Assembly: GCA_902781895.1 (NCBI GenBank)
Contig: CACZLA010000010.1
Span: 1 to 57,713, forward strand
Length of the DNA: 57,713 bases
Origin: an uncultured Lachnospiraceae bacterium
GTDB lineage: Bacteria; Bacillota; Clostridia; Lachnospirales; Lachnospiraceae
Reading direction: 5' to 3'
Shown here piece after piece: positions 1 through 57,713 of this stretch. Under the pieces are notes generated by a model. That model was not told the DNA's origin. It saw nothing but the letters and a program-made list of their open reading frames with translations, and ran no database searches. Positions within the stretch are counted from its first letter, which is position 1. Each line of letters opens with the position of its first letter. Both the position numbers and the translations under genes were made by a program.

Positions 1-1209
1 TGAGAATGTAGGTGTTGGCTCTGTGATTCCTCTCTCTGTACCTGCAAGCTTAGCAGTAAATCCTGAAAGGAAGTAATACTGTGTCTGCTCTGGTGTAAGG
101 ATTGATACCGGAGGTAGTACTCCAAATGCATCAGCTGAAAGGAAGATAACGTTCTCAGCATCAGGTCCTGAAGACTTTCCGTTTACGTTCTTAGCAATCT
201 TCTCGATATGCTCGATAGGATATGATACACGAGTATTCTCTGTAACGCTCTTATCAGCAAAGTCGATCTTTCCTTCTCCGTCTACTGTTACGTTCTCAAG
301 AAGAGCATCTCTCTTGATTGCGTTGTAGATATCAGGCTCTGATTCTTTATCAAGGTTGATAACCTTTGCATAGCAGCCACCCTCGAAGTTGAATACACCG
401 TTGTCATCCCAACCATGCTCATCATCTCCGATAAGAAGTCTCTTAGGATCAGTTGAAAGTGTTGTCTTACCTGTTCCTGAAAGACCGAAGAAGATAGCTG
501 TATTCTTTCCGTCCATATCTGTGTTAGCTGAGCAGTGCATAGCAGCGATGCCCTTAAGCGGAAGATAGTAGTTCATCATTGAGAAGATACCCTTCTTCAT
601 CTCTCCACCGTACCATGTGTTGATGATAACCTGCTCACGGCTTGTGATGTTGAATGCTACAGCTGTCTCTGAGTTAAGACCAAGCTCCTTGTAGTTCTCA
701 ACCTTTGCCTTTGAAGCATTATATACAACGAAGTCAGGCTCATATGTTTCAAGCTCTTCAGCTGTTGGCTGGATGAACATGTTCTTGATGAAATGTGCCT
801 GCCAAGCAACCTCAACGATGAAACGAACTGCCATTCTTGTATCTTCATTTGCACCACAGTAAGCATCTACTACGAAAAGCTTCTTATTTGAAAGCTCTTT
901 CTTAGCAAGATCCTTAAGGATTTCCCATGTCTCCTGAGACATCTCATGGTTATCATTTGGATATCCCTCTGTTGTCCACCATACAGTGTCCTTTGAGTTC
1001 TCATCCATTACGATGTACTTATCCTTAGGTGAACGACCTGTATAGATACCTGTCATAACGTTAACAGCGCCAAGCTCTGTCTCCACACCCTTGTCATAGC
1101 CCTCAAGTGAAGGATCCATCTCATACTTATAAAGATCCTCAAATGAAGGATTGTGGATAATCTCTGTTGTGCCTGTGATTCCGTACTTTGTTAAATCAAC
1201 ATTTGCCAT
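1..1209 (-). CDS. pckA: Phosphoenolpyruvate carboxykinase (ATP), 5' part only
   Basis: The reading frame is open from the ATG at 1209 to the window edge (403 codons, no stop), so the C-terminal quarter of a roughly 530-residue enzyme lies outside. The translation begins [11 protein letters not shown]. It contains RSPKDKY, the phosphate-binding loop [11 protein letters not shown] and the metal-binding stretch GDDEHGW, the signature of the ATP-dependent enzyme that interconverts oxaloacetate and phosphoenolpyruvate in the cytoplasm. In anaerobic gut bacteria it often runs toward oxaloacetate, saving energy during fermentation (family knowledge). A strong ribosome binding site (AAGGAGG) lies about ten bases upstream. 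The gene has its own promoter and a structured leader, so it is probably not simply read through from the DUF885 gene. Confidence 0.96.
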
Positions 1210-1249
1210 TTTTATATTCCTCCTTGAAAATAATTACTTTGTCAGATTC

Positions 1250-1327
1250 TCCGAGCTAAACCCTCGGAACGAAATAACTTAATAAGGGCGTCAGTCTAAG
1301 TTAATATCAACTAACACCAACGCCCTT
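1250..1327 (-). promoter_or_regulatory. Structured 5' leader of pckA (two hairpins)
   Basis: Two inverted repeats lie between the pckA promoter and its ribosome binding site. The first pairs 1320-1327 with 1284-1291 (AAGGGCGT/ACGCCCTT) and encloses a smaller AGTT/AACT pair. The second pairs 1263-1268 with 1250-1255 (CTCGGA/TCCGAG). The first begins almost at the expected start of transcription, so it would sit at the 5' end of the messenger. It lacks a clean U-tract, which argues against a simple terminator of the upstream gene. Confidence 0.45.
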
Positions 1328-1328
1328 T

Positions 1329-1358
1329 AGTATAAACTTGTTATAGATAATAAGTCAA
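1329..1358 (-). promoter_or_regulatory. Predicted sigma-A promoter of pckA
   Basis: On the minus strand TTGACT (1353-1358) is followed after 18 bases by TATACT (1329-1334). Both hexamers are close to consensus. The predicted start is about 110 bases upstream of the pckA ATG. Confidence 0.6.
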
Positions 1359-1383
1359 GCAACAGTTACGTATTTTCGCTATA

Positions 1384-3294
1384 TTATCTGTTTTCATCGA
1401 TATATTCGTCTACTTTTTTCGAAAGCATTGCAAACGGAACCGGACCTGCATCAAGTATGGCTCTATGATATTCAACCACATCAAATTTGCTTCCCAGCTC
1501 TTCCTCGGCTCTTTCTCTCAGCTCCAGCATCTCATAATAGCTGGTTGAATAGCTGAGGTAGGTTCCGGGATCAGCGGCCATTATATCATATATTTCCTTA
1601 GCAACCTCCTTATTAAGAGCGTGCTCCTCCATATACATTTCCGTATCCTCTAATGACCATCCCTCATAATTGATTCCGATATCCAGTCTTCCATGCATAA
1701 GGTAACCGAGATCATGAACGATCTTATCAACCTTTGCAATACCTTCAGGATCATCAACCACGCCGGCAAAGTCACACTCTTCCAGTACCTGGTTGCTTGC
1801 ATAAACTGCCCAGCCCTCAACATATCCGAGATTCATACAAACGCTTCTGGCATTGCTCGCATCGGTATTTCTGAAATACCAGTTCTGAAGCATATGACCC
1901 GGACAGCCTTCATGGGCAAGCACATAGAAAAGATTATCATAATGTGTGCTGTTCTCAACTATTACATTATAATCAGCATCATCCAGCGGGCATATTCTGT
2001 AATAAGCAAGGGCAGACTCCATTATCTTTCCTTCGTTCTCACCCATGCTCCTTATAGTGAATGGAATCTCATTGTCTATCGGAAATTCCTTCTTACTGAT
2101 TTCCTGAAGCTGATCGATAACAGCCTCGCCGCCCTCATCATAGAAGCCTTTATACAGGCTTTCATCCTCTAACATATTATAATAGGTTTCATACGCTTCG
2201 GGATTTGAATAATATATAGAAGACAGTTCTACTATCAGATCCGTCATTCTGTCATCCATTACCTTTATTTCTTCTTCGACAGTTTTGGCAGAACCCGATC
2301 TTGAAGGGAATATGTAATTCTCATAATATTCCTTCCCGCCTTCATAGTAACAGATACCCTTATCATTTGTTCCGGTACCCTTCAGCTCTTCCATAGTTGC
2401 CTTAAGATCCTCAAATGCAGGAAAAACAGAATCCTCCATGGCCTGTTTATTTTGGGATTTATAATCCTCCTTTTCTTCCTCAGAAAGAAAATCCGCCTTA
2501 TCTATTTTTTCGTTAAATGCTTCCGTAACGAAATTATTATCCCGTTCCTTCAAAAAGGTATCACACTGCTCTATAACGCTGTCTACAGAGGAATCAGACA
2601 TAAAGAATCCTTTTTCGGATTTTAAATGCTCATACTCAATAAAGTCACCAAAATGATCCCTGAGTTTTTTCATCAGCTCGATGTATTCATCAACATCTTC
2701 CTTACAATCAAACTGGTAATCAACAAATTCTATAGGATAATTCTCCTGCATTCCGTTTCCGGGCGAAAATGGTTCATATAAATAATAATTATCAAACTTA
2801 TGAAGAGCCGTCTCCTTTTCAAACTTTATTGCCTCATATGTATATCTCTCTTCCTCAGTCAGAGGTTCATTCTCAAACTTGATAAGCCTGTCATAAAAAT
2901 CTTCAGCACCTTTTTTCGCCTCGTCCCAATCCTCTTCAGTTACATTAACATCACCATAGGTTGCATATGGAATCTTTTCGATATTAAAGGGATTATCCCT
3001 CCCCTTTACATCACTATGATAATCCCAGGAATTGTCACTCAGATACGCCTCAAAATACTCCCTCATCAGGTCTTCAAAATCCTGATTTTCTTCCTCTGCA
3101 TACTGAACAGCAGTATTCGGTACCGGATCCTGTGCCCCTGACTCTGTCGCAGCCTCTGTAGTTCGTTCTCCCACACTGCTGCTGACTCCCGGCGCAGTAG
3201 CTTTTCCTTCACATCCCGAAAGCGAAATCAGCATTATAAATATCAGAAAAACTGACAGCTTCTTTTTTATTTTCACTTTCTTAAATATGCCCAT
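1384..3294 (-). CDS. DUF885-family lipoprotein, predicted zinc metallopeptidase
   Basis: This is a 636-residue protein. Its N-terminus is Lys-rich, followed by a hydrophobic stretch and a lipobox ending LSGC (Cys28), so it should be a lipoprotein on the outer face of the membrane. The linker (about 30-65) is rich in T, E, A and S. The rest matches the DUF885 family. HEGCPGH at 461-467 gives the HExxxxH zinc-ligand pattern typical of that family, and GYVEGWAVYA at about 490-499 supplies the usual second conserved Glu. A peptidase role is expected from the family, but the substrate is unknown. It lies 43 bases downstream of ispD on the same strand and has an AAGGAG ribosome binding site. Confidence 0.85.
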   Translation of the reverse strand: MGIFKKVKIKKKLSVFLIFIMLISLSGCEGKATAPGVSSSVGERTTEAATESGAQDPVPNTAVQYAEEENQDFEDLMREYFEAYLSDNSWDYHSDVKGRDNPFNIEKIPYATYGDVNVTEEDWDEAKKGAEDFYDRLIKFENEPLTEEERYTYEAIKFEKETALHKFDNYYLYEPFSPGNGMQENYPIEFVDYQFDCKEDVDEYIELMKKLRDHFGDFIEYEHLKSEKGFFMSDSSVDSVIEQCDTFLKERDNNFVTEAFNEKIDKADFLSEEEKEDYKSQNKQAMEDSVFPAFEDLKATMEELKGTGTNDKGICYYEGGKEYYENYIFPSRSGSAKTVEEEIKVMDDRMTDLIVELSSIYYSNPEAYETYYNMLEDESLYKGFYDEGGEAVIDQLQEISKKEFPIDNEIPFTIRSMGENEGKIMESALAYYRICPLDDADYNVIVENSTHYDNLFYVLAHEGCPGHMLQNWYFRNTDASNARSVCMNLGYVEGWAVYASNQVLEECDFAGVVDDPEGIAKVDKIVHDLGYLMHGRLDIGINYEGWSLEDTEMYMEEHALNKEVAKEIYDIMAADPGTYLSYSTSYYEMLELRERAEEELGSKFDVVEYHRAILDAGPVPFAMLSKKVDEYIDENR

Positions 3295-3337
3295 CTTTTA
3301 CTCCTTTATTATGAAATAGAGTATTTCCTTTTTACCA

Positions 3338-4018
3338 CTATCTGAGATATATTTCAGCAATAGCTATATCTTCGGGTGTAGTAACCTTTATATTCTCATA
3401 GCTTCCTTCTATCATCTTTGAACTGATATCCAGATATCTCTCTACGATCATCGTATCATCCGTTATATCCGTATCGCCACTTATACGAAGCCTCTCATAT
3501 GCCTCCTCCAGGGTCTTTCTGTCAAAGGTCTGCGGGGTCTGTATCTGATAAAGTGTCCTTCTGTCCGGAGTATCCACCGCAAATCCATCCTCGTCAACTA
3601 CCTTTATAGTATCCTTCACAGGCATGGCAACCGTGCAGGCCTTATATCTTCGGGCCGCGGAAATGGAATCAAGTATCATCCTGTTACTGATGCACGGCCT
3701 TGCAGCATCATGTATCATGATAATCATATTTCTCTTATCGCAAGCTTTTATCCCATTATTCACGGAATTAAATCTTTCCTTGCCGCCGGACACTATACGT
3801 CTTACCTTTTGGAAACCGTATTTCTCAACTATCTCCTCACGGACATAATCGATATCACTGCTCCTTGTAACAAGAACGATCTCATCCACCACACTGGCAT
3901 CAAAAACCTTCAGACTGTAATACAGCATCGGCTTTCCGTTTATCTCCATAAACTGTTTGGCCTTGTCACTTTTCATTCTGCTTCCCTTGCCTGCCGCAAG
4001 GACTATTGCACTAACCAT
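3338..4018 (-). CDS. ispD: 2-C-methyl-D-erythritol 4-phosphate cytidylyltransferase
   Basis: IspD transfers CMP from CTP to methylerythritol 4-phosphate, the third step of the MEP isoprenoid pathway. The nucleotide-binding signature VLAAGKGSRM follows directly after the start. HDAARP and TPQTF, two further family motifs, are present. An in-frame ATG further upstream (4069) would extend the protein into the preceding gene. I place the start at 4018 because the family begins here and GGGAGTAG precedes it at good spacing. The protein is then 226 residues, normal for IspD. The start falls five bases after the stop of the surface-protein gene, so the two are probably co-transcribed. IspE of the same pathway is at 34.3 kb. 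Confidence 0.95.
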   Translation of the reverse strand: MVSAIVLAAGKGSRMKSDKAKQFMEINGKPMLYYSLKVFDASVVDEIVLVTRSSDIDYVREEIVEKYGFQKVRRIVSGGKERFNSVNNGIKACDKRNMIIMIHDAARPCISNRMILDSISAARRYKACTVAMPVKDTIKVVDEDGFAVDTPDRRTLYQIQTPQTFDRKTLEEAYERLRISGDTDITDDTMIVERYLDISSKMIEGSYENIKVTTPEDIAIAEIYLR

Positions 4019-4022
4019 AAAA

Positions 4023-5423
4023 CTACTCCCAATATCCACTTGCATTAAACCAATACTGCACTCCATCAATCCAGAGGTACTGATTTACAGGATACCAGCC
4101 TGTGTTGTCCACATACCACCAGCCGGTAGAATCACTTCCCCAGTGGCCACCTGAGCTGACTCCATCCCAGGCTCCGTCTGCACCAAGCCAGCAGCCATCG
4201 CGATACTCGCTATAATCCATATATCCTGAAGCTGTAAAATAGTACCACTTACCATCAATCTTCTGCCACTGAGACGTCGGATACCAACCCGAACTATCCT
4301 CGATCCACCATCCCGCAGCATCACTCTTCCAGCTCATTTTTCCTTTATAGGTCTGCTTTCCATCAGCATCGTACCACTTGCCATCAACCCATTCGTTTGA
4401 ATAGCTTACAGAACTTGCTTTTTTCTCAGCTAAATACTTATCTAACTCCTGAATCTTATAACAAAACAGTCCACTACTAATATCAACAAATCCTACAGGA
4501 GTTGCTTTCATCAGGTATGAACCCTTCTTCAATTCGTAGTAATTTACAGTTTTACCATCTATCTCTTCACTCTCTGTTTTTACGTTTGCTCCTGTCCTGT
4601 CTTTTAAAGAAAAGTTATCTATATACCCACTAAACTCATGACTACAGCCGTTATTTATATCAGTTTTTATTCTGTTTACCAATGAAACATACTTTCCATC
4701 CTTTGGCACATCAACTCTGAAATATAATGAATACCAGTAATCTACAGAGTCAGTATCATCTTTTGCTTCATCTGCCCAAAAGATATTCATATCTTCTTTT
4801 TTCCCTATGTCCCAGATATAACGATCATCTTCTGATATACCTTTTTGACCTGCAGGGAAAGGTCCGATCATATCTATACTATACTTGCTTTCATATCCGG
4901 TTAATGTATATTTGAACTTAATAGTAGGAAATACATATTTTTTATCTATCTTGTCATATATACCTGTTGTTTTTAATTTAAATTTATATGTTCCCTTTGC
5001 TAAAAAGAAATCCGCATGACCTCTATTTTCACTGGAATCTTTAGCCACATGAAAACTTCCCCAGCCTGCAGGAGTAAATTCAGTAGTTCCCATATAACCT
5101 AAATGATCCGGTCTTAATTCAAGATCATATAATAATGGTTCTGTTCCCGCATCTTCTATATTAGAAACATAAGCACAATCAAACTCAACAAGTCCTGCTT
5201 CCGGTACTTCAATCTTCAGATACTTAATATGTTGCTTCTCAGTACTGTCTCCATCACTGATCTTGTTATAATCAAGAGTGACAAACTCTCCGTTTTTTAA
5301 CAACTGGTAACCATCTGCCGCCTGCACATTCTTTACTGTGCTTCCCGAAAAAGCACCTGCAATAAAAAATGCAGCTACAAGGATCAGCGATATAACCTTA
5401 CTCCTTTTTTTACTACTCCTCAT
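4023..5423 (-). CDS. Secreted protein with C-terminal cell-wall-binding repeats
   Basis: The 466-residue product starts with a cationic stretch and a hydrophobic signal sequence (about 1-35, ending near VQAADG). The middle (about 40-335) has no recognised domain. It is rich in beta-strand-like, Tyr- and Asp-containing sequence and may be an adhesin or carbohydrate-binding module. The last 120 residues hold Trp/Tyr/Gly repeats of the cell-wall-binding (choline-binding-like) type, such as GWYPTSQWQKIDGKWYYF. Similar repeats occur in the proteins at 8080-9564 and 35345-39736. The gene lies between tsaD and ispD, with AGGGAGG upstream of its ATG. The function of the N-terminal part is unknown. 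Confidence 0.8.
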   Translation of the reverse strand: MRSSKKRSKVISLILVAAFFIAGAFSGSTVKNVQAADGYQLLKNGEFVTLDYNKISDGDSTEKQHIKYLKIEVPEAGLVEFDCAYVSNIEDAGTEPLLYDLELRPDHLGYMGTTEFTPAGWGSFHVAKDSSENRGHADFFLAKGTYKFKLKTTGIYDKIDKKYVFPTIKFKYTLTGYESKYSIDMIGPFPAGQKGISEDDRYIWDIGKKEDMNIFWADEAKDDTDSVDYWYSLYFRVDVPKDGKYVSLVNRIKTDINNGCSHEFSGYIDNFSLKDRTGANVKTESEEIDGKTVNYYELKKGSYLMKATPVGFVDISSGLFCYKIQELDKYLAEKKASSVSYSNEWVDGKWYDADGKQTYKGKMSWKSDAAGWWIEDSSGWYPTSQWQKIDGKWYYFTASGYMDYSEYRDGCWLGADGAWDGVSSGGHWGSDSTGWWYVDNTGWYPVNQYLWIDGVQYWFNASGYWE

Positions 5424-5465
5424 ACTTAAAAACCTCCCTTTATTATTTATTATTACCTTGAATAA

Positions 5466-6515
5466 TTAACGCTCACCTATTTTCAGGTTTGGAACAGCGT
5501 TGAGATAAAGATCCGCACGCCTTCCCGATTCATATTCAAAATATCCTGCTGAAGCAATCATCGCTCCGTTGTCTGTACAGTATATCAGTTCAGGGCAGTT
5601 AAAAATTTGCCCATTTTTTTCAGCCCGCTCTTTCATAGTCTTTCTTAGAAGAGAATTTGCGGCAACTCCGCCTGCAAGAGCAACTGTCTTCATATTATGA
5701 TCCTGCGCCGCCTTAATGGTATGATCCACCAGAACATCAATAACTGCCTGCTGGAAGGAAGCCGCCACATCGGCCTTATTAACCTCCAGTCCCTTCATCT
5801 CAGCTCCGTTCAGATAATTCAGCACTGCAGATTTAATACCACTGAAGGAAAAATCATAGGGAGAGTCTCCCACACTGGCTCTAGGAAAATCTATAGCCTG
5901 AGGATTTCCTTCCCTGGCCAGCTTATCAACCTTCGGACCACCGGGATATCCCAGTCCTATAGCACGTGCAACCTTATCAAAAGCTTCACCTGCAGCATCA
6001 TCATGGGTTCTTCCGATAATAGTGAACTTATCATAATCATCAACTCTCACTATATGCGAATGTCCGCCGGAGGCTACAAGGCACATATAGGGAGGACTCA
6101 ACTTGTCATCCTGAGGAACCTGCGACGAAGGATCTTTCTTCTCTGTCAGATAGTTCGCACAAATATGCCCCTCTATATGATTCACACCCACAAGGGGAAT
6201 TCCTTTTGCATAAGCCAGTGCCTTCGCCGTGCTTACTCCTATAAGCAGCGGTCCCACCAGTCCGGGGCCGTATGTAACCGCTATAGCCGTAATATCCGAC
6301 CAGTCAAGCTCCGCATCCGAAAGAGCTTTCTTTATAACCTGATTGATCTTCAGTACATGCTCCCGTGATGCTATCTCCGGAACTACACCACCATAAAGAG
6401 TGTGGGTAGGTATCTGTGTATATATAACATTTGATATTACCTCTCTGCCGTCTGCCACCACTGCAGCCGCAGTCTCATCGCAGGAGGTTTCTATTCCCAG
6501 AATATATTTTTTCAT
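5466..6515 (-). CDS. tsaD: tRNA N6-adenosine threonylcarbamoyltransferase
   Basis: TsaD (Kae1/YgjD family) transfers the threonylcarbamoyl group from threonylcarbamoyl-AMP to A37 of ANN-decoding tRNAs, working with TsaB and TsaE. The 349-residue protein has the ASKHA-fold start GIETSCDET, the iron-binding HIEGH (113-117) and GLGYPGGP. Length is typical. It lies 68 bases downstream of rnz and not directly after rimI, so the classic tsaB-rimI-tsaD cluster is interrupted by rnz and by a terminator. TsaB is at 9.6 kb and TsaC at 25.6 kb. TsaE is not in the window. Confidence 0.97.
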
Positions 6516-6583
6516 CTGTCTTCCTAACTATTCTTTGCCACCTGTCTTCAGATAAAATCATTTAGCTCAAAATGATAATGGCA

Positions 6584-7504
6584 TTAGTCTTCAAATTTAA
6601 GTTCAACTGTTCTTCTGTCCTTGCTGATCACCGCTCCCGGAAATATCTCGCAAACGGCATCCTCATATTGCTCGGGCTTTATCATAGACGGTGAATAATG
6701 GGTCAGCCAAAGCTGTTTCGGCTGTGCCTTCCTTGCAATCTCTGCCGCCTCATACATAGTCATATGCTTTTTTTCCTTCGCCTTGGAAAAAGACTCCTCG
6801 TCCTTTTCTCCGTACATTCCTTCACAGATAAATATATCCGCCCCTAAGGCCTCTTCGCAGATCCTGTCTGTTGGTCTTGTATCCGTTGTATAGGTAATCT
6901 TCAGCCCCTTCCTCGGAGGTCCCATTACCATATCACCTGTATATATCTTTCCCTCGTGCTCAACGACCTCACCATTTTGAAGCTTTCCCCACAGCTGAAC
7001 CGGAAGCCCGAGAGCCGACGCCGCCTCGGCATCAAACTTACCTGCCCTGTCCAGTTCAAAGCTATAACCATAACAAAGCATATTATGATTCACTTTAAAT
7101 GCATTTACTCTGAGTCCGCAGAGCTCCAGAGTTTCGCTGTCCTTTGCTCTGTCCAGCTCAATAAACCTAAGTTCAAATGGAAGTCTCGGTGCAATAACAC
7201 AAAGTGATCTTACCACATGTTCTATCCCCTGGGGTCCGACTATGGTAACCGGCTCCGTCCGGTCTGCATTTCCCATGGCAAGAAGCATTCCCGGAAGTCC
7301 GCTTATATGATCCGCATGAAAATGGGTAATAAAAATAACATCTATCGGATTAAAACTCCAACCTCTTCTTCTTACCGATATCTGAGTCGCCTCTCCGCAA
7401 TCCACAAGAAGACTGCTTCCGTTATATCTCAGCATCAGAGAGGTCAGTGCTCTGTATGGCAGAGGCATCATTCCGCCTGTACCAAGTAAGCACACATCTA
7501 TCAT
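6584..7504 (-). CDS. rnz: Ribonuclease Z (tRNA 3'-processing endonuclease)
   Basis: This is a metallo-beta-lactamase-fold endonuclease of 306 residues that cuts pre-tRNA 3' trailers just after the discriminator base. The zinc motif HFHADH is at 61-66. Downstream pieces typical of RNase Z follow: the region around YTTDTRPT, with the aspartate ligand, and LTHYSPS near the C-terminus. None of the three tRNA genes in this window encodes CCA, which fits a need for RNase Z processing. The gene begins a new transcription unit, because a strong terminator and a promoter separate it from rimI. Confidence 0.95.
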   Translation of the reverse strand: MIDVCLLGTGGMMPLPYRALTSLMLRYNGSSLLVDCGEATQISVRRRGWSFNPIDVIFITHFHADHISGLPGMLLAMGNADRTEPVTIVGPQGIEHVVRSLCVIAPRLPFELRFIELDRAKDSETLELCGLRVNAFKVNHNMLCYGYSFELDRAGKFDAEAASALGLPVQLWGKLQNGEVVEHEGKIYTGDMVMGPPRKGLKITYTTDTRPTDRICEEALGADIFICEGMYGEKDEESFSKAKEKKHMTMYEAAEIARKAQPKQLWLTHYSPSMIKPEQYEDAVCEIFPGAVISKDRRTVELKFED

Positions 7505-7563
7505 TATACATTTCCTCTTTTCAAATGAGTTCTAAGTATCTTATTTCCAAATTTCTCCTCAAG

Positions 7564-7592
7564 AGTATACCACATAACCTAAATAACACCAA
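7564..7592 (-). promoter_or_regulatory. Predicted promoter of rnz
   Basis: The minus strand shows TTGGTG (7587-7592), a 17-base spacer and TATACT (7564-7569), just after the rimI terminator. The -10 is strong and the -35 partial. Confidence 0.45.
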
Positions 7593-7634
7593 ATAAAAGA
7601 AAAAGTACCCATATCATGGCCTGATACGGATACT
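7590..7634 (-). terminator. Intrinsic terminator after rimI
   Basis: A 13-base-pair stem (7622-7634 with 7604-7616, two G.U pairs) and a five-base loop (GGCCA) are followed on the minus strand by TTTTTCTTTTATTT. It ends the lysozyme-to-rimI unit and separates it from rnz. Confidence 0.9.
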
Positions 7635-7647
7635 CTTATAAACAACT

Positions 7648-8061
7648 TCAAAGAATCTTCTGGAAAATCAAAGCATCATCCTCAGGATCGTGATAATAGT
7701 TTGATCTGATAAAAATATCCTTGAACCCAAACTTTTTATATAGTGCAACTGCCGATATATTATGCGCCCTCACCTCAAGACTCACTCTTTCAGCCCCGGC
7801 ATCCGTCAGTTCATCAAGCATGCTTTCCATCAGTCCTGCGGCGATTCCCTGTCTCCGGTATCTTTTATCCACAGCAATCCTGAGAAGCTCAGCATCTCCC
7901 TGAACATCCGAATAGATGATATATCCGATCACCTTCCCATTACGTTTTTCGGTAAGCAGGTGATTATAATCATATTCAAATGTACTCTCCAGCGCCGCTT
8001 CATCCCAGGCATCCGGAAAAACCGCTTTCTCCAGTGAAGCAATATCAGCTAATAAAACCAT
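7648..8061 (-). CDS. rimI: Ribosomal-protein-alanine N-acetyltransferase
   Basis: This 137-residue GNAT-fold acetyltransferase has the acetyl-CoA loop RRQGIAAGLM (about 85-94) and the LEVRAHNISAVALYKKFGF signature of RimI, including the conserved N-A-LY segment. RimI acetylates the N-terminal alanine of ribosomal protein S18. In many bacteria its gene neighbours tsaB and tsaD, and here it follows tsaB with one surface-hydrolase gene between. It is the last gene before a strong terminator. The short form, beginning MVLLADIASLEKAVFPDAW, is usual in Firmicutes. Confidence 0.92.
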   Translation of the reverse strand: MVLLADIASLEKAVFPDAWDEAALESTFEYDYNHLLTEKRNGKVIGYIIYSDVQGDAELLRIAVDKRYRRQGIAAGLMESMLDELTDAGAERVSLEVRAHNISAVALYKKFGFKDIFIRSNYYHDPEDDALIFQKIL

Positions 8062-8079
8062 TTCTTCTCTTTGAAAAAC

Positions 8080-9564
8080 TTATTTGATCACATATGCAGC
8101 TTTATCAGCATGCCATCTGTAACCATTTCTCTTATCTCCCGCCTCAAGTGTCTGACCATTTCCGATATACAGAGCCACATGGCCGATACCTGTTCCGTAA
8201 TCATGTGCCACATCTCCTGACATATAGAAAAGCAGATCTCCCGGCTGAACCTCTGATATCCATACTTCATTACTTGAAAGTGTAGTATACTGCATTCCTG
8301 CATTATGAGGCAGATAATATCCTCCGTAATTATAAGCCAGCATGGTGAAACCGGAGCAGTCCGTTCCGGCCATAGTCTGTCCGCCATATACATATGGGAA
8401 TCCCAGACTTCTTGAAGCATACTGAATAATATTATTCTTTGCAGCAGAAGCTGCACCGCCCATCGGAGGAACTGTAGTCAGATAAGTGCCGCCGTAATTT
8501 GCATAACCTGCTTCATCAAACTGGATACGTGTCTGATCAATAATATATTCAGTATCCGTAGCATGCCATCCGTTGTTATCCCAAAGCTGATAACCGGTTC
8601 CATCCCAGTACCAGTAAGCTGTAGCTCCTGTCCATGCGCCTGAATGATCTACCCAGAAGCCGTCTATATACTGACCTGTCTCTTCACCTTCACTAGTTCT
8701 GGCACCTTCCTGGAGAGTTCCGTCAAAATTGAAATAGTAATAAACTCCTCCTATATTCCTCCAGGCTGCTCTTACCATATATCCCCATTCATCGAAATAG
8801 TACCATTTACTGTCTATCTGAAGCCACTGATTAACCGGGTACCAGCCGGTTGCATCACCGTACCACCAGCCCCAGCTGTCACTACCCCATGCTCCCTTGT
8901 GAGGATAGGTCTGTGTTCCATCTGCATCAATCCAGTAGTCATCAACCCAGCAGCTCTTATGCATTCCGAAGTTTTCAGGCTTTTCACCGAAGTAGAACCA
9001 CTTATCGCCGGACTTCTGCCAGCCTGTCTGCATAGCTCCATCACCATCAAACAGACATACCTTGCCTTCTACCTCCTGCAATCCGGTAGCAACCTTCAGG
9101 TCCTCATAGATATAAAAATATGCGCTTCTTCCGTCCTTCTGATTGCTCATCTTCTGGAAACCGGTCTCATTCTTTTCAGCAGTTCCTGCCTCGGCCTTTT
9201 CTATATCAAAACGTCCTAAATAGTAAAGAGTCTTATCAACCTTGACAAATCCCTGCTGCACTATTCCGTTCTTGTCAAAAAGATAGGTTCTTTCTCCCAG
9301 CTTCTTAAAGCCTGTTACGGCCTTTCCATTCTCGTAATAAGAATAGCCTCCTTTTGCCTCGTTAAACTGCCAGCCCTTTTTTATCTCTTCCTTATCCTTT
9401 TTCTGACTTCCATTGTCATCTACAGTTTCATTCTGACCTTCAGCATTTACTGTAAAGTCAGATCCGTTATAAACTACCGCTCCCGAAAATGCAAAGGATA
9501 AAACCAGCAGTCCTGTTATGCTTTTTCTTATTTTCCGTCTAAATGATTTTTTACTGTTATGCAT
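8080..9564 (-). CDS. Secreted NlpC/P60 peptidase with cell-wall-binding repeats
   Basis: This 494-residue protein has a signal sequence at about 1-41. Residues about 60-365 are Trp/Tyr/Gly cell-wall-binding repeats, and the C-terminal NlpC/P60 (C40) domain covers about 370-494. The catalytic Cys lies in DCSGF (Cys403), the His in GIGHVALYIG (about 462), and a polar third residue follows near the end. Such enzymes cut gamma-D-glutamyl-diamino-acid bonds in peptidoglycan stem peptides. The start overlaps the tsaB stop by eight bases, so translation is probably coupled. A cell-wall hydrolase between tsaB and rimI is an unusual insertion into a tRNA/ribosome modification cluster. Confidence 0.9.
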   Translation of the reverse strand: MHNSKKSFRRKIRKSITGLLVLSFAFSGAVVYNGSDFTVNAEGQNETVDDNGSQKKDKEEIKKGWQFNEAKGGYSYYENGKAVTGFKKLGERTYLFDKNGIVQQGFVKVDKTLYYLGRFDIEKAEAGTAEKNETGFQKMSNQKDGRSAYFYIYEDLKVATGLQEVEGKVCLFDGDGAMQTGWQKSGDKWFYFGEKPENFGMHKSCWVDDYWIDADGTQTYPHKGAWGSDSWGWWYGDATGWYPVNQWLQIDSKWYYFDEWGYMVRAAWRNIGGVYYYFNFDGTLQEGARTSEGEETGQYIDGFWVDHSGAWTGATAYWYWDGTGYQLWDNNGWHATDTEYIIDQTRIQFDEAGYANYGGTYLTTVPPMGGAASAAKNNIIQYASRSLGFPYVYGGQTMAGTDCSGFTMLAYNYGGYYLPHNAGMQYTTLSSNEVWISEVQPGDLLFYMSGDVAHDYGTGIGHVALYIGNGQTLEAGDKRNGYRWHADKAAYVIK

Positions 9565-10276
9565 TTATCTCCCTCACTCTTTCAGCTTGTGATTTTCTCA
9601 AATATTCCGGTGCAAAATCATCAGCATTTATATATTTACCTTCTTTATACAGATTAATTCCCAGGGTTGCAACCGATGCACCTCTCTGACGATTCATCAT
9701 TGCAGGGGCAAGCTTAGTTGGCACCTCTGTTTCTTCCCATATGATGTTTTCATATATGGGAACTCCGTCTCCGAGAAATGTAACCGCCGCCTGCGGATTA
9801 TCTTTCCCGTATTTATTTATCTCTCCTATCAGTTCATGGATATCCATCGGTATCTGATCCATAATAACTTCTATCTGTCCCAGAACCTTGTAAAGTCCCG
9901 TATATACTTGATTTCTTCTTGCATCAACTATAGGACAGACAAGACCTTCGGTTCCCCACATATTGAAGGCCAGACCTTCACAGGTCTTAACCGGTACGAT
10001 AGGCCTGTCTATCGCAAGGGCAAGTCCTTTCGCCGTTGCTGCTCCTATCCTGAGGCCGGTAAATGAACCCGGTCCCGATGCAATGGCTATGGCATCCAGC
10101 TCCTCCATCCTCGTCTCAGATGTTTTCATTATCTCATCTATCATTGGGAGAAGGGTTTCGGAATGAGTCTTCTTGTGATTCATGGTATACTCCGCTATCA
10201 CAACATCATCCTGAACCACCGCAACCGATGCCACCATTCCCGAACTGTCTATTCCAAGTATTTTCACTTTGTTCAC
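9557..10276 (-). CDS. tsaB: tRNA threonylcarbamoyladenosine biosynthesis protein TsaB
   Basis: TsaB is the catalytically inactive ASKHA-fold partner of TsaD in t6A synthesis. The 239-residue protein starts LGIDSSGMVASVAVV and carries the conserved ASGPGSFTGLRIG (about 86-98), the best marker of the family. Length is typical. It lies 73 bases downstream of the dCMP deaminase gene, and a TATTATAAT stretch in that gap may be an internal promoter. It overlaps the next gene. Confidence 0.95.
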   Translation of the reverse strand: MNKVKILGIDSSGMVASVAVVQDDVVIAEYTMNHKKTHSETLLPMIDEIMKTSETRMEELDAIAIASGPGSFTGLRIGAATAKGLALAIDRPIVPVKTCEGLAFNMWGTEGLVCPIVDARRNQVYTGLYKVLGQIEVIMDQIPMDIHELIGEINKYGKDNPQAAVTFLGDGVPIYENIIWEETEVPTKLAPAMMNRQRGASVATLGINLYKEGKYINADDFAPEYLRKSQAERVREINA

Positions 10277-10349
10277 CTACGTTTTTACATCTGATATGGT
10301 CTCACAACACATATACTATTATAATATTTTTACTCAGAGTAGTCCATAC

Positions 10350-10850
10350 CTATATACTTAAGGTCACATCACGTCCTGCAGGAACATACTGACGATACTT
10401 TACACCCGCCATATCAAACATTTTCTTTGCTGCTATGGTTCCTTCTGTACCTGCATATTTATCCGACATATAGATAATCTCAGCTATTCCGCTCTGAATG
10501 ATGGCCTTTGCACATTCGTTACATGGGAAAAGAGTCACATAAACCTTTGTGCCCTTGAGATTTCTGTTCCCACGAAAGTTAAGTATGGCATTCAGCTCCG
10601 CATGACATACAAATACATATTTGCTTTCAAGAGGCTCTCCATCTCTTCCCCATGGCATATCATCATCATCACATCCCTGTGGCATTCCATTATATCCCAT
10701 GGAAAGTATACGGTTATCCTCGTCCACTATACATGCGCCCACTCTTGTATTCGGATCCTTACTTCTCTCAGCCGACAGAAGTGCAATCCCCATAAAATAC
10801 TGATCCCATGTTATATAGTCTTTTCTTTTGTAATCCATCCTGCTTGCCAT
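10350..10850 (-). CDS. comEB: dCMP deaminase (ComEB-type deoxycytidylate deaminase)
   Basis: This 166-residue zinc-dependent deaminase converts dCMP to dUMP and so feeds thymidylate synthesis. The zinc motif HAELNAILN and the cysteine pair PCNEC are both present, and the N-terminal RSKDPNTRVGA and GYNGMP segments are typical of deoxycytidylate deaminases and not of cytosine or tRNA deaminases. The start at 10850 (MASRMDYKRKDY) gives a normal length. It lies 26 bases after the GH25 lysozyme gene on the same strand. Confidence 0.93.
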   Translation of the reverse strand: MASRMDYKRKDYITWDQYFMGIALLSAERSKDPNTRVGACIVDEDNRILSMGYNGMPQGCDDDDMPWGRDGEPLESKYVFVCHAELNAILNFRGNRNLKGTKVYVTLFPCNECAKAIIQSGIAEIIYMSDKYAGTEGTIAAKKMFDMAGVKYRQYVPAGRDVTLSI

Positions 10851-10876
10851 AATCCTTCTCCTTCGATGTATAAATA

Positions 10877-12106
10877 TTAATTATTTTGATTATTATAAAG
10901 AACGTTAAAGTCTACGTTATGATCTATTCCATCCATTCCACCGGTACTTGTCTGCTGCCACATAAAATATTCTCCGGTAAAGTCGGTGTTGGAAGTATAA
11001 TGCGCCAGCCATACCATGGTATCCCCTCTGTCCTTCCATGTATTCAGAAGGAAGTTTTTACTGCTGTAAAGACATACATCATAGCCTGCAGCCCCCAGTT
11101 CCTCTTCAAAAACATGATAACAGTCGTTAATATCCTGAAGATTCATCCCATAGCTTTCAAAATTTCCGAAATCCTCCCAGTCATATGCTATAGGGAAATC
11201 CAGTTTTTCACCATCAAGAACATCCAGCAGATACTTAACACTGGCTTTTACTTCATCATAGCCGCTTTCCTCTGCATGCCAGTAAATACCGATCTTCAGA
11301 CCGGCATCCTTTGCATTTTTTATGTTCTGCAGATAGCATCTGTCTGTATACAGCTCTCCGTCATCATATCCGCCAAGTCTCATTATTACAAAATCACAAC
11401 CTGCATCCTTGACCTTCTGGAAATCTATATTTCCATCCCATCTGGACACATCTATTCCGAGACTTACATTATCTCCCCCGTATTTTGCTTTAAAATCGCT
11501 AAATGGCGTACGCTGAGGTGCTTCTCCTGATGCAGGGGGAGCCGATGCTACTACATTAACCTTCATGTTTCCTGTGGTTTCATTTCCCACATCATCCTTT
11601 AGTGAGTAGCTGATATCATAGCTTCCCACCGTATTTGTATCCACTTCTCCGGTTATCTTAAGCTCCACGTCTCTATCCGCATCATCTGCGTAGCCTATAT
11701 ACTTGTGTATGTCAAAGGCTTCCCCCTTTACAATATCCACGCTTGCAGAGCTGATAAGAAGCAGGGGTTTCTCTTTGTCCTCTATATCTTCACGGAAATA
11801 CTTTGAAGGATCCGACGTTGTTTTTTTCGCAGTCTCGGTGGTTGTCTCTTCCTCAGTCACCGGCTCATCTGCAGTAGCAGCCGGAACCTCCGTTAACTCT
11901 TCAGTAATTTCCTCCGTTACTGCCTCAGTTACCAGTTCCGTAGTCTGAAGTGTTATCTGACCGGTTGTTGCTCTCGGAGCCTCAGTCTCTTCCTCGGTAT
12001 TTTTGGCACGACTGAAAATAAGCATAATAGCCGCAGTAAACCCCACAAGAACGATTACCGCCGTTATCGTAAGAAGAACTTTTTTGTTTTTCTTAATAAA
12101 ATCCAA
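10877..12106 (-). CDS. Membrane-anchored GH25 lysozyme with Ig-like domain
   Basis: The 409-residue protein has a short cytoplasmic Lys-rich start and one transmembrane helix (about 10-31). A Thr/Glu-rich linker (35-100) follows, then an Ig-like domain of the DUF5011 sort (about 113-185). The C-terminal glycosyl hydrolase family 25 domain (about 205-409) begins LGIDVSRWDG, with Asp219. Catalytic residues are expected in IAYDWEDF (Asp309 and Glu311). GH25 enzymes cut the N-acetylmuramic acid-beta-1,4-N-acetylglucosamine bond of peptidoglycan. The protein would act outside the membrane. It leads the transcription unit that ends with rimI. Confidence 0.9.
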   Translation of the reverse strand: MDFIKKNKKVLLTITAVIVLVGFTAAIMLIFSRAKNTEEETEAPRATTGQITLQTTELVTEAVTEEITEELTEVPAATADEPVTEEETTTETAKKTTSDPSKYFREDIEDKEKPLLLISSASVDIVKGEAFDIHKYIGYADDADRDVELKITGEVDTNTVGSYDISYSLKDDVGNETTGNMKVNVVASAPPASGEAPQRTPFSDFKAKYGGDNVSLGIDVSRWDGNIDFQKVKDAGCDFVIMRLGGYDDGELYTDRCYLQNIKNAKDAGLKIGIYWHAEESGYDEVKASVKYLLDVLDGEKLDFPIAYDWEDFGNFESYGMNLQDINDCYHVFEEELGAAGYDVCLYSSKNFLLNTWKDRGDTMVWLAHYTSNTDFTGEYFMWQQTSTGGMDGIDHNVDFNVLYNNQNN

Positions 12107-12439
12107 CAGTATGTTTCCTCCGTTGATGCTTTTCCTGCAAGCAAGAATGCTTGTTGACCTATGACACTTATGTCATTATAAATTACTTATGAATTAAAAT
12201 CTATTATTTTTTTAACCCCTATCAGCCATATTCCGAAGATAAGGTATGCTTTAATCTGGCTAATTTTCTGCCTTTTCCCATCCCCTTTTTAGTTTTATCT
12301 GAAATTTTATGCCAGATATTAGTTCTATGTGTTCCCATTACTTTTATTTTATAATCACATTGTATAGGGGTCAAAAGAACCTTTTGAAACACGAGGCTGT
12401 CTAACGACTCAAGATTTTAGTAATACAGGAGACACCATT
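12107..12439. other. Intergenic region between GH25 gene and XRE regulator
   Basis: There is no gene here. A minus-strand -10 hexamer (TATAAT, 12175-12180) followed by GACATAAGTGTCATAGG probably drives the GH25 unit. On the plus strand a palindrome at 12371-12387 (TCAAAAG/CTTTTGA) precedes the XRE gene. The remainder is AT-rich with no recognisable signal. Confidence 0.5.
12371..12387 (+). promoter_or_regulatory. TCAAAAG-NNN-CTTTTGA inverted repeat upstream of XRE gene
   Basis: This is a 7-bp inverted repeat with a three-base centre, located 52 bases upstream of the XRE start and preceded by ATAGGGG. The same 17-bp pattern recurs at 34221-34237 and 41121-41137. It could be an operator or a hairpin near the messenger 5' end. 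Confidence 0.5.
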
Positions 12440-12775
12440 ATGACCGAACAACAGATTGTAGATAGGCTGAAGGAACTGCTAATAATAAAAAGCTGGACTC
12501 CATACAGACTTTCCAAAGAGTCCGGAGTTCCGACTTCCAGCATAAATAATATCTTCCAGCTTAAATGTTACCCGACAATTCCAACTCTGACCAGAATATG
12601 TAAAGCATTCGATATAACACTGTCTGAATTCTTTGCTTTTGAAGAGGTGCCCCTCAGAGAGGCAAATCTGGATCTTGAAGATCAGAAAGTGATCAACAGA
12701 TATAATTCCCTTTCCGCAAAAAAGAAAGAATTGTTTAAGACCTATCTGGATGGGCTGTCAGTAAACAAACGATAA
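12440..12775 (+). CDS. Small XRE (Cro/CI) family transcriptional regulator
   Basis: This is a 111-residue protein with an N-terminal helix-turn-helix (about 5-65). The recognition region reads TPYRLSKESGVPTSSINNIF, and the following LKCYPTIPTLTRICKAFDITLSEFF is the usual XRE scaffold. The short, charged C-terminal tail has no sensor domain. It stands alone on the plus strand between two minus-strand operons, with GGAGAC upstream of the ATG. Its target is unknown. Confidence 0.85.
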   Translation: MTEQQIVDRLKELLIIKSWTPYRLSKESGVPTSSINNIFQLKCYPTIPTLTRICKAFDITLSEFFAFEEVPLREANLDLEDQKVINRYNSLSAKKKELFKTYLDGLSVNKR

Positions 12776-12810
12776 TATTTAACCGAAATATTAACTGACT
12801 TATTTAAAGA

Positions 12811-12833
12811 AGAGAGCACAAATTGTGCTCTCT
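12811..12833. terminator. Bidirectional terminator between XRE gene and lysC
   Basis: The 9-11 bp perfect inverted repeat AGAGAGCAC...GTGCTCTCT is followed by TTTCT on the plus strand and TTCTTT on the minus strand. It serves the convergent XRE and lysC genes. Confidence 0.8.
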
Positions 12834-12848
12834 TTCTCATTACAATCT

Positions 12849-14051
12849 TTATTCCTCACCGAGATTGAACTTATCATGAATAGCATTCATTGCTCTCTCT
12901 GTATTCTTCTCGTTTATAAGAACAGTTACTCTTATCTCAGATGTGGATATCATACGAATATTGATATTTGCATCATAAAGAGCTTCAAACATTTTTGCGG
13001 CAACGCCCGGATGACTCTGCATTCCTGCACCGACTATAGAAACCTTGGAAACCTTCTTATCTACATCGATTTCCTCAAATTCCATCAGATCCTCTATGAT
13101 CTCCTTTGCAAGATCAGCATCATCATCTGTACATGTAAATGAAATATCCTTCTTTCCATGTCTTCCTATCGACTGAAGGATCATATCTATATTTATATTC
13201 TGCTTTGCCAGTGCATTGAACATCTTAAATGCAATTCCCGGCTCATCTGTAAGTCCTATTACCGCAACTCTGGCTGCATCCGGATCGGCTGCAACACCGC
13301 TTACTATCATCTTTTCCATTTTACTTCCCTCCCTTACAACGGTTCCTTCATTTGTATTCAGACTGGAACGTACTACCAGACGTACTCCGTATTTCTTTGC
13401 CAGCTCAACCGAACGGTTATGGAGCACTCCCGCTCCGAGAGTTGCCAGCTCAAGCATCTCATCATATGTAACCTTTTCCAGTTTGCGGGCTGTCGGAACC
13501 TTTCTGGGGTCTGCCGTATATATACCGTCAACGTCCGTATATATCTCACATTTATCTGCATGAAGTGCAGCTGCTATAGCAACGGCGGTTGTATCAGAAC
13601 CGCCTCTTCCCAGAGTTGTGTAATCATCAAATTTGTTTACACCCTGGAAACCTGTAACAATTACTATCTTATGCTGCTCTATCTCAGTCCTTATTCTCTC
13701 GGTATCTATCCTTTTGACTCTGGCATTGCTGTAATTACTTGTGGTATGCATAGCCACCTGGTATGCATTCAGCGAAACTGCCGGAACTCCCATAGACGCC
13801 ATGGCCATTGCCATAAGAGCAACTGACTGCTGTTCTCCCGTTGTAAGGATCATATCCATTTCTCTCTTCGGAGGATTCGGATTTATCTCCTTCGCCATAT
13901 CTATAAGCACATCCGTGTACTTACCCATGGCAGAAAGAACAACCACAACATCATTTCCTTTTTTGTAATCCTCGATGCATCGGTTTGCCACATTAAATAT
14001 GCGGTCTTTATTTCCGACCGATGTTCCACCGAACTTTTTAACTATTAGCAT
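12849..14051 (-). CDS. lysC: Aspartate kinase
   Basis: Aspartokinase phosphorylates aspartate, the entry to lysine, threonine and methionine synthesis. The 400-residue protein begins MLIVKKFGGTSVGNKDR, the amino-acid-kinase signature, and has VTGFQG and TLGRGGSDTTAVAIAA in the catalytic domain. Two ACT domains (about 265-400) suggest feedback control by an end product. Which amino acid inhibits cannot be read from the sequence. It follows hom by 73 bases. A small hairpin (14096-14110, TGTCTG/CAGACA) lies in the gap. Confidence 0.96.
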   Translation of the reverse strand: MLIVKKFGGTSVGNKDRIFNVANRCIEDYKKGNDVVVVLSAMGKYTDVLIDMAKEINPNPPKREMDMILTTGEQQSVALMAMAMASMGVPAVSLNAYQVAMHTTSNYSNARVKRIDTERIRTEIEQHKIVIVTGFQGVNKFDDYTTLGRGGSDTTAVAIAAALHADKCEIYTDVDGIYTADPRKVPTARKLEKVTYDEMLELATLGAGVLHNRSVELAKKYGVRLVVRSSLNTNEGTVVREGSKMEKMIVSGVAADPDAARVAVIGLTDEPGIAFKMFNALAKQNINIDMILQSIGRHGKKDISFTCTDDDADLAKEIIEDLMEFEEIDVDKKVSKVSIVGAGMQSHPGVAAKMFEALYDANINIRMISTSEIRVTVLINEKNTERAMNAIHDKFNLGEE

Positions 14052-14124
14052 CTTACATGCCTCCTGAATCTTTACTCCCCCGTTAACACCTTATCTGTCT
14101 GCAACAGACACCTTCAGGCTATTA

Positions 14125-15354
14125 TTAACTCACTCGAATACGGCTTATTATGTCAAAGTTCTCAGCCGCTTTATCAAATTCAGAACCGGAAAGCTCTTTT
14201 GTGATAAATGCAATCTCTCCGGATTTTTCTCCATCAATAAAATCAACCTGTCCGAAGACTTCCTCAACTTTACTCTTAAGAGCCTTTACTGAGGCCTCAT
14301 CTGAGCTATCACCAACACTGACTCTCACAAAGTAAGGTGTTGTAAATGCATCAACGCCCCCAAGCTCTCTCTTTGTATCACTCCAATATATCTTTGCAGT
14401 ATATCCCTGTCTCTTTACTGCATCAACAACGTCAGATACAACTGCGCTTGCTGTCGGAAGACTTCCTGCTCCCTTTCCGTAGAACATTACATCACCAAGC
14501 ATATCACCCTTTACAAGGATTGCATTGAAGACATCCTTTACATTGTAAAGCGGATTCTCCTGATATACAACAAATGGAGCAACCATCGAATAGGTCTTTC
14601 CATCAACCTTCTTAGCAATTCCGAGAAGCTTGATCGAAGCCCCTATTTTCTTCATATAATCAAAATCAGCTGTAGTGATCTTTGTAATTCCTTCTGTATA
14701 GATATCCTCAAAATCAACCTGCTTCTCATAAGCAAGTGACGCAAGGATAGCGATCTTTCTGCAGGCATCATAGCCCTCGATATCTGCCTCAGGATTTCTC
14801 TCGGCATAACCCTTATCCTGTGCATCCTTAAGTACAGTATCGAAATCAGCACCCTCATCCTCCATCTTAGTAAGGATGTAATTTGTGGTACCGTTCATGA
14901 TACCCTGTATCTCTTCAATATGATCAACTGTAAGGCACTCAATAAGCGGACGGATTATAGGGATTCCGCCACCGACAGAAGCTTCAAAGAAGAAGTTAAC
15001 ATTCTTCTCCTGAGCGATGGTCAGAAGCTCAGCTCCATGCTTTGCAACCAGCTCCTTATTGGAGGTACAAGCACTTTTTCCGCTCTCCAAAGCTCTTTTA
15101 ACAAATGTATATGCCGGCTCAACACCGCCCATAACCTCAACGACAACATCCACATCATCATCGTTCATAATAATATCTACATCATGAACAAGCACATCTT
15201 CTACAGGGTCTCCGGGAAAATCCCTGAGATCCAGCACATACTTTACCTTTACCTCATCGCCTGCACGACGTGATATATGGCTGTTGTTATCATTGATTAT
15301 TTTGAACACGCCTGATCCGACTGTTCCATATCCGAGAATTGCTACATTGATCAT
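14125..15354 (-). CDS. hom: Homoserine dehydrogenase
   Basis: This enzyme reduces aspartate semialdehyde to homoserine for threonine and methionine synthesis. The 409-residue protein has the dinucleotide-binding loop GYGTVGSG near residue 8 and the catalytic-domain stretch GIMNGTTNYILTKMEDEG. A C-terminal ACT domain (about 335-409) suggests allosteric control, commonly by threonine in this family. It is encoded just before lysC, placing two committed steps of the aspartate pathway together. Confidence 0.96.
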   Translation of the reverse strand: MINVAILGYGTVGSGVFKIINDNNSHISRRAGDEVKVKYVLDLRDFPGDPVEDVLVHDVDIIMNDDDVDVVVEVMGGVEPAYTFVKRALESGKSACTSNKELVAKHGAELLTIAQEKNVNFFFEASVGGGIPIIRPLIECLTVDHIEEIQGIMNGTTNYILTKMEDEGADFDTVLKDAQDKGYAERNPEADIEGYDACRKIAILASLAYEKQVDFEDIYTEGITKITTADFDYMKKIGASIKLLGIAKKVDGKTYSMVAPFVVYQENPLYNVKDVFNAILVKGDMLGDVMFYGKGAGSLPTASAVVSDVVDAVKRQGYTAKIYWSDTKRELGGVDAFTTPYFVRVSVGDSSDEASVKALKSKVEEVFGQVDFIDGEKSGEIAFITKELSGSEFDKAAENFDIISRIRVS

Positions 15355-15379
15355 TGTTGTTTCCTCTTTTATAATTTAA

Positions 15380-15406
15380 AGATCCTTCGCTTCGCTCAGG
15401 ATGACA
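15380..15406 (-). repeat. Dispersed repeat hairpin after prfB (TCATCCTGAGCGAAGC type)
   Basis: Just behind the prfB stop codon the minus strand reads TGTCATCCTGAGCGAAGCGA and continues to GGATCT. The ends pair (ATCCT/AGGAT), and GCGAAGC lies in the loop. I recognise near-identical sequences as widespread intergenic repeats in Clostridia and other bacteria. It may also help end transcription of prfB. Confidence 0.6.
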
Positions 15407-15408
15407 TT

Positions 15409-16524
15409 CTATTCCTCCGGTCCTGCCGCCATCCATACCAGATAGGCGTTAATGAAATCATCGATTCCTCCATCAAGAACCTTGTAAGCATCACCTGTTT
15501 CGCAGCCGGTTCTGGAATCCTTTACCAGGGTATAAGGCTGAAGGAAATAAGATCTGATATGACTTCCGAATCCATTTTCAAAAGTCTCGCCTCTTATACC
15601 TGACATTTTTTCGGCATTTTCCTGTTCTTTCAACAGATACAGCTTGGACTTCAGCATCTTCATTGCCTGATCCTTATTCTGATGCTGACTTCTTTCATTC
15701 TGACATTGGACAACTATTCCTGTTGGGATATGAGTTATTCGTATTGCAGAAGAAGTCTTGTTTATATGCTGTCCGCCGGCTCCGCTGGCTCTGTATGTAT
15801 CTATCCTTATATCATCATCGGCAACCTCTATCTCGATTGCTTCATCGATTACCGGAAGTACCTCAACTGCACAAAACGAAGTCTGCCTCTTTCCATTTGC
15901 ATTAAATGGTGATATTCGTACCAGCCTGTGAACTCCATGCTCGGACTTCATATATCCATATGCATGATATCCTGATATCTGAAATGTTACAGTCTTAAGT
16001 CCGGCTTCATCGCCGTCCAGAATATCCAGCACCGTTACCTGAAAGCCGTGTTTTTCTGCCCATCTGGTATACATCCTGTAAACCATACTGGTCCAGTCAC
16101 AGGCCTCAGTCCCGCCGGTTCCGGCATTTATCTTGACTGTAGCATCATTAGCATCAAACTCTCCTGACAGAAGGGTCTCTATACGAAATGCTTCAAATCG
16201 CTTAGAAAAGCTTCTGAGCAGTTCACCGGTTTCGGCAACCAGATCATCATCGCCCTCTTCATCAGCCATTTCAATCATGGTTTCGATATCTTCATAGTCC
16301 TGCTTCATACCATTATAATTTTCAATGGTACTCTTCAGTCCCTTTATCTCCTTCATGACCTTTCCGGAATTCTCAACATCATCCCAGAAATCAGAAGCTT
16401 CCATAGCCTTTTCCAGCTCTGCTATTCTGTTTTCCTTAGCTTCAATATCCAGCGAATCCCTTACCTCTTCCAAGGGCTTCTTATACTTCTGAAGCTCCAG
16501 CTTGTACTCGTCTAATTCTAGCAC
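15409..16524 (-). CDS. prfB: Peptide chain release factor 2, without programmed frameshift
   Basis: RF2 recognises UGA and UAA and triggers release of the finished peptide. The 371-residue protein has the codon-recognition tripeptide SPF (205-207) and the peptidyl-transferase motif GGQ (250-252) in RASGAGGQHIN. The start is GTG at 16524, preceded by GGTGGAG. The N-terminal stretch ...VRDSLDIEAKENRI aligns with the point where most bacteria have the in-frame UGA and +1 shift. Here codons 24-26 are TCG CTG GAT, so the frame is continuous and the autoregulatory frameshift is absent. It lies downstream of secA, as in many Firmicutes. Confidence 0.97.
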   Translation of the reverse strand: MLELDEYKLELQKYKKPLEEVRDSLDIEAKENRIAELEKAMEASDFWDDVENSGKVMKEIKGLKSTIENYNGMKQDYEDIETMIEMADEEGDDDLVAETGELLRSFSKRFEAFRIETLLSGEFDANDATVKINAGTGGTEACDWTSMVYRMYTRWAEKHGFQVTVLDILDGDEAGLKTVTFQISGYHAYGYMKSEHGVHRLVRISPFNANGKRQTSFCAVEVLPVIDEAIEIEVADDDIRIDTYRASGAGGQHINKTSSAIRITHIPTGIVVQCQNERSQHQNKDQAMKMLKSKLYLLKEQENAEKMSGIRGETFENGFGSHIRSYFLQPYTLVKDSRTGCETGDAYKVLDGGIDDFINAYLVWMAAGPEE

Positions 16525-16595
16525 GATTTATTTCTCCACCGTTCTTATACTGTATATAAAAACATTGAATAACCAGACACCGTCCGTTTCCAGTA

Positions 16596-19343
16596 TTATT
16601 TTACAGGTCCATCCCATCCACCAAGTGGCAGATGGCAGTTCTTATACTTCTTTCCGGATCCGCAAGGACATGGATCGTTTCTTCCGATCTTCTTGTTCTT
16701 GTTAACCTTCGGTCCCTTTTTAACTGAATCATCTTTGTTTGTTCCGGTTTCTTTTGCAACCTGTTCACGAACAGCCTCTTCCTTCGGCTTTGGAATATAA
16801 TGAGTCATGTTAAATGCGACTCTCTCTCTGATAGCCGATATCATCTCGTTGAACATGTCAAAACCTGCAAGCTTGTATTCAACTACAGGATCTCTGTTTC
16901 CATATCCCTGGAGTCCGATACCCTGACGGAGCTGTTCCATGTCATCTATCTGCTCCATCCATCTCTCATCAACAGCCTGCATGATCATCTTACGCTCAAA
17001 CTCCTGAAGGAGCTCTTTGCTTTCATATACTGCATCACAGAAGGTCTCAAACTCATCAAGAGCTTCACTTTGAATTCTCTCTTTGAAGCCTTCTGCATCA
17101 CCCTTCTTCTTCTCTTCATCAGTAGGTTTCGGATTAAATCCTTCTTTCTTAGGAGGAACTGTTCCTTTAAGCTCCTCTGCAAGTGCAGCCATATCCCACT
17201 CATCCGGATCTATCTCAGTCGAAACAAACTTATCACAGAACTTTCCGACAGTTTCACTGATCATTTCACGAACACTGTCATGCATGTTCTCTCCGTCAAG
17301 AACCTTTCTTCTTTCCTCGTAAATAACCTCACGCTGTTCGTTATTTACCTGGTCGAACTCAAGCAGGTTCTTTCTTACTCCGTAATGGTTGGACTCTATT
17401 CTCTTCTGAGCTGTGGCAATACTCTTTGTAACCATCTTATTTTCGATGATTTCACCCGTCTCAGCATTACTGAGCTTTCTGAGCATTCCCATAGTTCTCT
17501 CAGCTCCGAAAAGTCTGAGAAGATCATCATCCAGGGAAAGATAGAACTTTGATTCTCCAGGATCTCCCTGACGTCCTGAACGTCCACGCAACTGATTATC
17601 TATACGTCTGGACTCATGTCTCTCAGTACCGATAACCTTAAGACCACCCAGCTCTTTTACTGTTACGGATTCTTCCTCTGATATCTTCTTTGCCTCACTA
17701 AGTGCTGCCTTTATCTCAGCATCTGAAGCATCCTCAAGTGCAAGTCCCTGATCAGCCAGTATCTTTTCAGCCATTTTCTCAGGGTTACCACCAAGAACGA
17801 TATCAGTACCACGACCTGCCATGTTTGTGGCAATGGTAACAGCTCCGACACGTCCTGCCTGAGCTACGATCTCAGCTTCCTTGTCATGGAACTTGGCATT
17901 GAGGACATTATGCTTAATGCCTCTTTTTGTGAGCATCTTACTAAGAACCTCGGAAGCCTCTATGTTTGCCGTACCAACAAGTACGGGCTGTTTTCTTTCA
18001 TGTGCCTCTGCCACAGCATTTACTATAGCTTTCAGCTTGTTCTCCTTGGAATCATAGAGGGAATCCTCCAGATCCTTTCTGATAACAGGCTTATTCGGAG
18101 GAATTACAACAACATCCATTCCGTATATCTCACGGAACTCAGTTTCCTCTGTCTGGGCTGTACCGGACATACCTGCCTTCTTTTCATATTTGTTAAAGAA
18201 GTTCTGGAATGTAATGGTTGCAAGAGTCTTGTTCTCACGATTTACCTTTACGTTTTCCTTTGCTTCGAGTGCCTGATGAAGACCATCACTGAATCTTCTT
18301 CCCGGCATAACACGGCCTGTAAACTCATCAACTATGAGAACCTCGTTATCCTTAACGATATAGTCCTTATCTCTGTGCATAAGCGCATGAGCTCTGACAG
18401 CCTGCAGCATACAGTGATATTCATCAATATGCTCAGGATCCGTAAGGTTGGTAATATCAAGATAATTCTCTATCTGCTTAACACCCTGCTCAGTGAATAC
18501 AATGAAGTTATCCTTCTCATTAACAAGGTAATCTCCATCCTCCTCAACCTGCTCGCCAAGAAGAGCCTGTGCCTTAGTTATCTCTGTGGAAGCAGTACCT
18601 CTCGTCATACGCTTCGCCAGATTGTCGCAGATCTTATATAACTCTGTAGGCTTTCCGCCACGTCCTGAAATAATAAGCGGAGTTCTTGCCTCATCAATAA
18701 GGATAGAGTCTATCTCATCGATGATAGCATAATGGAGACCACGCTGAACCAGCTGCTCCTTATATGTAACCATGTTATCTCTCAGATAATCAAATCCCAG
18801 CTCATTATTTGTTATATATGTGATATCTGAATTATATGCGGCCTGTCTCTCTTCTCTGGTAGAATCATGAAGTACGGCAGAAACCTTAAGTCCCAGGAAC
18901 TCATGAACTCTTCCCATCCACTCAGAGTCACGCAGTGCCAGATAATCATTAACCGTTACAATATGTACTCCCTTTCCGGCAAGTGCATTCAAATAAGCCG
19001 GCATAGTGGAAACAAGTGTTTTACCTTCACCTGTACGCATCTCGGCAAGTCTGCCCTGATGAAGTACAATACCACCGATAACCTGAACTCTGTACGGTCT
19101 CATACCCAGAACTCTCCAGGCAGCCTCTCTGACTACCGCAAATGCATCTACAAGTATATCGTCCAGAGTCTTACCGTCAGCAAGTGCAGCTTTAAACTCA
19201 TCAGTCTTAGCTCTGAGCATATCATCGGTAAAGCTCTCACTGTTGTATTTATCCTCAAGAGCCATTACCTCATCGACCAGGGAGTCAATCTTTTTCAGTT
19301 CACGGTCACTATAGGTACCAAATAATTTATCAACTAGTGACAT
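16596..19343 (-). CDS. secA: Preprotein translocase ATPase SecA
   Basis: SecA is the motor that pushes secretory proteins through SecYEG. The protein has 915 residues. Walker A MRTGEGKT lies at 102-109, with DEIDSILIDEARTPL in the first nucleotide-binding domain and the helicase motif RGRSGRQGDPG in the second. The C-terminal zinc-binding tail NDPCPCGSGKKYKNCH (about 890-905) is the SecB/ribosome-contact type, followed by only nine residues. It is slightly longer than the roughly 840-residue Bacillus form, owing to charged insertions around 770-800. GGAGGAATTACG precedes the ATG. Confidence 0.98.
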   Translation of the reverse strand: MSLVDKLFGTYSDRELKKIDSLVDEVMALEDKYNSESFTDDMLRAKTDEFKAALADGKTLDDILVDAFAVVREAAWRVLGMRPYRVQVIGGIVLHQGRLAEMRTGEGKTLVSTMPAYLNALAGKGVHIVTVNDYLALRDSEWMGRVHEFLGLKVSAVLHDSTREERQAAYNSDITYITNNELGFDYLRDNMVTYKEQLVQRGLHYAIIDEIDSILIDEARTPLIISGRGGKPTELYKICDNLAKRMTRGTASTEITKAQALLGEQVEEDGDYLVNEKDNFIVFTEQGVKQIENYLDITNLTDPEHIDEYHCMLQAVRAHALMHRDKDYIVKDNEVLIVDEFTGRVMPGRRFSDGLHQALEAKENVKVNRENKTLATITFQNFFNKYEKKAGMSGTAQTEETEFREIYGMDVVVIPPNKPVIRKDLEDSLYDSKENKLKAIVNAVAEAHERKQPVLVGTANIEASEVLSKMLTKRGIKHNVLNAKFHDKEAEIVAQAGRVGAVTIATNMAGRGTDIVLGGNPEKMAEKILADQGLALEDASDAEIKAALSEAKKISEEESVTVKELGGLKVIGTERHESRRIDNQLRGRSGRQGDPGESKFYLSLDDDLLRLFGAERTMGMLRKLSNAETGEIIENKMVTKSIATAQKRIESNHYGVRKNLLEFDQVNNEQREVIYEERRKVLDGENMHDSVREMISETVGKFCDKFVSTEIDPDEWDMAALAEELKGTVPPKKEGFNPKPTDEEKKKGDAEGFKERIQSEALDEFETFCDAVYESKELLQEFERKMIMQAVDERWMEQIDDMEQLRQGIGLQGYGNRDPVVEYKLAGFDMFNEMISAIRERVAFNMTHYIPKPKEEAVREQVAKETGTNKDDSVKKGPKVNKNKKIGRNDPCPCGSGKKYKNCHLPLGGWDGPVK

Positions 19344-19504
19344 CGTAATTCCTCCATTACTAGAAGTTTGTTTTTAATCCATTTATTTATGACTAAATGA
19401 AACTGTAGTCAAAAAACCATTTTACTACTATACCATTAAAGCCTTATTCTATCAAGTGTTTTTAGGATTTGTGTATTAAAATGGTTTTCAGGGATTTAAA
19501 GAAG

Positions 19505-19533
19505 AAAAAGCCGGATGGAATCATCCATCCGAC
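19505..19533 (-). terminator. Intrinsic terminator of the zinc-ribbon gene
   Basis: The minus strand reads CGGATGGA-TGAT-TCCATCCG followed by GCTTTTTCTTC, with an eight-base-pair stem and a four-base loop. It separates the hpf/zinc-ribbon unit from secA. Confidence 0.85.
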
Positions 19534-19556
19534 TCTCGTAATAATCATTTGATTTA

Positions 19557-20486
19557 TTAATAGGAAAATCTTCCCGGCATGGCAAACCATTTGCCATCAA
19601 CTTCATAAAGAACAAAGCTAAGATCACCGTCATACCATCTTTTGCTGTTCTTGGATCTGAACTGATATTCAACGTCTACATCATATGCATTAGTTATATC
19701 AACATCAGTACCCAGCTCTTCTTTCCATCTTTTCTTAAGCTTCCGAAGCTCACTTTTCGAAAGCTTATCTTTGTCCTCTATACTGACGCCTCTGAATTCA
19801 TAGTCATCATCAATAAGATCATCATACTCTTCTTCAAGAGCTTCCTCTATGGAATCATAATAGAAATCATCTAAATCACCATTTTGAATAGCATCATTCA
19901 GATCATTTTCCATGCTTGAAGGCATCATAGTTTTAAGTGTCTTTGAAGCACTGCCTGTAGCAACCGCATCAAAGAAGTCATCAACTGCTCCCTTATAGGT
20001 GCTTGCACCTCTTATATTCAGCAGAATGATCAGCAACACTACCAGCAATACTACCGCTGCCGGAATTATTATAAGAAGCGGTTTCGGAATTCTTGAAAAG
20101 AAGCTCTGTTTCTTCATATATACCGGTTGGTTCTGCATATTCATCTGAACGCCGCCATACTGTGCACCGTTCATCATAGATCCCTGCATCTGGTTTGCAT
20201 ATGGGTTGCCCTGCATCTGGTTTGCATATGGGTTGCCCTGCATCTGGTTATTTACATATGGACTACCCTGCATCTGGCCTCCATAGTACTGATTTCCCTG
20301 CATAGGTCCACCATAATAACCATATCCCTGCTGAGCCTGACTGTTTTGCATTCCCGGATTTGGTATAACAGCCGGTAGCATAAGTCCCGGACTCTGCTTG
20401 CTTATATCCGGCTGAGAACCTCCGCAATAAGGACAAAACGCCGACGAATCGTCTATCTGTCTACCGCAATTTAAACAAAACTTCAT
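19557..20486 (-). CDS. Zinc-ribbon single-pass membrane protein with MQGNPYANQ repeats
   Basis: This is a 309-residue protein. The N-terminal zinc ribbon has Cys4, Cys7, Cys18 and Cys21 (CLNC...CPYC). A Gln/Gly/Tyr/Asn-rich disordered segment (about 50-120) contains tandem repeats of about nine residues (QMQGNPYAN), mirrored by a 27-bp direct DNA repeat near 20194-20250. One transmembrane helix (about 136-157) leads to an acidic extracytoplasmic domain (160-309). The C-terminal part resembles the DUF4878/NTF2-like membrane-tail proteins common in Lachnospiraceae, though I cannot confirm this. The function is unknown. It lies between hpf and secA. Confidence 0.75.
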   Translation of the reverse strand: MKFCLNCGRQIDDSSAFCPYCGGSQPDISKQSPGLMLPAVIPNPGMQNSQAQQGYGYYGGPMQGNQYYGGQMQGSPYVNNQMQGNPYANQMQGNPYANQMQGSMMNGAQYGGVQMNMQNQPVYMKKQSFFSRIPKPLLIIIPAAVVLLVVLLIILLNIRGASTYKGAVDDFFDAVATGSASKTLKTMMPSSMENDLNDAIQNGDLDDFYYDSIEEALEEEYDDLIDDDYEFRGVSIEDKDKLSKSELRKLKKRWKEELGTDVDITNAYDVDVEYQFRSKNSKRWYDGDLSFVLYEVDGKWFAMPGRFSY

Positions 20487-20511
20487 TTATCCGCACCCTC
20501 TACATCAAATA

Positions 20512-21042
20512 TTAGAATTCAGGCTCAATAAGGCCATATGTGTTTCCTTTTCTCTTATAAACCACATTTACCTCATCTGTTTCAGCATTTCTGAATACAA
20601 AGAAGCTATGTCCGAGAAGCTCCATCTGTACACATGCATCCTCCGGATACATAGGCTTTACGGCAAATCTCTTGCTTCTGATGATCTGTATCTCATCAAA
20701 CTCCTCTGAATCCTCTTCCTCAAGGAATCTGTCCTGGAAGTATGCTGCATCCTGATTCTGATCTATAATCTTCTTTTTATATCTGACCACCTGTCTTTCA
20801 ATAATCTCTGCTACCATATCAATAGATACATACATATCATCACTTACCTGCTCAGCACGGATGATATGTCCCTTCATAGGGATAGTTACCTCTATCTTCT
20901 GTCTCTCCTTTTCTACAGATAAAGTAACCTGTGCATTGGTGTCCTCAGTAAAAAACTTCTCCAGTCTTCCAAGCTTATCATATATAGCCTGTTTTAACCC
21001 CTCAGTTACGTCGATATTTTTTCCACTAATCATATAATTCAT
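20512..21042 (-). CDS. hpf: Ribosome hibernation promoting factor, long form
   Basis: Long HPF binds the 30S subunit and drives formation of inactive 100S ribosome dimers in stationary phase. The 176-residue protein has the N-terminal S30AE domain (MNYMISGKNIDVTEG..., 1-100). After a linker, the C-terminal dimerisation domain (about 120-176) contains KRFAVKPMYPEDACVQMELLGH. An upstream in-frame ATG at 21135 exists, but the promoter -10 lies at 21098-21103, downstream of it. With GAAGGAGAAC in front, the true start is therefore 21042. It sits upstream of secA and prfB, the usual Firmicute order. Confidence 0.96.
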   Translation of the reverse strand: MNYMISGKNIDVTEGLKQAIYDKLGRLEKFFTEDTNAQVTLSVEKERQKIEVTIPMKGHIIRAEQVSDDMYVSIDMVAEIIERQVVRYKKKIIDQNQDAAYFQDRFLEEEDSEEFDEIQIIRSKRFAVKPMYPEDACVQMELLGHSFFVFRNAETDEVNVVYKRKGNTYGLIEPEF

Positions 21043-21069
21043 AGTTTTGTTCTCCTTCTCGCTAGTATT

Positions 21070-21126
21070 GTTTATCACAAAAGATAAACTCAAAAACAGT
21101 ATAACACATTGATAATTATCTTTCAA
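21070..21126 (-). promoter_or_regulatory. hpf promoter and leader hairpin
   Basis: TTGAAA (21121-21126), 17 bases, then TATACT (21098-21103) form a good sigma-A promoter on the minus strand. The leader carries a 7-bp hairpin (GTTTATC/GATAAAC, 21070-21089) directly upstream of the ribosome binding site region. Confidence 0.7.
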
Positions 21127-21463
21127 TCTGAGCATTTTAGTCTTTTAAAAAATCCATTTTTTTCAAAAGTTTGTTAAAAACTCCGAATTTTTATTGTTTT
21201 ATAACCCCATAATAATCAGATTATGTCCACTCATAAAATGTTGATAATGTTGATAACTTTGTTAATAACAATAAAATAGGGCTGTTACGGGCGTAGTTAT
21301 CAACAGGTCTACTTGTCTTCTTATGTTAATTATTGTCAACCGTAGCGTCAATCCTTTGTGCAACATGCACAAAAACCCCTAAATGACATATTTTTTCCAC
21401 TTTTGAGACTTTCACCACAAACCAATGGTTTCCCCGTTAGAGCGCATTCATGGCGCGAAACCC
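21127..21463. other. AT-rich intergenic region with three TTATCAACA 9-mers
   Basis: There is no gene here. Three copies of TTATCAACA occur, two in direct orientation on the minus strand (21239-21247 and 21248-21255 plus one base) and one on the plus strand (21297-21305). They create a 10-bp inverted repeat TGTTGATAAC/GTTATCAACA. A second palindrome, TTGTTA-A-TAACAA, lies between the arms. The 9-mer differs by one base from the DnaA box TTATCCACA, but no replication gene is nearby. Its function is unknown. Confidence 0.4.
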
Positions 21464-21495
21464 AAAAAATGGCCCCGGCACAATTGCCGAGGCCA
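21464..21495 (-). terminator. Strong terminator of the SH3-NlpC/P60 gene
   Basis: An 11-base-pair GC-rich stem (TGGCCTCGGCA/TGCCGGGGCCA) with a four-base loop is followed by TTTTTT on the minus strand. Confidence 0.93.
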
Positions 21496-21518
21496 CTGAA
21501 CATTACCTGATTATTTAA

Positions 21519-22985
21519 TTACTGTCCGAGAATTCTTACAGCCTTAACAGGAGTTCTGTAGTTGTAAGAAGAAATCTTTATACCATCTCTTGAGTTAGAA
21601 GCATGAACAACTGAACCACCACCGATGTAGATAGCTACGTGTCCGATACCACCACCATTGCTGTAGAAGAGAAGGTCTCCGGCCTGAAGATCTGAAAGAC
21701 TTACTTCTGTACCATATCCTGACTGTGCTGCTGCGTTATGAGGAAGTGAATATCCCCACTGTGCATATACACACATTGTAAATCCTGAACAGTCAACACC
21801 TGATGAAAGGCTTGATCCACCCCAGATGTAAGGAATAACACCAACATACTGACATGCATAGTTAGCAAGGTCGATACCTGTTGATCCTGCAGGTGCTGCT
21901 ATAGAAGGTGCCTCTGTAGGAGCTTCTGTTGCTGCCTCTGTTGCAGGTTCTGCTACTGGCTCAGCTGGCTGCTCTGCTGCCGGCTGTTCTGCCGCTGGCT
22001 GCTCTGCTGCCGGCTGTGCTGCTGGCTGCTCTGCTGCCGGCTGCTCTGCTACTGGCTGTGCTGCCGGCTGTGCCTGCTGATCTGCTGCCGGCTGTGCTGT
22101 CTGACCTGCTGTCTGCTGCTGTGCTACCTGAGCTGCCTGTGCTTCAGCTTCCTGCTGAGCAAGATACTCAAGCCATGCCTTATCAGCTTCTTCCTTAGCT
22201 ATTCTGTCAGCCTCTGCCTGCTCCTCAACTGAAACGGCTCTTGGATTCTCAAATGTTACTGTTACGTACTCACTCTTAACGAATCCTCTTATATCATCAT
22301 CAACTGAAACCTCAGTCCATTCACCACTTGTACTGTATACATAGTACTCTTCACCTTCAGGAACAAGGGTTACACAATCACTTGATTCATCTTTACCCTC
22401 TCTTACCTTAAGTGTTGCAGTATTGATAACGGCTCTTCTTGTGATTCCGTTCTCTTCACACCATACTCCTGCATCATCTCCGTATGCAAGATAATCATTT
22501 GAAATATATCCTACACAGGTACCGGACTCGATCTTTGTCCACTCAGGTCCGATCTCATCTACTAAGCAGACACCACCTCTATCAAGAACACCGATAACTT
22601 CAGAATCACCGTTTGCCTCTGTTCTGATGTTAACCTTGCTGTCTGCAGTTACTACTGCTCTGTCCTGGAACTGTGAATATACCTTTGTATCTGTAGGAGA
22701 AGCATCTGTTACTGTAGCTTCTGCAGCCTCTGCCTCTGTTGCAGCCTCTGCTGCGGCAGCTTCCTCTGCTGCGATTGTCTCCTTTGTTACAGCTCCTGCA
22801 GTAAGATCTGATATAGGATCTTCTGTTTCACCCTGTGCTAAATACTCACTAACCTTGTTTGAAATTCCCACATTCGATGAGTCATATGACTGTCCTGCTT
22901 CAACAGATTTTTGAATTCCAAATCCTGATGCGAACATTGCACTTGCAAGACAAACAGCAACGACTCTCTTATTTGGTTTATACAT
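21519..22985 (-). CDS. Secreted SH3-domain NlpC/P60 cell-wall hydrolase
   Basis: The 488-residue protein has a signal sequence (1-31) and an Ala/Glu/Thr-rich linker. Two bacterial SH3 domains follow (about 107-165, starting DRAVVTADSKVNIRTEA, and about 180-250), then an Ala/Gln/Pro low-complexity spacer (about 260-365). The C-terminal NlpC/P60 domain has Cys in DCSGFTMCVY and His in GIGHVAIYIGGG. It should cleave peptidoglycan stem peptides outside the cell. The promoter region carries two WalR-like boxes, which fits a main growth-phase autolysin. The Gln/Ala/Pro spacer is encoded by repetitive GCTGC-rich DNA around 21930-22140 and may vary in length between strains. Confidence 0.92.
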   Translation of the reverse strand: MYKPNKRVVAVCLASAMFASGFGIQKSVEAGQSYDSSNVGISNKVSEYLAQGETEDPISDLTAGAVTKETIAAEEAAAAEAATEAEAAEATVTDASPTDTKVYSQFQDRAVVTADSKVNIRTEANGDSEVIGVLDRGGVCLVDEIGPEWTKIESGTCVGYISNDYLAYGDDAGVWCEENGITRRAVINTATLKVREGKDESSDCVTLVPEGEEYYVYSTSGEWTEVSVDDDIRGFVKSEYVTVTFENPRAVSVEEQAEADRIAKEEADKAWLEYLAQQEAEAQAAQVAQQQTAGQTAQPAADQQAQPAAQPVAEQPAAEQPAAQPAAEQPAAEQPAAEQPAEPVAEPATEAATEAPTEAPSIAAPAGSTGIDLANYACQYVGVIPYIWGGSSLSSGVDCSGFTMCVYAQWGYSLPHNAAAQSGYGTEVSLSDLQAGDLLFYSNGGGIGHVAIYIGGGSVVHASNSRDGIKISSYNYRTPVKAVRILGQ

Positions 22986-23030
22986 TATGTAACCTCCTTA
23001 GGTTATACATGGCACAATATCTTGTGCTTT

Positions 23031-23078
23031 GTTACAAAATTTTTACATCCAACGATTAATTGTTACAAAACTGTTACG
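23031..23078 (-). promoter_or_regulatory. Two WalR-like boxes in the leader of the NlpC/P60 gene
   Basis: On the minus strand TGTAAA-AATTT-TGTAAC (23031-23047) matches the published WalR (YycF) consensus TGTWAH-N5-TGTWAH exactly. CGTAAC-AGTTT-TGTAAC (23062-23078) matches with one change. Their starts are 31 bp apart, about three helical turns. They lie just downstream of the predicted -10, a position that suggests repression or a second, downstream promoter. Confidence 0.6.
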
Positions 23079-23083
23079 CGACT

Positions 23084-23112
23084 ATAATACCACGAACCAG
23101 GCCTCTTGTCAA
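23084..23112 (-). promoter_or_regulatory. Promoter of the SH3-NlpC/P60 gene
   Basis: TTGACA (23107-23112), 17 bases, then TATTAT (23084-23089) on the minus strand: a consensus -35 with a good -10. Confidence 0.75.
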
Positions 23113-23158
23113 TACACAATCGCCTTGAAATAAAGGGATTTTTGTGGTAATTTGGTAC

Positions 23159-23375
23159 TATTCACAGCGTATGATATAAGATATCAATATGACTGCTTGC
23201 AGGCTTCTATTGATATCTTATATCATGCTTACTGCGAAGCAGTGGCTTTCTAATCATGAGGGATGTGTCTGCGAAGCAGACAGTAGAGTATCGCATATAC
23301 AGCTTGTTTATGCTTGCATAATAACAAGCTATATGCGAGTACGTACATCCCGAATGTTAGGAAGCGCTGTGAATA
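23159..23375. repeat. Multi-branched inverted-repeat element E1 (GCGAAGC hairpins)
   Basis: This 217-bp stretch between divergent genes is almost wholly self-complementary. The outer arms TATTCACAGCG (23159-23169) and CGCTGTGAATA (23365-23375) are perfect. Inside are a 19-bp perfect hairpin (23171-23189 with 23208-23226), ACTGC-GAA-GCAGT (23231-23243), and a 9-bp closing stem (23245-23253 with 23357-23365). Within that stem lie a 7-bp stem (23260-23266 with 23345-23351), GTCTGC-GAA-GCAGAC (23267-23281), and a 16-bp hairpin (23291-23308 with 23323-23338, two bases bulged). It could be a non-autonomous mobile repeat or a structured RNA leader for murT. Confidence 0.8.
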
Positions 23376-23422
23376 TATGCTCACGATTATCCTATATATA
23401 GATGATATACGGAGAAATGTCA

Positions 23423-24847
23423 ATGAAAAATCATAATCCAATCAAAATATTTTTATCGGTCTCGGCCTGTAAGCTTACAAGAACAGCATTAAGAGTTCTC
23501 CACAAAGGAGGAACAACTCTTCCGGGACGTTCTGCAATGCTATTTGATAAGAAGATTCTTGAAGTTGTTTCCAGAGGAATGAAGATAATAGTAGTTACCG
23601 GAACAAACGGTAAGACAACAACCTGCAGTATGCTTCGTAATTCCCTTCAGGAAGCAGGCATAGAACCCTTGTCAAATATTTCCGGAGCAAATCTGCTTAC
23701 CGGTATTACAGCCGAGTTTACTGCTCAGGCAACTCTCACAGGTAAACCCAAAAAGAAATATGCCATAGTCGAATGTGATGAAGGCGCTCTGAAAAAGGTG
23801 GTTCCCCTTATGAAACCCAGAGTTATAGTAGTAACTAACCTCTTCAGAGATCAGCTGGACCGTTACGGCGAGGTTATGCACACTCTTGAGGAAATCCGAA
23901 ACGGCGTTAAACTTGCTCCGAAGTCAAAGCTCTGCCTGAATGCGGACTGTTCACTTACGGCTTCTCTTGCAAACGATGTCAAAAATCCGGTTCATTATTA
24001 CGGAATCAGTACTTCATGTATTAATAATGAAGAAACTGCCGAAGCTGCCGATTCACTATCCGATGCAAAGTACTGCATCAAATGCGGTGCCGAATATGAA
24101 TATGACTTCCATACATATGCCCATCTGGGAGGCTTCAAATGCCCGAAATGCGGATACAAGAGAATGGATCCCGATACAGAGATCATTTCCATAGATAAGA
24201 TAGCAGCAAAGGGAAGCGATTTTACCACTGTATTTCACAATAAGAAAAAGAATACTTCAGAAACCGAGAAGATCCATCTTGGACTTCCGGCTCTCTACAA
24301 TATATATAACGGTCTTGCTGCTATGGCTGCTTATGAGGCTGCCGGCTGGAAGAGAAAGGCCATCACCTCTTCTCTTGCAAATGTAAGTTCAAGCTTCGGT
24401 CGAATGGAAACCTTCCTATATAATAATGTTGAAATCCAGATGATCCTTGTCAAGAATCCGGCAGGCTGCAACCAGTCGCTTACATATCTGTCATCTCTGG
24501 ATGAAGATTATGTTGCTGTATTCTGCCTGAATGATAAAACAGCAGACGGACATGATATATCATGGATATGGGACGCTGACCATGAAAAGGTAGCTCAGGA
24601 TCCTCACTGTAAATATATATATGTTTCAGGAACCAGAGCAACCGATATGCAGATACGACTGAAATATGCCGATGCTGACACTAGCAAGATAATGCTCGTA
24701 GAAGATCAGACACAGCTTTTAAATAAAATGACAAGCCATAAGCTCCCTGTCTTCATTCTTCCGAACTACACATCCATGCTCACCTTAAGAGCCGTTGTCA
24801 GTGAAGCTACCGGAAAAAAAGAATTCTGGAAAGACCAGAAGAACTGA
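23423..24847 (+). CDS. murT: Lipid II isoglutaminyl synthase, MurT ligase subunit
   Basis: MurT and GatD together amidate the D-glutamate of lipid II to D-isoglutamine. The 474-residue Mur-ligase-like protein has the ATP loop GTNGKTT (60-66) and a rubredoxin-like zinc ribbon (Cys218, Cys221, Cys240, Cys243), the MurT hallmark. The C-terminal MurT domain follows (about 330-474). I place the start at the ATG at 23423 (MKNHNPIKIF), eight bases after GGAG. Further in-frame ATGs at 23402 and 23417 have poorer spacing. It is followed after 13 bases by gatD. Confidence 0.95.
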   Translation: MKNHNPIKIFLSVSACKLTRTALRVLHKGGTTLPGRSAMLFDKKILEVVSRGMKIIVVTGTNGKTTTCSMLRNSLQEAGIEPLSNISGANLLTGITAEFTAQATLTGKPKKKYAIVECDEGALKKVVPLMKPRVIVVTNLFRDQLDRYGEVMHTLEEIRNGVKLAPKSKLCLNADCSLTASLANDVKNPVHYYGISTSCINNEETAEAADSLSDAKYCIKCGAEYEYDFHTYAHLGGFKCPKCGYKRMDPDTEIISIDKIAAKGSDFTTVFHNKKKNTSETEKIHLGLPALYNIYNGLAAMAAYEAAGWKRKAITSSLANVSSSFGRMETFLYNNVEIQMILVKNPAGCNQSLTYLSSLDEDYVAVFCLNDKTADGHDISWIWDADHEKVAQDPHCKYIYVSGTRATDMQIRLKYADADTSKIMLVEDQTQLLNKMTSHKLPVFILPNYTSMLTLRAVVSEATGKKEFWKDQKN

Positions 24848-24860
24848 TTGAGGAAATGCC

Positions 24861-25619
24861 ATGTCTGAAAAGATTATAAAAATAGCACATTTATATCCCG
24901 AAGTACTTAATCTTTACGGTGACAGAGGAAATATCACCTGTCTTAAGAAAAGACTTATGTGGAGAAATATAGACTGTCTGGTCAGCGAAGTAAAGCTCGG
25001 TGATAAGGACAGCCTGACCGATTATGACCTCTTCTTTATCGGAGGCGGACAGGATTTTGAGCAGGAGGTACTCCTGAAGGATCTGAAATCCGGCAGAGGG
25101 GACGCCATCAAATCTGCAATAAACGACGGAAAAACATTTCTCTGTATCTGTGGCGGCTACCAGATGATGGGACATTATTACCAGACAAAAGAAGGAGAGA
25201 AAATGCAGTTTCTCGGCGCAGTGGATTTCCACACTGTTGGCGGTGATGTAAGAATGATAGGCAATTATGCATTTCATCTGACGGACTCGGCAGGAGGAAG
25301 CGACGTTGTAGGCTTTGAAAATCACAGCGGACGGACGTATCTCGATAAATCCGTTGAACCACTGGGGCATATTCTCAGCGGCTACGGAAATAACGGAACC
25401 GATAAGACCGAAGGAGTGCATTATAAAAATGTATTCGGATCCTACAGCCACGGACCTATCCTTCCAAAGAACCCTGAATTTGCAGACTTTCTGATAAAGA
25501 CAGCTCTGGAGCGAAAATACGGAAATTCCGAACTTGAAGCTCTTGACGATACATTTGAAGAAAAAGCTCATACGTTTATCCTGAATAAGGTAGTAAAAAA
25601 TGAGATGAGCGGGGACTAG
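24861..25619 (+). CDS. gatD: Lipid II isoglutaminyl synthase, glutamine amidotransferase subunit
   Basis: GatD releases ammonia from glutamine for MurT. The 252-residue class I amidotransferase-like protein has the nucleophile in ICGGYQ (Cys97) and the His in SYSHGP (His197). GFENHSGRT and the start HLYPEVLNLYGDRGNI are typical of the family. The pair is cytoplasmic and acts on lipid II at the membrane. The gene is three bases upstream of tsaC, so the four genes from murT to rpiB are very likely one operon. Confidence 0.95.
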   Translation: MSEKIIKIAHLYPEVLNLYGDRGNITCLKKRLMWRNIDCLVSEVKLGDKDSLTDYDLFFIGGGQDFEQEVLLKDLKSGRGDAIKSAINDGKTFLCICGGYQMMGHYYQTKEGEKMQFLGAVDFHTVGGDVRMIGNYAFHLTDSAGGSDVVGFENHSGRTYLDKSVEPLGHILSGYGNNGTDKTEGVHYKNVFGSYSHGPILPKNPEFADFLIKTALERKYGNSELEALDDTFEEKAHTFILNKVVKNEMSGD

Positions 25620-25622
25620 GAA

Positions 25623-26693
25623 ATGGACGAAATATTAAATACAAAAGTATTATCCGACTGCGAAGATGACATATCTGTCGCGGCTTCTATCCTAAAAAGC
25701 GGCGGACTGGTTGCATTTCCTACCGAAACGGTATACGGACTTGGCGGCGATGCGCTTTCATCCTCTGCAGCGGGAGCAATATATGCTGCAAAGGGCAGGC
25801 CTTCGGACAACCCCCTGATAGTTCATATATGCGACACCTCATCTGTTTATGAGCTCGCAAAGAAAGTTCCGGAAAATGCCAAACTTCTTATGGAAGCCTT
25901 CTGGCCGGGACCCCTTACAATAATCCTTCCAAAAGCTGACATAGTACCCGATACAACTACAGGTGGTCTGGATACGGTAGCTATCAGGATGCCTTCTCAT
26001 CCGGCCGCACTGTCACTTATCAGGGAAAGCGGTGTTTATATAGCCGCTCCTTCCGCAAACAGTTCCGGAAGACCATCCCCAACCACTGCAAAGCACGTAA
26101 GTGATGATCTAAAAGGTAAGATCGATGCGATAATAGACGGCGGAGCAGTCGGGATAGGAATAGAATCAACTATAGTTGATCTTACCGGAGATATACCGAC
26201 TATTTTAAGGCCCGGGTATATAACCAAAAGAATGCTTGAGGAGATAGTCGGACCGGTCAGCATAGATCCGGCAATTATAGAACCCGATCCGAATCTGAGG
26301 CCGAAGGCTCCGGGAATGAAGTATACACATTACTCTCCATCAGGGGATCTTACTATAATAGAAGATACTTCACATCCTGATAAGGTCACAGATAACGTTA
26401 TCAATAAAATAAACCAGCTGATCAGAGATAATAACAGCACTTCCGAAAGTTCCAAAGTATATGTTCTGACAACCGGTGACAATGCCCCAAAATATGACAC
26501 CGGAAATATAATACTTCTGGGAGACAGCAGTGACGGAGTCACTGTGGCAGCCAGACTGTACAGTGCTCTGAGAGAATGCGACGATAAAGGTGCCAAAATC
26601 ATTCTGAGCGAAAGCTTCAACAGAGATGAGCTGGGTGGAGCCATAATGAACAGACTGCTGAAAGCAGCCGGACACAAGGTAATATATGTTTAA
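25623..26693 (+). CDS. tsaC: L-threonylcarbamoyladenylate synthase (Sua5 type)
   Basis: This enzyme makes threonylcarbamoyl-AMP from threonine, bicarbonate and ATP, the first step of t6A modification. The 356-residue protein has the YrdC domain (about 15-205: GGLVAFPTETVYGLGGDA, KGRPSDNPL, APSANSSGRPSPT). The extra C-terminal Sua5 domain (about 230-356) is joined by a linker containing RPKAPGMKYTHYSP. TsaB and TsaD are encoded elsewhere in the window. Here the gene sits in the MurT-GatD operon. Confidence 0.95.
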   Translation: MDEILNTKVLSDCEDDISVAASILKSGGLVAFPTETVYGLGGDALSSSAAGAIYAAKGRPSDNPLIVHICDTSSVYELAKKVPENAKLLMEAFWPGPLTIILPKADIVPDTTTGGLDTVAIRMPSHPAALSLIRESGVYIAAPSANSSGRPSPTTAKHVSDDLKGKIDAIIDGGAVGIGIESTIVDLTGDIPTILRPGYITKRMLEEIVGPVSIDPAIIEPDPNLRPKAPGMKYTHYSPSGDLTIIEDTSHPDKVTDNVINKINQLIRDNNSTSESSKVYVLTTGDNAPKYDTGNIILLGDSSDGVTVAARLYSALRECDDKGAKIILSESFNRDELGGAIMNRLLKAAGHKVIYV

Positions 26694-26716
26694 AATTGTT
26701 TAATAGGGAGAATATC

Positions 26717-27145
26717 ATGAGAATAATAATAGGATGTGATCACGGCGGATACAGATTAAAGCTTGATATAATAAAGCATTTGACCGAAAGAGGTATAGAA
26801 GTAACAGATGTGGGATGTGATGATGAAAAATCCTGCGATTATCCTGTTTACTCTGCAAAGGTTACCGAGGGAATCACCGAAGGAAAAGCTGATCTGGGAA
26901 TACTTGTATGCGGAACAGGCATTGGTATGTGTATGTCCGCAAACAAAAAAAGCGGCATAAGAGCCGCTCTTTGTCATGATACATTTTCTGCAAAGGCAAC
27001 CAGAGAGCATAACGATGCAAATATCCTCTGTCTGGGAGCACGTGTTATCGGCCCCGGCCTTGCACTTATGGTTGTTGATACATTTGTTGATACACCATTT
27101 TCACAGGATGAAAGACACATCCGCAGGATCAGCATGTACAGTTAA
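26717..27145 (+). CDS. rpiB: Ribose-5-phosphate isomerase B
   Basis: RpiB interconverts ribose 5-phosphate and ribulose 5-phosphate in the pentose phosphate pathway. The 142-residue protein starts MRIIIGCDHGGYRLK, with the conserved CDHGG. The catalytic Cys lies in LVCGTGIGM and NKKSGIRAA follows. The start at 26717 is supported by AGGGAG upstream. An earlier in-frame ATG at 26696 overlaps the tsaC stop and gives a non-family extension. A LacAB-type galactose-6-phosphate isomerase is a less likely alternative. Confidence 0.93.
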   Translation: MRIIIGCDHGGYRLKLDIIKHLTERGIEVTDVGCDDEKSCDYPVYSAKVTEGITEGKADLGILVCGTGIGMCMSANKKSGIRAALCHDTFSAKATREHNDANILCLGARVIGPGLALMVVDTFVDTPFSQDERHIRRISMYS

Positions 27146-27168
27146 TGTATCTTTGCATTACATAGGCA

Positions 27169-27930
27169 TTACTTCAACTCACTTAGAGTCTGCAGTGCCT
27201 TATCTCTGATAACAGGATTGTAATGCTCATCCATATAGTATTTTGTTGCATAATTAAAGCTGTATGGCTTTCCGAACTCTCTCAGCTGTCTGCAGAGAAG
27301 CTTGAACTCGCCATCGGTATTTCTGTTATGTGATGCAACCAGATAATAAGTAACCTCATCCGGTGTTATATAAAGCGTATTATCACTCTTATAATAACTT
27401 TCGGACATTTTGGCAACGGTTATAATATTTTCAATATCAGTAAATGTATAGATAACATACGGAAGTATGTTATCTTTTTTACTTTCAACCGGACTGCTTC
27501 CAAAAGGTGCACCGGGTGTAGGAGATCCACTCTGAACCCCACCGGTCAGCGAAGTATCATCCTGTGTGATATGTACTTCAACCGCATCCTCCTGTCCATC
27601 CTTCAGAAACATATCAACTCCGTTCTTCAGGCTTTCCTTAAGCTTCTGGATATAAGCGTACTTGGAATCAAGCTCCACTCCCTCCTCAAGCTTCGTTACA
27701 AGAAACACCATACATTCCTTATCAACCTGCATGGCTTCCACAACTAAAGGAGCCGAATCCGGTTCAAATCCGAACTCGTCTTTTGCACGCTGCATCATAT
27801 ATTTAAGAAGTTCATCAGCTTTACCGGATTTATTGCCTGCTATATCGGAGATATCTATATCATTCTCCTCAAAGTCTTCCTTCCATACGGTAAATCTCAT
27901 CTGATTTTCACTTAGTCGCTCTATTTTCAT
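27169..27930 (-). CDS. mecA: MecA-family adaptor protein for ClpC
   Basis: The 253-residue protein begins MKIERLSENQMRFTVWKEDF, the MecA N-terminal substrate-binding domain (about 1-90). An acidic linker (about 120-155) rich in Ser, Gly and Pro follows. The C-terminal ClpC-binding domain (about 160-253) includes ENIITVAKMSESYYKSDNTLY. MecA proteins bring substrates such as ComK or aggregated proteins to the ClpC protease. It converges with rpiB, leaving only 23 bases between them, and has its own predicted promoter. Confidence 0.9.
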   Translation of the reverse strand: MKIERLSENQMRFTVWKEDFEENDIDISDIAGNKSGKADELLKYMMQRAKDEFGFEPDSAPLVVEAMQVDKECMVFLVTKLEEGVELDSKYAYIQKLKESLKNGVDMFLKDGQEDAVEVHITQDDTSLTGGVQSGSPTPGAPFGSSPVESKKDNILPYVIYTFTDIENIITVAKMSESYYKSDNTLYITPDEVTYYLVASHNRNTDGEFKLLCRQLREFGKPYSFNYATKYYMDEHYNPVIRDKALQTLSELK

Positions 27931-28305
27931 ATTCTTTCCTTATTAATCTATCTATAAAAATATCAAATTTCTTGGTTTATGATTAGAACCATTCTACCAT
28001 AATATTTTTATTCGTAAAGTATTATTTTTGTTTTTTATTCCAAGTTCACGGAAACTTCACTTGCTATCAAACCAACTCTTTGATAATATGATTTCACATC
28101 ATGCAGAGCCATAGTTTTCTTAAGCCGTTTCCGGCACTATTCCCGATTAAAAAAACTATGAAAGATCACACATTTAACATCACAGACAAAATCCACATTA
28201 TGGACTTTGGGTTCTTTGTGTGTCCAATAATTCAATATCATTGCATGAGGAATTATAGTTATACGAACTCTTTTGCGGGCCCCTACCCGTAGATAAATTT
28301 TCAAC
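27931..28305. other. Intergenic region with mecA promoter and nested hairpins
   Basis: There is no convincing gene here. A minus-strand promoter for mecA is visible (TTTACG at 28013-28018, 16 bases, TAGAAT at 27991-27996). Further up are ATGAT-ATCAT (28088-28102) and a nested structure. In the latter a 9-bp outer stem (28110-28118 with 28152-28160) encloses GCCG-GAAA-CGGC as read on the minus strand (28124-28135). CGGG/CCCG lies at 28276-28289. A structured RNA or a decayed insertion is possible, but neither is shown. Confidence 0.4.
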
Positions 28306-28347
28306 AAAAAAAACCATCCCGGGTTTTCCCGGAATGGTTTTTTATTA
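28306..28347 (-). terminator. Terminator of the ferredoxin gene
   Basis: The stem AACCATTCCGGG/CCCGGGATGGTT (one mismatch) has an AAAA loop and is followed by TTTTTTTTG on the minus strand. The plus strand also has TTTTTT, so it could work both ways. Confidence 0.9.
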
Positions 28348-28366
28348 ATATCTTGATTTCAGTGCA

Positions 28367-28537
28367 TTAGCCTTCCTCAATAGCACCAACAGGGCAGTTA
28401 CCTGCACATGCTCCACATGAAATACATGTATCAGCATCGATTGTGAACTGTCCATCTCCCTCTGAGATAGCGCCTACAGGACAATTTCCTGCACAAGTTC
28501 CACATGAAATACATGAATCACTGATTACAAATGCCAT
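28367..28537 (-). CDS. 2[4Fe-4S] ferredoxin
   Basis: This 56-residue clostridial-type ferredoxin has two CxxCxxCxxxCP clusters, CISCGTCAGNCP and CISCGACAGNCP. Each should bind one [4Fe-4S] centre and carry electrons at low potential in the cytoplasm. The start at 28537 (MAFVISDSC) is chosen because AGGAGG lies nine bases upstream. The ATG at 28543 is too close to the ribosome binding site. Still longer in-frame starts would add a non-family extension. It is monocistronic with a strong terminator, as usual for such ferredoxins. Confidence 0.96.
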   Translation of the reverse strand: MAFVISDSCISCGTCAGNCPVGAISEGDGQFTIDADTCISCGACAGNCPVGAIEEG

Positions 28538-28637
28538 AGCCATAATCCTCCTTAGATAATAAATACTCTTTGTATCTGCATGAAGTATACTACACACCCC
28601 TTTAGTTAGCCAACACAAACATTTGTAAAATTATAAA

Positions 28638-29519
28638 TCAATCGCCTATGTTTACAGCAACTGCATACACATCTCGCTTTGATAATCCACGGTCTCTGGC
28701 CACCTGTTTTATCGCTTCCTTCTTGTCCATTCCGTCATTAATGTAACTCATAAGATGCTGCTCTATAGTCATATCATCCCATTTGGCTTTTTCTTCGGCA
28801 TCTATCTCTTTAAAGGATTTTCCTTCTATTACAAGTACATACTCTCCTCTCGGGATATTATCTTCGGAATTAAAGCTCTGCAGTGCATCTTCAAGCGTAG
28901 TTTTTTCAAATGATTCATGCTTCTTTGTCAGCTCCTTACAGATAGTAATTCCTCTCTTTGGTCCCAGATACTCGGAAAGTTCCTTAAGAGTTTCCACCAG
29001 TCTGTGAGGAGCCTCATAAATAATCATTGTTCTTGTTTCGTCCCTCAGCTCCTCCAGTATTCTTTTCCTCTGTTTTCTATCCTTTTTATCCTGAGGAAGA
29101 AATGCTTCAAATGTAAATCGGCGGGAACTTTGTCCCGATGCAATAAGAGCATTTACCGCTGCAACAGCTCCGGGAACAGGAATAACGGTTATTCCCTCTT
29201 CATAACACATTTCCACAAGAACCTCACCCGGATCGGATATACCGGGAGTTCCGGCATCTGTTATTACAGCTATATCCTTACCCTCCAGCAGTTGATCTAT
29301 CAGAACTCTTGCCTTTTCATAGCGGTTATTCTCATGATAACTGGTCATCGGAGTTTTTATCTCAAAATGGTTCAGAAGCTTAATACTGTTTCTAGTATCT
29401 TCAGCCGCTATCAGATCCACCTCACTCAGTATCCTTACAGCTCTGAAGGTCATATCCTCCAGATTTCCGATGGGAGTGGCAACCATATACAGTTTTCCGA
29501 AAGTGTTAGTATCCTGCAT
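28638..29519 (-). CDS. rsmI: 16S rRNA (cytidine1402-2'-O)-methyltransferase
   Basis: RsmI methylates the ribose of C1402 in the 16S decoding centre using S-adenosylmethionine. The 293-residue tetrapyrrole-methylase-fold protein shows YMVATPIGNLEDMT at the start, then AAEDTRN, SYHENN, DAGTPGISDPG and VPGAVAAVNALIASG. All are RsmI signatures. It ends the tmk-holB-ricT-trmN6-rsmI unit and lies close behind the methyltransferase gene. Confidence 0.96.
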   Translation of the reverse strand: MQDTNTFGKLYMVATPIGNLEDMTFRAVRILSEVDLIAAEDTRNSIKLLNHFEIKTPMTSYHENNRYEKARVLIDQLLEGKDIAVITDAGTPGISDPGEVLVEMCYEEGITVIPVPGAVAAVNALIASGQSSRRFTFEAFLPQDKKDRKQRKRILEELRDETRTMIIYEAPHRLVETLKELSEYLGPKRGITICKELTKKHESFEKTTLEDALQSFNSEDNIPRGEYVLVIEGKSFKEIDAEEKAKWDDMTIEQHLMSYINDGMDKKEAIKQVARDRGLSKRDVYAVAVNIGD

Positions 29520-29532
29520 TCCTTATTCCTTC

Positions 29533-30273
29533 TCACTTCCCATAGTATTTTAGCAACTCGGAAGTGTACTCCCCTTTTTCATCATAAACCATAAGCGTCG
29601 GCATAATGCGGCATTCTCTTCCGCCTTCCTTCACGCCTTCAATAAGCACCAGGTTCGGCTCCTTATTTTCCGAAGGCTGAACCAGTTGAAGTCTTTTCGG
29701 TTCCAAACGATACTTCACCATTAGTTCCATTATCTCAGGAAGTCTTGAGGGTCTGTGTACCATAGAAAATGTACCGCTCGTCTTCAGCAGATAAGACGCC
29801 GCAGCAATAACATCCTCAAGACCGGCAAGTATCTCATGTCTTGATACATATACCGTATCTCTTTCATTTTTCAGTCCGGAATTTTCCTTAATGTATGGGG
29901 GATTGGATGTGACTGCTCCAAAGGACTGAGGAGAAAACAGATCCTTTACATTCTTCAGATCACCTTCAACGATCCGGCACCTGTCCTCAACCTGATTCAG
30001 CAGGACACTCCTTTCTGCCATCTCTGCCATCTCAGGCTGTATCTCAAGTCCCACACAGCTTCTTCCCTTGTTTTTTGCAGTAAGCAGGAGCGGTATGACT
30101 CCTGTTCCGGTCCCCAGATCTATAACATCTGCCTTTTGATTTATGTTTGCAAAATTTGCAAGAAGTACAGCATCCATTCCGAAACAGAAACAAAATGGGT
30201 TCTGTATAATACGGAACCCATTTATCTCTAAGTCATCTATTCGCTCATTCTCCTTTAACTGTACATCAGTCAT
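29533..30273 (-). CDS. tRNA1(Val) adenine-N6 methyltransferase family protein
   Basis: This 246-residue class I methyltransferase has the S-adenosylmethionine loop VIDLGTGTGVIPLLL (about 46-60) and the N6-adenine catalytic motif NPPY in VTSNPPYIKE. Its Firmicute relatives (YabB) are called TrmN6-like and neighbour rsmI, as here. The exact tRNA target in this organism is not shown. It overlaps the end of ricT by eight bases, so it is translationally coupled. Confidence 0.88.
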   Translation of the reverse strand: MTDVQLKENERIDDLEINGFRIIQNPFCFCFGMDAVLLANFANINQKADVIDLGTGTGVIPLLLTAKNKGRSCVGLEIQPEMAEMAERSVLLNQVEDRCRIVEGDLKNVKDLFSPQSFGAVTSNPPYIKENSGLKNERDTVYVSRHEILAGLEDVIAAASYLLKTSGTFSMVHRPSRLPEIMELMVKYRLEPKRLQLVQPSENKEPNLVLIEGVKEGGRECRIMPTLMVYDEKGEYTSELLKYYGK

Positions 30274-31192
30274 GATTCAGCTTTGACTTTCCTTCCTTTT
30301 CCTCCAGAGCTTCAAGAGCCTCAAGCTCTCTCTCCTCTTTACTCTTCGGAGCGTGATCCTTTTTTTCATGTCGTTTTCTCGGTTTAAACTTCAGGTCTTC
30401 CACCTTATACTCAACCGCATCCTTATTTCCTTCCTCATCCGTAACGATGATTCTGACAGTCTGACGCATAACATTTACGGAATCAACTTTTCCGGTAACT
30501 CCGTCAAGGGCGGTGATAGAATCCCCAACTCCCGGCATCTTCGAATTCAGATACTCATATGCCTCCTGCTCATACTTCAGGCAGCACATCAGTCTTCCGC
30601 AAACACCTGATATCTTTGTTGGATTCAGTGACAGATTCTGTTCCTTCGCCATTTTTATGGATACAGGTATAAATTCCGAAAGATAACTATGACAGCACAG
30701 CTCTCTTCCGCACATACCGATGCCTCCGGCGATTTTGGTCTCATCTCTGACACCTATCTGTCTGAGCTCGATCCTTGTCTTAAACACAGAAGCGAGATCT
30801 CTTACAAGCTCACGGAAGTCTACTCTTCCGTCTGCGGTGAAATAAAACAGAACCTTGCTTCCGTCAAATGTGTACTCTGCCGAGATAAGCTTCATATCAA
30901 GCCCATGCTCTTTTATCTTTTCATTACATTTAATAAAGGCACTTTTTGCCTTCTCATCATTATTCTCATGTTTCCTTCTGTCTTCGTCAGTTGCTATACG
31001 AATGATGGGACGAAGTCCGGAAATTCTTTTCGGATCATCTATCTTTCTTCGTCCAAGGATACATTTTCCAAACTCTATGCCACGGGCGGTTTCTACAACC
31101 ACGTCCGTTCCAACCTCAACCAGATAGTCTAAAGGATCAAAAAAGTATATCTTACCATTAGGTCTGAATCTGACGCCAACAACTTCCTTCAT
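30266..31192 (-). CDS. ricT: PSP1-domain protein RicT (YaaT)
   Basis: This 308-residue protein has the PSP1 C-terminal-type domain (about 45-135) and a Cys-rich centre: CGRELCCHSYLSEF and GVCGRLMCCLKYEQ. These Cys residues coordinate Fe-S clusters in the Bacillus RicA-RicF-RicT complex, which promotes RNase Y maturation of messengers and sporulation phosphorelay activity. RicA and RicF are not in this window. The C-terminus is a Lys/Glu-rich tail. It follows holB by one base. Confidence 0.93.
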   Translation of the reverse strand: MKEVVGVRFRPNGKIYFFDPLDYLVEVGTDVVVETARGIEFGKCILGRRKIDDPKRISGLRPIIRIATDEDRRKHENNDEKAKSAFIKCNEKIKEHGLDMKLISAEYTFDGSKVLFYFTADGRVDFRELVRDLASVFKTRIELRQIGVRDETKIAGGIGMCGRELCCHSYLSEFIPVSIKMAKEQNLSLNPTKISGVCGRLMCCLKYEQEAYEYLNSKMPGVGDSITALDGVTGKVDSVNVMRQTVRIIVTDEEGNKDAVEYKVEDLKFKPRKRHEKKDHAPKSKEERELEALEALEEKEGKSKLNHD

Positions 31193-31193
31193 C

Positions 31194-32186
31194 TTACACC
31201 TCTTTTAATGTCATAATAAGTAGTCTCATAATATCTTCCAGCTTTGCTTTGGCTTCAATTCTTTCCTTAGCTACCGTAATGGCTTTGGACTTTGCCTCAA
31301 GTTCATTGAAAGACAGGTAGTTAGCCTGCTCTCTGATAACACTGTAGTGTTTCTTAAAGAGTATCTTGTCGGGATTACCCGTAACCTTAAGTACAAGTAT
31401 ATCTCTGTACCACATCATCATAAGATCAAGATAATCCTGTATATGTACCTGATAATTCTCGCACTGCTGTATTGTATAGGAAATGTCTTCCAATTCCATA
31501 TCAAAAAGATTTGATTCAAGGTCAATAACCGACTGAACCAGCTTCTCATAATTCTCATTCGAAGCAAGCAGGATAGCCTTTCCAAGATTGCCCTGTGCAT
31601 ACTCTATGGCAAATGTAGCCTTATCCTCGCTGACACTATATTTACTTACAAGATAATCATGAATATCCTTTTCCTTCACAGGCTTTGTCGAGACCATGAC
31701 ACACCTGGATCTTATGGTAGGAAGCAGCTTCTCCGGCTGAGAAGTGATAATGATCACTATTCCGTACTCAGGCGGTTCTTCGATAGTTTTAAGAAGAGCA
31801 TTCTGAGCATCTTCCATCATTTTTTCCGCTTCTTTTATGATATATATCTTGTATCTGCTGCTGTATGGCTTTATCTCCATGGAACCAACCAGCTGATCAC
31901 GAATCTTTCCTACGGAGATTATATTCTCTCCCTCTGTGGAAATATAAATGATATCAGGATGATTACCGCTTTCAGCCTGCTTACAGGACTTGCAGGTTCC
32001 GCATGCCTCGGTACCGCCACTTTCACACTGAAGTGTCTTCGCAAAACAATAAGCCAGTGTATTTCTTCCACTGCCTTCTTCGCCTGCTATGATATATGCA
32101 TGACTGACGCGATCTGCCTCTATACTGCTTTTGAAACGACTTATTATATCTTCATGACCTATTACTTTACTAAAATCCATAAACAA
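31194..32186 (-). CDS. holB: DNA polymerase III delta-prime subunit
   Basis: This clamp-loader subunit has 330 residues. The AAA+ domain has GEEGSGRNTLA at the Walker A position, where R replaces the catalytic K, as usual for non-hydrolysing delta-prime. A zinc-binding Cys group follows (C...CGTCKSC), then KTIEEPP and the sensor segment SRCVM. It works with tau/gamma and delta to load the beta clamp. It is twelve bases downstream of tmk. YaaQ and YaaR, found between them in Bacillus, are missing here. Confidence 0.93.
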   Translation of the reverse strand: MFMDFSKVIGHEDIISRFKSSIEADRVSHAYIIAGEEGSGRNTLAYCFAKTLQCESGGTEACGTCKSCKQAESGNHPDIIYISTEGENIISVGKIRDQLVGSMEIKPYSSRYKIYIIKEAEKMMEDAQNALLKTIEEPPEYGIVIIITSQPEKLLPTIRSRCVMVSTKPVKEKDIHDYLVSKYSVSEDKATFAIEYAQGNLGKAILLASNENYEKLVQSVIDLESNLFDMELEDISYTIQQCENYQVHIQDYLDLMMMWYRDILVLKVTGNPDKILFKKHYSVIREQANYLSFNELEAKSKAITVAKERIEAKAKLEDIMRLLIMTLKEV

Positions 32187-32198
32187 GTCACCCCTCTT

Positions 32199-32831
32199 TT
32201 AAGCATCTAATAACTCTTTTACCCTACTCTTTATAATACCACATATCTCTTCAATAGGTAAAGTCGCATCTATGGTTTTTATTCTCTCCGGAAATCTCGA
32301 TGCCATGTCTCTGAAGCCCTGTGCAACCTTCTTATGAAACTCCAGACTCTCCAGCTCCATTCTGTCCAGCTCCTTCTGATCCTTCTTTCTGCTTATACCT
32401 ATTTCAGCAGGCAGATCAAGGAGAAATGTTACATCCGGCATATAATCCCCTATAGCCACTTTGTTTATCTCAAATACAGTATCTACTCCCAGACCTCTTG
32501 CCATTCCCTGATATACGAGAGAAGAATCCACAAACCGGTCACTGATAACAGCCTTGCCACTGTCAATGGCAGGACCTATAACCTCAGCAACCAGCTGACT
32601 TCTGGCACTTGCATAAAGCATCATCTCCGTTACAGGAGACATTTCTCTGAACTCGGGATTCAGAATAGTTTCGCGTATATCCTCGCTAATTCTTGTTCCT
32701 CCGGGCTCTCTGGTAATTATTACATCATATCCCGTTTTCTCAAGATACTCCCTGAGAAGTGCTATCTGTGTTGATTTACCGGAACCGTCCGGTCCCTCCA
32801 TGGTTATAAAAATTCCTCTGCTCATATTCAT
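32199..32831 (-). CDS. tmk: Thymidylate kinase
   Basis: This enzyme phosphorylates dTMP to dTDP. The 210-residue protein has the P-loop EGPDGSGKST (12-21), TREPGGT, DRFVDSSLVYQG and a lid segment with ISRKKDQKELDRME. The start could be at 32831 or two codons later (MSRG). The gene heads the tmk-holB-ricT-trmN6-rsmI unit, a conserved Firmicute cluster. Confidence 0.96.
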   Translation of the reverse strand: MNMSRGIFITMEGPDGSGKSTQIALLREYLEKTGYDVIITREPGGTRISEDIRETILNPEFREMSPVTEMMLYASARSQLVAEVIGPAIDSGKAVISDRFVDSSLVYQGMARGLGVDTVFEINKVAIGDYMPDVTFLLDLPAEIGISRKKDQKELDRMELESLEFHKKVAQGFRDMASRFPERIKTIDATLPIEEICGIIKSRVKELLDA

Positions 32832-32924
32832 TCTTTTATACGTTTTATTCCGAATTCCTTTTTCGGTCTCCTTTAATCCCGATTTATTCAGGTATTTATT
32901 CTTATTTAATGCTCGTATAGAGAT

Positions 32925-34193
32925 TTAATTTGGCGAATCCAGTTCTCCGTTCATAAACTTAACAACTCTGTCCGCAGTCTCCGCATCATCTATCGGTGCC
33001 GGCTGCCAGTTATTAGTTCCACCCGTGTAAACATAGCACGGTATTATCTCTTCCTGTTTATCAACAACCTCTTTCTCATCACCCTTACTGTGAATCTTCA
33101 GATTATATTTATAAATGATAGTTCTGTTTGAACCGGGATGATCATTTCCGCCAAAACAGAAATTTCCCATAGAATAAACGATATCTACTCCATTATAATT
33201 CTCGCGCTTCTGCAAAACATGGGGATGGGAACCTATTATCAGATCGGCACCCTCATCAACCAGCATATGGCAGGCCTGAACCTTCCAGTCCTCCGGCTGA
33301 TACTGTCCCTCTACTCCTCCGTGGAAAAAGATGATCTGGAAGTCCGAATTCTTTTCTGCCTCCTCCAGATAAGGGATTATTCCTTCTGCCTCCTCATAAT
33401 AATAGTAGGAAACACAAACAACTCCTATCTTAAAGCCTTCTTTTTCGTAATAAATGATCTTATCTCTGAAGCCCCACTCAACACCCGCATCATCGAGAGC
33501 CTTTTTTGTATCCTCAAAAACCTCGGGACCGTAATCATTTGTGTGGTTATTGTTGATAGTAACCGCCTCTATATTATTATCCGTGAAAACCTTTGCGAAA
33601 CGCATGGGAGCCTTGAACCAGAAAGCTATCTCATCGCCTTTATCTCTCGGGCCTATAGAACTGTCCGAAAATGTATTCTCGCAGTTAGCAATGGTTATAT
33701 CATCGTCCTCAAAATAGCTCCTGACTCCGTCAAAGAAATAGGTCGTAGGATAGTTCTCCTCATACCAGAGAAGCGTTCCGTAGCCTTTATTTTCAAGATT
33801 TGTGGCCATACAGCAGTCTCCCACAAATGTCATCTTCAGATCAAAATCCTTCTCCTCAGCATCTGTGGAACTTGCATCCGCAACACTGGCAGTTTCAACC
33901 GCAGTAGCACCGTCGTTTCCCGTGTCATCTTTTTTTACTTCCGAGCTTACGCCGTTTGTTCCGGACACCTTTGATTTAGAAGTGCTGACGTCGGTTTTCT
34001 TTTTATCACTTCCGCCCTTTGAAAGGACAACGACAAGCACAATAATAAGAACTATCGCAGCCAAAGAAGCAGCAAGGATCATTCGGTTTCTTCTGACCTC
34101 ACGCATCCTCTGTTGTCTACGCTTCTCTATCATCTCCTGTCTTTTTTCCATTTGTCTTCGTCTGGTTTCTGATGTATTACTCATTTTTTCCAT
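32925..34193 (-). CDS. CapA-family membrane-anchored metallophosphoesterase-like protein
   Basis: This is a 422-residue protein. The highly charged cytoplasmic start (about 1-38) is followed by one transmembrane helix (about 40-61) and a Ser/Thr/Asp-rich linker. The CapA/PgsA-type domain (about 115-405) shows MTFVGDCCMA, ANCENTFS, NNNHTNDYG and IGSHPHVLQ, metal-binding motifs of this calcineurin-like fold. Relatives take part in poly-gamma-glutamate export or capsule assembly, but no pgsB/capB/capC genes are nearby, so that role is not established here. The TCAAAAG palindrome lies 24 bases upstream. Confidence 0.82.
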   Translation of the reverse strand: MEKMSNTSETRRRQMEKRQEMIEKRRQQRMREVRRNRMILAASLAAIVLIIVLVVVLSKGGSDKKKTDVSTSKSKVSGTNGVSSEVKKDDTGNDGATAVETASVADASSTDAEEKDFDLKMTFVGDCCMATNLENKGYGTLLWYEENYPTTYFFDGVRSYFEDDDITIANCENTFSDSSIGPRDKGDEIAFWFKAPMRFAKVFTDNNIEAVTINNNHTNDYGPEVFEDTKKALDDAGVEWGFRDKIIYYEKEGFKIGVVCVSYYYYEEAEGIIPYLEEAEKNSDFQIIFFHGGVEGQYQPEDWKVQACHMLVDEGADLIIGSHPHVLQKRENYNGVDIVYSMGNFCFGGNDHPGSNRTIIYKYNLKIHSKGDEKEVVDKQEEIIPCYVYTGGTNNWQPAPIDDAETADRVVKFMNGELDSPN

Positions 34194-34216
34194 TCTTTAT
34201 ATATGTTTATAATGTA

Positions 34217-34241
34217 GGTGTCAAAAGTAACTTTTGACACC
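34217..34241. promoter_or_regulatory. Perfect 25-bp palindrome GGTGTCAAAAGT-A-ACTTTTGACACC
   Basis: Twelve-base arms around one base. On the plus strand it starts four bases after TATAAT, and on the minus strand three bases after TATCAT. It lies between capA-like and ispE, both on the minus strand. Shorter copies occur at 12371-12387 and 41117-41142. Confidence 0.65.
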
Positions 34242-34266
34242 ATATGATATTTCTACGGGGTTATCA

Positions 34267-35214
34267 CTAAACCGGGACAGTCACGAATAGCTGATTGGCC
34301 AGGCCCTTTTCCTCTATCGTTTTTCTGACCGCCTCTGCCTTTTCAGTATCATCAAAAATTCCGAATACTGTCGGACCACTTCCGCTCATCATTGAATTTA
34401 TTGCTCCGCCTTCGATCATTATCTGTTCAAGTTCTTTAATCTCGGGGTGATTCTTCGAAGTAACGTATTCAAGTACATTTCCGAAAAGATCAGTTACTCC
34501 TTTTAAGCTGCCTGCATAAATGGCATCAACCTGTCCATCAACATCAGGGTGTTTAAAATCGCTGTAGCTGCCCGGACTTGTTTCATATGCTTCTATCATC
34601 TTATCATATCCGCCATAAGCTTCACCGGTGGACACGGATATCGGCGGCTTAGCCACAAGGAAGGTACACTTCGGAAGCTCGGGAAGCTTTGTCAGCACCT
34701 CACCAATGCCCTCTGAAAGTGCGGTTCCACCCATAATACAATATGGAATGTCGGCACCAAGAGGAGTTGCCATTTCCATCATCTCTTTATCCATAAGACC
34801 CAGCTCGAACAGCTCATTCATGCCCTTGAATGTTGCTGCCGCATCACTGCTTCCTCCGGCCATTCCCGCAGCAATGGGGATATTCTTTGTAAGGATTATC
34901 CTGACTCCCGCCTTCGGATCTCTCCTGCGAACATATTTCTCAAGCATGAGCTTAGCTACTTTATATACCAGATTGCTTTCATCCAGTGGTACAGCTCCCA
35001 GCTTATCAGCCGGAGCAGAAGAAGCAGCCCCCTTGTCCTTCGTATCCTCTGACAGCAGAACCTCAATCTTCGGTTCATCCAGTCTTTCAAATACCAGCTC
35101 ATCATATATATCAAGAGACTGCATTACCATTCTTACCAGATGATAACCATCCTCTCTGAAGCCTACGATATCCAGGCTTAAATTTACCTTTGCATATGCT
35201 TTTTTTGTGATCAT
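34267..35214 (-). CDS. ispE: 4-diphosphocytidyl-2-C-methyl-D-erythritol kinase
   Basis: IspE phosphorylates the CDP-methylerythritol made two steps after DXR in the MEP pathway. The 315-residue GHMP kinase starts MITKKAYAKVNLSLDI, with the ATP-binding loop IPIAAGMAGGSSDAAATF and the C-terminal MMSGSGPTVFGIF. An upstream in-frame ATG at 35313 lies inside the preceding terminator, so 35214 with AGAGGGGGGT upstream is the true start. IspD is at 3.3 kb. Confidence 0.95.
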   Translation of the reverse strand: MITKKAYAKVNLSLDIVGFREDGYHLVRMVMQSLDIYDELVFERLDEPKIEVLLSEDTKDKGAASSAPADKLGAVPLDESNLVYKVAKLMLEKYVRRRDPKAGVRIILTKNIPIAAGMAGGSSDAAATFKGMNELFELGLMDKEMMEMATPLGADIPYCIMGGTALSEGIGEVLTKLPELPKCTFLVAKPPISVSTGEAYGGYDKMIEAYETSPGSYSDFKHPDVDGQVDAIYAGSLKGVTDLFGNVLEYVTSKNHPEIKELEQIMIEGGAINSMMSGSGPTVFGIFDDTEKAEAVRKTIEEKGLANQLFVTVPV

Positions 35215-35286
35215 ATAGATACCCCCCTCTATAATCATGACAACATATTGATTATAATTCAAAACCTGTCTTATCTCAATAATTAA

Positions 35287-35323
35287 AAATAAGTCAATGG
35301 GGATAGTCCCCATTGACTTATTT
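35287..35323 (-). terminator. Terminator with AATAAGTCAATGGGG stem, copy a
   Basis: A 17-bp perfect stem with a three-base loop ends the 1463-residue surface-protein gene. The arm sequence ATAAGTCAATGG recurs at 39881 and 47729. Confidence 0.85.
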
Positions 35324-35344
35324 GAATTAATTACTTAACAACTC

Positions 35345-38300
35345 TTAGTAGCATATTCCGTCAGCACCGATCCAGTATCCATCAACATACTGATTTGTTA
35401 CCATGTAACCCGATGCATCGAAGTAGTACCAGTATCCGTCTATCTTGAGCCAGCAGCTTGATGGCCACCAGCCTGAGATATCTTCTACCCACCAGCCTGT
35501 TGCGTTTGACTTCCAGCTGAGCTGATATCTGTCATCCCAGGAGCCATCTGCATTGAACCAATAGCCTTTGAAGTATTCGTTTGCTGCCATATAGCCATCA
35601 GGCTTGAAATAGTACCATACACCGTCTATCTTCTGCCACTTGTCTGTCGGATACCAGCCATCTGTGTCTTCTACCCACCAGCCTGTTGCATTTGACTTCC
35701 ACTGAAGAGTTCCGGGATAGGTCTGTGTACCATCTTCGTTGTACCACTTTCCATTTACCCACTCGTTGGAATAATCAGACTTCTTTGAATCTTCCTTTGC
35801 CTTAGCAAGTGCCTTTTCTGCATTTTCAAGCTTTTCAATAAGTGATGGATCAACCAGCTTCTTCTGATCTGCTGTAAGTGCATCATATGCAGCTCTTGCT
35901 TCTTTAATGGCTGCTTCATCAGTTGTCTTGATTTCCTTCGGAAGGGAACTTATCTTTGATGAAGCTGAATCAGCTGCTTTCTTGTCTGCTTCTTCCTTCT
36001 TCTTTTCCTCTTCCTCTTTCTTCTTCTTTTCTTCTTCGGCCTTAGCTTTCTCGAGTGCTTTTTCTGCCTTAGTGAGTTTATCTGATGTTTTTGTTCCGGC
36101 TATACTCTTTTGTTCCTCTGAAAGCTTATCATATGCTGCTCTTGCTGCTTCTATAACTGCTTCATCAGATGTTTTAACATCCTTCGGAAGTGCATTAATC
36201 TTCTCGATGGCATCCTTATATGTAGCCAGTGACTTTTCAGCTTTTTCCAGTTTCTGAACATCAGCCTTTTTAACAAGAGCCTTCTGGGCATCATTAAGTG
36301 CCTCATATGCTTCTCTTGCGTTTACAATGTCATCTTCACAGAGTGTAGAAACGCTATCCGTATTATCAGGAATCTTGGTTTCTATGTTATTCTCCAGTTC
36401 TGTAACAGCTTCAGGAACTACTATACTCCACGTCTTTGTTTTTACAGGATTCTCTCCGGATGCCCACTTGAACTCCGTTTTATACTCATCCATGATCTTG
36501 AAGGTTGCCTTAACAGTATAGACTCCAATTTCGGTCTTCTCATTATCTTCATATTCTGCTTCTGCACAGTATGGAGCAATACCCATATCATATAATACTG
36601 TCTTAGGTGTTCCGTCATATTCCTGGGTGGTACCTATCCAGCCTTCACCGATGAGATTCACACCTGTTCTGTTATCTTCGCCCAGATAAACCTCAAACCA
36701 TCTGTCGCAATCGTGTTCTACACGGCCTTCTTTCCAGACACCACCATCTTTATAATAGTACTGAATATCATACTTAACCTCAAACCAGACTGTATTACCG
36801 GCTATTTCGTTTATGGCCTCCATGTTTGCATAAATCTTAGCTGTATGACCATCTTCAGAAATTTCTGCTTCGAGACCGTCTATAATTTTTGCTATCGGAT
36901 CATCGCCATCATATGGAATGATATCAGTTATTTTAATCTCACGTCTGTCTTCGCCTTCAACAGTATCCGGCTCAGTGTATGATCCTATATAAAACTCCTT
37001 CTCATATACCTTCTGCTCTCCCTCAGGAAGACTTGTATTATATGGTTCATCAGAAATTTTATCTACATTTACTCCGGGATAGTAGCATGTATCTTCTTCA
37101 GATACAAATGCTATATCCGGCCAGTCTACATAAAGATCAACGCTCTGAGTTTCTCCATAATACAGCTTGAATCTGCCGGGATATTTAAACAGGATTTCAT
37201 ATACACCATCTATAGGATCACCCATCGGATCCTGTGCTTTTCTTATAGTTGCCTCCTCTGAAGGAATAGTTTCTCCCTCCATATCTTTAAGGCTTAACTG
37301 AGACAGATCCGTAACAGGAGTAACTGTATCTTCATTCTTCATAGCCAATGATACAAAGGCTACAACATTTGTTTCCAAGCCCCAATCCTTATGATAATCA
37401 TCAGCATTAGTATCAAACTGGCCGTCTTTATCATAAGTTATTACAAATCCTTCATTCTTTGCACGGACAACTATATGGAATTCGTCCAGCCAAGGATTCG
37501 CAGGGTCTCCGCGATATACCTTTACTAAAAGCTGAACCGTACCATTTATTGCAGGAATTGTAACCTTTGTAAGCTCATTATCAGACTTCAGTGCATCCTT
37601 ACTATATGTCCATCCGTGAATGTCCATACCTTCTTCAGTTACAATCTCGATATTATTGATATCATTCAGTTCACCTTCATCCCAGTTATGATAGAGATAA
37701 AGGTCTGTAGGAGTAGTGCCGTCAATCTCACCCGTCTGACTTCTTGAAGCTACTATATTTGCCTCAGTCTGATCTTCATCGCTGTAAAGTGCAAGCTGTG
37801 GAAGACGTGAATCAACCTTGAATGAATACTCCTTATCAGAACCGTCTTCTCTATAGACCATCCTGACAACATATGAACCTACTACATTTATTACAAGCCT
37901 GAATACACCATCATCAGTATTTACCAGGGTTTCACCCTCCTGATACTGACTATCAATAAAACCTACATCCTCAGTCACTTTATGCATTCCTGTTGAATCA
38001 AAAAGATCTATGGACTGAACACTACTATGTAATGCAGGATTTACTTCATAGTTTCCATCGCTATCCTTTACCAGATTTGCTATTGAAACAAATCTTTCTT
38101 CACCTATCTCCGCCGTTATCTGTCTATGATATGCATACTCATCATTTCTGAAGGTCGGCTTTCTGCCATTCCATTCTGCATCAGTTATCATCCAGCCTTC
38201 CATCTTCTCTTTGAGATTAAGATTCTGCGGTTCCTCTCTGCCGTCATTATATTTAAATGTAAATTCAATCGCATTTCCATACCAGTTCTGATCAGCTGTT

Positions 38301-39736
38301 TCAGGAATAGTAAACTCATATGAATCCGTATCATATGACCACTCCTCTGTCAGTGAAACAAACGGATCGTTGAACTCAAGTTCAATGCTATTCAGATTAT
38401 CATCAGCTTTGCACTTATCACTTGCTATAAGATAATAGGTCTCTCCCGGAAGAAACTCAACCTCACCACTTATACGGCATACAAGACTATCCCCGGAAAT
38501 GGTATCTTCACTGTAAACACCTACTCGCGGAAATACAGACTTATACTTAACCTTATAAGTATCTGTTCCATCGTTATAGCATATCATGTAATCGCCGATA
38601 TCTGTTGCTTCTATACTGTATACGCCATCAGGAAGTGTTTCCTCATGAGGACCACCTTCATCATATACTGTAGTCTTATTACTGATAAATATCTTGTCAG
38701 GATCTGCCGGATCACCGGTAGATGTCTCTATAGATATATTGCTTATATCGGCAACAGGAGTCACCTCGGAATTTTCGCTCCATCCTAGAGAGATAAATGT
38801 TTCTCCGGGGATTTCCCCTTCATCCTGCTTATTAAACCAGTCAGCCCTGGCAAATGAAGGAATCCGTGAACCCTCAGCCCAGTCTACACCTGCTATACAA
38901 AAGCCATCCTTTGAAACACGGAAATTGAAATGATGATCCTCCGGCCATTCACCACCTTGCATTATTTTTACAGTTGTTTCCAGCTCATAATCAGAATAAT
39001 CGGAATCCTTTCCGGCTGGCATTGTCAATTTTTTACTACTGTCGCTGACGTCAGAAATATAGTCATCCGGATCAAGCTCCACCTTAGTTCCGTAATCCCA
39101 TCCATAGATCTTGATTTCTTCAAAGGTACCTAACTCTATATCGTCGGTCTTAATATTAAGATAGAACTCATTTTGCTCATCAAAAGAAAGACTGACATCT
39201 TCCGCTCCGCCACTAATAAGTGAATCAATCGAAACACTCGGCGTTGAATAGATACCAACACGTGGAATAACTACATTTATAGTCACGTATTTTTCATCGC
39301 CATCATAATAAAATCTGTATTGACCGACTTCATCAATCTTTACATTGAAAAATCCATTGTCAGGCTCAACATTGTCTCTTGCAACAAAACTACTTATTCC
39401 GGCTTCATCCTCAACAGCTACCCAGTCTTCCCCTACCAGCTTTTCCATTGAAATCTTATCAAGCTGATCAGCTTTTAATGCCGTCACATTAAAACCTGAA
39501 CCAACAAGTCCAAAGAATAATGTCTCATTCTGGGTTACACTTATGGTTTCCTCTTCATGCAAATCCATCCAGCTAGGCGCTATCGGATAACCGTTCTCAT
39601 CCCAGCCTTCATCCCTTCCAACCATAAATAATTCTGTTCCACTACCCGCTGCTCTTGCAGTGATTCCGGTAAACAGACTCAGAACCATAGCCGTAGCCAG
39701 AAGAAATGCAAGCATTCTTTTACTTATCCTACTCAT
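35345..39736 (-). CDS. Large secreted surface protein with FIVAR-like and wall-binding repeats
   Basis: This is a 1463-residue protein. Signal sequence: about 1-30 (AFLLATAMVLSLFTGITARA). Residues about 35-1080 form a series of beta-rich segments. Repeating themes include 'VGIYS/VGVYS' strands and 'GLGWSENSEVTPVADIS'-like blocks, suggesting at least five divergent copies of a domain of about 200 residues. A helical region (about 1125-1330) holds three or four copies of a FIVAR-like unit with ARAAYDKLSEEQKS. A Lys/Glu stretch (KKKEEEEKKKEE) lies inside it. Residues about 1335-1463 are cell-wall-binding repeats. It is probably an adhesin or carbohydrate-binding scaffold, but the ligand is unknown. 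Confidence 0.82.
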   Translation of the reverse strand: MSRISKRMLAFLLATAMVLSLFTGITARAAGSGTELFMVGRDEGWDENGYPIAPSWMDLHEEETISVTQNETLFFGLVGSGFNVTALKADQLDKISMEKLVGEDWVAVEDEAGISSFVARDNVEPDNGFFNVKIDEVGQYRFYYDGDEKYVTINVVIPRVGIYSTPSVSIDSLISGGAEDVSLSFDEQNEFYLNIKTDDIELGTFEEIKIYGWDYGTKVELDPDDYISDVSDSSKKLTMPAGKDSDYSDYELETTVKIMQGGEWPEDHHFNFRVSKDGFCIAGVDWAEGSRIPSFARADWFNKQDEGEIPGETFISLGWSENSEVTPVADISNISIETSTGDPADPDKIFISNKTTVYDEGGPHEETLPDGVYSIEATDIGDYMICYNDGTDTYKVKYKSVFPRVGVYSEDTISGDSLVCRISGEVEFLPGETYYLIASDKCKADDNLNSIELEFNDPFVSLTEEWSYDTDSYEFTIPETADQNWYGNAIEFTFKYNDGREEPQNLNLKEKMEGWMITDAEWNGRKPTFRNDEYAYHRQITAEIGEERFVSIANLVKDSDGNYEVNPALHSSVQSIDLFDSTGMHKVTEDVGFIDSQYQEGETLVNTDDGVFRLVINVVGSYVVRMVYREDGSDKEYSFKVDSRLPQLALYSDEDQTEANIVASRSQTGEIDGTTPTDLYLYHNWDEGELNDINNIEIVTEEGMDIHGWTYSKDALKSDNELTKVTIPAINGTVQLLVKVYRGDPANPWLDEFHIVVRAKNEGFVITYDKDGQFDTNADDYHKDWGLETNVVAFVSLAMKNEDTVTPVTDLSQLSLKDMEGETIPSEEATIRKAQDPMGDPIDGVYEILFKYPGRFKLYYGETQSVDLYVDWPDIAFVSEEDTCYYPGVNVDKISDEPYNTSLPEGEQKVYEKEFYIGSYTEPDTVEGEDRREIKITDIIPYDGDDPIAKIIDGLEAEISEDGHTAKIYANMEAINEIAGNTVWFEVKYDIQYYYKDGGVWKEGRVEHDCDRWFEVYLGEDNRTGVNLIGEGWIGTTQEYDGTPKTVLYDMGIAPYCAEAEYEDNEKTEIGVYTVKATFKIMDEYKTEFKWASGENPVKTKTWSIVVPEAVTELENNIETKIPDNTDSVSTLCEDDIVNAREAYEALNDAQKALVKKADVQKLEKAEKSLATYKDAIEKINALPKDVKTSDEAVIEAARAAYDKLSEEQKSIAGTKTSDKLTKAEKALEKAKAEEEKKKKEEEEKKKEEADKKAADSASSKISSLPKEIKTTDEAAIKEARAAYDALTADQKKLVDPSLIEKLENAEKALAKAKEDSKKSDYSNEWVNGKWYNEDGTQTYPGTLQWKSNATGWWVEDTDGWYPTDKWQKIDGVWYYFKPDGYMAANEYFKGYWFNADGSWDDRYQLSWKSNATGWWVEDISGWWPSSCWLKIDGYWYYFDASGYMVTNQYVDGYWIGADGICY

Positions 39737-39873
39737 TCATCACCCTCCTTACTTAAATTCAAACCCCCGTTTTTTGTCTGATTTGATAGTTATCTAATGA
39801 ATTTTTGCGCATTCATAGTTACATTTTAACATACAGGACACCTGTAAACAATGAAAAGACGGTGAACTTACTT

Positions 39874-39907
39874 AAAAAAATAAGTCAATGGGGATACCAT
39901 TGACTTA
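39874..39907 (-). terminator. Terminator with ATAAGTCAATGG stem, copy b
   Basis: An 11-bp perfect stem (39881-39891 with 39897-39907) and a five-base loop are followed by TTTTTTT on the minus strand. It ends the lipoprotein gene at 39937. Confidence 0.88.
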
Positions 39908-39936
39908 TCATCACTATACTAATCATTCCGGATATA

Positions 39937-40956
39937 CTAATTTGCGAATACAAACTTCGATCCGTCTGCTATATGCTCTTTATCATCTGTCCAGGTAAGA
40001 CTGTAATCATCATTTACCTTGATAGAACCTGTTCCGTCAGTATACTCAACTTTTTCATCCTGAACATTTCCGTCCTCACCGTATGTGACTACTTTTTTCT
40101 CGCAATCCTTGTAATTAACTGTATTTGTTGTTGTATCAAATACGCCGACCATATTCCACTCAGCATTTTCAAATGCGCTGCTGCCCCAGGTTACATTTAT
40201 CTTTGCTTCATCCTTGCCCTGACACTCGATGGTCATAGTTGCACGGTCACAGCCGTATTTTCCGATGATATTCATAACCGGGTTCTGTCCGTCTTCCTCA
40301 CCACCGACAGCTTCGGTGCTATCATCTGAATCTTTAACCTTTATGGAACCTTCAACAGCATCTCTATCAATGTATGTCTGATCCATAACCGCCTGTATAT
40401 CAAGACCATTTAAGTCATCGCCGGTTGCCGAAAGACTGTAGTTTATTCCGATCTCCACATCAAATCCGGTTGCCATCATAGCCTTAACAACATCGTCTTC
40501 TGCATAAGAATAAACCTTACCCGTCATGTTTCCGTCGCCCCATTTTGAATAGGTCACATCTTCAGTATGTGTCCAGTCATAATACATTCCGGAAATATCA
40601 GCAGCCTCACCACCCATCTGAGCTCTCTCTGTATACTCAGTTCCGTCCATTGTAAACACAAGCTGGACTATAGGTTGGTTTTTCTCTTTGTCGTCCATAT
40701 AGCTCCATTTTACATTTTCAGCACCCTCAGGAGCCGCGAAAAGTCTCGGGCACTTACCTACTGCTTCCTCCTCGGTAATATCTACCCATGGATTTGCCAG
40801 CTCATCACCGCCAACAACCTCCTCTGTTGTCTCCTGCTCCGTAGCTTCTGTTGTGGCTTCAGTAGTTGTTGCTGTTGTTGTCTCATCCTCCTTGCCACAG
40901 CCTGCCATAAGAGCAAGCATCAGTACCGATGCCATAAAAGTATATTTCTTTTTCAT
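39937..40956 (-). CDS. Lipoprotein of unknown function
   Basis: This is a 339-residue protein. Lipobox LMAGC, with Cys20, follows a hydrophobic signal. A Thr/Glu-rich linker (about 24-50) leads to a soluble domain with ITEEEAVGKCPRLFAAPEGA, seen in other Lachnospiraceae lipoproteins. The C-terminal half contains strand-like repeats ending LTWTDDKEHIADGSKFVF. I do not recognise a characterised family. It would sit on the outer membrane face. A long leader (about 200 bases) with the TCAAAAG palindrome precedes it, and GGAGGAATG lies upstream of the ATG. Confidence 0.75.
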   Translation of the reverse strand: MKKKYTFMASVLMLALMAGCGKEDETTTATTTEATTEATEQETTEEVVGGDELANPWVDITEEEAVGKCPRLFAAPEGAENVKWSYMDDKEKNQPIVQLVFTMDGTEYTERAQMGGEAADISGMYYDWTHTEDVTYSKWGDGNMTGKVYSYAEDDVVKAMMATGFDVEIGINYSLSATGDDLNGLDIQAVMDQTYIDRDAVEGSIKVKDSDDSTEAVGGEEDGQNPVMNIIGKYGCDRATMTIECQGKDEAKINVTWGSSAFENAEWNMVGVFDTTTNTVNYKDCEKKVVTYGEDGNVQDEKVEYTDGTGSIKVNDDYSLTWTDDKEHIADGSKFVFAN

Positions 40957-41116
40957 TATACATTCCTCCTGCTTTTAAAACCTCATGACGTAAAATAGCA
41001 TATTTACATTTGCGTCATTTCATTAATGGGAAATGGAATTTCCGCCTAAGTGAAAAATAACTCACAAAGTGCTGTTTTGTCAACCATTGAAAGATATTTA
41101 TAATATTATGTTATAT

Positions 41117-41142
41117 GGTATCAAAAGGTGCTTTTGACAACC
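41117..41142. promoter_or_regulatory. TCAAAAG-GTG-CTTTTGA palindrome upstream of lipoprotein gene
   Basis: The core inverted repeat is at 41121-41137, flanked by GGTA and CAACC. TATTAT lies a few bases upstream on the minus strand. This is the third member of the palindrome set. Confidence 0.5.
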
Positions 41143-41215
41143 ACTTCATATAATAAAAGATGGATGCCGGATTATCCGACATCCACCATGTGAAAAGATT
41201 AGAAATAGAAATTAT

Positions 41216-41998
41216 CTATTCTTCTACTATTATATCTCCGGTATCTGTACCAAATTTTATCTTATGACCATTTCCGGAGTCATTTGTCATACTAAACTTT
41301 TCTCCCTGATTCTCTCCATATATTGTAACATCACCTGTATCTGTCTCCATCTCAACCTTATCAAAATCTCTAACTGAAGGGCATCCTGAAATCTTTATAT
41401 CCCCGGTATCGTTTTCAACCTTTATTCCTCCGAAATCAGAACCTGTAAGTACAACATCTCCTGTATCGGTTTCAATATTTGTTTCTCCAAGATGACATTT
41501 CTCTGTCTTCAAACTTCCTGTATCAAGTGAAACCTTTGTTGTATCAGTTGATATGCCGGTAATTAAAACTTCACCTGTATCTGATTTTACATCCAGATTC
41601 TTAATACTTACTCCTTCCGGTACTGTTATCTCCAATTTTGCACTTCCGCCTGTACCAAATGAGAAGAGATGGAATCCGCCCTTATGCTTCTGAGTCACCT
41701 TAAGTGTTCCGTTTTCTACGGTGTACTTCGGAATATGGCTTTCTCTGCTACACTCATAATGTAAGCTGTACTTAGTTCCGGTTTTAACAGTTACATCCAT
41801 TATATCTGTATCTACTACTATAGAAGAAAAATCATCAAGATCTATAGTTTTATTTTCATTTACTGACTTTTCACCTGAAAACATACTGGAGAAACTGAAA
41901 TCTCCGCTGAACAGGCCTCCCATATGCCATATACATCCTATAATGATACAAGCTACTGTAATTATACAGATAGTCGCTAAATATACTTTCTTTTTCAT
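41216..41998 (-). CDS. DUF4097 beta-repeat membrane-anchored protein
   Basis: This is a 260-residue protein with one N-terminal transmembrane segment (about 5-25). The rest is a repetitive beta-helix-like DUF4097 domain, with recurring 'DTGDVVLTG', 'NDTGDIKIS' and 'ETDTGDVTIYG' strands about every 18-22 residues. Such proteins are usually encoded with PadR regulators and membrane proteins, as here, and are thought to be external sensors or adhesins. The direct function is unknown. ATG at 41998 is chosen because GGGGAGG lies eight bases upstream. Confidence 0.82.
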   Translation of the reverse strand: MKKKVYLATICIITVACIIIGCIWHMGGLFSGDFSFSSMFSGEKSVNENKTIDLDDFSSIVVDTDIMDVTVKTGTKYSLHYECSRESHIPKYTVENGTLKVTQKHKGGFHLFSFGTGGSAKLEITVPEGVSIKNLDVKSDTGEVLITGISTDTTKVSLDTGSLKTEKCHLGETNIETDTGDVVLTGSDFGGIKVENDTGDIKISGCPSVRDFDKVEMETDTGDVTIYGENQGEKFSMTNDSGNGHKIKFGTDTGDIIVEE

Positions 41999-42016
41999 CA
42001 CCAATTCCTCCCCTGT

Positions 42017-42973
42017 TTATCTGTTTGTGAGACAAGCCTTAAGTACTGAATGAAGTATTCCAGCTATAGGCCATATGATCCATGTCATACCAAATTGAAA
42101 TGTCAGGAAACTCCAGCAAAGATAGATACATGTTACTGTTGTCCAATATACTGACATAAAGCTCTCAGCTGCAGGAGATATATACTTTATTTCTTCTTCA
42201 TTTGCAACTACTCTGTTATCAAGCTTGAGAAGATATTCATAACTATGCTTTCTTGTAGTTGATACAACAATGAGGAATACACCAATTGCTACAAATACGA
42301 AGAGTCCTGCTCCTCCAAGTTCATCAGCACTTACATCTGAACCAAGACTTATTTCGCTGAGGATCATCGGTGGTACAACACTGAGAATACAAAATGCAAC
42401 ACCTATCGATACAAATATTGCATGTTTCAGATTATACTTTTTCTTTTCTTCTACTACATAATCAGTTGCTGAAATATCAAGTGTACATTCTTCTTTATCC
42501 ATAAACTTCCACTTGCCGCTGAGAACCGATGAAACGATAAACAGTACAACACCGATAGCTACCATTCCGAAGAGTCCCACAGCTCCCATAACATCATTTG
42601 CACCAATAGCTTCAGCAATTATCGGAGGAACAACACACATTATACAAAATACAACACCAAGTCCGATGAGAATTGAAGCAGTTTTTCTGTCTCTGATATA
42701 TTCCCGGGCCTCATCAACCGATACCCTTCTTCTTCCGAACTGCTCCGGCTCTTCCACTATCTGCTTGAGACCAAGTTCATCAGCGATCTCATTCAGATTT
42801 CCAAACTCTGCGATTACGGTTCCTACCGCTTCGTTATTACTTTTTCCTTCATCAATAAGCTCCTGGTACTTATCTTCCATCATCTCCCAAAGAGCATCCT
42901 TTGCTTTTACCACCTCAGGAGTACCCGGGAGATTCGCAAACATACTTTCCAGATAATTTCTAATCGTTTCCAT
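42017..42973 (-). CDS. Multi-pass membrane protein with permease-prefix-like N-terminus
   Basis: This is a 318-residue protein. The N-terminal helical cytoplasmic domain (about 1-75, METIRNYLESMFANLPGTPE) is of the type found in DUF1700 and permease-prefix proteins next to PadR regulators. Six or so transmembrane helices follow, including two repeats of a pair (around 100-150 and 190-240), which suggests internal duplication. It is encoded between padR and the DUF4097 gene with spacings of 13-18 bases. The trio probably forms a membrane-stress or signalling module. Confidence 0.8.
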   Translation of the reverse strand: METIRNYLESMFANLPGTPEVVKAKDALWEMMEDKYQELIDEGKSNNEAVGTVIAEFGNLNEIADELGLKQIVEEPEQFGRRRVSVDEAREYIRDRKTASILIGLGVVFCIMCVVPPIIAEAIGANDVMGAVGLFGMVAIGVVLFIVSSVLSGKWKFMDKEECTLDISATDYVVEEKKKYNLKHAIFVSIGVAFCILSVVPPMILSEISLGSDVSADELGGAGLFVFVAIGVFLIVVSTTRKHSYEYLLKLDNRVVANEEEIKYISPAAESFMSVYWTTVTCIYLCWSFLTFQFGMTWIIWPIAGILHSVLKACLTNR

Positions 42974-42986
42974 ACTTATATTCCTT

Positions 42987-43319
42987 TCACTTTTCTATAA
43001 AATGTTCTATGACCTCTTTGGTCAGATTCCATTCTTCACATTTATCTTTATAATACTGCTTACCACTGTCTGTTATTCTATAGTAAGTTCTTCGTTTTCC
43101 ACTGTCTCCCTCTGCTGAGTAAGATTCGATATATCCATTTTTCTGCATCCTCGTGAATGCCGAGTAAAGCGTTGTCTCTTTTATCACATATTTTTCCTCA
43201 GACAGGTTTTTTATCTGTTTGGATATTTCATATCCGTAAGAGTCGCCGTCCAGGAGCAGAAACAGTATCACCGTATCATTGTAGCCTCTGATGACATCAC
43301 TGCTTATTCCTGTGCTCAT
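42987..43319 (-). CDS. PadR-family transcriptional regulator
   Basis: This is a 110-residue winged-helix protein. LDGDSYGYEISKQIKNLSE and KETTLYSAFTRMQKNGYIES form the PadR DNA-binding domain, followed by GKRRTYYRITDSGKQYY. There is only a short C-terminal helix, as in PadR subfamily 2. AAAGGAGG precedes the ATG. It heads the trio with the membrane and DUF4097 genes. Five 13-bp dyads fill its own leader, so autoregulation is very likely. Confidence 0.92.
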   Translation of the reverse strand: MSTGISSDVIRGYNDTVILFLLLDGDSYGYEISKQIKNLSEEKYVIKETTLYSAFTRMQKNGYIESYSAEGDSGKRRTYYRITDSGKQYYKDKCEEWNLTKEVIEHFIEK

Positions 43320-43338
43320 GCGCCTTCACCTCCTTTAC

Positions 43339-43410
43339 TTTATCTATCGTAGGTACGACTGACGTTGGTACGTTTGTCGTTGTTACGTCTATCGTACTAT
43401 GTCTGTCGTA
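43339..43410 (-). promoter_or_regulatory. Array of five TACG-N5-CGTA operators in padR leader
   Basis: The dyads lie at 43339-43351 (right half only), 43354-43366, 43369-43381, 43384-43396 (perfect TACGTCTATCGTA) and 43398-43410. Their starts are 15, 15, 15 and 14 bp apart. They run from the predicted transcription start to a few bases before the ribosome binding site. The likely ligand is the PadR protein encoded next door. Confidence 0.75.
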
Positions 43411-43413
43411 GTA

Positions 43414-43442
43414 AAAATAGCACACTATAATATCAGTGTCAA
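43414..43442 (-). promoter_or_regulatory. Promoter of the padR operon
   Basis: TTGACA (43437-43442), 17 bases, then TATTTT (43414-43419) on the minus strand, immediately upstream of the operator array. Confidence 0.7.
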
Positions 43443-43494
43443 CACCTTTTTTTCAGATTTAATAATTATTTAAGAAATAGACCCTTCACCGGCA

Positions 43495-43530
43495 CAAAAA
43501 AGGATGACTCCACCGGAATCACCCTTCATT
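43495..43530 (-). terminator. Terminator after the 71-residue gene
   Basis: A 12-bp stem with two mismatches (43500-43511 with 43515-43526) is followed by TTTTTT on the minus strand. Confidence 0.75.
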
Positions 43531-43575
43531 TTTAATATATCAATATAAAATATAATATATAAAGCAGCTATCACT

Positions 43576-43791
43576 CTATTTCAGCATCTCAAGAAACTCT
43601 ATATCTTCCTTTGTAAGCTTAATGTTTGCCGAGTAAGACTTGCCATCAACAGACTTAAATTCCATATACATTATTGATCCCTCTGTCAATCCTTTGTTTG
43701 CAACTGATTTAAGAAACTGTCCGAATTTCGGATGTTGCTCTTTAAACTTACTATACTTTGACGCCAGTTCCATCATTCCAAGTGGGTTCAT
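43576..43791 (-). CDS. Small conserved-type protein of unknown function
   Basis: This is a 71-residue protein with mixed charge and no signal or membrane segment. The N-terminal half is helical and basic (KYSKFKEQHPKFGQFLKSVA). The C-terminal half looks like two beta strands and a helix (SIMYMEFKSVDGKSYSANIK, then LTKEDIEFLEMLK). GAGAGGATACAAT precedes the ATG and a terminator follows, so it is a real gene. I do not recognise the family. It follows larB on the same strand. Confidence 0.75.
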   Translation of the reverse strand: MNPLGMMELASKYSKFKEQHPKFGQFLKSVANKGLTEGSIMYMEFKSVDGKSYSANIKLTKEDIEFLEMLK

Positions 43792-43871
43792 ATTGTATCC
43801 TCTCTTTCTCTTTTTATTGTTTTTTTTACGTTGTTATCTTAACCTTTTCAATCTTTTCCTTGACCGAATTT

Positions 43872-44585
43872 CTAATTTGTCGAACACGCCAGACGGCTGA
43901 TCTGTGTTGCCACGTATCCGGCACCATAACCGTTGTCTATATTTACAACAGTTATTCCGTTCGCACAGGAATTGATCATTGTAAGCAGAGCGGACATTCC
44001 ACCAAAGCTAGCTCCGTAACCTACGGAGGTCGGTACCGCGATGACCGGATTTGATACAAGTCCACCAATCACACTTGCCAGTGCTCCTTCCATTCCGGCA
44101 ACGGCAATAACACAGTCCGCACCCCTGAGCACATCTTCTTTTGACAGCACACGATGGATGCCACTTACACCAACATCATATACTCTCTCAACTTTTGTAC
44201 CAAAGTACTCCGCTGTCTGGGCAGCCTCCTCAGCTACAGGAATGTCGGCCGTACCTCCGGTACAGACAACTATATAGTGTCTATCAGTCTCATCTGTACC
44301 CTGCTTGTTTCTTCCAACACCATTATCAGAAACCTCCCCCGACACCTTCAGTATTCTCGAAACCTCATCATACTGAGCCTCCGGAAGAACTTCCTTTATT
44401 ATATCATACTGATGAAGACTCGCTCTGGTACCAAACACCTTTCCGTCCTGGCTGTAAAGCTTTTTATATATTTCAACCAGATATTCATCAGGTTTTCCTT
44501 CGCAAAAGACAACCTCCGGAAAGCCCGTTCTGTTCTCTCTCTGGGTATCCAGCTTGGCGAATCCCATTTCTTCGTAATCCTTCAT
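43872..44585 (-). CDS. larB: LarB, pyridinium-3,5-biscarboxylic acid mononucleotide synthase
   Basis: LarB carboxylates and hydrolyses nicotinic acid adenine dinucleotide, the first step in making the nickel-pincer cofactor of lactate racemase. The 237-residue protein resembles PurE in its C-terminal half (VVCTGGTADIPVAEEAA, AGMEGALASVIGGLV and the glycine-rich VPTSVGYGASFGG). Length is typical. It lies 84 bases downstream of larC. LarE and LarA are not in the window, so the client enzyme is unknown. Confidence 0.93.
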   Translation of the reverse strand: MKDYEEMGFAKLDTQRENRTGFPEVVFCEGKPDEYLVEIYKKLYSQDGKVFGTRASLHQYDIIKEVLPEAQYDEVSRILKVSGEVSDNGVGRNKQGTDETDRHYIVVCTGGTADIPVAEEAAQTAEYFGTKVERVYDVGVSGIHRVLSKEDVLRGADCVIAVAGMEGALASVIGGLVSNPVIAVPTSVGYGASFGGMSALLTMINSCANGITVVNIDNGYGAGYVATQISRLACSTN

Positions 44586-44669
44586 ATCTATTCTCTTTTC
44601 TTACTGACTACTTCAGTTCCTTGTTTCATTTTATTTACTGATTCATTCTAATATTATCTTTTTCATGCA

Positions 44670-45551
44670 TCACTCTATAATAATCGCTCTCAGTATTCCC
44701 GGAACCTCATGTTCTCTCTTGCCTGCCCCAAGTCCCGTTTTAATTACCTTAAAGCTCTCAGGCAGATTGTTTTCCGTCTGGACTGCCGCAGCAAATGCCG
44801 CTCCCGTCGGAGTAACATATTCGCCTTTCCTCTGAGCTATACCAAGAGGAACGCCCGTCTGTTCTGCTATCTTAAGAACAGCAGGAACCGGTATGGGAAG
44901 AACCCCGTGCTGACATCTCACAGTTCCCGTTCCATCAACAAGCTTGGTTATTACAGTTCCCTCCAGATCATATCTTTCTTTTATATCATCGTAGCACACA
45001 GCCGCCGATATAATATCAACTATCGAGTCTATGGCGCCCACCTCATGGAAATGTACTTCCTCAAGACTCCTTCCATGAACCGCTGCCTCAGCCTCTGCAA
45101 CTATTGTAAAGACCTTCACAGCTATCTCTCTTGCACTCTCTGTCATCTCAGCTGCATTGATTATCTCAATTACACTTGCAAGATTTCTGTGTTCGTGATG
45201 ATTGTGTTCGTGGCTATGGTCATGATGGGCATGTTCGTGGTCATGGTGATGATGTTCGTGATCGTGATCATGATGATGCCCATGGTGATGATGGTGGTTG
45301 TGATTATCTCCATACAGATAATCCATATCATGATCATGATTATCATCATCCAGAATAACATCAAAATCAGAGGCTCTTATGCCCGACTTTTCAACCTGAC
45401 TTACCTTCACCTCAAAGCCGGAAACCTTTTCCTTCAGGCTGTCCAGCACCTTATCCAGCTTCTCTTTATCCGCCCCCAGATCAAGCAATGCAGCCACCGT
45501 CATATCCCCACTGATTCCGGTGCTGCAATCCATATATAACTTCCTGCTCAT
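44670..45551 (-). CDS. larC: LarC nickel-insertion protein, N-terminal part only, His-rich
   Basis: LarC inserts nickel into the pincer cofactor. The 293-residue protein begins MSRKLYMDCSTGISGDM and contains EVHFHEVGAIDSIVDI and GVLPIPVPAVLKIAEQTGVP, typical of the LarC (TIGR00299) N-terminal domain. Residues about 72-121 are extremely rich in His and Asp (about 30 His), probably a nickel store. It ends at ...GILRAIIIE, about where the Lactobacillus larC1 part ends. No larC2 frame follows before larB. The start at 45551 has AGGAGG upstream, while the earlier in-frame ATG does not. Confidence 0.9.
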   Translation of the reverse strand: MSRKLYMDCSTGISGDMTVAALLDLGADKEKLDKVLDSLKEKVSGFEVKVSQVEKSGIRASDFDVILDDDNHDHDMDYLYGDNHNHHHHHGHHHDHDHEHHHHDHEHAHHDHSHEHNHHEHRNLASVIEIINAAEMTESAREIAVKVFTIVAEAEAAVHGRSLEEVHFHEVGAIDSIVDIISAAVCYDDIKERYDLEGTVITKLVDGTGTVRCQHGVLPIPVPAVLKIAEQTGVPLGIAQRKGEYVTPTGAAFAAAVQTENNLPESFKVIKTGLGAGKREHEVPGILRAIIIE

Positions 45552-45722
45552 TTCATCCTCCTTACTTCTCGAGAACAAATACACGACATAAGTGTCAAAA
45601 TAATACTTCTACAACCAACATCATATCATAATGAAAGTAAATAAACAAAGGAAGCTCTATAATTATGAAGATATACAAGTTCTGTAATTTTAACGAAATA
45701 AACCCGCCGTCACATTTTTTCA
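45552..45722. other. Intergenic region between larC and the ABC-F leader
   Basis: There is no convincing gene here. The ribosome binding site of larC lies at its left end. GACATAAGTGTC at 45582-45593 is a 12-bp near-palindrome shared with the GH25 and corA promoters. The remainder is AT-rich. Confidence 0.4.
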
Positions 45723-45751
45723 TTGACAGTATTTTTTTGCTATGCTATCAT
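45723..45751 (+). promoter_or_regulatory. Promoter of the ABC-F gene
   Basis: TTGACA (45723-45728), 17 bases, then TATCAT (45746-45751). The transcript would start near 45758 and have a leader of more than 430 bases. Confidence 0.75.
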
Positions 45752-45830
45752 CACGAAAGAATCAGGAAAGGCACACGTCAGTGTGAAGGTGATGGAATGA
45801 TAATTCGATAATTTGATTTGGTAATTGCAG

Positions 45831-45878
45831 ATGATATATTTAGACCCGTGGCGGTCTGTCTTTTGTATTCCGAATTAG
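45831..45878 (+). CDS. Possible leader peptide of the ABC-F gene
   Basis: A 15-codon frame (MIYLDPWRSVFCIPN) lies between the promoter and the attenuator. An AGACC/GGTCT hairpin falls within it. The ribosome binding site is weak, and shorter frames (MKVME, MIIR) lie just upstream. Translated leaders that sense stalled ribosomes are common for ABC-F resistance genes, so one of these frames may play that part. Confidence 0.3.
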   Translation: MIYLDPWRSVFCIPN

Positions 45879-45955
45879 ATTATCATATTCATTTTTAAAC
45901 CTTATCAGTTGAAATGTATTCCTGCATATCAATATGGTTTTTATTTGTTTAAGTA

Positions 45956-45987
45956 ATCTGCATTCGGAACGTATGCAGATTTTTTTG
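45956..45987 (+). terminator. Intrinsic attenuator in the ABC-F leader
   Basis: ATCTGCAT-T-CG/CG-T-ATGCAGAT forms a stem with one mismatch and a GAA loop, followed by TTTTTTT, about 200 bases after the start site and 207 before the gene. Upstream CCTGCATA (45931-45938) is complementary to the 3' arm (TATGCAG) and could form a competing antiterminator. Confidence 0.75.
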
Positions 45988-45993
45988 TGCGTA

Positions 45994-46116
45994 GCCGAGC
46001 CAAAGTCGCTTATGCGAAGCATATCGAAATACATTGTTGCCTGCACATTTATGTGCAAAGGCAAGAAATGTATTTCGATATATCTGCCGGAGGCAGATAA
46101 GCGACTTTGGCGAGGC
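45994..46116. repeat. Four-way cruciform inverted-repeat element E2
   Basis: The outer stem is 14 bp and perfect (45999-46012 with 46098-46111), extended past a tandem G.A pair by GCC/GGC. Inside lie TGC-GAA-GCA (46013-46021), a 15-bp perfect stem (46021-46035 with 46067-46081), and TCTGCC-GGA-GGCAGA (46083-46097). The 15-bp stem encloses TTGCC/GGCAA and TGCACA/TGTGCA. Almost no base is unpaired. It lies between the attenuator and the ABC-F ribosome binding site, and a weaker palindromic tail follows to about 46157. Confidence 0.85.
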
Positions 46117-46193
46117 CGCATCATGAGCATGCAGCATAGCGTAATGCGAATGCGCACCCCAGACCACACGGGTATCGGGAAGAGGTGATATAA

Positions 46194-47717
46194 ATGGCAC
46201 AAATACAGGTGAGTAACCTTACATTTACATATGACGGAAGTCCGGACAGCGTTCTTGAAAACGTATCCTTTAATATTGATACCGACTGGAAGCTTGGCCT
46301 CATCGGAAGAAACGGCAAGGGCAAAACAACACTTCTGAACCTCCTGATGGGAAAGTATGATTATCAGGGAAGCATAACCACAAGCGTTGCATTTGACTAT
46401 TTTCCATATCAGGTAAAGGAGGAAGACCTGGATAAAACCGCCGATGAGCTGATAGGAAAATGGAAGCCCCTGGTGGAACCCTGGCAGGTAATGATTGAGC
46501 TGAGTCAGATAAAAATGGATGCAGAGCTTCTTTATCGTCCCTTCGGAACTCTCAGTAACGGCGAACGCACAAGAGTGATGCTGGCGGTACTTTTTGCAGG
46601 GGAAAATGAATTTCTTCTTATCGATGAGCCCACAAACCATTTGGATGTTGATGCGAGAGAGATAGTGAAAACATATCTTTCAGGAAAGAAGGGCTTTATA
46701 CTTGTCTCCCACGACCGTGATCTTCTGGATGCAGTATGTGATCATGTTCTGGTCTTCAACCGACAGACTGTTGAAGTTCAGTCAGGAAACTTCTCATCAT
46801 GGTGGGAAAACAAAGAGCGCAGCGATGCATTTGCTTTGGCTGAAAATGAAAAGCATCTGAAAGAGATTGGGAAGCTGAAAGCCACCGCCGACAGAAGCAA
46901 AAGATGGGCTGATAAAAATGAAAGTACGAAGATAGGCTATGATCCCATAAAGGAGCATGACCGTTCTATATCAGCCAGAGCTTATATCGGAGCCAAAACG
47001 AAGAAAATGCAGTCCAGAGTCAGCAATTTCGAGAAAAGGATAGATAGAGAGATTGAGGAAAAAGAGGGGCTTCTGCAGGATGTAGAATCCGTAAGTGATC
47101 TCAAACTGAATCCCCTGAGATACCATAAGGATGTTTTAATAAATGCCCGTGATCTCTCTCTCAAATATTCAGATGCTGACAGCAGCCTCTTTGAGGGACT
47201 TAGGTTTCAGGTGAAAAACAGCGACAGACTTGTTATCTCCGGAAAAAACGGATGTGGAAAATCCAGTATCATTTCCGCCATACGTAGTATTGCCGCGAAT
47301 GAAACCACCGGAAATTTGGAAATAAAAGGCACCCTTGAAGTCGGGGCGGGACTGATCATTTCCTATATAAATCAGGATACTTCTTTTCTTTCGGGAACTC
47401 TTCAGAGCTTCTGCGAGAAACAGGGGCTGGATGAAACCCTTCTCTTCACTGTGCTCAGAAAGCTTGATATAGGGCGTGAACAATTTAATAAAAAAATGGA
47501 AGACTTTTCAGAGGGACAGAAGAAGAAGGTACTTATCGCCGCAAGCCTCATAACTCCGGCACATCTCTATATCTGGGATGAGCCGCTGAACTATATCGAT
47601 GTATTCTCCAGAATGCAGATTGAAAAACTGATACTGGAATTCAAGCCCACTATGATACTTGTGGAGCACGATGTGAGATTCCGGGAAAAAACAGCGACGG
47701 AAGTAATACTTTTATAA
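46194..47717 (+). CDS. ABC-F ribosome protection protein (Lsa/CplR-like)
   Basis: This 507-residue protein has two ATP-binding cassettes and no membrane segments. Walker A motifs are GRNGKGKTT and GKNGCGKSS, signatures LSNGERTR and FSEGQKKKV, and Walker B motifs LLIDEPTNHLD and YIWDEPLNYID. The second cassette has N instead of TNH-type residues. The inter-domain linker (about 190-290) is charged and contains RWADKNESTKIG. Overall resemblance is to Lsa/CplR-type ABC-F proteins, which displace lincosamides, pleuromutilins and streptogramin A from ribosomes. AAGAGGTGATATAA precedes the ATG. The long leader with an attenuator suggests drug-inducible expression. The resistance spectrum is not proven. 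Confidence 0.85.
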   Translation: MAQIQVSNLTFTYDGSPDSVLENVSFNIDTDWKLGLIGRNGKGKTTLLNLLMGKYDYQGSITTSVAFDYFPYQVKEEDLDKTADELIGKWKPLVEPWQVMIELSQIKMDAELLYRPFGTLSNGERTRVMLAVLFAGENEFLLIDEPTNHLDVDAREIVKTYLSGKKGFILVSHDRDLLDAVCDHVLVFNRQTVEVQSGNFSSWWENKERSDAFALAENEKHLKEIGKLKATADRSKRWADKNESTKIGYDPIKEHDRSISARAYIGAKTKKMQSRVSNFEKRIDREIEEKEGLLQDVESVSDLKLNPLRYHKDVLINARDLSLKYSDADSSLFEGLRFQVKNSDRLVISGKNGCGKSSIISAIRSIAANETTGNLEIKGTLEVGAGLIISYINQDTSFLSGTLQSFCEKQGLDETLLFTVLRKLDIGREQFNKKMEDFSEGQKKKVLIAASLITPAHLYIWDEPLNYIDVFSRMQIEKLILEFKPTMILVEHDVRFREKTATEVILL

Positions 47718-47720
47718 AGA

Positions 47721-47776
47721 GAAAAAAAATAAGTCAATGGGAATGTCGGTACAAACCTTCACTCCCATTGTCTTAT
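47721..47776. terminator. Terminator with ATAAGTCAATGGGA stem, copy c
   Basis: ATAAGTCAATGGGA (47729-47742) pairs with TCCCATTGTCTTAT (one mismatch) over a 20-base loop, between the convergent ABC-F and PPK2 genes. It is a diverged copy of the stems at 35287 and 39881. Confidence 0.6.
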
Positions 47777-47785
47777 GTCATATCA

Positions 47786-49264
47786 TCACTCTTCGAGTTT
47801 CTTCTCGATGGCCTTTATCACAGTCTTCAGCGCCTTAATCCTTGCATATTTTTTGTCATTTGATTCAAGTACTATCCAAGGAGCATATTTGGTATTTGTC
47901 TTCTGAAGCATCTCGTCGATAGCTTCTTCGTAAAGATCCCATTTTTCTCTGTTACGCCAGTCTTCATCTGTTATCTTCCACTGCTTTTCAGGCGTATTCT
48001 GACGATCTGTAAATCTTGCCAGCTGTGTATCCTTATCTATCTGAACCCAGAATTTAATTACAACTGCGCCCCAGTCAGCCAGCTCCTTCTCAAATTCATT
48101 AATCTCATTATAGGCTCTCTGCCAGTCATTTTCAGAACAGAAGCCTTCGAGACGTTCAACCATAACACGTCCGTACCAGGTTCTGTCAAAGATAGCAATA
48201 TGACCATCCTTCGGCAGCCTGTTCCAGAATCTCCACAGATAATGCCTTGCCTTCTCGGCCGGCTCAGGACTTGCGATAGGATGAACCTCGTAGCCTCTCG
48301 GATCCAGAGCAGCAGCGATACGCTTGATATTTCCGCCCTTTCCTGCAGCATCCCAGCCTTCGTATGCAATGATAACGGGAACCTTCTTATGATAGAGCTC
48401 GTTATGAAGCTCTCCCAGTCTCTTCTGCAGAGTATCCAGCTCCTTTTTATACTCATCTTCCTCTATCGTTTTATCGAGAGCTATATCAGCAAGCTTCTTT
48501 GTATCTCTGAGAGGAAATGTATTCTGCAGAAGCGGAGCCTTCTTCTCCGACTCACTGTTTGCCAGTGCAGTATCTATGCTGGCAATAAGTATCTCAGTAA
48601 CCTGAAGCTCAGCCCATTTTTTAGCAGATGAATCGATAAAATACCAGGGTGCCACGAACTGATTCGTTGCCTCAATATACTCATCATAAACATCCATGCA
48701 CTTGGAATAATGCTGATTCTGCCACAAATCCTTGTCAGACACTCTCCATTTTGTGCTGGCATTCTTCTCCAGATTCTTAAGTCTCTTCTTCTGAGTTTTT
48801 TCATCTATATGAAAGAACATCTTTACCACCAGATAACCATTATCATTCAGCGTTCTCTCGAAACGCTTGATACTTGTCAGATGCTCCTTATACTTCTTTT
48901 TACCTATCTCCCCGAGAAGATACTGCTGAGTAACCTCACCCATCCAGCTTCCGTCAAAGAAAGAAAACTTTCCTTCCTTCGGAATCCTGACAAAATATCT
49001 GTAGAGGAAAGGTCTTCTTGTCTCCTCGCTGGTAGGCTCCGTCAGAGTCTCGCACTTGAAGAATCTCGGATCCATATTTTTAATAACTCTTCCGAGGACG
49101 CTTCCCTTTCCGGCAGCTCCCCATCCATCGAAAACAACAAGCACAGGAAGTCCGGCTTCCTTTACCTTCATCTGCCTTACAGCCAGTTCAGCTCTCGCTT
49201 TTTCCAGTCGTTCCGAAAGCTCCTCATCGGATGGTCTCTCATCCTTAACCCATTCCTTTAACAT
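47786..49264 (-). CDS. Two-domain PPK2, polyphosphate:AMP phosphotransferase type
   Basis: This is a 492-residue protein made of two PPK2 domains. N-domain (about 35-235): Walker A FDGWGAAGKGSV, with FDGSWMGEV at the position where active domains have FDRSWY. C-domain (about 275-492): EGWDAAGKGGNI, IFDRTWYGRV and RFTDRQNTPEKQWK, complete. Two-domain PPK2 enzymes use polyphosphate to phosphorylate AMP to ADP. The degenerate first domain suggests that the second is the catalytic one. The start at 49264 (MLKEWVKDERP) has GGGGGTGT upstream. Confidence 0.9.
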   Translation of the reverse strand: MLKEWVKDERPSDEELSERLEKARAELAVRQMKVKEAGLPVLVVFDGWGAAGKGSVLGRVIKNMDPRFFKCETLTEPTSEETRRPFLYRYFVRIPKEGKFSFFDGSWMGEVTQQYLLGEIGKKKYKEHLTSIKRFERTLNDNGYLVVKMFFHIDEKTQKKRLKNLEKNASTKWRVSDKDLWQNQHYSKCMDVYDEYIEATNQFVAPWYFIDSSAKKWAELQVTEILIASIDTALANSESEKKAPLLQNTFPLRDTKKLADIALDKTIEEDEYKKELDTLQKRLGELHNELYHKKVPVIIAYEGWDAAGKGGNIKRIAAALDPRGYEVHPIASPEPAEKARHYLWRFWNRLPKDGHIAIFDRTWYGRVMVERLEGFCSENDWQRAYNEINEFEKELADWGAVVIKFWVQIDKDTQLARFTDRQNTPEKQWKITDEDWRNREKWDLYEEAIDEMLQKTNTKYAPWIVLESNDKKYARIKALKTVIKAIEKKLEE

Positions 49265-49431
49265 AGTACACCCCCTTATATGATACACTCAATAAAGTCA
49301 AACATTAACAATAAACCCCTATCTGTAATTTTAACACGATTCACATTTTAAATCATCGTTTTTATTTTTATGGATATTCTTATTTTTGTTTGTTACAATG
49401 TCATATGGTCATTAAAATCGAAGGAGATACT

Positions 49432-50565
49432 ATGGATAAGATATATAAAGAGATAAAAAAGAACTCATTTAAATTTCACATCGGTGCAGGTATAGGAATG
49501 ATACTGATCGGTATCCTTGCATTTTTTATCGATTGTCCCAAGCTGTTTCCATATTTCTTTTACAGTAAGGATAAGCTGTCAAGTTTAAGCTCCTCGGAAT
49601 TTGAAGATGGGAAATGGTGTACATGCGACTGCAACATTCTTTTTGATTATTATGCTTATAATGATGACGGAAGAAGCTACCTGGCAATTAACCAAGACGG
49701 TGAATATTATGGTTTCTTTGTAAACAACAACAAGACAGATGTTGCAGATGAAATAGCCGACGCAACCTATGATTTCTTCGATGGAAAAGCCCCACTATCC
49801 TCAAAAAGCCTGAAGGGCAAGGGATATATCACGGAAATGGATTCCAAAGAGAAAGACTATTTTATAGAATTTTTCGGTGATCAGTTTGAAGAATACCATG
49901 TTAAATATTATACATTTCACATGGTTACTGCGTGGTCTCTGATAACAAATGAAGGCGGCTTCAGAGTATTCATGTTTATGATAATCGGAGTAGTCCTTGT
50001 TGTCTGCGGTTTCTATCTCATCATTTCATATATTCTCGGTGCTCCGAAAAAAGCCTTTAAAAAGGCAACTGAAGAATATAATGTTAATATGGATCTTCTT
50101 GAAAATGATATGCACTTCGCAAAGCAGATCGGAAAGGCTTACATAGGAAATAATTATACTATCTTCTTTTCGGGAACAAAGGTTGGAATCATGCCTCACG
50201 ACCTGCTTGTCTGGGCATATCTGAGAAAGATAGTCACTCAGAATAAAACCTATGGCATAAAGACCAGCACATCAACAACCTACCGACTGGAGCTGTGGGA
50301 CAGAAACAAAAAAATGAATAACGTTGATGTAAAAAGTGAGGAACTGGCGAATCAGATACTTGATGAAATGCATACCCAGGCACCACATTTCCTGCTGGGC
50401 TATACTCAGGAAATAGCAGACGCCGCCAATGGAAGATATGATGAACTGGTTGCATTTGTGGATGACAGAAAAACACATTCACAGACTCTTTCAGAAGAAA
50501 ACCAGTACATTGACGATCCTGCTTTGATCTATCAGGATCCAACAGGACCTGCAAATAATCAGTAA
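49432..50565 (+). CDS. Two-helix membrane protein of unknown function
   Basis: This is a 377-residue protein. Transmembrane helices lie at about 16-36 (IGAGIGMILIGILAFFI) and 180-205 (FMIIGVVLVVCGFYLIISYI). An extracytoplasmic domain (about 40-175) lies between them, and a cytoplasmic tail (about 210-377) carries a module with YTIFFSGTKVGIMPHDLLVWAY. Similar proteins are common in Lachnospiraceae, but I know no function. The start is the ATG at 49432 after AAGGAGATACT. TACAATGTCATATGG around 49394-49408 resembles the promoter-start motif seen before corA. aroA follows after 18 bases. Confidence 0.72.
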   Translation: MDKIYKEIKKNSFKFHIGAGIGMILIGILAFFIDCPKLFPYFFYSKDKLSSLSSSEFEDGKWCTCDCNILFDYYAYNDDGRSYLAINQDGEYYGFFVNNNKTDVADEIADATYDFFDGKAPLSSKSLKGKGYITEMDSKEKDYFIEFFGDQFEEYHVKYYTFHMVTAWSLITNEGGFRVFMFMIIGVVLVVCGFYLIISYILGAPKKAFKKATEEYNVNMDLLENDMHFAKQIGKAYIGNNYTIFFSGTKVGIMPHDLLVWAYLRKIVTQNKTYGIKTSTSTTYRLELWDRNKKMNNVDVKSEELANQILDEMHTQAPHFLLGYTQEIADAANGRYDELVAFVDDRKTHSQTLSEENQYIDDPALIYQDPTGPANNQ

Positions 50566-50583
50566 GAAAGGCTTAGCTTCAAA

Positions 50584-51855
50584 ATGCTTTTAGATTTCAG
50601 AAATACAAAATTTGATATTACTATAGATGCTCCTCCCTCAAAGTCCATTTACCACCGAGAGCTGATAATAAGATACATCTGCGGGGACAGATCACTTCTT
50701 ACGGAAAATGGAAATGACAACGAGGATATCCGTGCAACCCGTGCAGTACTTCGCGGGATAAACGACTGTATTACTTCTTCAGATGTACCGGATGTTGTTA
50801 CATTTCCCTGTAACGAAAGCGGCTCCACATTGAGATTTATGATCCCTGTTGCCGCAGCCTTTCTTCTCGGAACCGGAAACAGCCAAGGCACGTCCTCCCA
50901 ACCCCCCAAACTTGTTTTCGAGACAAAGGGACGTCTTTTCGACAGACCTGTTAAAGAACTTGCAGATGCTATGGCTCCACATGGCATAACCATAGAAAAG
51001 GACGAATCAACAAGGAACATTGTAGTTACAGGAAAGATGACTCCCGGCGAATATGTGATAGACGGAAGTGTTTCCTCCCAGTATATCTCCGGACTTCTGA
51101 TGGCTCTTACACTATTCGATGAAAAATGCCGCGTAACGGTTACAGGAGAAATGAAGTCGGTCCACTATATTGAACTGACTCAGGATGTCCTGAATAAATA
51201 CGGATGTCCCGCCGAAAGAGAAGGAAATGTTTATTACACTACTCCATGTAATCAAGGCAGCCTAGATAAAGATATGCTGCCCGAATTTCATGTGGAAGGC
51301 GACTGGAGCAACGGTGCTTTTCTCCTTTGCCTCAGGGAATGGAGTGATCTTAAAGTAACTAACCTGAACCCGGATTCAAAGCAGGGTGACAGAGCCATCC
51401 TTGACTTTATAAATGTCATGCACGACGCCGATAATAATAGCGCGATAACATGGGACTGCAGCGATATTCCGGATATAACTCCATATATGGCAGTGGCCGC
51501 TGCATTTACCTTTGATAAATCCGTTTTCACGGGAATCTCAAGACTCAGAATAAAAGAATCAGACAGGGTGATGGCAGTAAGAAGTCAGCTATCCACCATC
51601 GGCATCAGAACCGAAGAGACCGATGACAGTCTCACGGTATATGGAAATACACAAAAAAACAACCGGAAAGATGATTCAGGTCATGAGAATCCAGATAATC
51701 CGGTCGTGCTTTCTTCGTTCCACGATCATCGTATGGCTATGTGTGCAGTACTGATCGGCGTTATTCTGAAATGCAGAGTAGATATCGATGACATGGACTG
51801 CATGAGGAAATCCTTCCCGGAATTCCTTGAGTTTTTGAAACCTTATATAGCATAA
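50584..51855 (+). CDS. aroA: 3-phosphoshikimate 1-carboxyvinyltransferase (EPSP synthase)
   Basis: AroA joins phosphoenolpyruvate to shikimate 3-phosphate in aromatic amino acid synthesis. The 423-residue protein has APPSKSIYHRELI near residue 17, NESGSTLRFMIPVAAAFLLG (about 79-98), SSQYISGLLMAL, RIKESDR (about 321-327) and HDHRMAMCAVLIG. Two low-complexity insertions, around NSQGTSSQPP and NNRKDDSGHENPDN, are unusual but do not interrupt motifs. No other shikimate gene is in the window. The ribosome binding site is weak (AAAGGC at a distance), so translation may be coupled to the gene before. Confidence 0.93.
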   Translation: MLLDFRNTKFDITIDAPPSKSIYHRELIIRYICGDRSLLTENGNDNEDIRATRAVLRGINDCITSSDVPDVVTFPCNESGSTLRFMIPVAAAFLLGTGNSQGTSSQPPKLVFETKGRLFDRPVKELADAMAPHGITIEKDESTRNIVVTGKMTPGEYVIDGSVSSQYISGLLMALTLFDEKCRVTVTGEMKSVHYIELTQDVLNKYGCPAEREGNVYYTTPCNQGSLDKDMLPEFHVEGDWSNGAFLLCLREWSDLKVTNLNPDSKQGDRAILDFINVMHDADNNSAITWDCSDIPDITPYMAVAAAFTFDKSVFTGISRLRIKESDRVMAVRSQLSTIGIRTEETDDSLTVYGNTQKNNRKDDSGHENPDNPVVLSSFHDHRMAMCAVLIGVILKCRVDIDDMDCMRKSFPEFLEFLKPYIA

Positions 51856-51868
51856 TGAATAATATTTA

Positions 51869-52744
51869 TTACGTTAAAGCCTTTTTCAGCTCATTCAGCA
51901 CCCTTTTTTTGTCCATACTCCATAAGGGTGCTATTAGTATTTTTTTATCACCGTCGCCGGTCATCCGGTGGATCACCATTTCCTTTGGAAGAATTTCTAT
52001 GGCATCATGTACCAGACTTACGTATTCATCCATAGTCATACATTTGAAACTGCCTGCTTCATAATCCTTCGCCAGATCTGTACCCTTTAAAACATGAAGC
52101 AGCTGCAGCTTTATTCCATCCACTCCGCTGTCAGCGACATATCTCACAGTTTCCAGCATATCCTCCCGGGATTCACCGGGAAGCCCGAGTATCACATGAA
52201 CGATAGTCTCTATACCGCGGGACTTGAGCTTTTTCACCGCGGTGTCATATACATCCAGACTGTACCCACGCCTGATATATTCGGCAGACCTCTCATGAAT
52301 AGTCTGCAGGCCCAGCTCAACCCAGACAGGCTTAACAGTGTTCATTTCCGTAAGCAGATCAAGCACATCATCTCCCAGACAATCAGGTCTTGTTGCTATA
52401 GATAAAACACAGATATCCGGATGACTTATAGCCTCCGAATAAAGACTTCTCAGTTTTTCAACCGGAGCATATGTATTTGTAAAGGCCTGGAAATATGCTA
52501 TATATTTCCCCCCCGACGGCATCTTTGCCTCAACTCTTTTCTTTCCCAGTTCTATCTGCTCTGTTATGGAATACTCAGAACTCTCGGCAAAATCACCTGA
52601 GCCGGAACCGGAACAGAATATACACCCACGGGTATCCAGACTTCCATCCCTGTTGGGACATGTGAAGCCTGCATTTATTGATATCTTATAAACCTTCGTT
52701 CCAAACCTCTCACGAAGATACTCATTCAACGATCTGCATCTCAT
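51869..52744 (-). CDS. TIGR01212-type radical SAM protein (YtqA-like)
   Basis: This is a 291-residue Elp3-like radical SAM protein. The cluster Cys residues lie in GFTCPNRDGSLDTRGCIFCS, the CxxxxxxxxxCxxC spacing of this subfamily. YFQAFTNTYAP and HVILGLPGESREDML support the family assignment. The reaction is not known for close relatives; YtqA is sometimes described as a putative tRNA-modifying protein. It converges with aroA and lies downstream of the tRNA-Cys gene and its terminator. Confidence 0.88.
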   Translation of the reverse strand: MRCRSLNEYLRERFGTKVYKISINAGFTCPNRDGSLDTRGCIFCSGSGSGDFAESSEYSITEQIELGKKRVEAKMPSGGKYIAYFQAFTNTYAPVEKLRSLYSEAISHPDICVLSIATRPDCLGDDVLDLLTEMNTVKPVWVELGLQTIHERSAEYIRRGYSLDVYDTAVKKLKSRGIETIVHVILGLPGESREDMLETVRYVADSGVDGIKLQLLHVLKGTDLAKDYEAGSFKCMTMDEYVSLVHDAIEILPKEMVIHRMTGDGDKKILIAPLWSMDKKRVLNELKKALT

Positions 52745-52819
52745 AAACTACCTCAGTCTGAAAATATTTCATAAACCCAAAAAGCATTCCACACATTCTA
52801 TAATGACAAATGGATAAAA

Positions 52820-52850
52820 CAAAAACAATCTTCCTTCTCAGGAAGATTGT
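52820..52850 (-). terminator. Terminator of tRNA-Cys
   Basis: A 10-bp perfect stem ACAATCTTCC/GGAAGATTGT with a six-base loop is followed by TTTTGTTTT on the minus strand. Confidence 0.88.
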
Positions 52851-52858
52851 CTTTAAAG

Positions 52859-52929
52859 AGGCGAGTACCAGATTCGAACTGGTGATCAGGGTGTTGCAGA
52901 CCCACGCCTTACCACTTGGCTAACTCGCC
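52859..52929 (-). tRNA. tRNA-Cys (anticodon GCA)
   Basis: Acceptor stem GGCGAGT/ACTCGCC, anticodon loop CTGCAAC with anticodon GCA, T-arm CCAGT-TCGAATC-TGG, discriminator U. CCA is not encoded. The 71 nucleotides fold as a normal cloverleaf apart from a mismatch at the base of the anticodon stem. It is followed by a terminator. Confidence 0.95.
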
Positions 52930-53009
52930 GAAACGCACTATAAATATATAACCCATTTACACCCCCTTTGTCAACCTAAATATAAAAAAATATATATAGG
53001 AAAAGCTTA

Positions 53010-53038
53010 TTGACCTGAAAAATGATATATTTTACAAT
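53010..53038 (+). promoter_or_regulatory. Promoter of the corA gene
   Basis: TTGACC (53010-53015), 17 bases, then TACAAT (53033-53038), followed by GACATAGGTGTC. This is a motif shared with several other promoters in the window. Confidence 0.7.
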
Positions 53039-53099
53039 GACATAGGTGTCGTATGGTTTCAAATCCATTTGACTCAAATAAAAAAACGGGAGGCTCAAT

Positions 53100-54023
53100 A
53101 TGTATTATTTAATAAAAGAAGCTCTGACACCATGCAGTGCTGAAGAATTAAAAAGCTTTGAACTTCAATATGTAGCTGTTGTTACTCCCGAACAGTGGCT
53201 GAAAGAACAAAGCATCTTTGATATGGGAATAGATATCGAGCTCACGATTAACGAGGAAGAAATTCACAGTACCCAAGCCGAAGTGAACTTCGACTCACTT
53301 ACCGGTACATTTTCCATACCAAGCAGAAGAAATATAACAGGAAAAGACTACAAATATGCCTTCGCCCTTGATGAAAAAGGCATAGTATTTATTGATTCCA
53401 CAGGGGTTGTGGAGAGAATGCTCCGACGCATTTCTAACTCCAAAAAATGGAAGATGCCCAGTCTTGAACGATTTTTATATGATTTCCTCGAGCTTATAAT
53501 AGCCCGGGATCTTAATATTCTGGAAAAATATGAAAAAGAACTGGACCACATAGAAGAAGATATCCTCGAAGACGCCGTAGATGCGGACCTCAGCCGGGTT
53601 AATGAAATCCGCGGTGATATTCGAGATCTTAGAATACATTATGAGCAGATGATAGACCTTGGACAGGAATTACAGGAAAATGAAAACAGCTTCTTCAAGC
53701 CTGAAAACGTCCGATATTTCGGTCTGTTTACCGATAGAATGACAAGACTGCATGATACGGCAACATCTCTCAAGGACTACACCATGCAGGTACGAGATCT
53801 TTATCATACACAGATGGATGTAAAACAAAACCGTATCATGACACTGCTTACGGTGGTTACAACCATCTTCATGCCTCTGACACTTATTACGGGATGGTAC
53901 GGAATGAACTTCCAGAATATGCCCATACTAAGATCAACCTGGGGCTATCCCGCCGTTATCGTCTTAAGCCTTTTTATTGTTATCGGCAGTCTTATATTTT
54001 TCAAAAAAAAGAAATGGTTGTAA
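53100..54023 (+). CDS. corA: CorA-type magnesium/divalent cation transporter
   Basis: This is a 307-residue protein. The long N-terminal cytoplasmic domain (about 1-240) ends in a charged long helix. Two C-terminal transmembrane helices (about 248-268 and 280-300) are joined by the signature loop YGMNFQNMP. The basic tail KKKKWL is on the cytoplasmic side. CorA proteins form pentameric Mg2+ channels; this divergent short form could instead carry other divalent metals. GGGAGGCTCAAT precedes the ATG. The stop codon lies inside the terminator stem. Confidence 0.9.
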   Translation: MYYLIKEALTPCSAEELKSFELQYVAVVTPEQWLKEQSIFDMGIDIELTINEEEIHSTQAEVNFDSLTGTFSIPSRRNITGKDYKYAFALDEKGIVFIDSTGVVERMLRRISNSKKWKMPSLERFLYDFLELIIARDLNILEKYEKELDHIEEDILEDAVDADLSRVNEIRGDIRDLRIHYEQMIDLGQELQENENSFFKPENVRYFGLFTDRMTRLHDTATSLKDYTMQVRDLYHTQMDVKQNRIMTLLTVVTTIFMPLTLITGWYGMNFQNMPILRSTWGYPAVIVLSLFIVIGSLIFFKKKKWL

Positions 54024-54045
54024 ATACAACCATTTCTTTTTCTTT
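54011..54045. terminator. Bidirectional terminator between corA and tRNA-Asn
   Basis: GAAATGGTTG/CAACCATTTC, a 10-bp stem with a six-base loop, has TTTTTCTTT on the plus side and TTTTTTTT on the minus side. It contains the last codons and the stop of corA. Confidence 0.9.
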
Positions 54046-54050
54046 AAAAG

Positions 54051-54122
54051 CTCCCCGAGTTGGGCTCGAACCAACAACCCCTCGGTTAACAGCCGAGTGC
54101 TCTACCATTGAGCTATCGAGGA
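54051..54122 (-). tRNA. tRNA-Asn (anticodon GTT)
   Basis: Acceptor TCCTCGA/TCGGGGA (one G.U), anticodon loop CTGTTAA, T-arm GTTGG-TTCGAGC-CCAAC, discriminator G. CCA is not encoded. It lies 147 bases downstream of tRNA-Ser on the same strand. Confidence 0.95.
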
Positions 54123-54127
54123 TTGAT

Positions 54128-54263
54128 ATCGATTTGCTGGCAAATCGATGCTGCGCCATGGGGCGCATGCATTCTGCGTAGCAGAATCAAGACTGCACAT
54201 TTGTGCAGGATTTCTTGGTTACGAAGTAACCAAGGCACCAAGGTTAGTAAAGCATATCCTTGG
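54128..54263 (-). repeat. Chain of six hairpins in the tRNA-Ser/tRNA-Asn spacer (E3)
   Basis: Successive inverted repeats: ATCGATTTG/CAAATCGAT (54128-54149), TGCGCC/GGCGCA (54152-54167), ATTCTGC-GTA-GCAGAAT (54171-54187), CTGCACA/TGTGCAG (54193-54208), CTTGGTTAC-GAA-GTAACCAAG (54214-54234) and CCAAGG/CCTTGG (54238-54263). They fill the spacer between two tRNAs that are probably co-transcribed, so the structures would exist in the precursor RNA. Confidence 0.8.
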
Positions 54264-54269
54264 ATTTCA

Positions 54270-54357
54270 CGGAGATGGAGGGATTTGAACCCTCGCACCG
54301 CGTTAACGGCCTATACCCTTAGCAGGGGCACCTCTTCAGCCACTTGAGTACATCTCC
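54270..54357 (-). tRNA. tRNA-Ser (anticodon GCT)
   Basis: This 88-nucleotide class II tRNA has acceptor GGAGATG/CATCTCC, anticodon GCT in CTGCTAA, a long variable arm (GGCCGTTAACGCGGT region), T-arm GAGGG-TTCAAAT-CCCTC and discriminator G. CCA is not encoded. Confidence 0.95.
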
Positions 54358-54515
54358 TTAACTGAATAATCTCTACCAAGTCTAAGCCATCAATCGGCAT
54401 AAACTGATCATAACAGCTGCGCCATTAAAAAGCGCTAAATCATAATATCATCTCACCCTGTTAATGTCAAGGTTTTTAATATAATCAACGGGCACCCGAT
54501 TATCCCTTCATATCA

Positions 54516-56264
54516 TTAGACAGTAAGGGTCAGACAATTGAGTCCCAGCGAATTAACGTATTTAACATCCTTCACCATTTCGAAAACCATTCGTATACCG
54601 ATATGCTCCGTCGGATCATCGGAATCAACCTTATGTATTTCAAAATATTTCACCGGATCAAAGCCCTTACAATTATCACGGATTCTTATCAGCATCTCAT
54701 CACTCTTATCAGTAAGACGAATATCTATACAATTATCACGCCCTTCCTCAAATCCGTGCTGTACTATATTATATGCCATTTCTTCTATGCAAAGCGCCGT
54801 GTACATATCCTTTTTAACAGATTCACCTCTCTCTGAACAGAACTCATGAACCTTTTCTATAGCACCCTCAACATCATCTAATGATGTTATCTGGATTTCC
54901 AGCGCATCCTCCGGCGGAACACCGAAGCCTTCAGGCAGGCATAAATAACTCTCAAGACTCGCAAACTTCTTTTTACTTACTATCTTTACATAGATCGTAA
55001 TATAGACAAGAGTTAAGGTCTCACCAATGAGCGGATAAAACCAGACACCTGTTACTCCTATGAGATGTCCCAGGACAATTGCCACAGTCGCAGGGAAAAT
55101 AAAATTCTGAGCAACTGATATTGATTCGGAGAAATGGACTCTCTCCGTAGCCTGATAATACTTTTTAAATGCTGCATTTATCGAATTAACAACAAGACAA
55201 AGTGCCACCAGCCTGACACCCATCAGTGAATCATCCATGGCTGCCGGGTTATTCGTAACAAATAATGTAACCAGCGGTTTTGAAAAGATCACAAGTAATC
55301 CTATAGCCAGTAGATTAATTACAATGGATGATCGTGTCTGCTCTTTTATTATTTCCTGTAATGACTTTGTATCCTCTTCATTATAGGATATGGTCGTCAG
55401 CATAAGTGTAACCTCGGAGATACCATTTCCTATACAATATCCCAGATTGGCGATGGTACTTACGATAGAATATGCCGCAACCGCAATCTCGCCGGAAATA
55501 TCAGTCATAACATTGTTTACTAACAGAACAAGAAAAACTATACTTACCTGGTTTATGACTGTTGGAAAACCTCCGAGAAAGATTTCCTTTGGCAAACCAT
55601 TTCCCAGATTTTTAAAGCTGAATTTGAAAATACAGGATTTTTTAAAGAAATAGGTTACACCGATAATTATGGCTCCGTAATAGCTGATGGTAGATGCCAT
55701 TCCCATACCGAAGGTTTCCATCTTAACAAGGGTTACATTCAGGATATCAAGACCGATATCGAGAACTGCCATCGTAATAACCGCCGCTACGAGTCGTAAT
55801 CTCTGACCCGACATCTGCAGATACGGAATAAGTATCTGAGCTGCCGTAAACGCAGGAGCTCCTATAATAAATCCAAGAAGATAATCCTTTGTAAGTCTGA
55901 AAACCTCCGTTCCCGGCTCAGCTCCCAGCATTTCACATATAGGATTAATAAATATGACTACAGCAAGAACTCCCAGTAAAGAAAACGTCATTCCGACTAC
56001 AACAGAAAGGGAAAAGCATCTGTTAATCTTTTCATCATCTCCAATACCCATTGCCTTACTGCATACAACCTGTACGCCGGTGGAAAGAAGGCTTCCGAAC
56101 GCAACAAAAAACAGGAGCACAGGGTTGGCATATCCATATGCCGCCATGGCTTCTATTCCGAGAAACTTTCCTATCATTATGCTGTCAACTACCATGCATA
56201 CCATTACAGACATTGCAGATGCAACCTGAGATATGACCATTTGTTTGAATAGTTTTCTAATCAT
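54516..56264 (-). CDS. MATE-family transporter fused to an RsbW-like ATPase domain
   Basis: This is a 582-residue protein. Residues 1 to about 440 form the twelve-helix MATE fold, with the repeated halves typical of multidrug and toxic-compound exporters. From about 456 a soluble HATPase domain of the anti-sigma/serine-kinase (RsbW, HATPase_c_2) type follows: the N box EEMAYNIVQHGFE (about 494-506), IRIRDNCKGFDP (about 526-537), and the nucleotide-lid segment EHIGIRMV (about 553-560). The ATPase motifs look intact, so it may bind ATP and switch a partner. No anti-anti-sigma or phosphatase gene adjoins it. The fused protein ends without a further tail. Confidence 0.87.
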   Translation of the reverse strand: MIRKLFKQMVISQVASAMSVMVCMVVDSIMIGKFLGIEAMAAYGYANPVLLFFVAFGSLLSTGVQVVCSKAMGIGDDEKINRCFSLSVVVGMTFSLLGVLAVVIFINPICEMLGAEPGTEVFRLTKDYLLGFIIGAPAFTAAQILIPYLQMSGQRLRLVAAVITMAVLDIGLDILNVTLVKMETFGMGMASTISYYGAIIIGVTYFFKKSCIFKFSFKNLGNGLPKEIFLGGFPTVINQVSIVFLVLLVNNVMTDISGEIAVAAYSIVSTIANLGYCIGNGISEVTLMLTTISYNEEDTKSLQEIIKEQTRSSIVINLLAIGLLVIFSKPLVTLFVTNNPAAMDDSLMGVRLVALCLVVNSINAAFKKYYQATERVHFSESISVAQNFIFPATVAIVLGHLIGVTGVWFYPLIGETLTLVYITIYVKIVSKKKFASLESYLCLPEGFGVPPEDALEIQITSLDDVEGAIEKVHEFCSERGESVKKDMYTALCIEEMAYNIVQHGFEEGRDNCIDIRLTDKSDEMLIRIRDNCKGFDPVKYFEIHKVDSDDPTEHIGIRMVFEMVKDVKYVNSLGLNCLTLTV

Positions 56265-56297
56265 GATAATTCTCCATGTAGGTCTTCGGATTTTTTA

Positions 56298-57578
56298 TTA
56301 AATCAGTTTACCATATATATCCTTAGAAACAAAGCATTTAATTCTTACACCATCCTCCAGATACTCTTCCTCCAGTATCTCTCCGGATCTTTTGATTTCC
56401 GAAAGAAGGGACATATCTTTATAGGAAAGGACAACCTCTATCATTTTTCGGTCTTCCCGAAGGATTGCATCGATAACTTCCGGTATTCGGTCCATACCGT
56501 CACCGAATTTTGCCGAAATCATAAGAGTCTTTACTGCTCTTTTATCTATCAGCCCCAGACGGTCATCTGGATTTTCAATCCTATCCATTTTATTAAAAAG
56601 GGTAATGATCTTTTTACCCGCCACACCAAGCATATCAAGGGTCTCATATACGATCCTTATCTCATCGTCTCTGCTAAGGCTCGATGCATCAACAACATGG
56701 ATAATGTAATCCGCGTAACATACCTCTTCGAGAGTACTCCTGAAGGCGTCGACCAGATTGTGCGGAAGCTTTCTGATAAATCCAACTGTATCCGTCAGAA
56801 GGATACGCTGTTTTCCGCCTTCATTTTTATAGGTAAATGCTCTGGTCGTCGTATCAAGTGTTGCAAACAGCTTGTCCTCTGCAAGTATATCCGCCCCTGT
56901 AAGAGCATTCAGCAGAGTCGACTTTCCGACATTTGTATATCCCACAACTGCAAAAACAGGATCCGTTCCGCTCTCTCTGTTTTTTCGTGTCAGCTCTCTA
57001 TGAGAAACCACATCTCTCAGCTCACGCCTCAGCTGTGCAACACGACTCCTGATAACTCGCCTGTCCTGCTCCAGCTTTTTTTCACCCGGACCTCTGGTTC
57101 CGATACCACCACCGAGTCTGGACATGGAGATACCTTTTCCGGTAAGTCTTGACAGCCTGTACTGAAGCTGAGCCAGTTCAACCTGAAGCTTACCCTCGGC
57201 AGTTCTCGCATGTGCCGCAAATATATCCAGAATTACCATGGTTCTGTCCATGACCTTTATATCAAGTGCCGTTCCCAGATTATGCATCTGGGCAGGGGAC
57301 AACTCATCATCCGTAATGATTCCTGTTGCACCGGTCTCGTAGATCATATATTCCAGCTCTTCCAGCTTACCACTTCCGATATAGGTGCTCGAATTAAAAT
57401 GGGGAAGCTTCTGAACCAACCTTCCCACCACCTCAGCTCCTGCAGTCTCCGCAAGCTCGGCCAGTTCATCCAGAGACGCTTCCACATCCACCGAATCATC
57501 AGTTTCTCCGGTGTCCACTGCCACAAGGATGACATATTCTGTTTCCTGTTTGTTTTCATGCATGGTTAATCCTGCCAT
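56298..57578 (-). CDS. hflX: Ribosome-splitting GTPase HflX
   Basis: This is a 426-residue protein. The N-terminal HflX domain (about 15-195) contains the glycine-rich signature SRLGGGIGTRGPGEKKLEQDR. The GTPase domain (about 205-370) has GYTNVGKSTLLNAL, DTVGFIRKLP and NKMD. The C-terminal domain follows. HflX dissociates stalled or stressed 70S ribosomes. AAGAGGTAACAG precedes the ATG. Only 36 bases separate the start codon from the predicted right end of an IS200/IS605-type element, so the natural promoter may have been displaced. Confidence 0.96.
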   Translation of the reverse strand: MAGLTMHENKQETEYVILVAVDTGETDDSVDVEASLDELAELAETAGAEVVGRLVQKLPHFNSSTYIGSGKLEELEYMIYETGATGIITDDELSPAQMHNLGTALDIKVMDRTMVILDIFAAHARTAEGKLQVELAQLQYRLSRLTGKGISMSRLGGGIGTRGPGEKKLEQDRRVIRSRVAQLRRELRDVVSHRELTRKNRESGTDPVFAVVGYTNVGKSTLLNALTGADILAEDKLFATLDTTTRAFTYKNEGGKQRILLTDTVGFIRKLPHNLVDAFRSTLEEVCYADYIIHVVDASSLSRDDEIRIVYETLDMLGVAGKKIITLFNKMDRIENPDDRLGLIDKRAVKTLMISAKFGDGMDRIPEVIDAILREDRKMIEVVLSYKDMSLLSEIKRSGEILEEEYLEDGVRIKCFVSKDIYGKLI

Positions 57579-57614
57579 CTGTTACCTCTTACGACTGATT
57601 TTTCATAATGATGC

Positions 57615-57713
57615 GTGAACCTCCCATCACTAAAGTGACGGGCTTCTGGGAGAAATGAATCTCCGTTTAAGAAGTGTGGTATTTAAGTTTCCACCTATTG
57701 CTAGGCAACCCTT
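57615..57713 (-). mobile_element. Right end of an IS200/IS605 (TnpB-type) element with omega-RNA scaffold
   Basis: On the minus strand two hairpins lead to the end. GGAGA-TTCATT-TCTCC (57649-57664) comes first, then GAAGCCCGTCAC-TTTA-GTGATGGG, then AGGTTCAC ending at 57615. GAAGCCC...CTTTAG...GGG-AG-TTCAC is the typical right-end and omega-RNA 3' structure of TnpB-carrying elements in Firmicutes. An additional CCTA-GCAA-TAGG hairpin lies at the window edge. The transposase and TnpB genes would be beyond the window. The 20 bases starting at 57614 would be the guide. Confidence 0.7.

Follow-up and report, generated by a model that had tools for sequence, protein, structure and literature searches.

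Folded, dispersed, non-coding repeats of the REP/RAYT and IS200/IS605 kinds are not known to leave a target duplication when they move. ERIC and NEMIS/Correia are MITEs for which an action of the transcript on mRNA has been proposed, orientation-dependent in the case of ERIC (PMC2229807, in the part of the text available). An effect on mRNA is likewise proposed for the BOX elements of Streptococcus pneumoniae, which are over-represented between convergent genes (PMC3049150, again in the available part). In 2010 the Clostridiales-1 RNA (RF01699) was classed as probably an RNA and probably not cis-regulatory (PMC2864571, as far as the accessible part of the listing goes), and Rfam gives its type as Gene; sRNA. 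To judge by titles and the opening of abstracts, none of the five papers that name Clostridiales-1 or RF01699 in the literature searched appears to deal with its function.

How does the structured element upstream of a murT-like gene compare with these systems? It lies in a stretch of 57,713 nucleotides from an uncultured Lachnospiraceae bacterium, here called the window. By description, as given in the available part of PMC3049150, it shares with BOX a modular, structured, dispersed and, presumably, co-transcribed make-up with tandem inner modules; BOX favours places between convergent genes, whereas this element lies mostly sense between co-directional ones. ERIC and NEMIS/Correia, as described in the parts available, have other ends, and the core of the present element is far more branched, with conserved unpaired motifs. 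REP/RAYT and IS200/IS605 repeats are likewise folded, dispersed and non-coding, but the present element has 8-bp duplications, inverted-repeat ends and no association with a Y1 transposase. A literature search for a described repeat of this kind returned nothing relevant. The reading that we prefer, and hold to be probable, is that of a MITE whose transcript takes on a conserved fold within mRNA leaders and intergenic gaps.

Fold and parts of the window copy

The features of the window copy are collected in table 1. The stems named in the original prediction (an outer arm, a long hairpin, nested stems, a last hairpin and two hairpins with GCGAAGC) are all present. Folded as DNA, 23154-23380 reaches -58.5 kcal/mol against -25.9 (s.d. 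2.8) for shuffled sequences (z = -11.6); folded as RNA it reaches -107 against -60.5 (s.d. 3.9, z = -12.0). In neither case is this equalled by any of 200 shuffles. No coding frame had been expected across the element, and the ORF list of the window indeed holds none of at least 80 aa that spans it. Element ends from MFE folding were unreliable and are left out. Comparison with relatives suggests that the outer arm belongs to a longer terminal repeat (23154-23169/23365-23380), of which it forms the inner portion.

Table 1. Features of the window copy and its surroundings.
Feature	Position	Strand	Sequence or description	Basis
Promoter-like sequence	23125..23153	+	TTGAAA (23125-23130), 17 nt, TAATTT (23148-23153); abuts the element	relatives only
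5' terminal repeat	23154..23169	+	GGTACTATTCACAGCG; outer stem; family form GTTACTATTCACAG	
Outer arm	23159-23169/23365-23375		TATTCACAGCG/CGCTGTGAATA; stem within the terminal repeat	
H1	23169..23228	+	long hairpin, tip CTGCTTGCAG; stem sequence varies among copies yet pairs	
H2	23231..23243	+	hairpin ACTGCGAAGCAGT; contains GCGAAGC; GAA loop	
Core	23244..23364	+	P2, tandem GA/GA, P3 and three-way junction	R1 match, pair counts
P2	23244-23257/23354-23364	+	stem	
Tandem GA/GA	23258-23259/23352-23353	+		
P3	23260-23266/23345-23351	+	stem	
H3	23267..23281	+	hairpin GTCTGCGAAGCAGAC; contains GCGAAGC; GAA loop	
Junction	23282..23287	+	unpaired AGTAGA	
H4	23288..23342	+	last hairpin, long form, tip ATGCTTGCAT	
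3' terminal repeat	23365..23380	+	CGCTGTGAATATATGC; outer stem; outer end worn	
murT-like gene	23402..24847	+	Mur ligase family; neighbour outside the element	

A stem containing the tandem GA/GA leads to a three-way junction, which holds H3, the unpaired AGTAGA and H4. Among 105 genus cores AGTAGA is the commonest junction form (36 cores), followed by AATAGA (14), GGTAGA (9) and GATAGA (8). Many other copies carry a short form of H4 (e.g. GCACGAAGTGC).

The upstream regions of murT in relatives have TTGAAA-17-TACYYT-like boxes at the matching place. Since a scan for consensus promoters missed TTGAAA-17-TAATTT, in which TAATTT agrees with TATAAT at three of six positions, the promoter-like sequence rests on the comparison with relatives. 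Relatives also suggest a start of the murT-like gene at 23417, after GGAG. No terminator was found where the window copy ends on its 3' side; the sole terminator-like match in 22900-23500 is H2.

Copies and distribution

A plain DNA search found matches in 20 of 99 relatives, all of the same genus, to which 61 of the 99 belong. Alignment A1 mixes two subtypes and gives a poor consensus. The covariance model used here, R1, describes the core and was built from 20 copies with short H4. In the window it finds one copy (64.1 bits at 23246-23366); its other match there is at chance level (E = 2). R1 matches occur in 29 of the 61 genus genomes, with 1 to 13 per genome, in 31 of 299 family genomes and in 4 of 391 genomes across the class, all four of the same family (own genome counted in both of the latter). 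As the genomes are drafts of varied completeness and stricter filters were applied, these counts are lower bounds. In a named collection the records with matches (46 stretches) bear mostly Lachnospiraceae or Eubacterium labels, and many are from the rumen. Carriage by phage or plasmid was considered and rejected: searches of phages, plasmids and viral contigs, the last probed with one exact pattern, gave no match.

Empty sites, ends and target duplications

Is the site in front of murT usually occupied? Of 24 murT loci, one holds a copy that R1 recognises. We read 22 of the other 23 by eye and saw no full copy; three of these have less than 230 nt of upstream sequence and several have other upstream neighbours. 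The two closest relatives (85 and 83% protein identity) have a promoter-like stretch and a leader, without the element. Between infA and rpmJ the element is found by R1 in 1 of 30 loci, where it begins at the stop codon of infA. A gap that separates two ABC transporter genes gives an R1 match in 4 of 30 loci (26 gaps parsed), and the stems of these copies are very different; the corresponding gap is 11 nt in the near relative G033, and G026 retains an apparent single arm. Two minor observations belong here. One murT locus (L217) contains a short palindrome, perhaps a remnant, and four infA-rpmJ gaps that are negative with R1 (L318, L320, L324, L325) hold other inserts that are structured and have similar hairpins.

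Terminal inverted repeats of about 14 bp were found in two sets of entries, 22 (20 loci; L004 and L035 each twice) with GTTACTATTCAC ends and 13 with GTAACAGTTCAG ends; several copies end in other sequences. In the GTTACTATTCAC set an 8-bp flank duplication is exact in one entry and 7/8 in two, and the mean 8-bp flank identity is 0.45 against 0.31. In the GTAACAGTTCAG set the 8-bp duplication is exact in four entries, with a mean identity of 0.66 against 0.38. None of 500 shuffles reaches either value. Duplication lengths of 7 and 9 show no clear excess; a weaker excess, reached by 3 to 9 of 500 shuffles, is seen at 3 and 6 bp in the GTTACTATTCAC set and at 6 and 10 bp in the GTAACAGTTCAG set. 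The window copy has no readable duplication, and its own sub-family is the one with an exact duplication in 1 of 22 entries.

The copies are dispersed, the family shows 8-bp duplications and the loci are mostly empty; we therefore see a MITE-like element with transposase-type ends. It has the marks of a MITE, being non-coding, short and dispersed, with terminal inverted repeats and, at the family level, a target duplication. A scan of the fetched loci for long end pairs found no transposase with the element's ends; it returned two pairs, which we read as neighbouring copies.

Covariation and the folding strand

In alignment A3 double changes occur at 8 of the 20 core pairs and one-sided variation at none, and 97.8% of 400 cells pair. 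In 500 shuffles neither the percentage of paired cells nor the counts of double changes nor the covariation score is equalled, while further pair types are no more numerous than in shuffles (189/500). Such compensatory changes, like the copies in related genomes, had been made a hallmark by the original prediction, and both are present. The larger alignments, of 105 distinct cores from the genus and 46 from other genera, were fitted with the covariance model and are biased toward it. In these one core pair, an example of wide variation, is A-T in 63, G-C in 23, T-A in 14 and C-G in 3 cores. The unpaired GA/GA is kept in 88 of the 105 genus cores and in 43 of the 46 others.

Does the fold form in RNA or in DNA? 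Among standard core pairs G-U accounts for 20 of 1999 in the genus and 23 of 866 in other genera, as against 9 of 94 for the nine tRNA genes that served as a small control. Over all core cells G-U and A-C number 20 and 27 in the genus, 23 and 15 in other genera; with the two so nearly equal, the core does not favour RNA over DNA as the folding form. The sequence of H1 is very different from locus to locus, pairing being kept; in 99 hairpins with 2362 Watson-Crick pairs (arms capped at 30) we counted 28 G-T, 5 A-C and 58 transversion mismatches in isolation. The excess of G-T over A-C (p = 7e-5) indicates the + strand as the folding strand.

What was said of the stability of GCGAAGC extends further, for GNA triloops form 227 of the 283 scored hairpin loops of the genus copies, and GNA and GNNA loops are those whose exceptional stability in DNA has been described (PMC4686876, in the part available). 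By hairpin, the GNA counts are 73/92 for H2, 85/104 for H3 and 69/87 for H4 in 106 genus cores, and 9/22, 30/43 and 29/41 in 45 cores of other genera.

Orientation and neighbours

We collapsed orthologues among 137 loci to obtain 102 clusters. Where the neighbours are co-directional, the element is sense in 51 clusters and antisense in 10 (p = 5e-8), with neighbour ORFs taken from a simple script, some of which may be wrong. By group the figures are 36 against 6 in the genus and 16 against 4 elsewhere. Many copies have co-directional neighbours at a short distance on either side, and the element often adjoins a stop codon or a promoter. Of 41 copies from other genera, 13 have an exact TATAAT within the same 10-nt bin ahead of the first hairpin; in the genus set the fullest bin has 6 of 92, three of them orthologues. 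The orientation bias could be due in part to replication. In the single complete genome (G005) the places divide 4 against 4 by replication strand, among the seven of eight R1 matches listed, with a tandem pair counted twice and the origin assumed at dnaA.

We record two further features of the neighbourhood. The tRNA-Leu gene neighbours are one orthologous set of six loci (L116, L139, L141, L182, L184, L190) from several species, with differing stems. At L118, L170, L177 and L191 the upstream frame apparently ends inside the element, which supplies the last codons and the stop.

Relation to the Clostridiales-1 RNA

An Rfam scan of the window found no relevant family; RF01699 emerged from other copies. 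The window copy scores 22.6 bits against RF01699, out of register and below the cut-off of 48 bits, and is therefore a sister variant of that family and not a member. Other R1 copies score 34-42 bits, also below the cut-off; one R1 place (G043:C17) exceeds it with 58.8 bits. H1 and the outer stem account for much of these scores, and the inner register is sometimes wrong. Below the cut-off and on the same strand, RF01699 overlaps R1 cores in 3 of 8 sources; in a second set it does so in 6 of 20 and abuts a seventh core (L245). A fourth hit in the first set, the infA locus L320, which lacks an R1 match, scores 43.8 bits. Conversely, 13 of 26 RF01699 loci give an R1 match at E <= 1, 7 of them at E < 0.002, and every match is on the strand of RF01699.

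The two families are alike in the outer stem, the long hairpin tipped by GCTTGC, the tandem GA/GA stem, a GA-[hairpin]-GGA module and the dispersal of copies, besides the same-strand matches at some shared places. A loose pattern for the GA/GA stem fits all of the 21 RF01699 sequences, as well as 67 of 89 short genus cores (maxima of 6 and 8 in 100 shuffles); one for the module fits 13 of 21 and 47 of 89 (shuffle maxima 2 and 4, reverse strand 0 and 0). The module lies within the GA/GA stem in the R1 type, whereas in RF01699 it forms a separate 3' stem. The ends differ as well: R1-type copies have GTTACTATTCAC and 8-bp duplications, RF01699 has TGATACCAGGGTC and 5-bp duplications.

RF01699 occurs in 161 of 299 family genomes (130 above the cut-off; at most nine candidates scored per genome) and in 49 of the 61 genus genomes. 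Fourteen copies have the expected 5' end, 13 of them with a readable 3' end and one without. With 3' boundaries placed by eye, these 13 show 5-bp duplications, exact in 6 where 0.78 are expected, and none of 1000 shuffles reaches their mean identity. RF01699 appears to belong to a mobile unit that has TGATACCAGGGTCAAAAGG ends; in our reading the core is also carried by a second type of mobile unit. Its orientation, 8 sense against 4 antisense, is not significant. At several RF01699 loci (L369, L371, L372, L378, L381, L384, L386 and others) a further hairpin downstream ends in CATCA, with 5-bp flank duplications.

Alternative readings

The original prediction offered two possibilities, a non-autonomous element that is recognised in its folded form as single-stranded DNA, like REP/RAYT or IS200/IS605 elements, or a structured RNA upstream of murT. 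That the element is non-autonomous is borne out by its dispersed copies, empty sites and duplications, the last legible at the family level and not in the window copy. Might single-stranded DNA be its working form, the folded non-template strand being bound by a recombinase or replication protein? GNA loops and the rarity of G-U in the core speak for this and keep a single-stranded-DNA role open, but inverted-repeat ends with 8-bp duplications do not suit it. Nor does the Y1 transposase (PF01797) track the carriers: it matches 36 of the 61 genus genomes but has no match in 13 of the 29 carriers, and 6 of these 13 have a completeness of 90% or more and a contamination of 5% or less. We regard that working form as improbable, and on the same two grounds movement by a RAYT or IS200/IS605 system is rejected. 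The second possibility stood in part. The sense bias, the leader position and the relation to RF01699 make an RNA plausible; murT specificity did not survive. A cis-regulatory leader peculiar to murT would fit an element placed between promoter-like sequence and murT start, but with 1 of 24 murT loci filled, and no common class of gene downstream of other copies (77 of 97 ORFs scanned; 128 Pfam families, none listed in more than 3 of the 77), it is largely refuted already and its chances are very slight.

Two more readings were weighed. Template switching in replication could copy the arms of a palindrome onto each other, which would produce covariation in a plain MITE without selection. Nearly all changes are indeed Watson-Crick doubles, none one-sided in A3, and H1 is rewritten between loci. 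Yet unpaired positions, the GA/GA and the junction sequence, are kept too, the H1 mismatches are asymmetric between strands, and the element is biased to sense; we consider this explanation unlikely, about on a par with the single-stranded one. A trans-acting small RNA, as the Rfam type of Clostridiales-1 would have it, draws support from the TATAAT closely preceding 13 of the 41 copies in other genera. But many copies sit in short gaps between co-directional genes, and the window copy has H2, inside it, as its only terminator-like match; such a role strikes us as quite unlikely.

A proposed reading: a transcribed MITE

Let us return to the preferred reading, a MITE whose transcript folds. The element is non-autonomous and would be moved in trans by a transposase that makes 8-bp target duplications. 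Its interior is a conserved multi-branched core of the Clostridiales-1 kind, which marks it off from an ordinary MITE. Transposition of such elements needs mainly the ends, so a conserved inside calls for another reason; the sense bias and the placement of copies in leaders and gaps suggest that it lies in the transcript. Copies are found mainly where the + strand would be transcribed. Lying directly after promoter-like sequence, the window copy is presumably the first part of the murT leader. In the likeliest mode of action the RNA would fold during synthesis. Closed by the outer stem, it would form a compact body that resists nucleases, either at the 5' terminus of a message or in the interval from a stop codon to the following gene. 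Such a fold could keep the insert clear of ribosomes and ribonucleases and so make insertions tolerable; it may also alter the stability or processing of the host message.

We put forward a wider idea tentatively. The folded RNA core is possibly the cargo of at least two unrelated transposition systems of the Lachnospiraceae, with different ends and 8-bp or 5-bp duplications, and kept because its transcript makes insertions in operons and leaders harmless or useful, in effect an RNA insulator. If this were true, a mobile element would be able to live inside transcription units. The data indicate that RF01699 and its sister family spread by transposition and that the sister family lies mostly sense in intergenic gaps. 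Whether the fold protects or processes host messages therefore becomes a testable question. Orthologous sites offer natural sets in which the stems are rewritten and the fold and a few unpaired motifs are retained.

Shortened and tandem copies

A shortened copy in the genome of the window (G000:C11:11025-11096; L003, L007) consists of the outer stem and H1 and lacks the core, as if this had been lost by deletion between repeats. Inner modules also occur in tandem, for example four in G031:C32. The genome of the window has a tandem array of its own, of core units of about 120 bp, in an operon leader (G000:C12, about 66740-67150; L008, L281). A candidate transposase ORF beside it was rejected, having no Pfam match; this and a further ORF there look, by eye and by motif, like parts of an SMC-type (Wadjet-like) operon. 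The third unit of the array is cut and runs into GAGGAAAACCATG, an apparent ribosome site with the start of the next gene.
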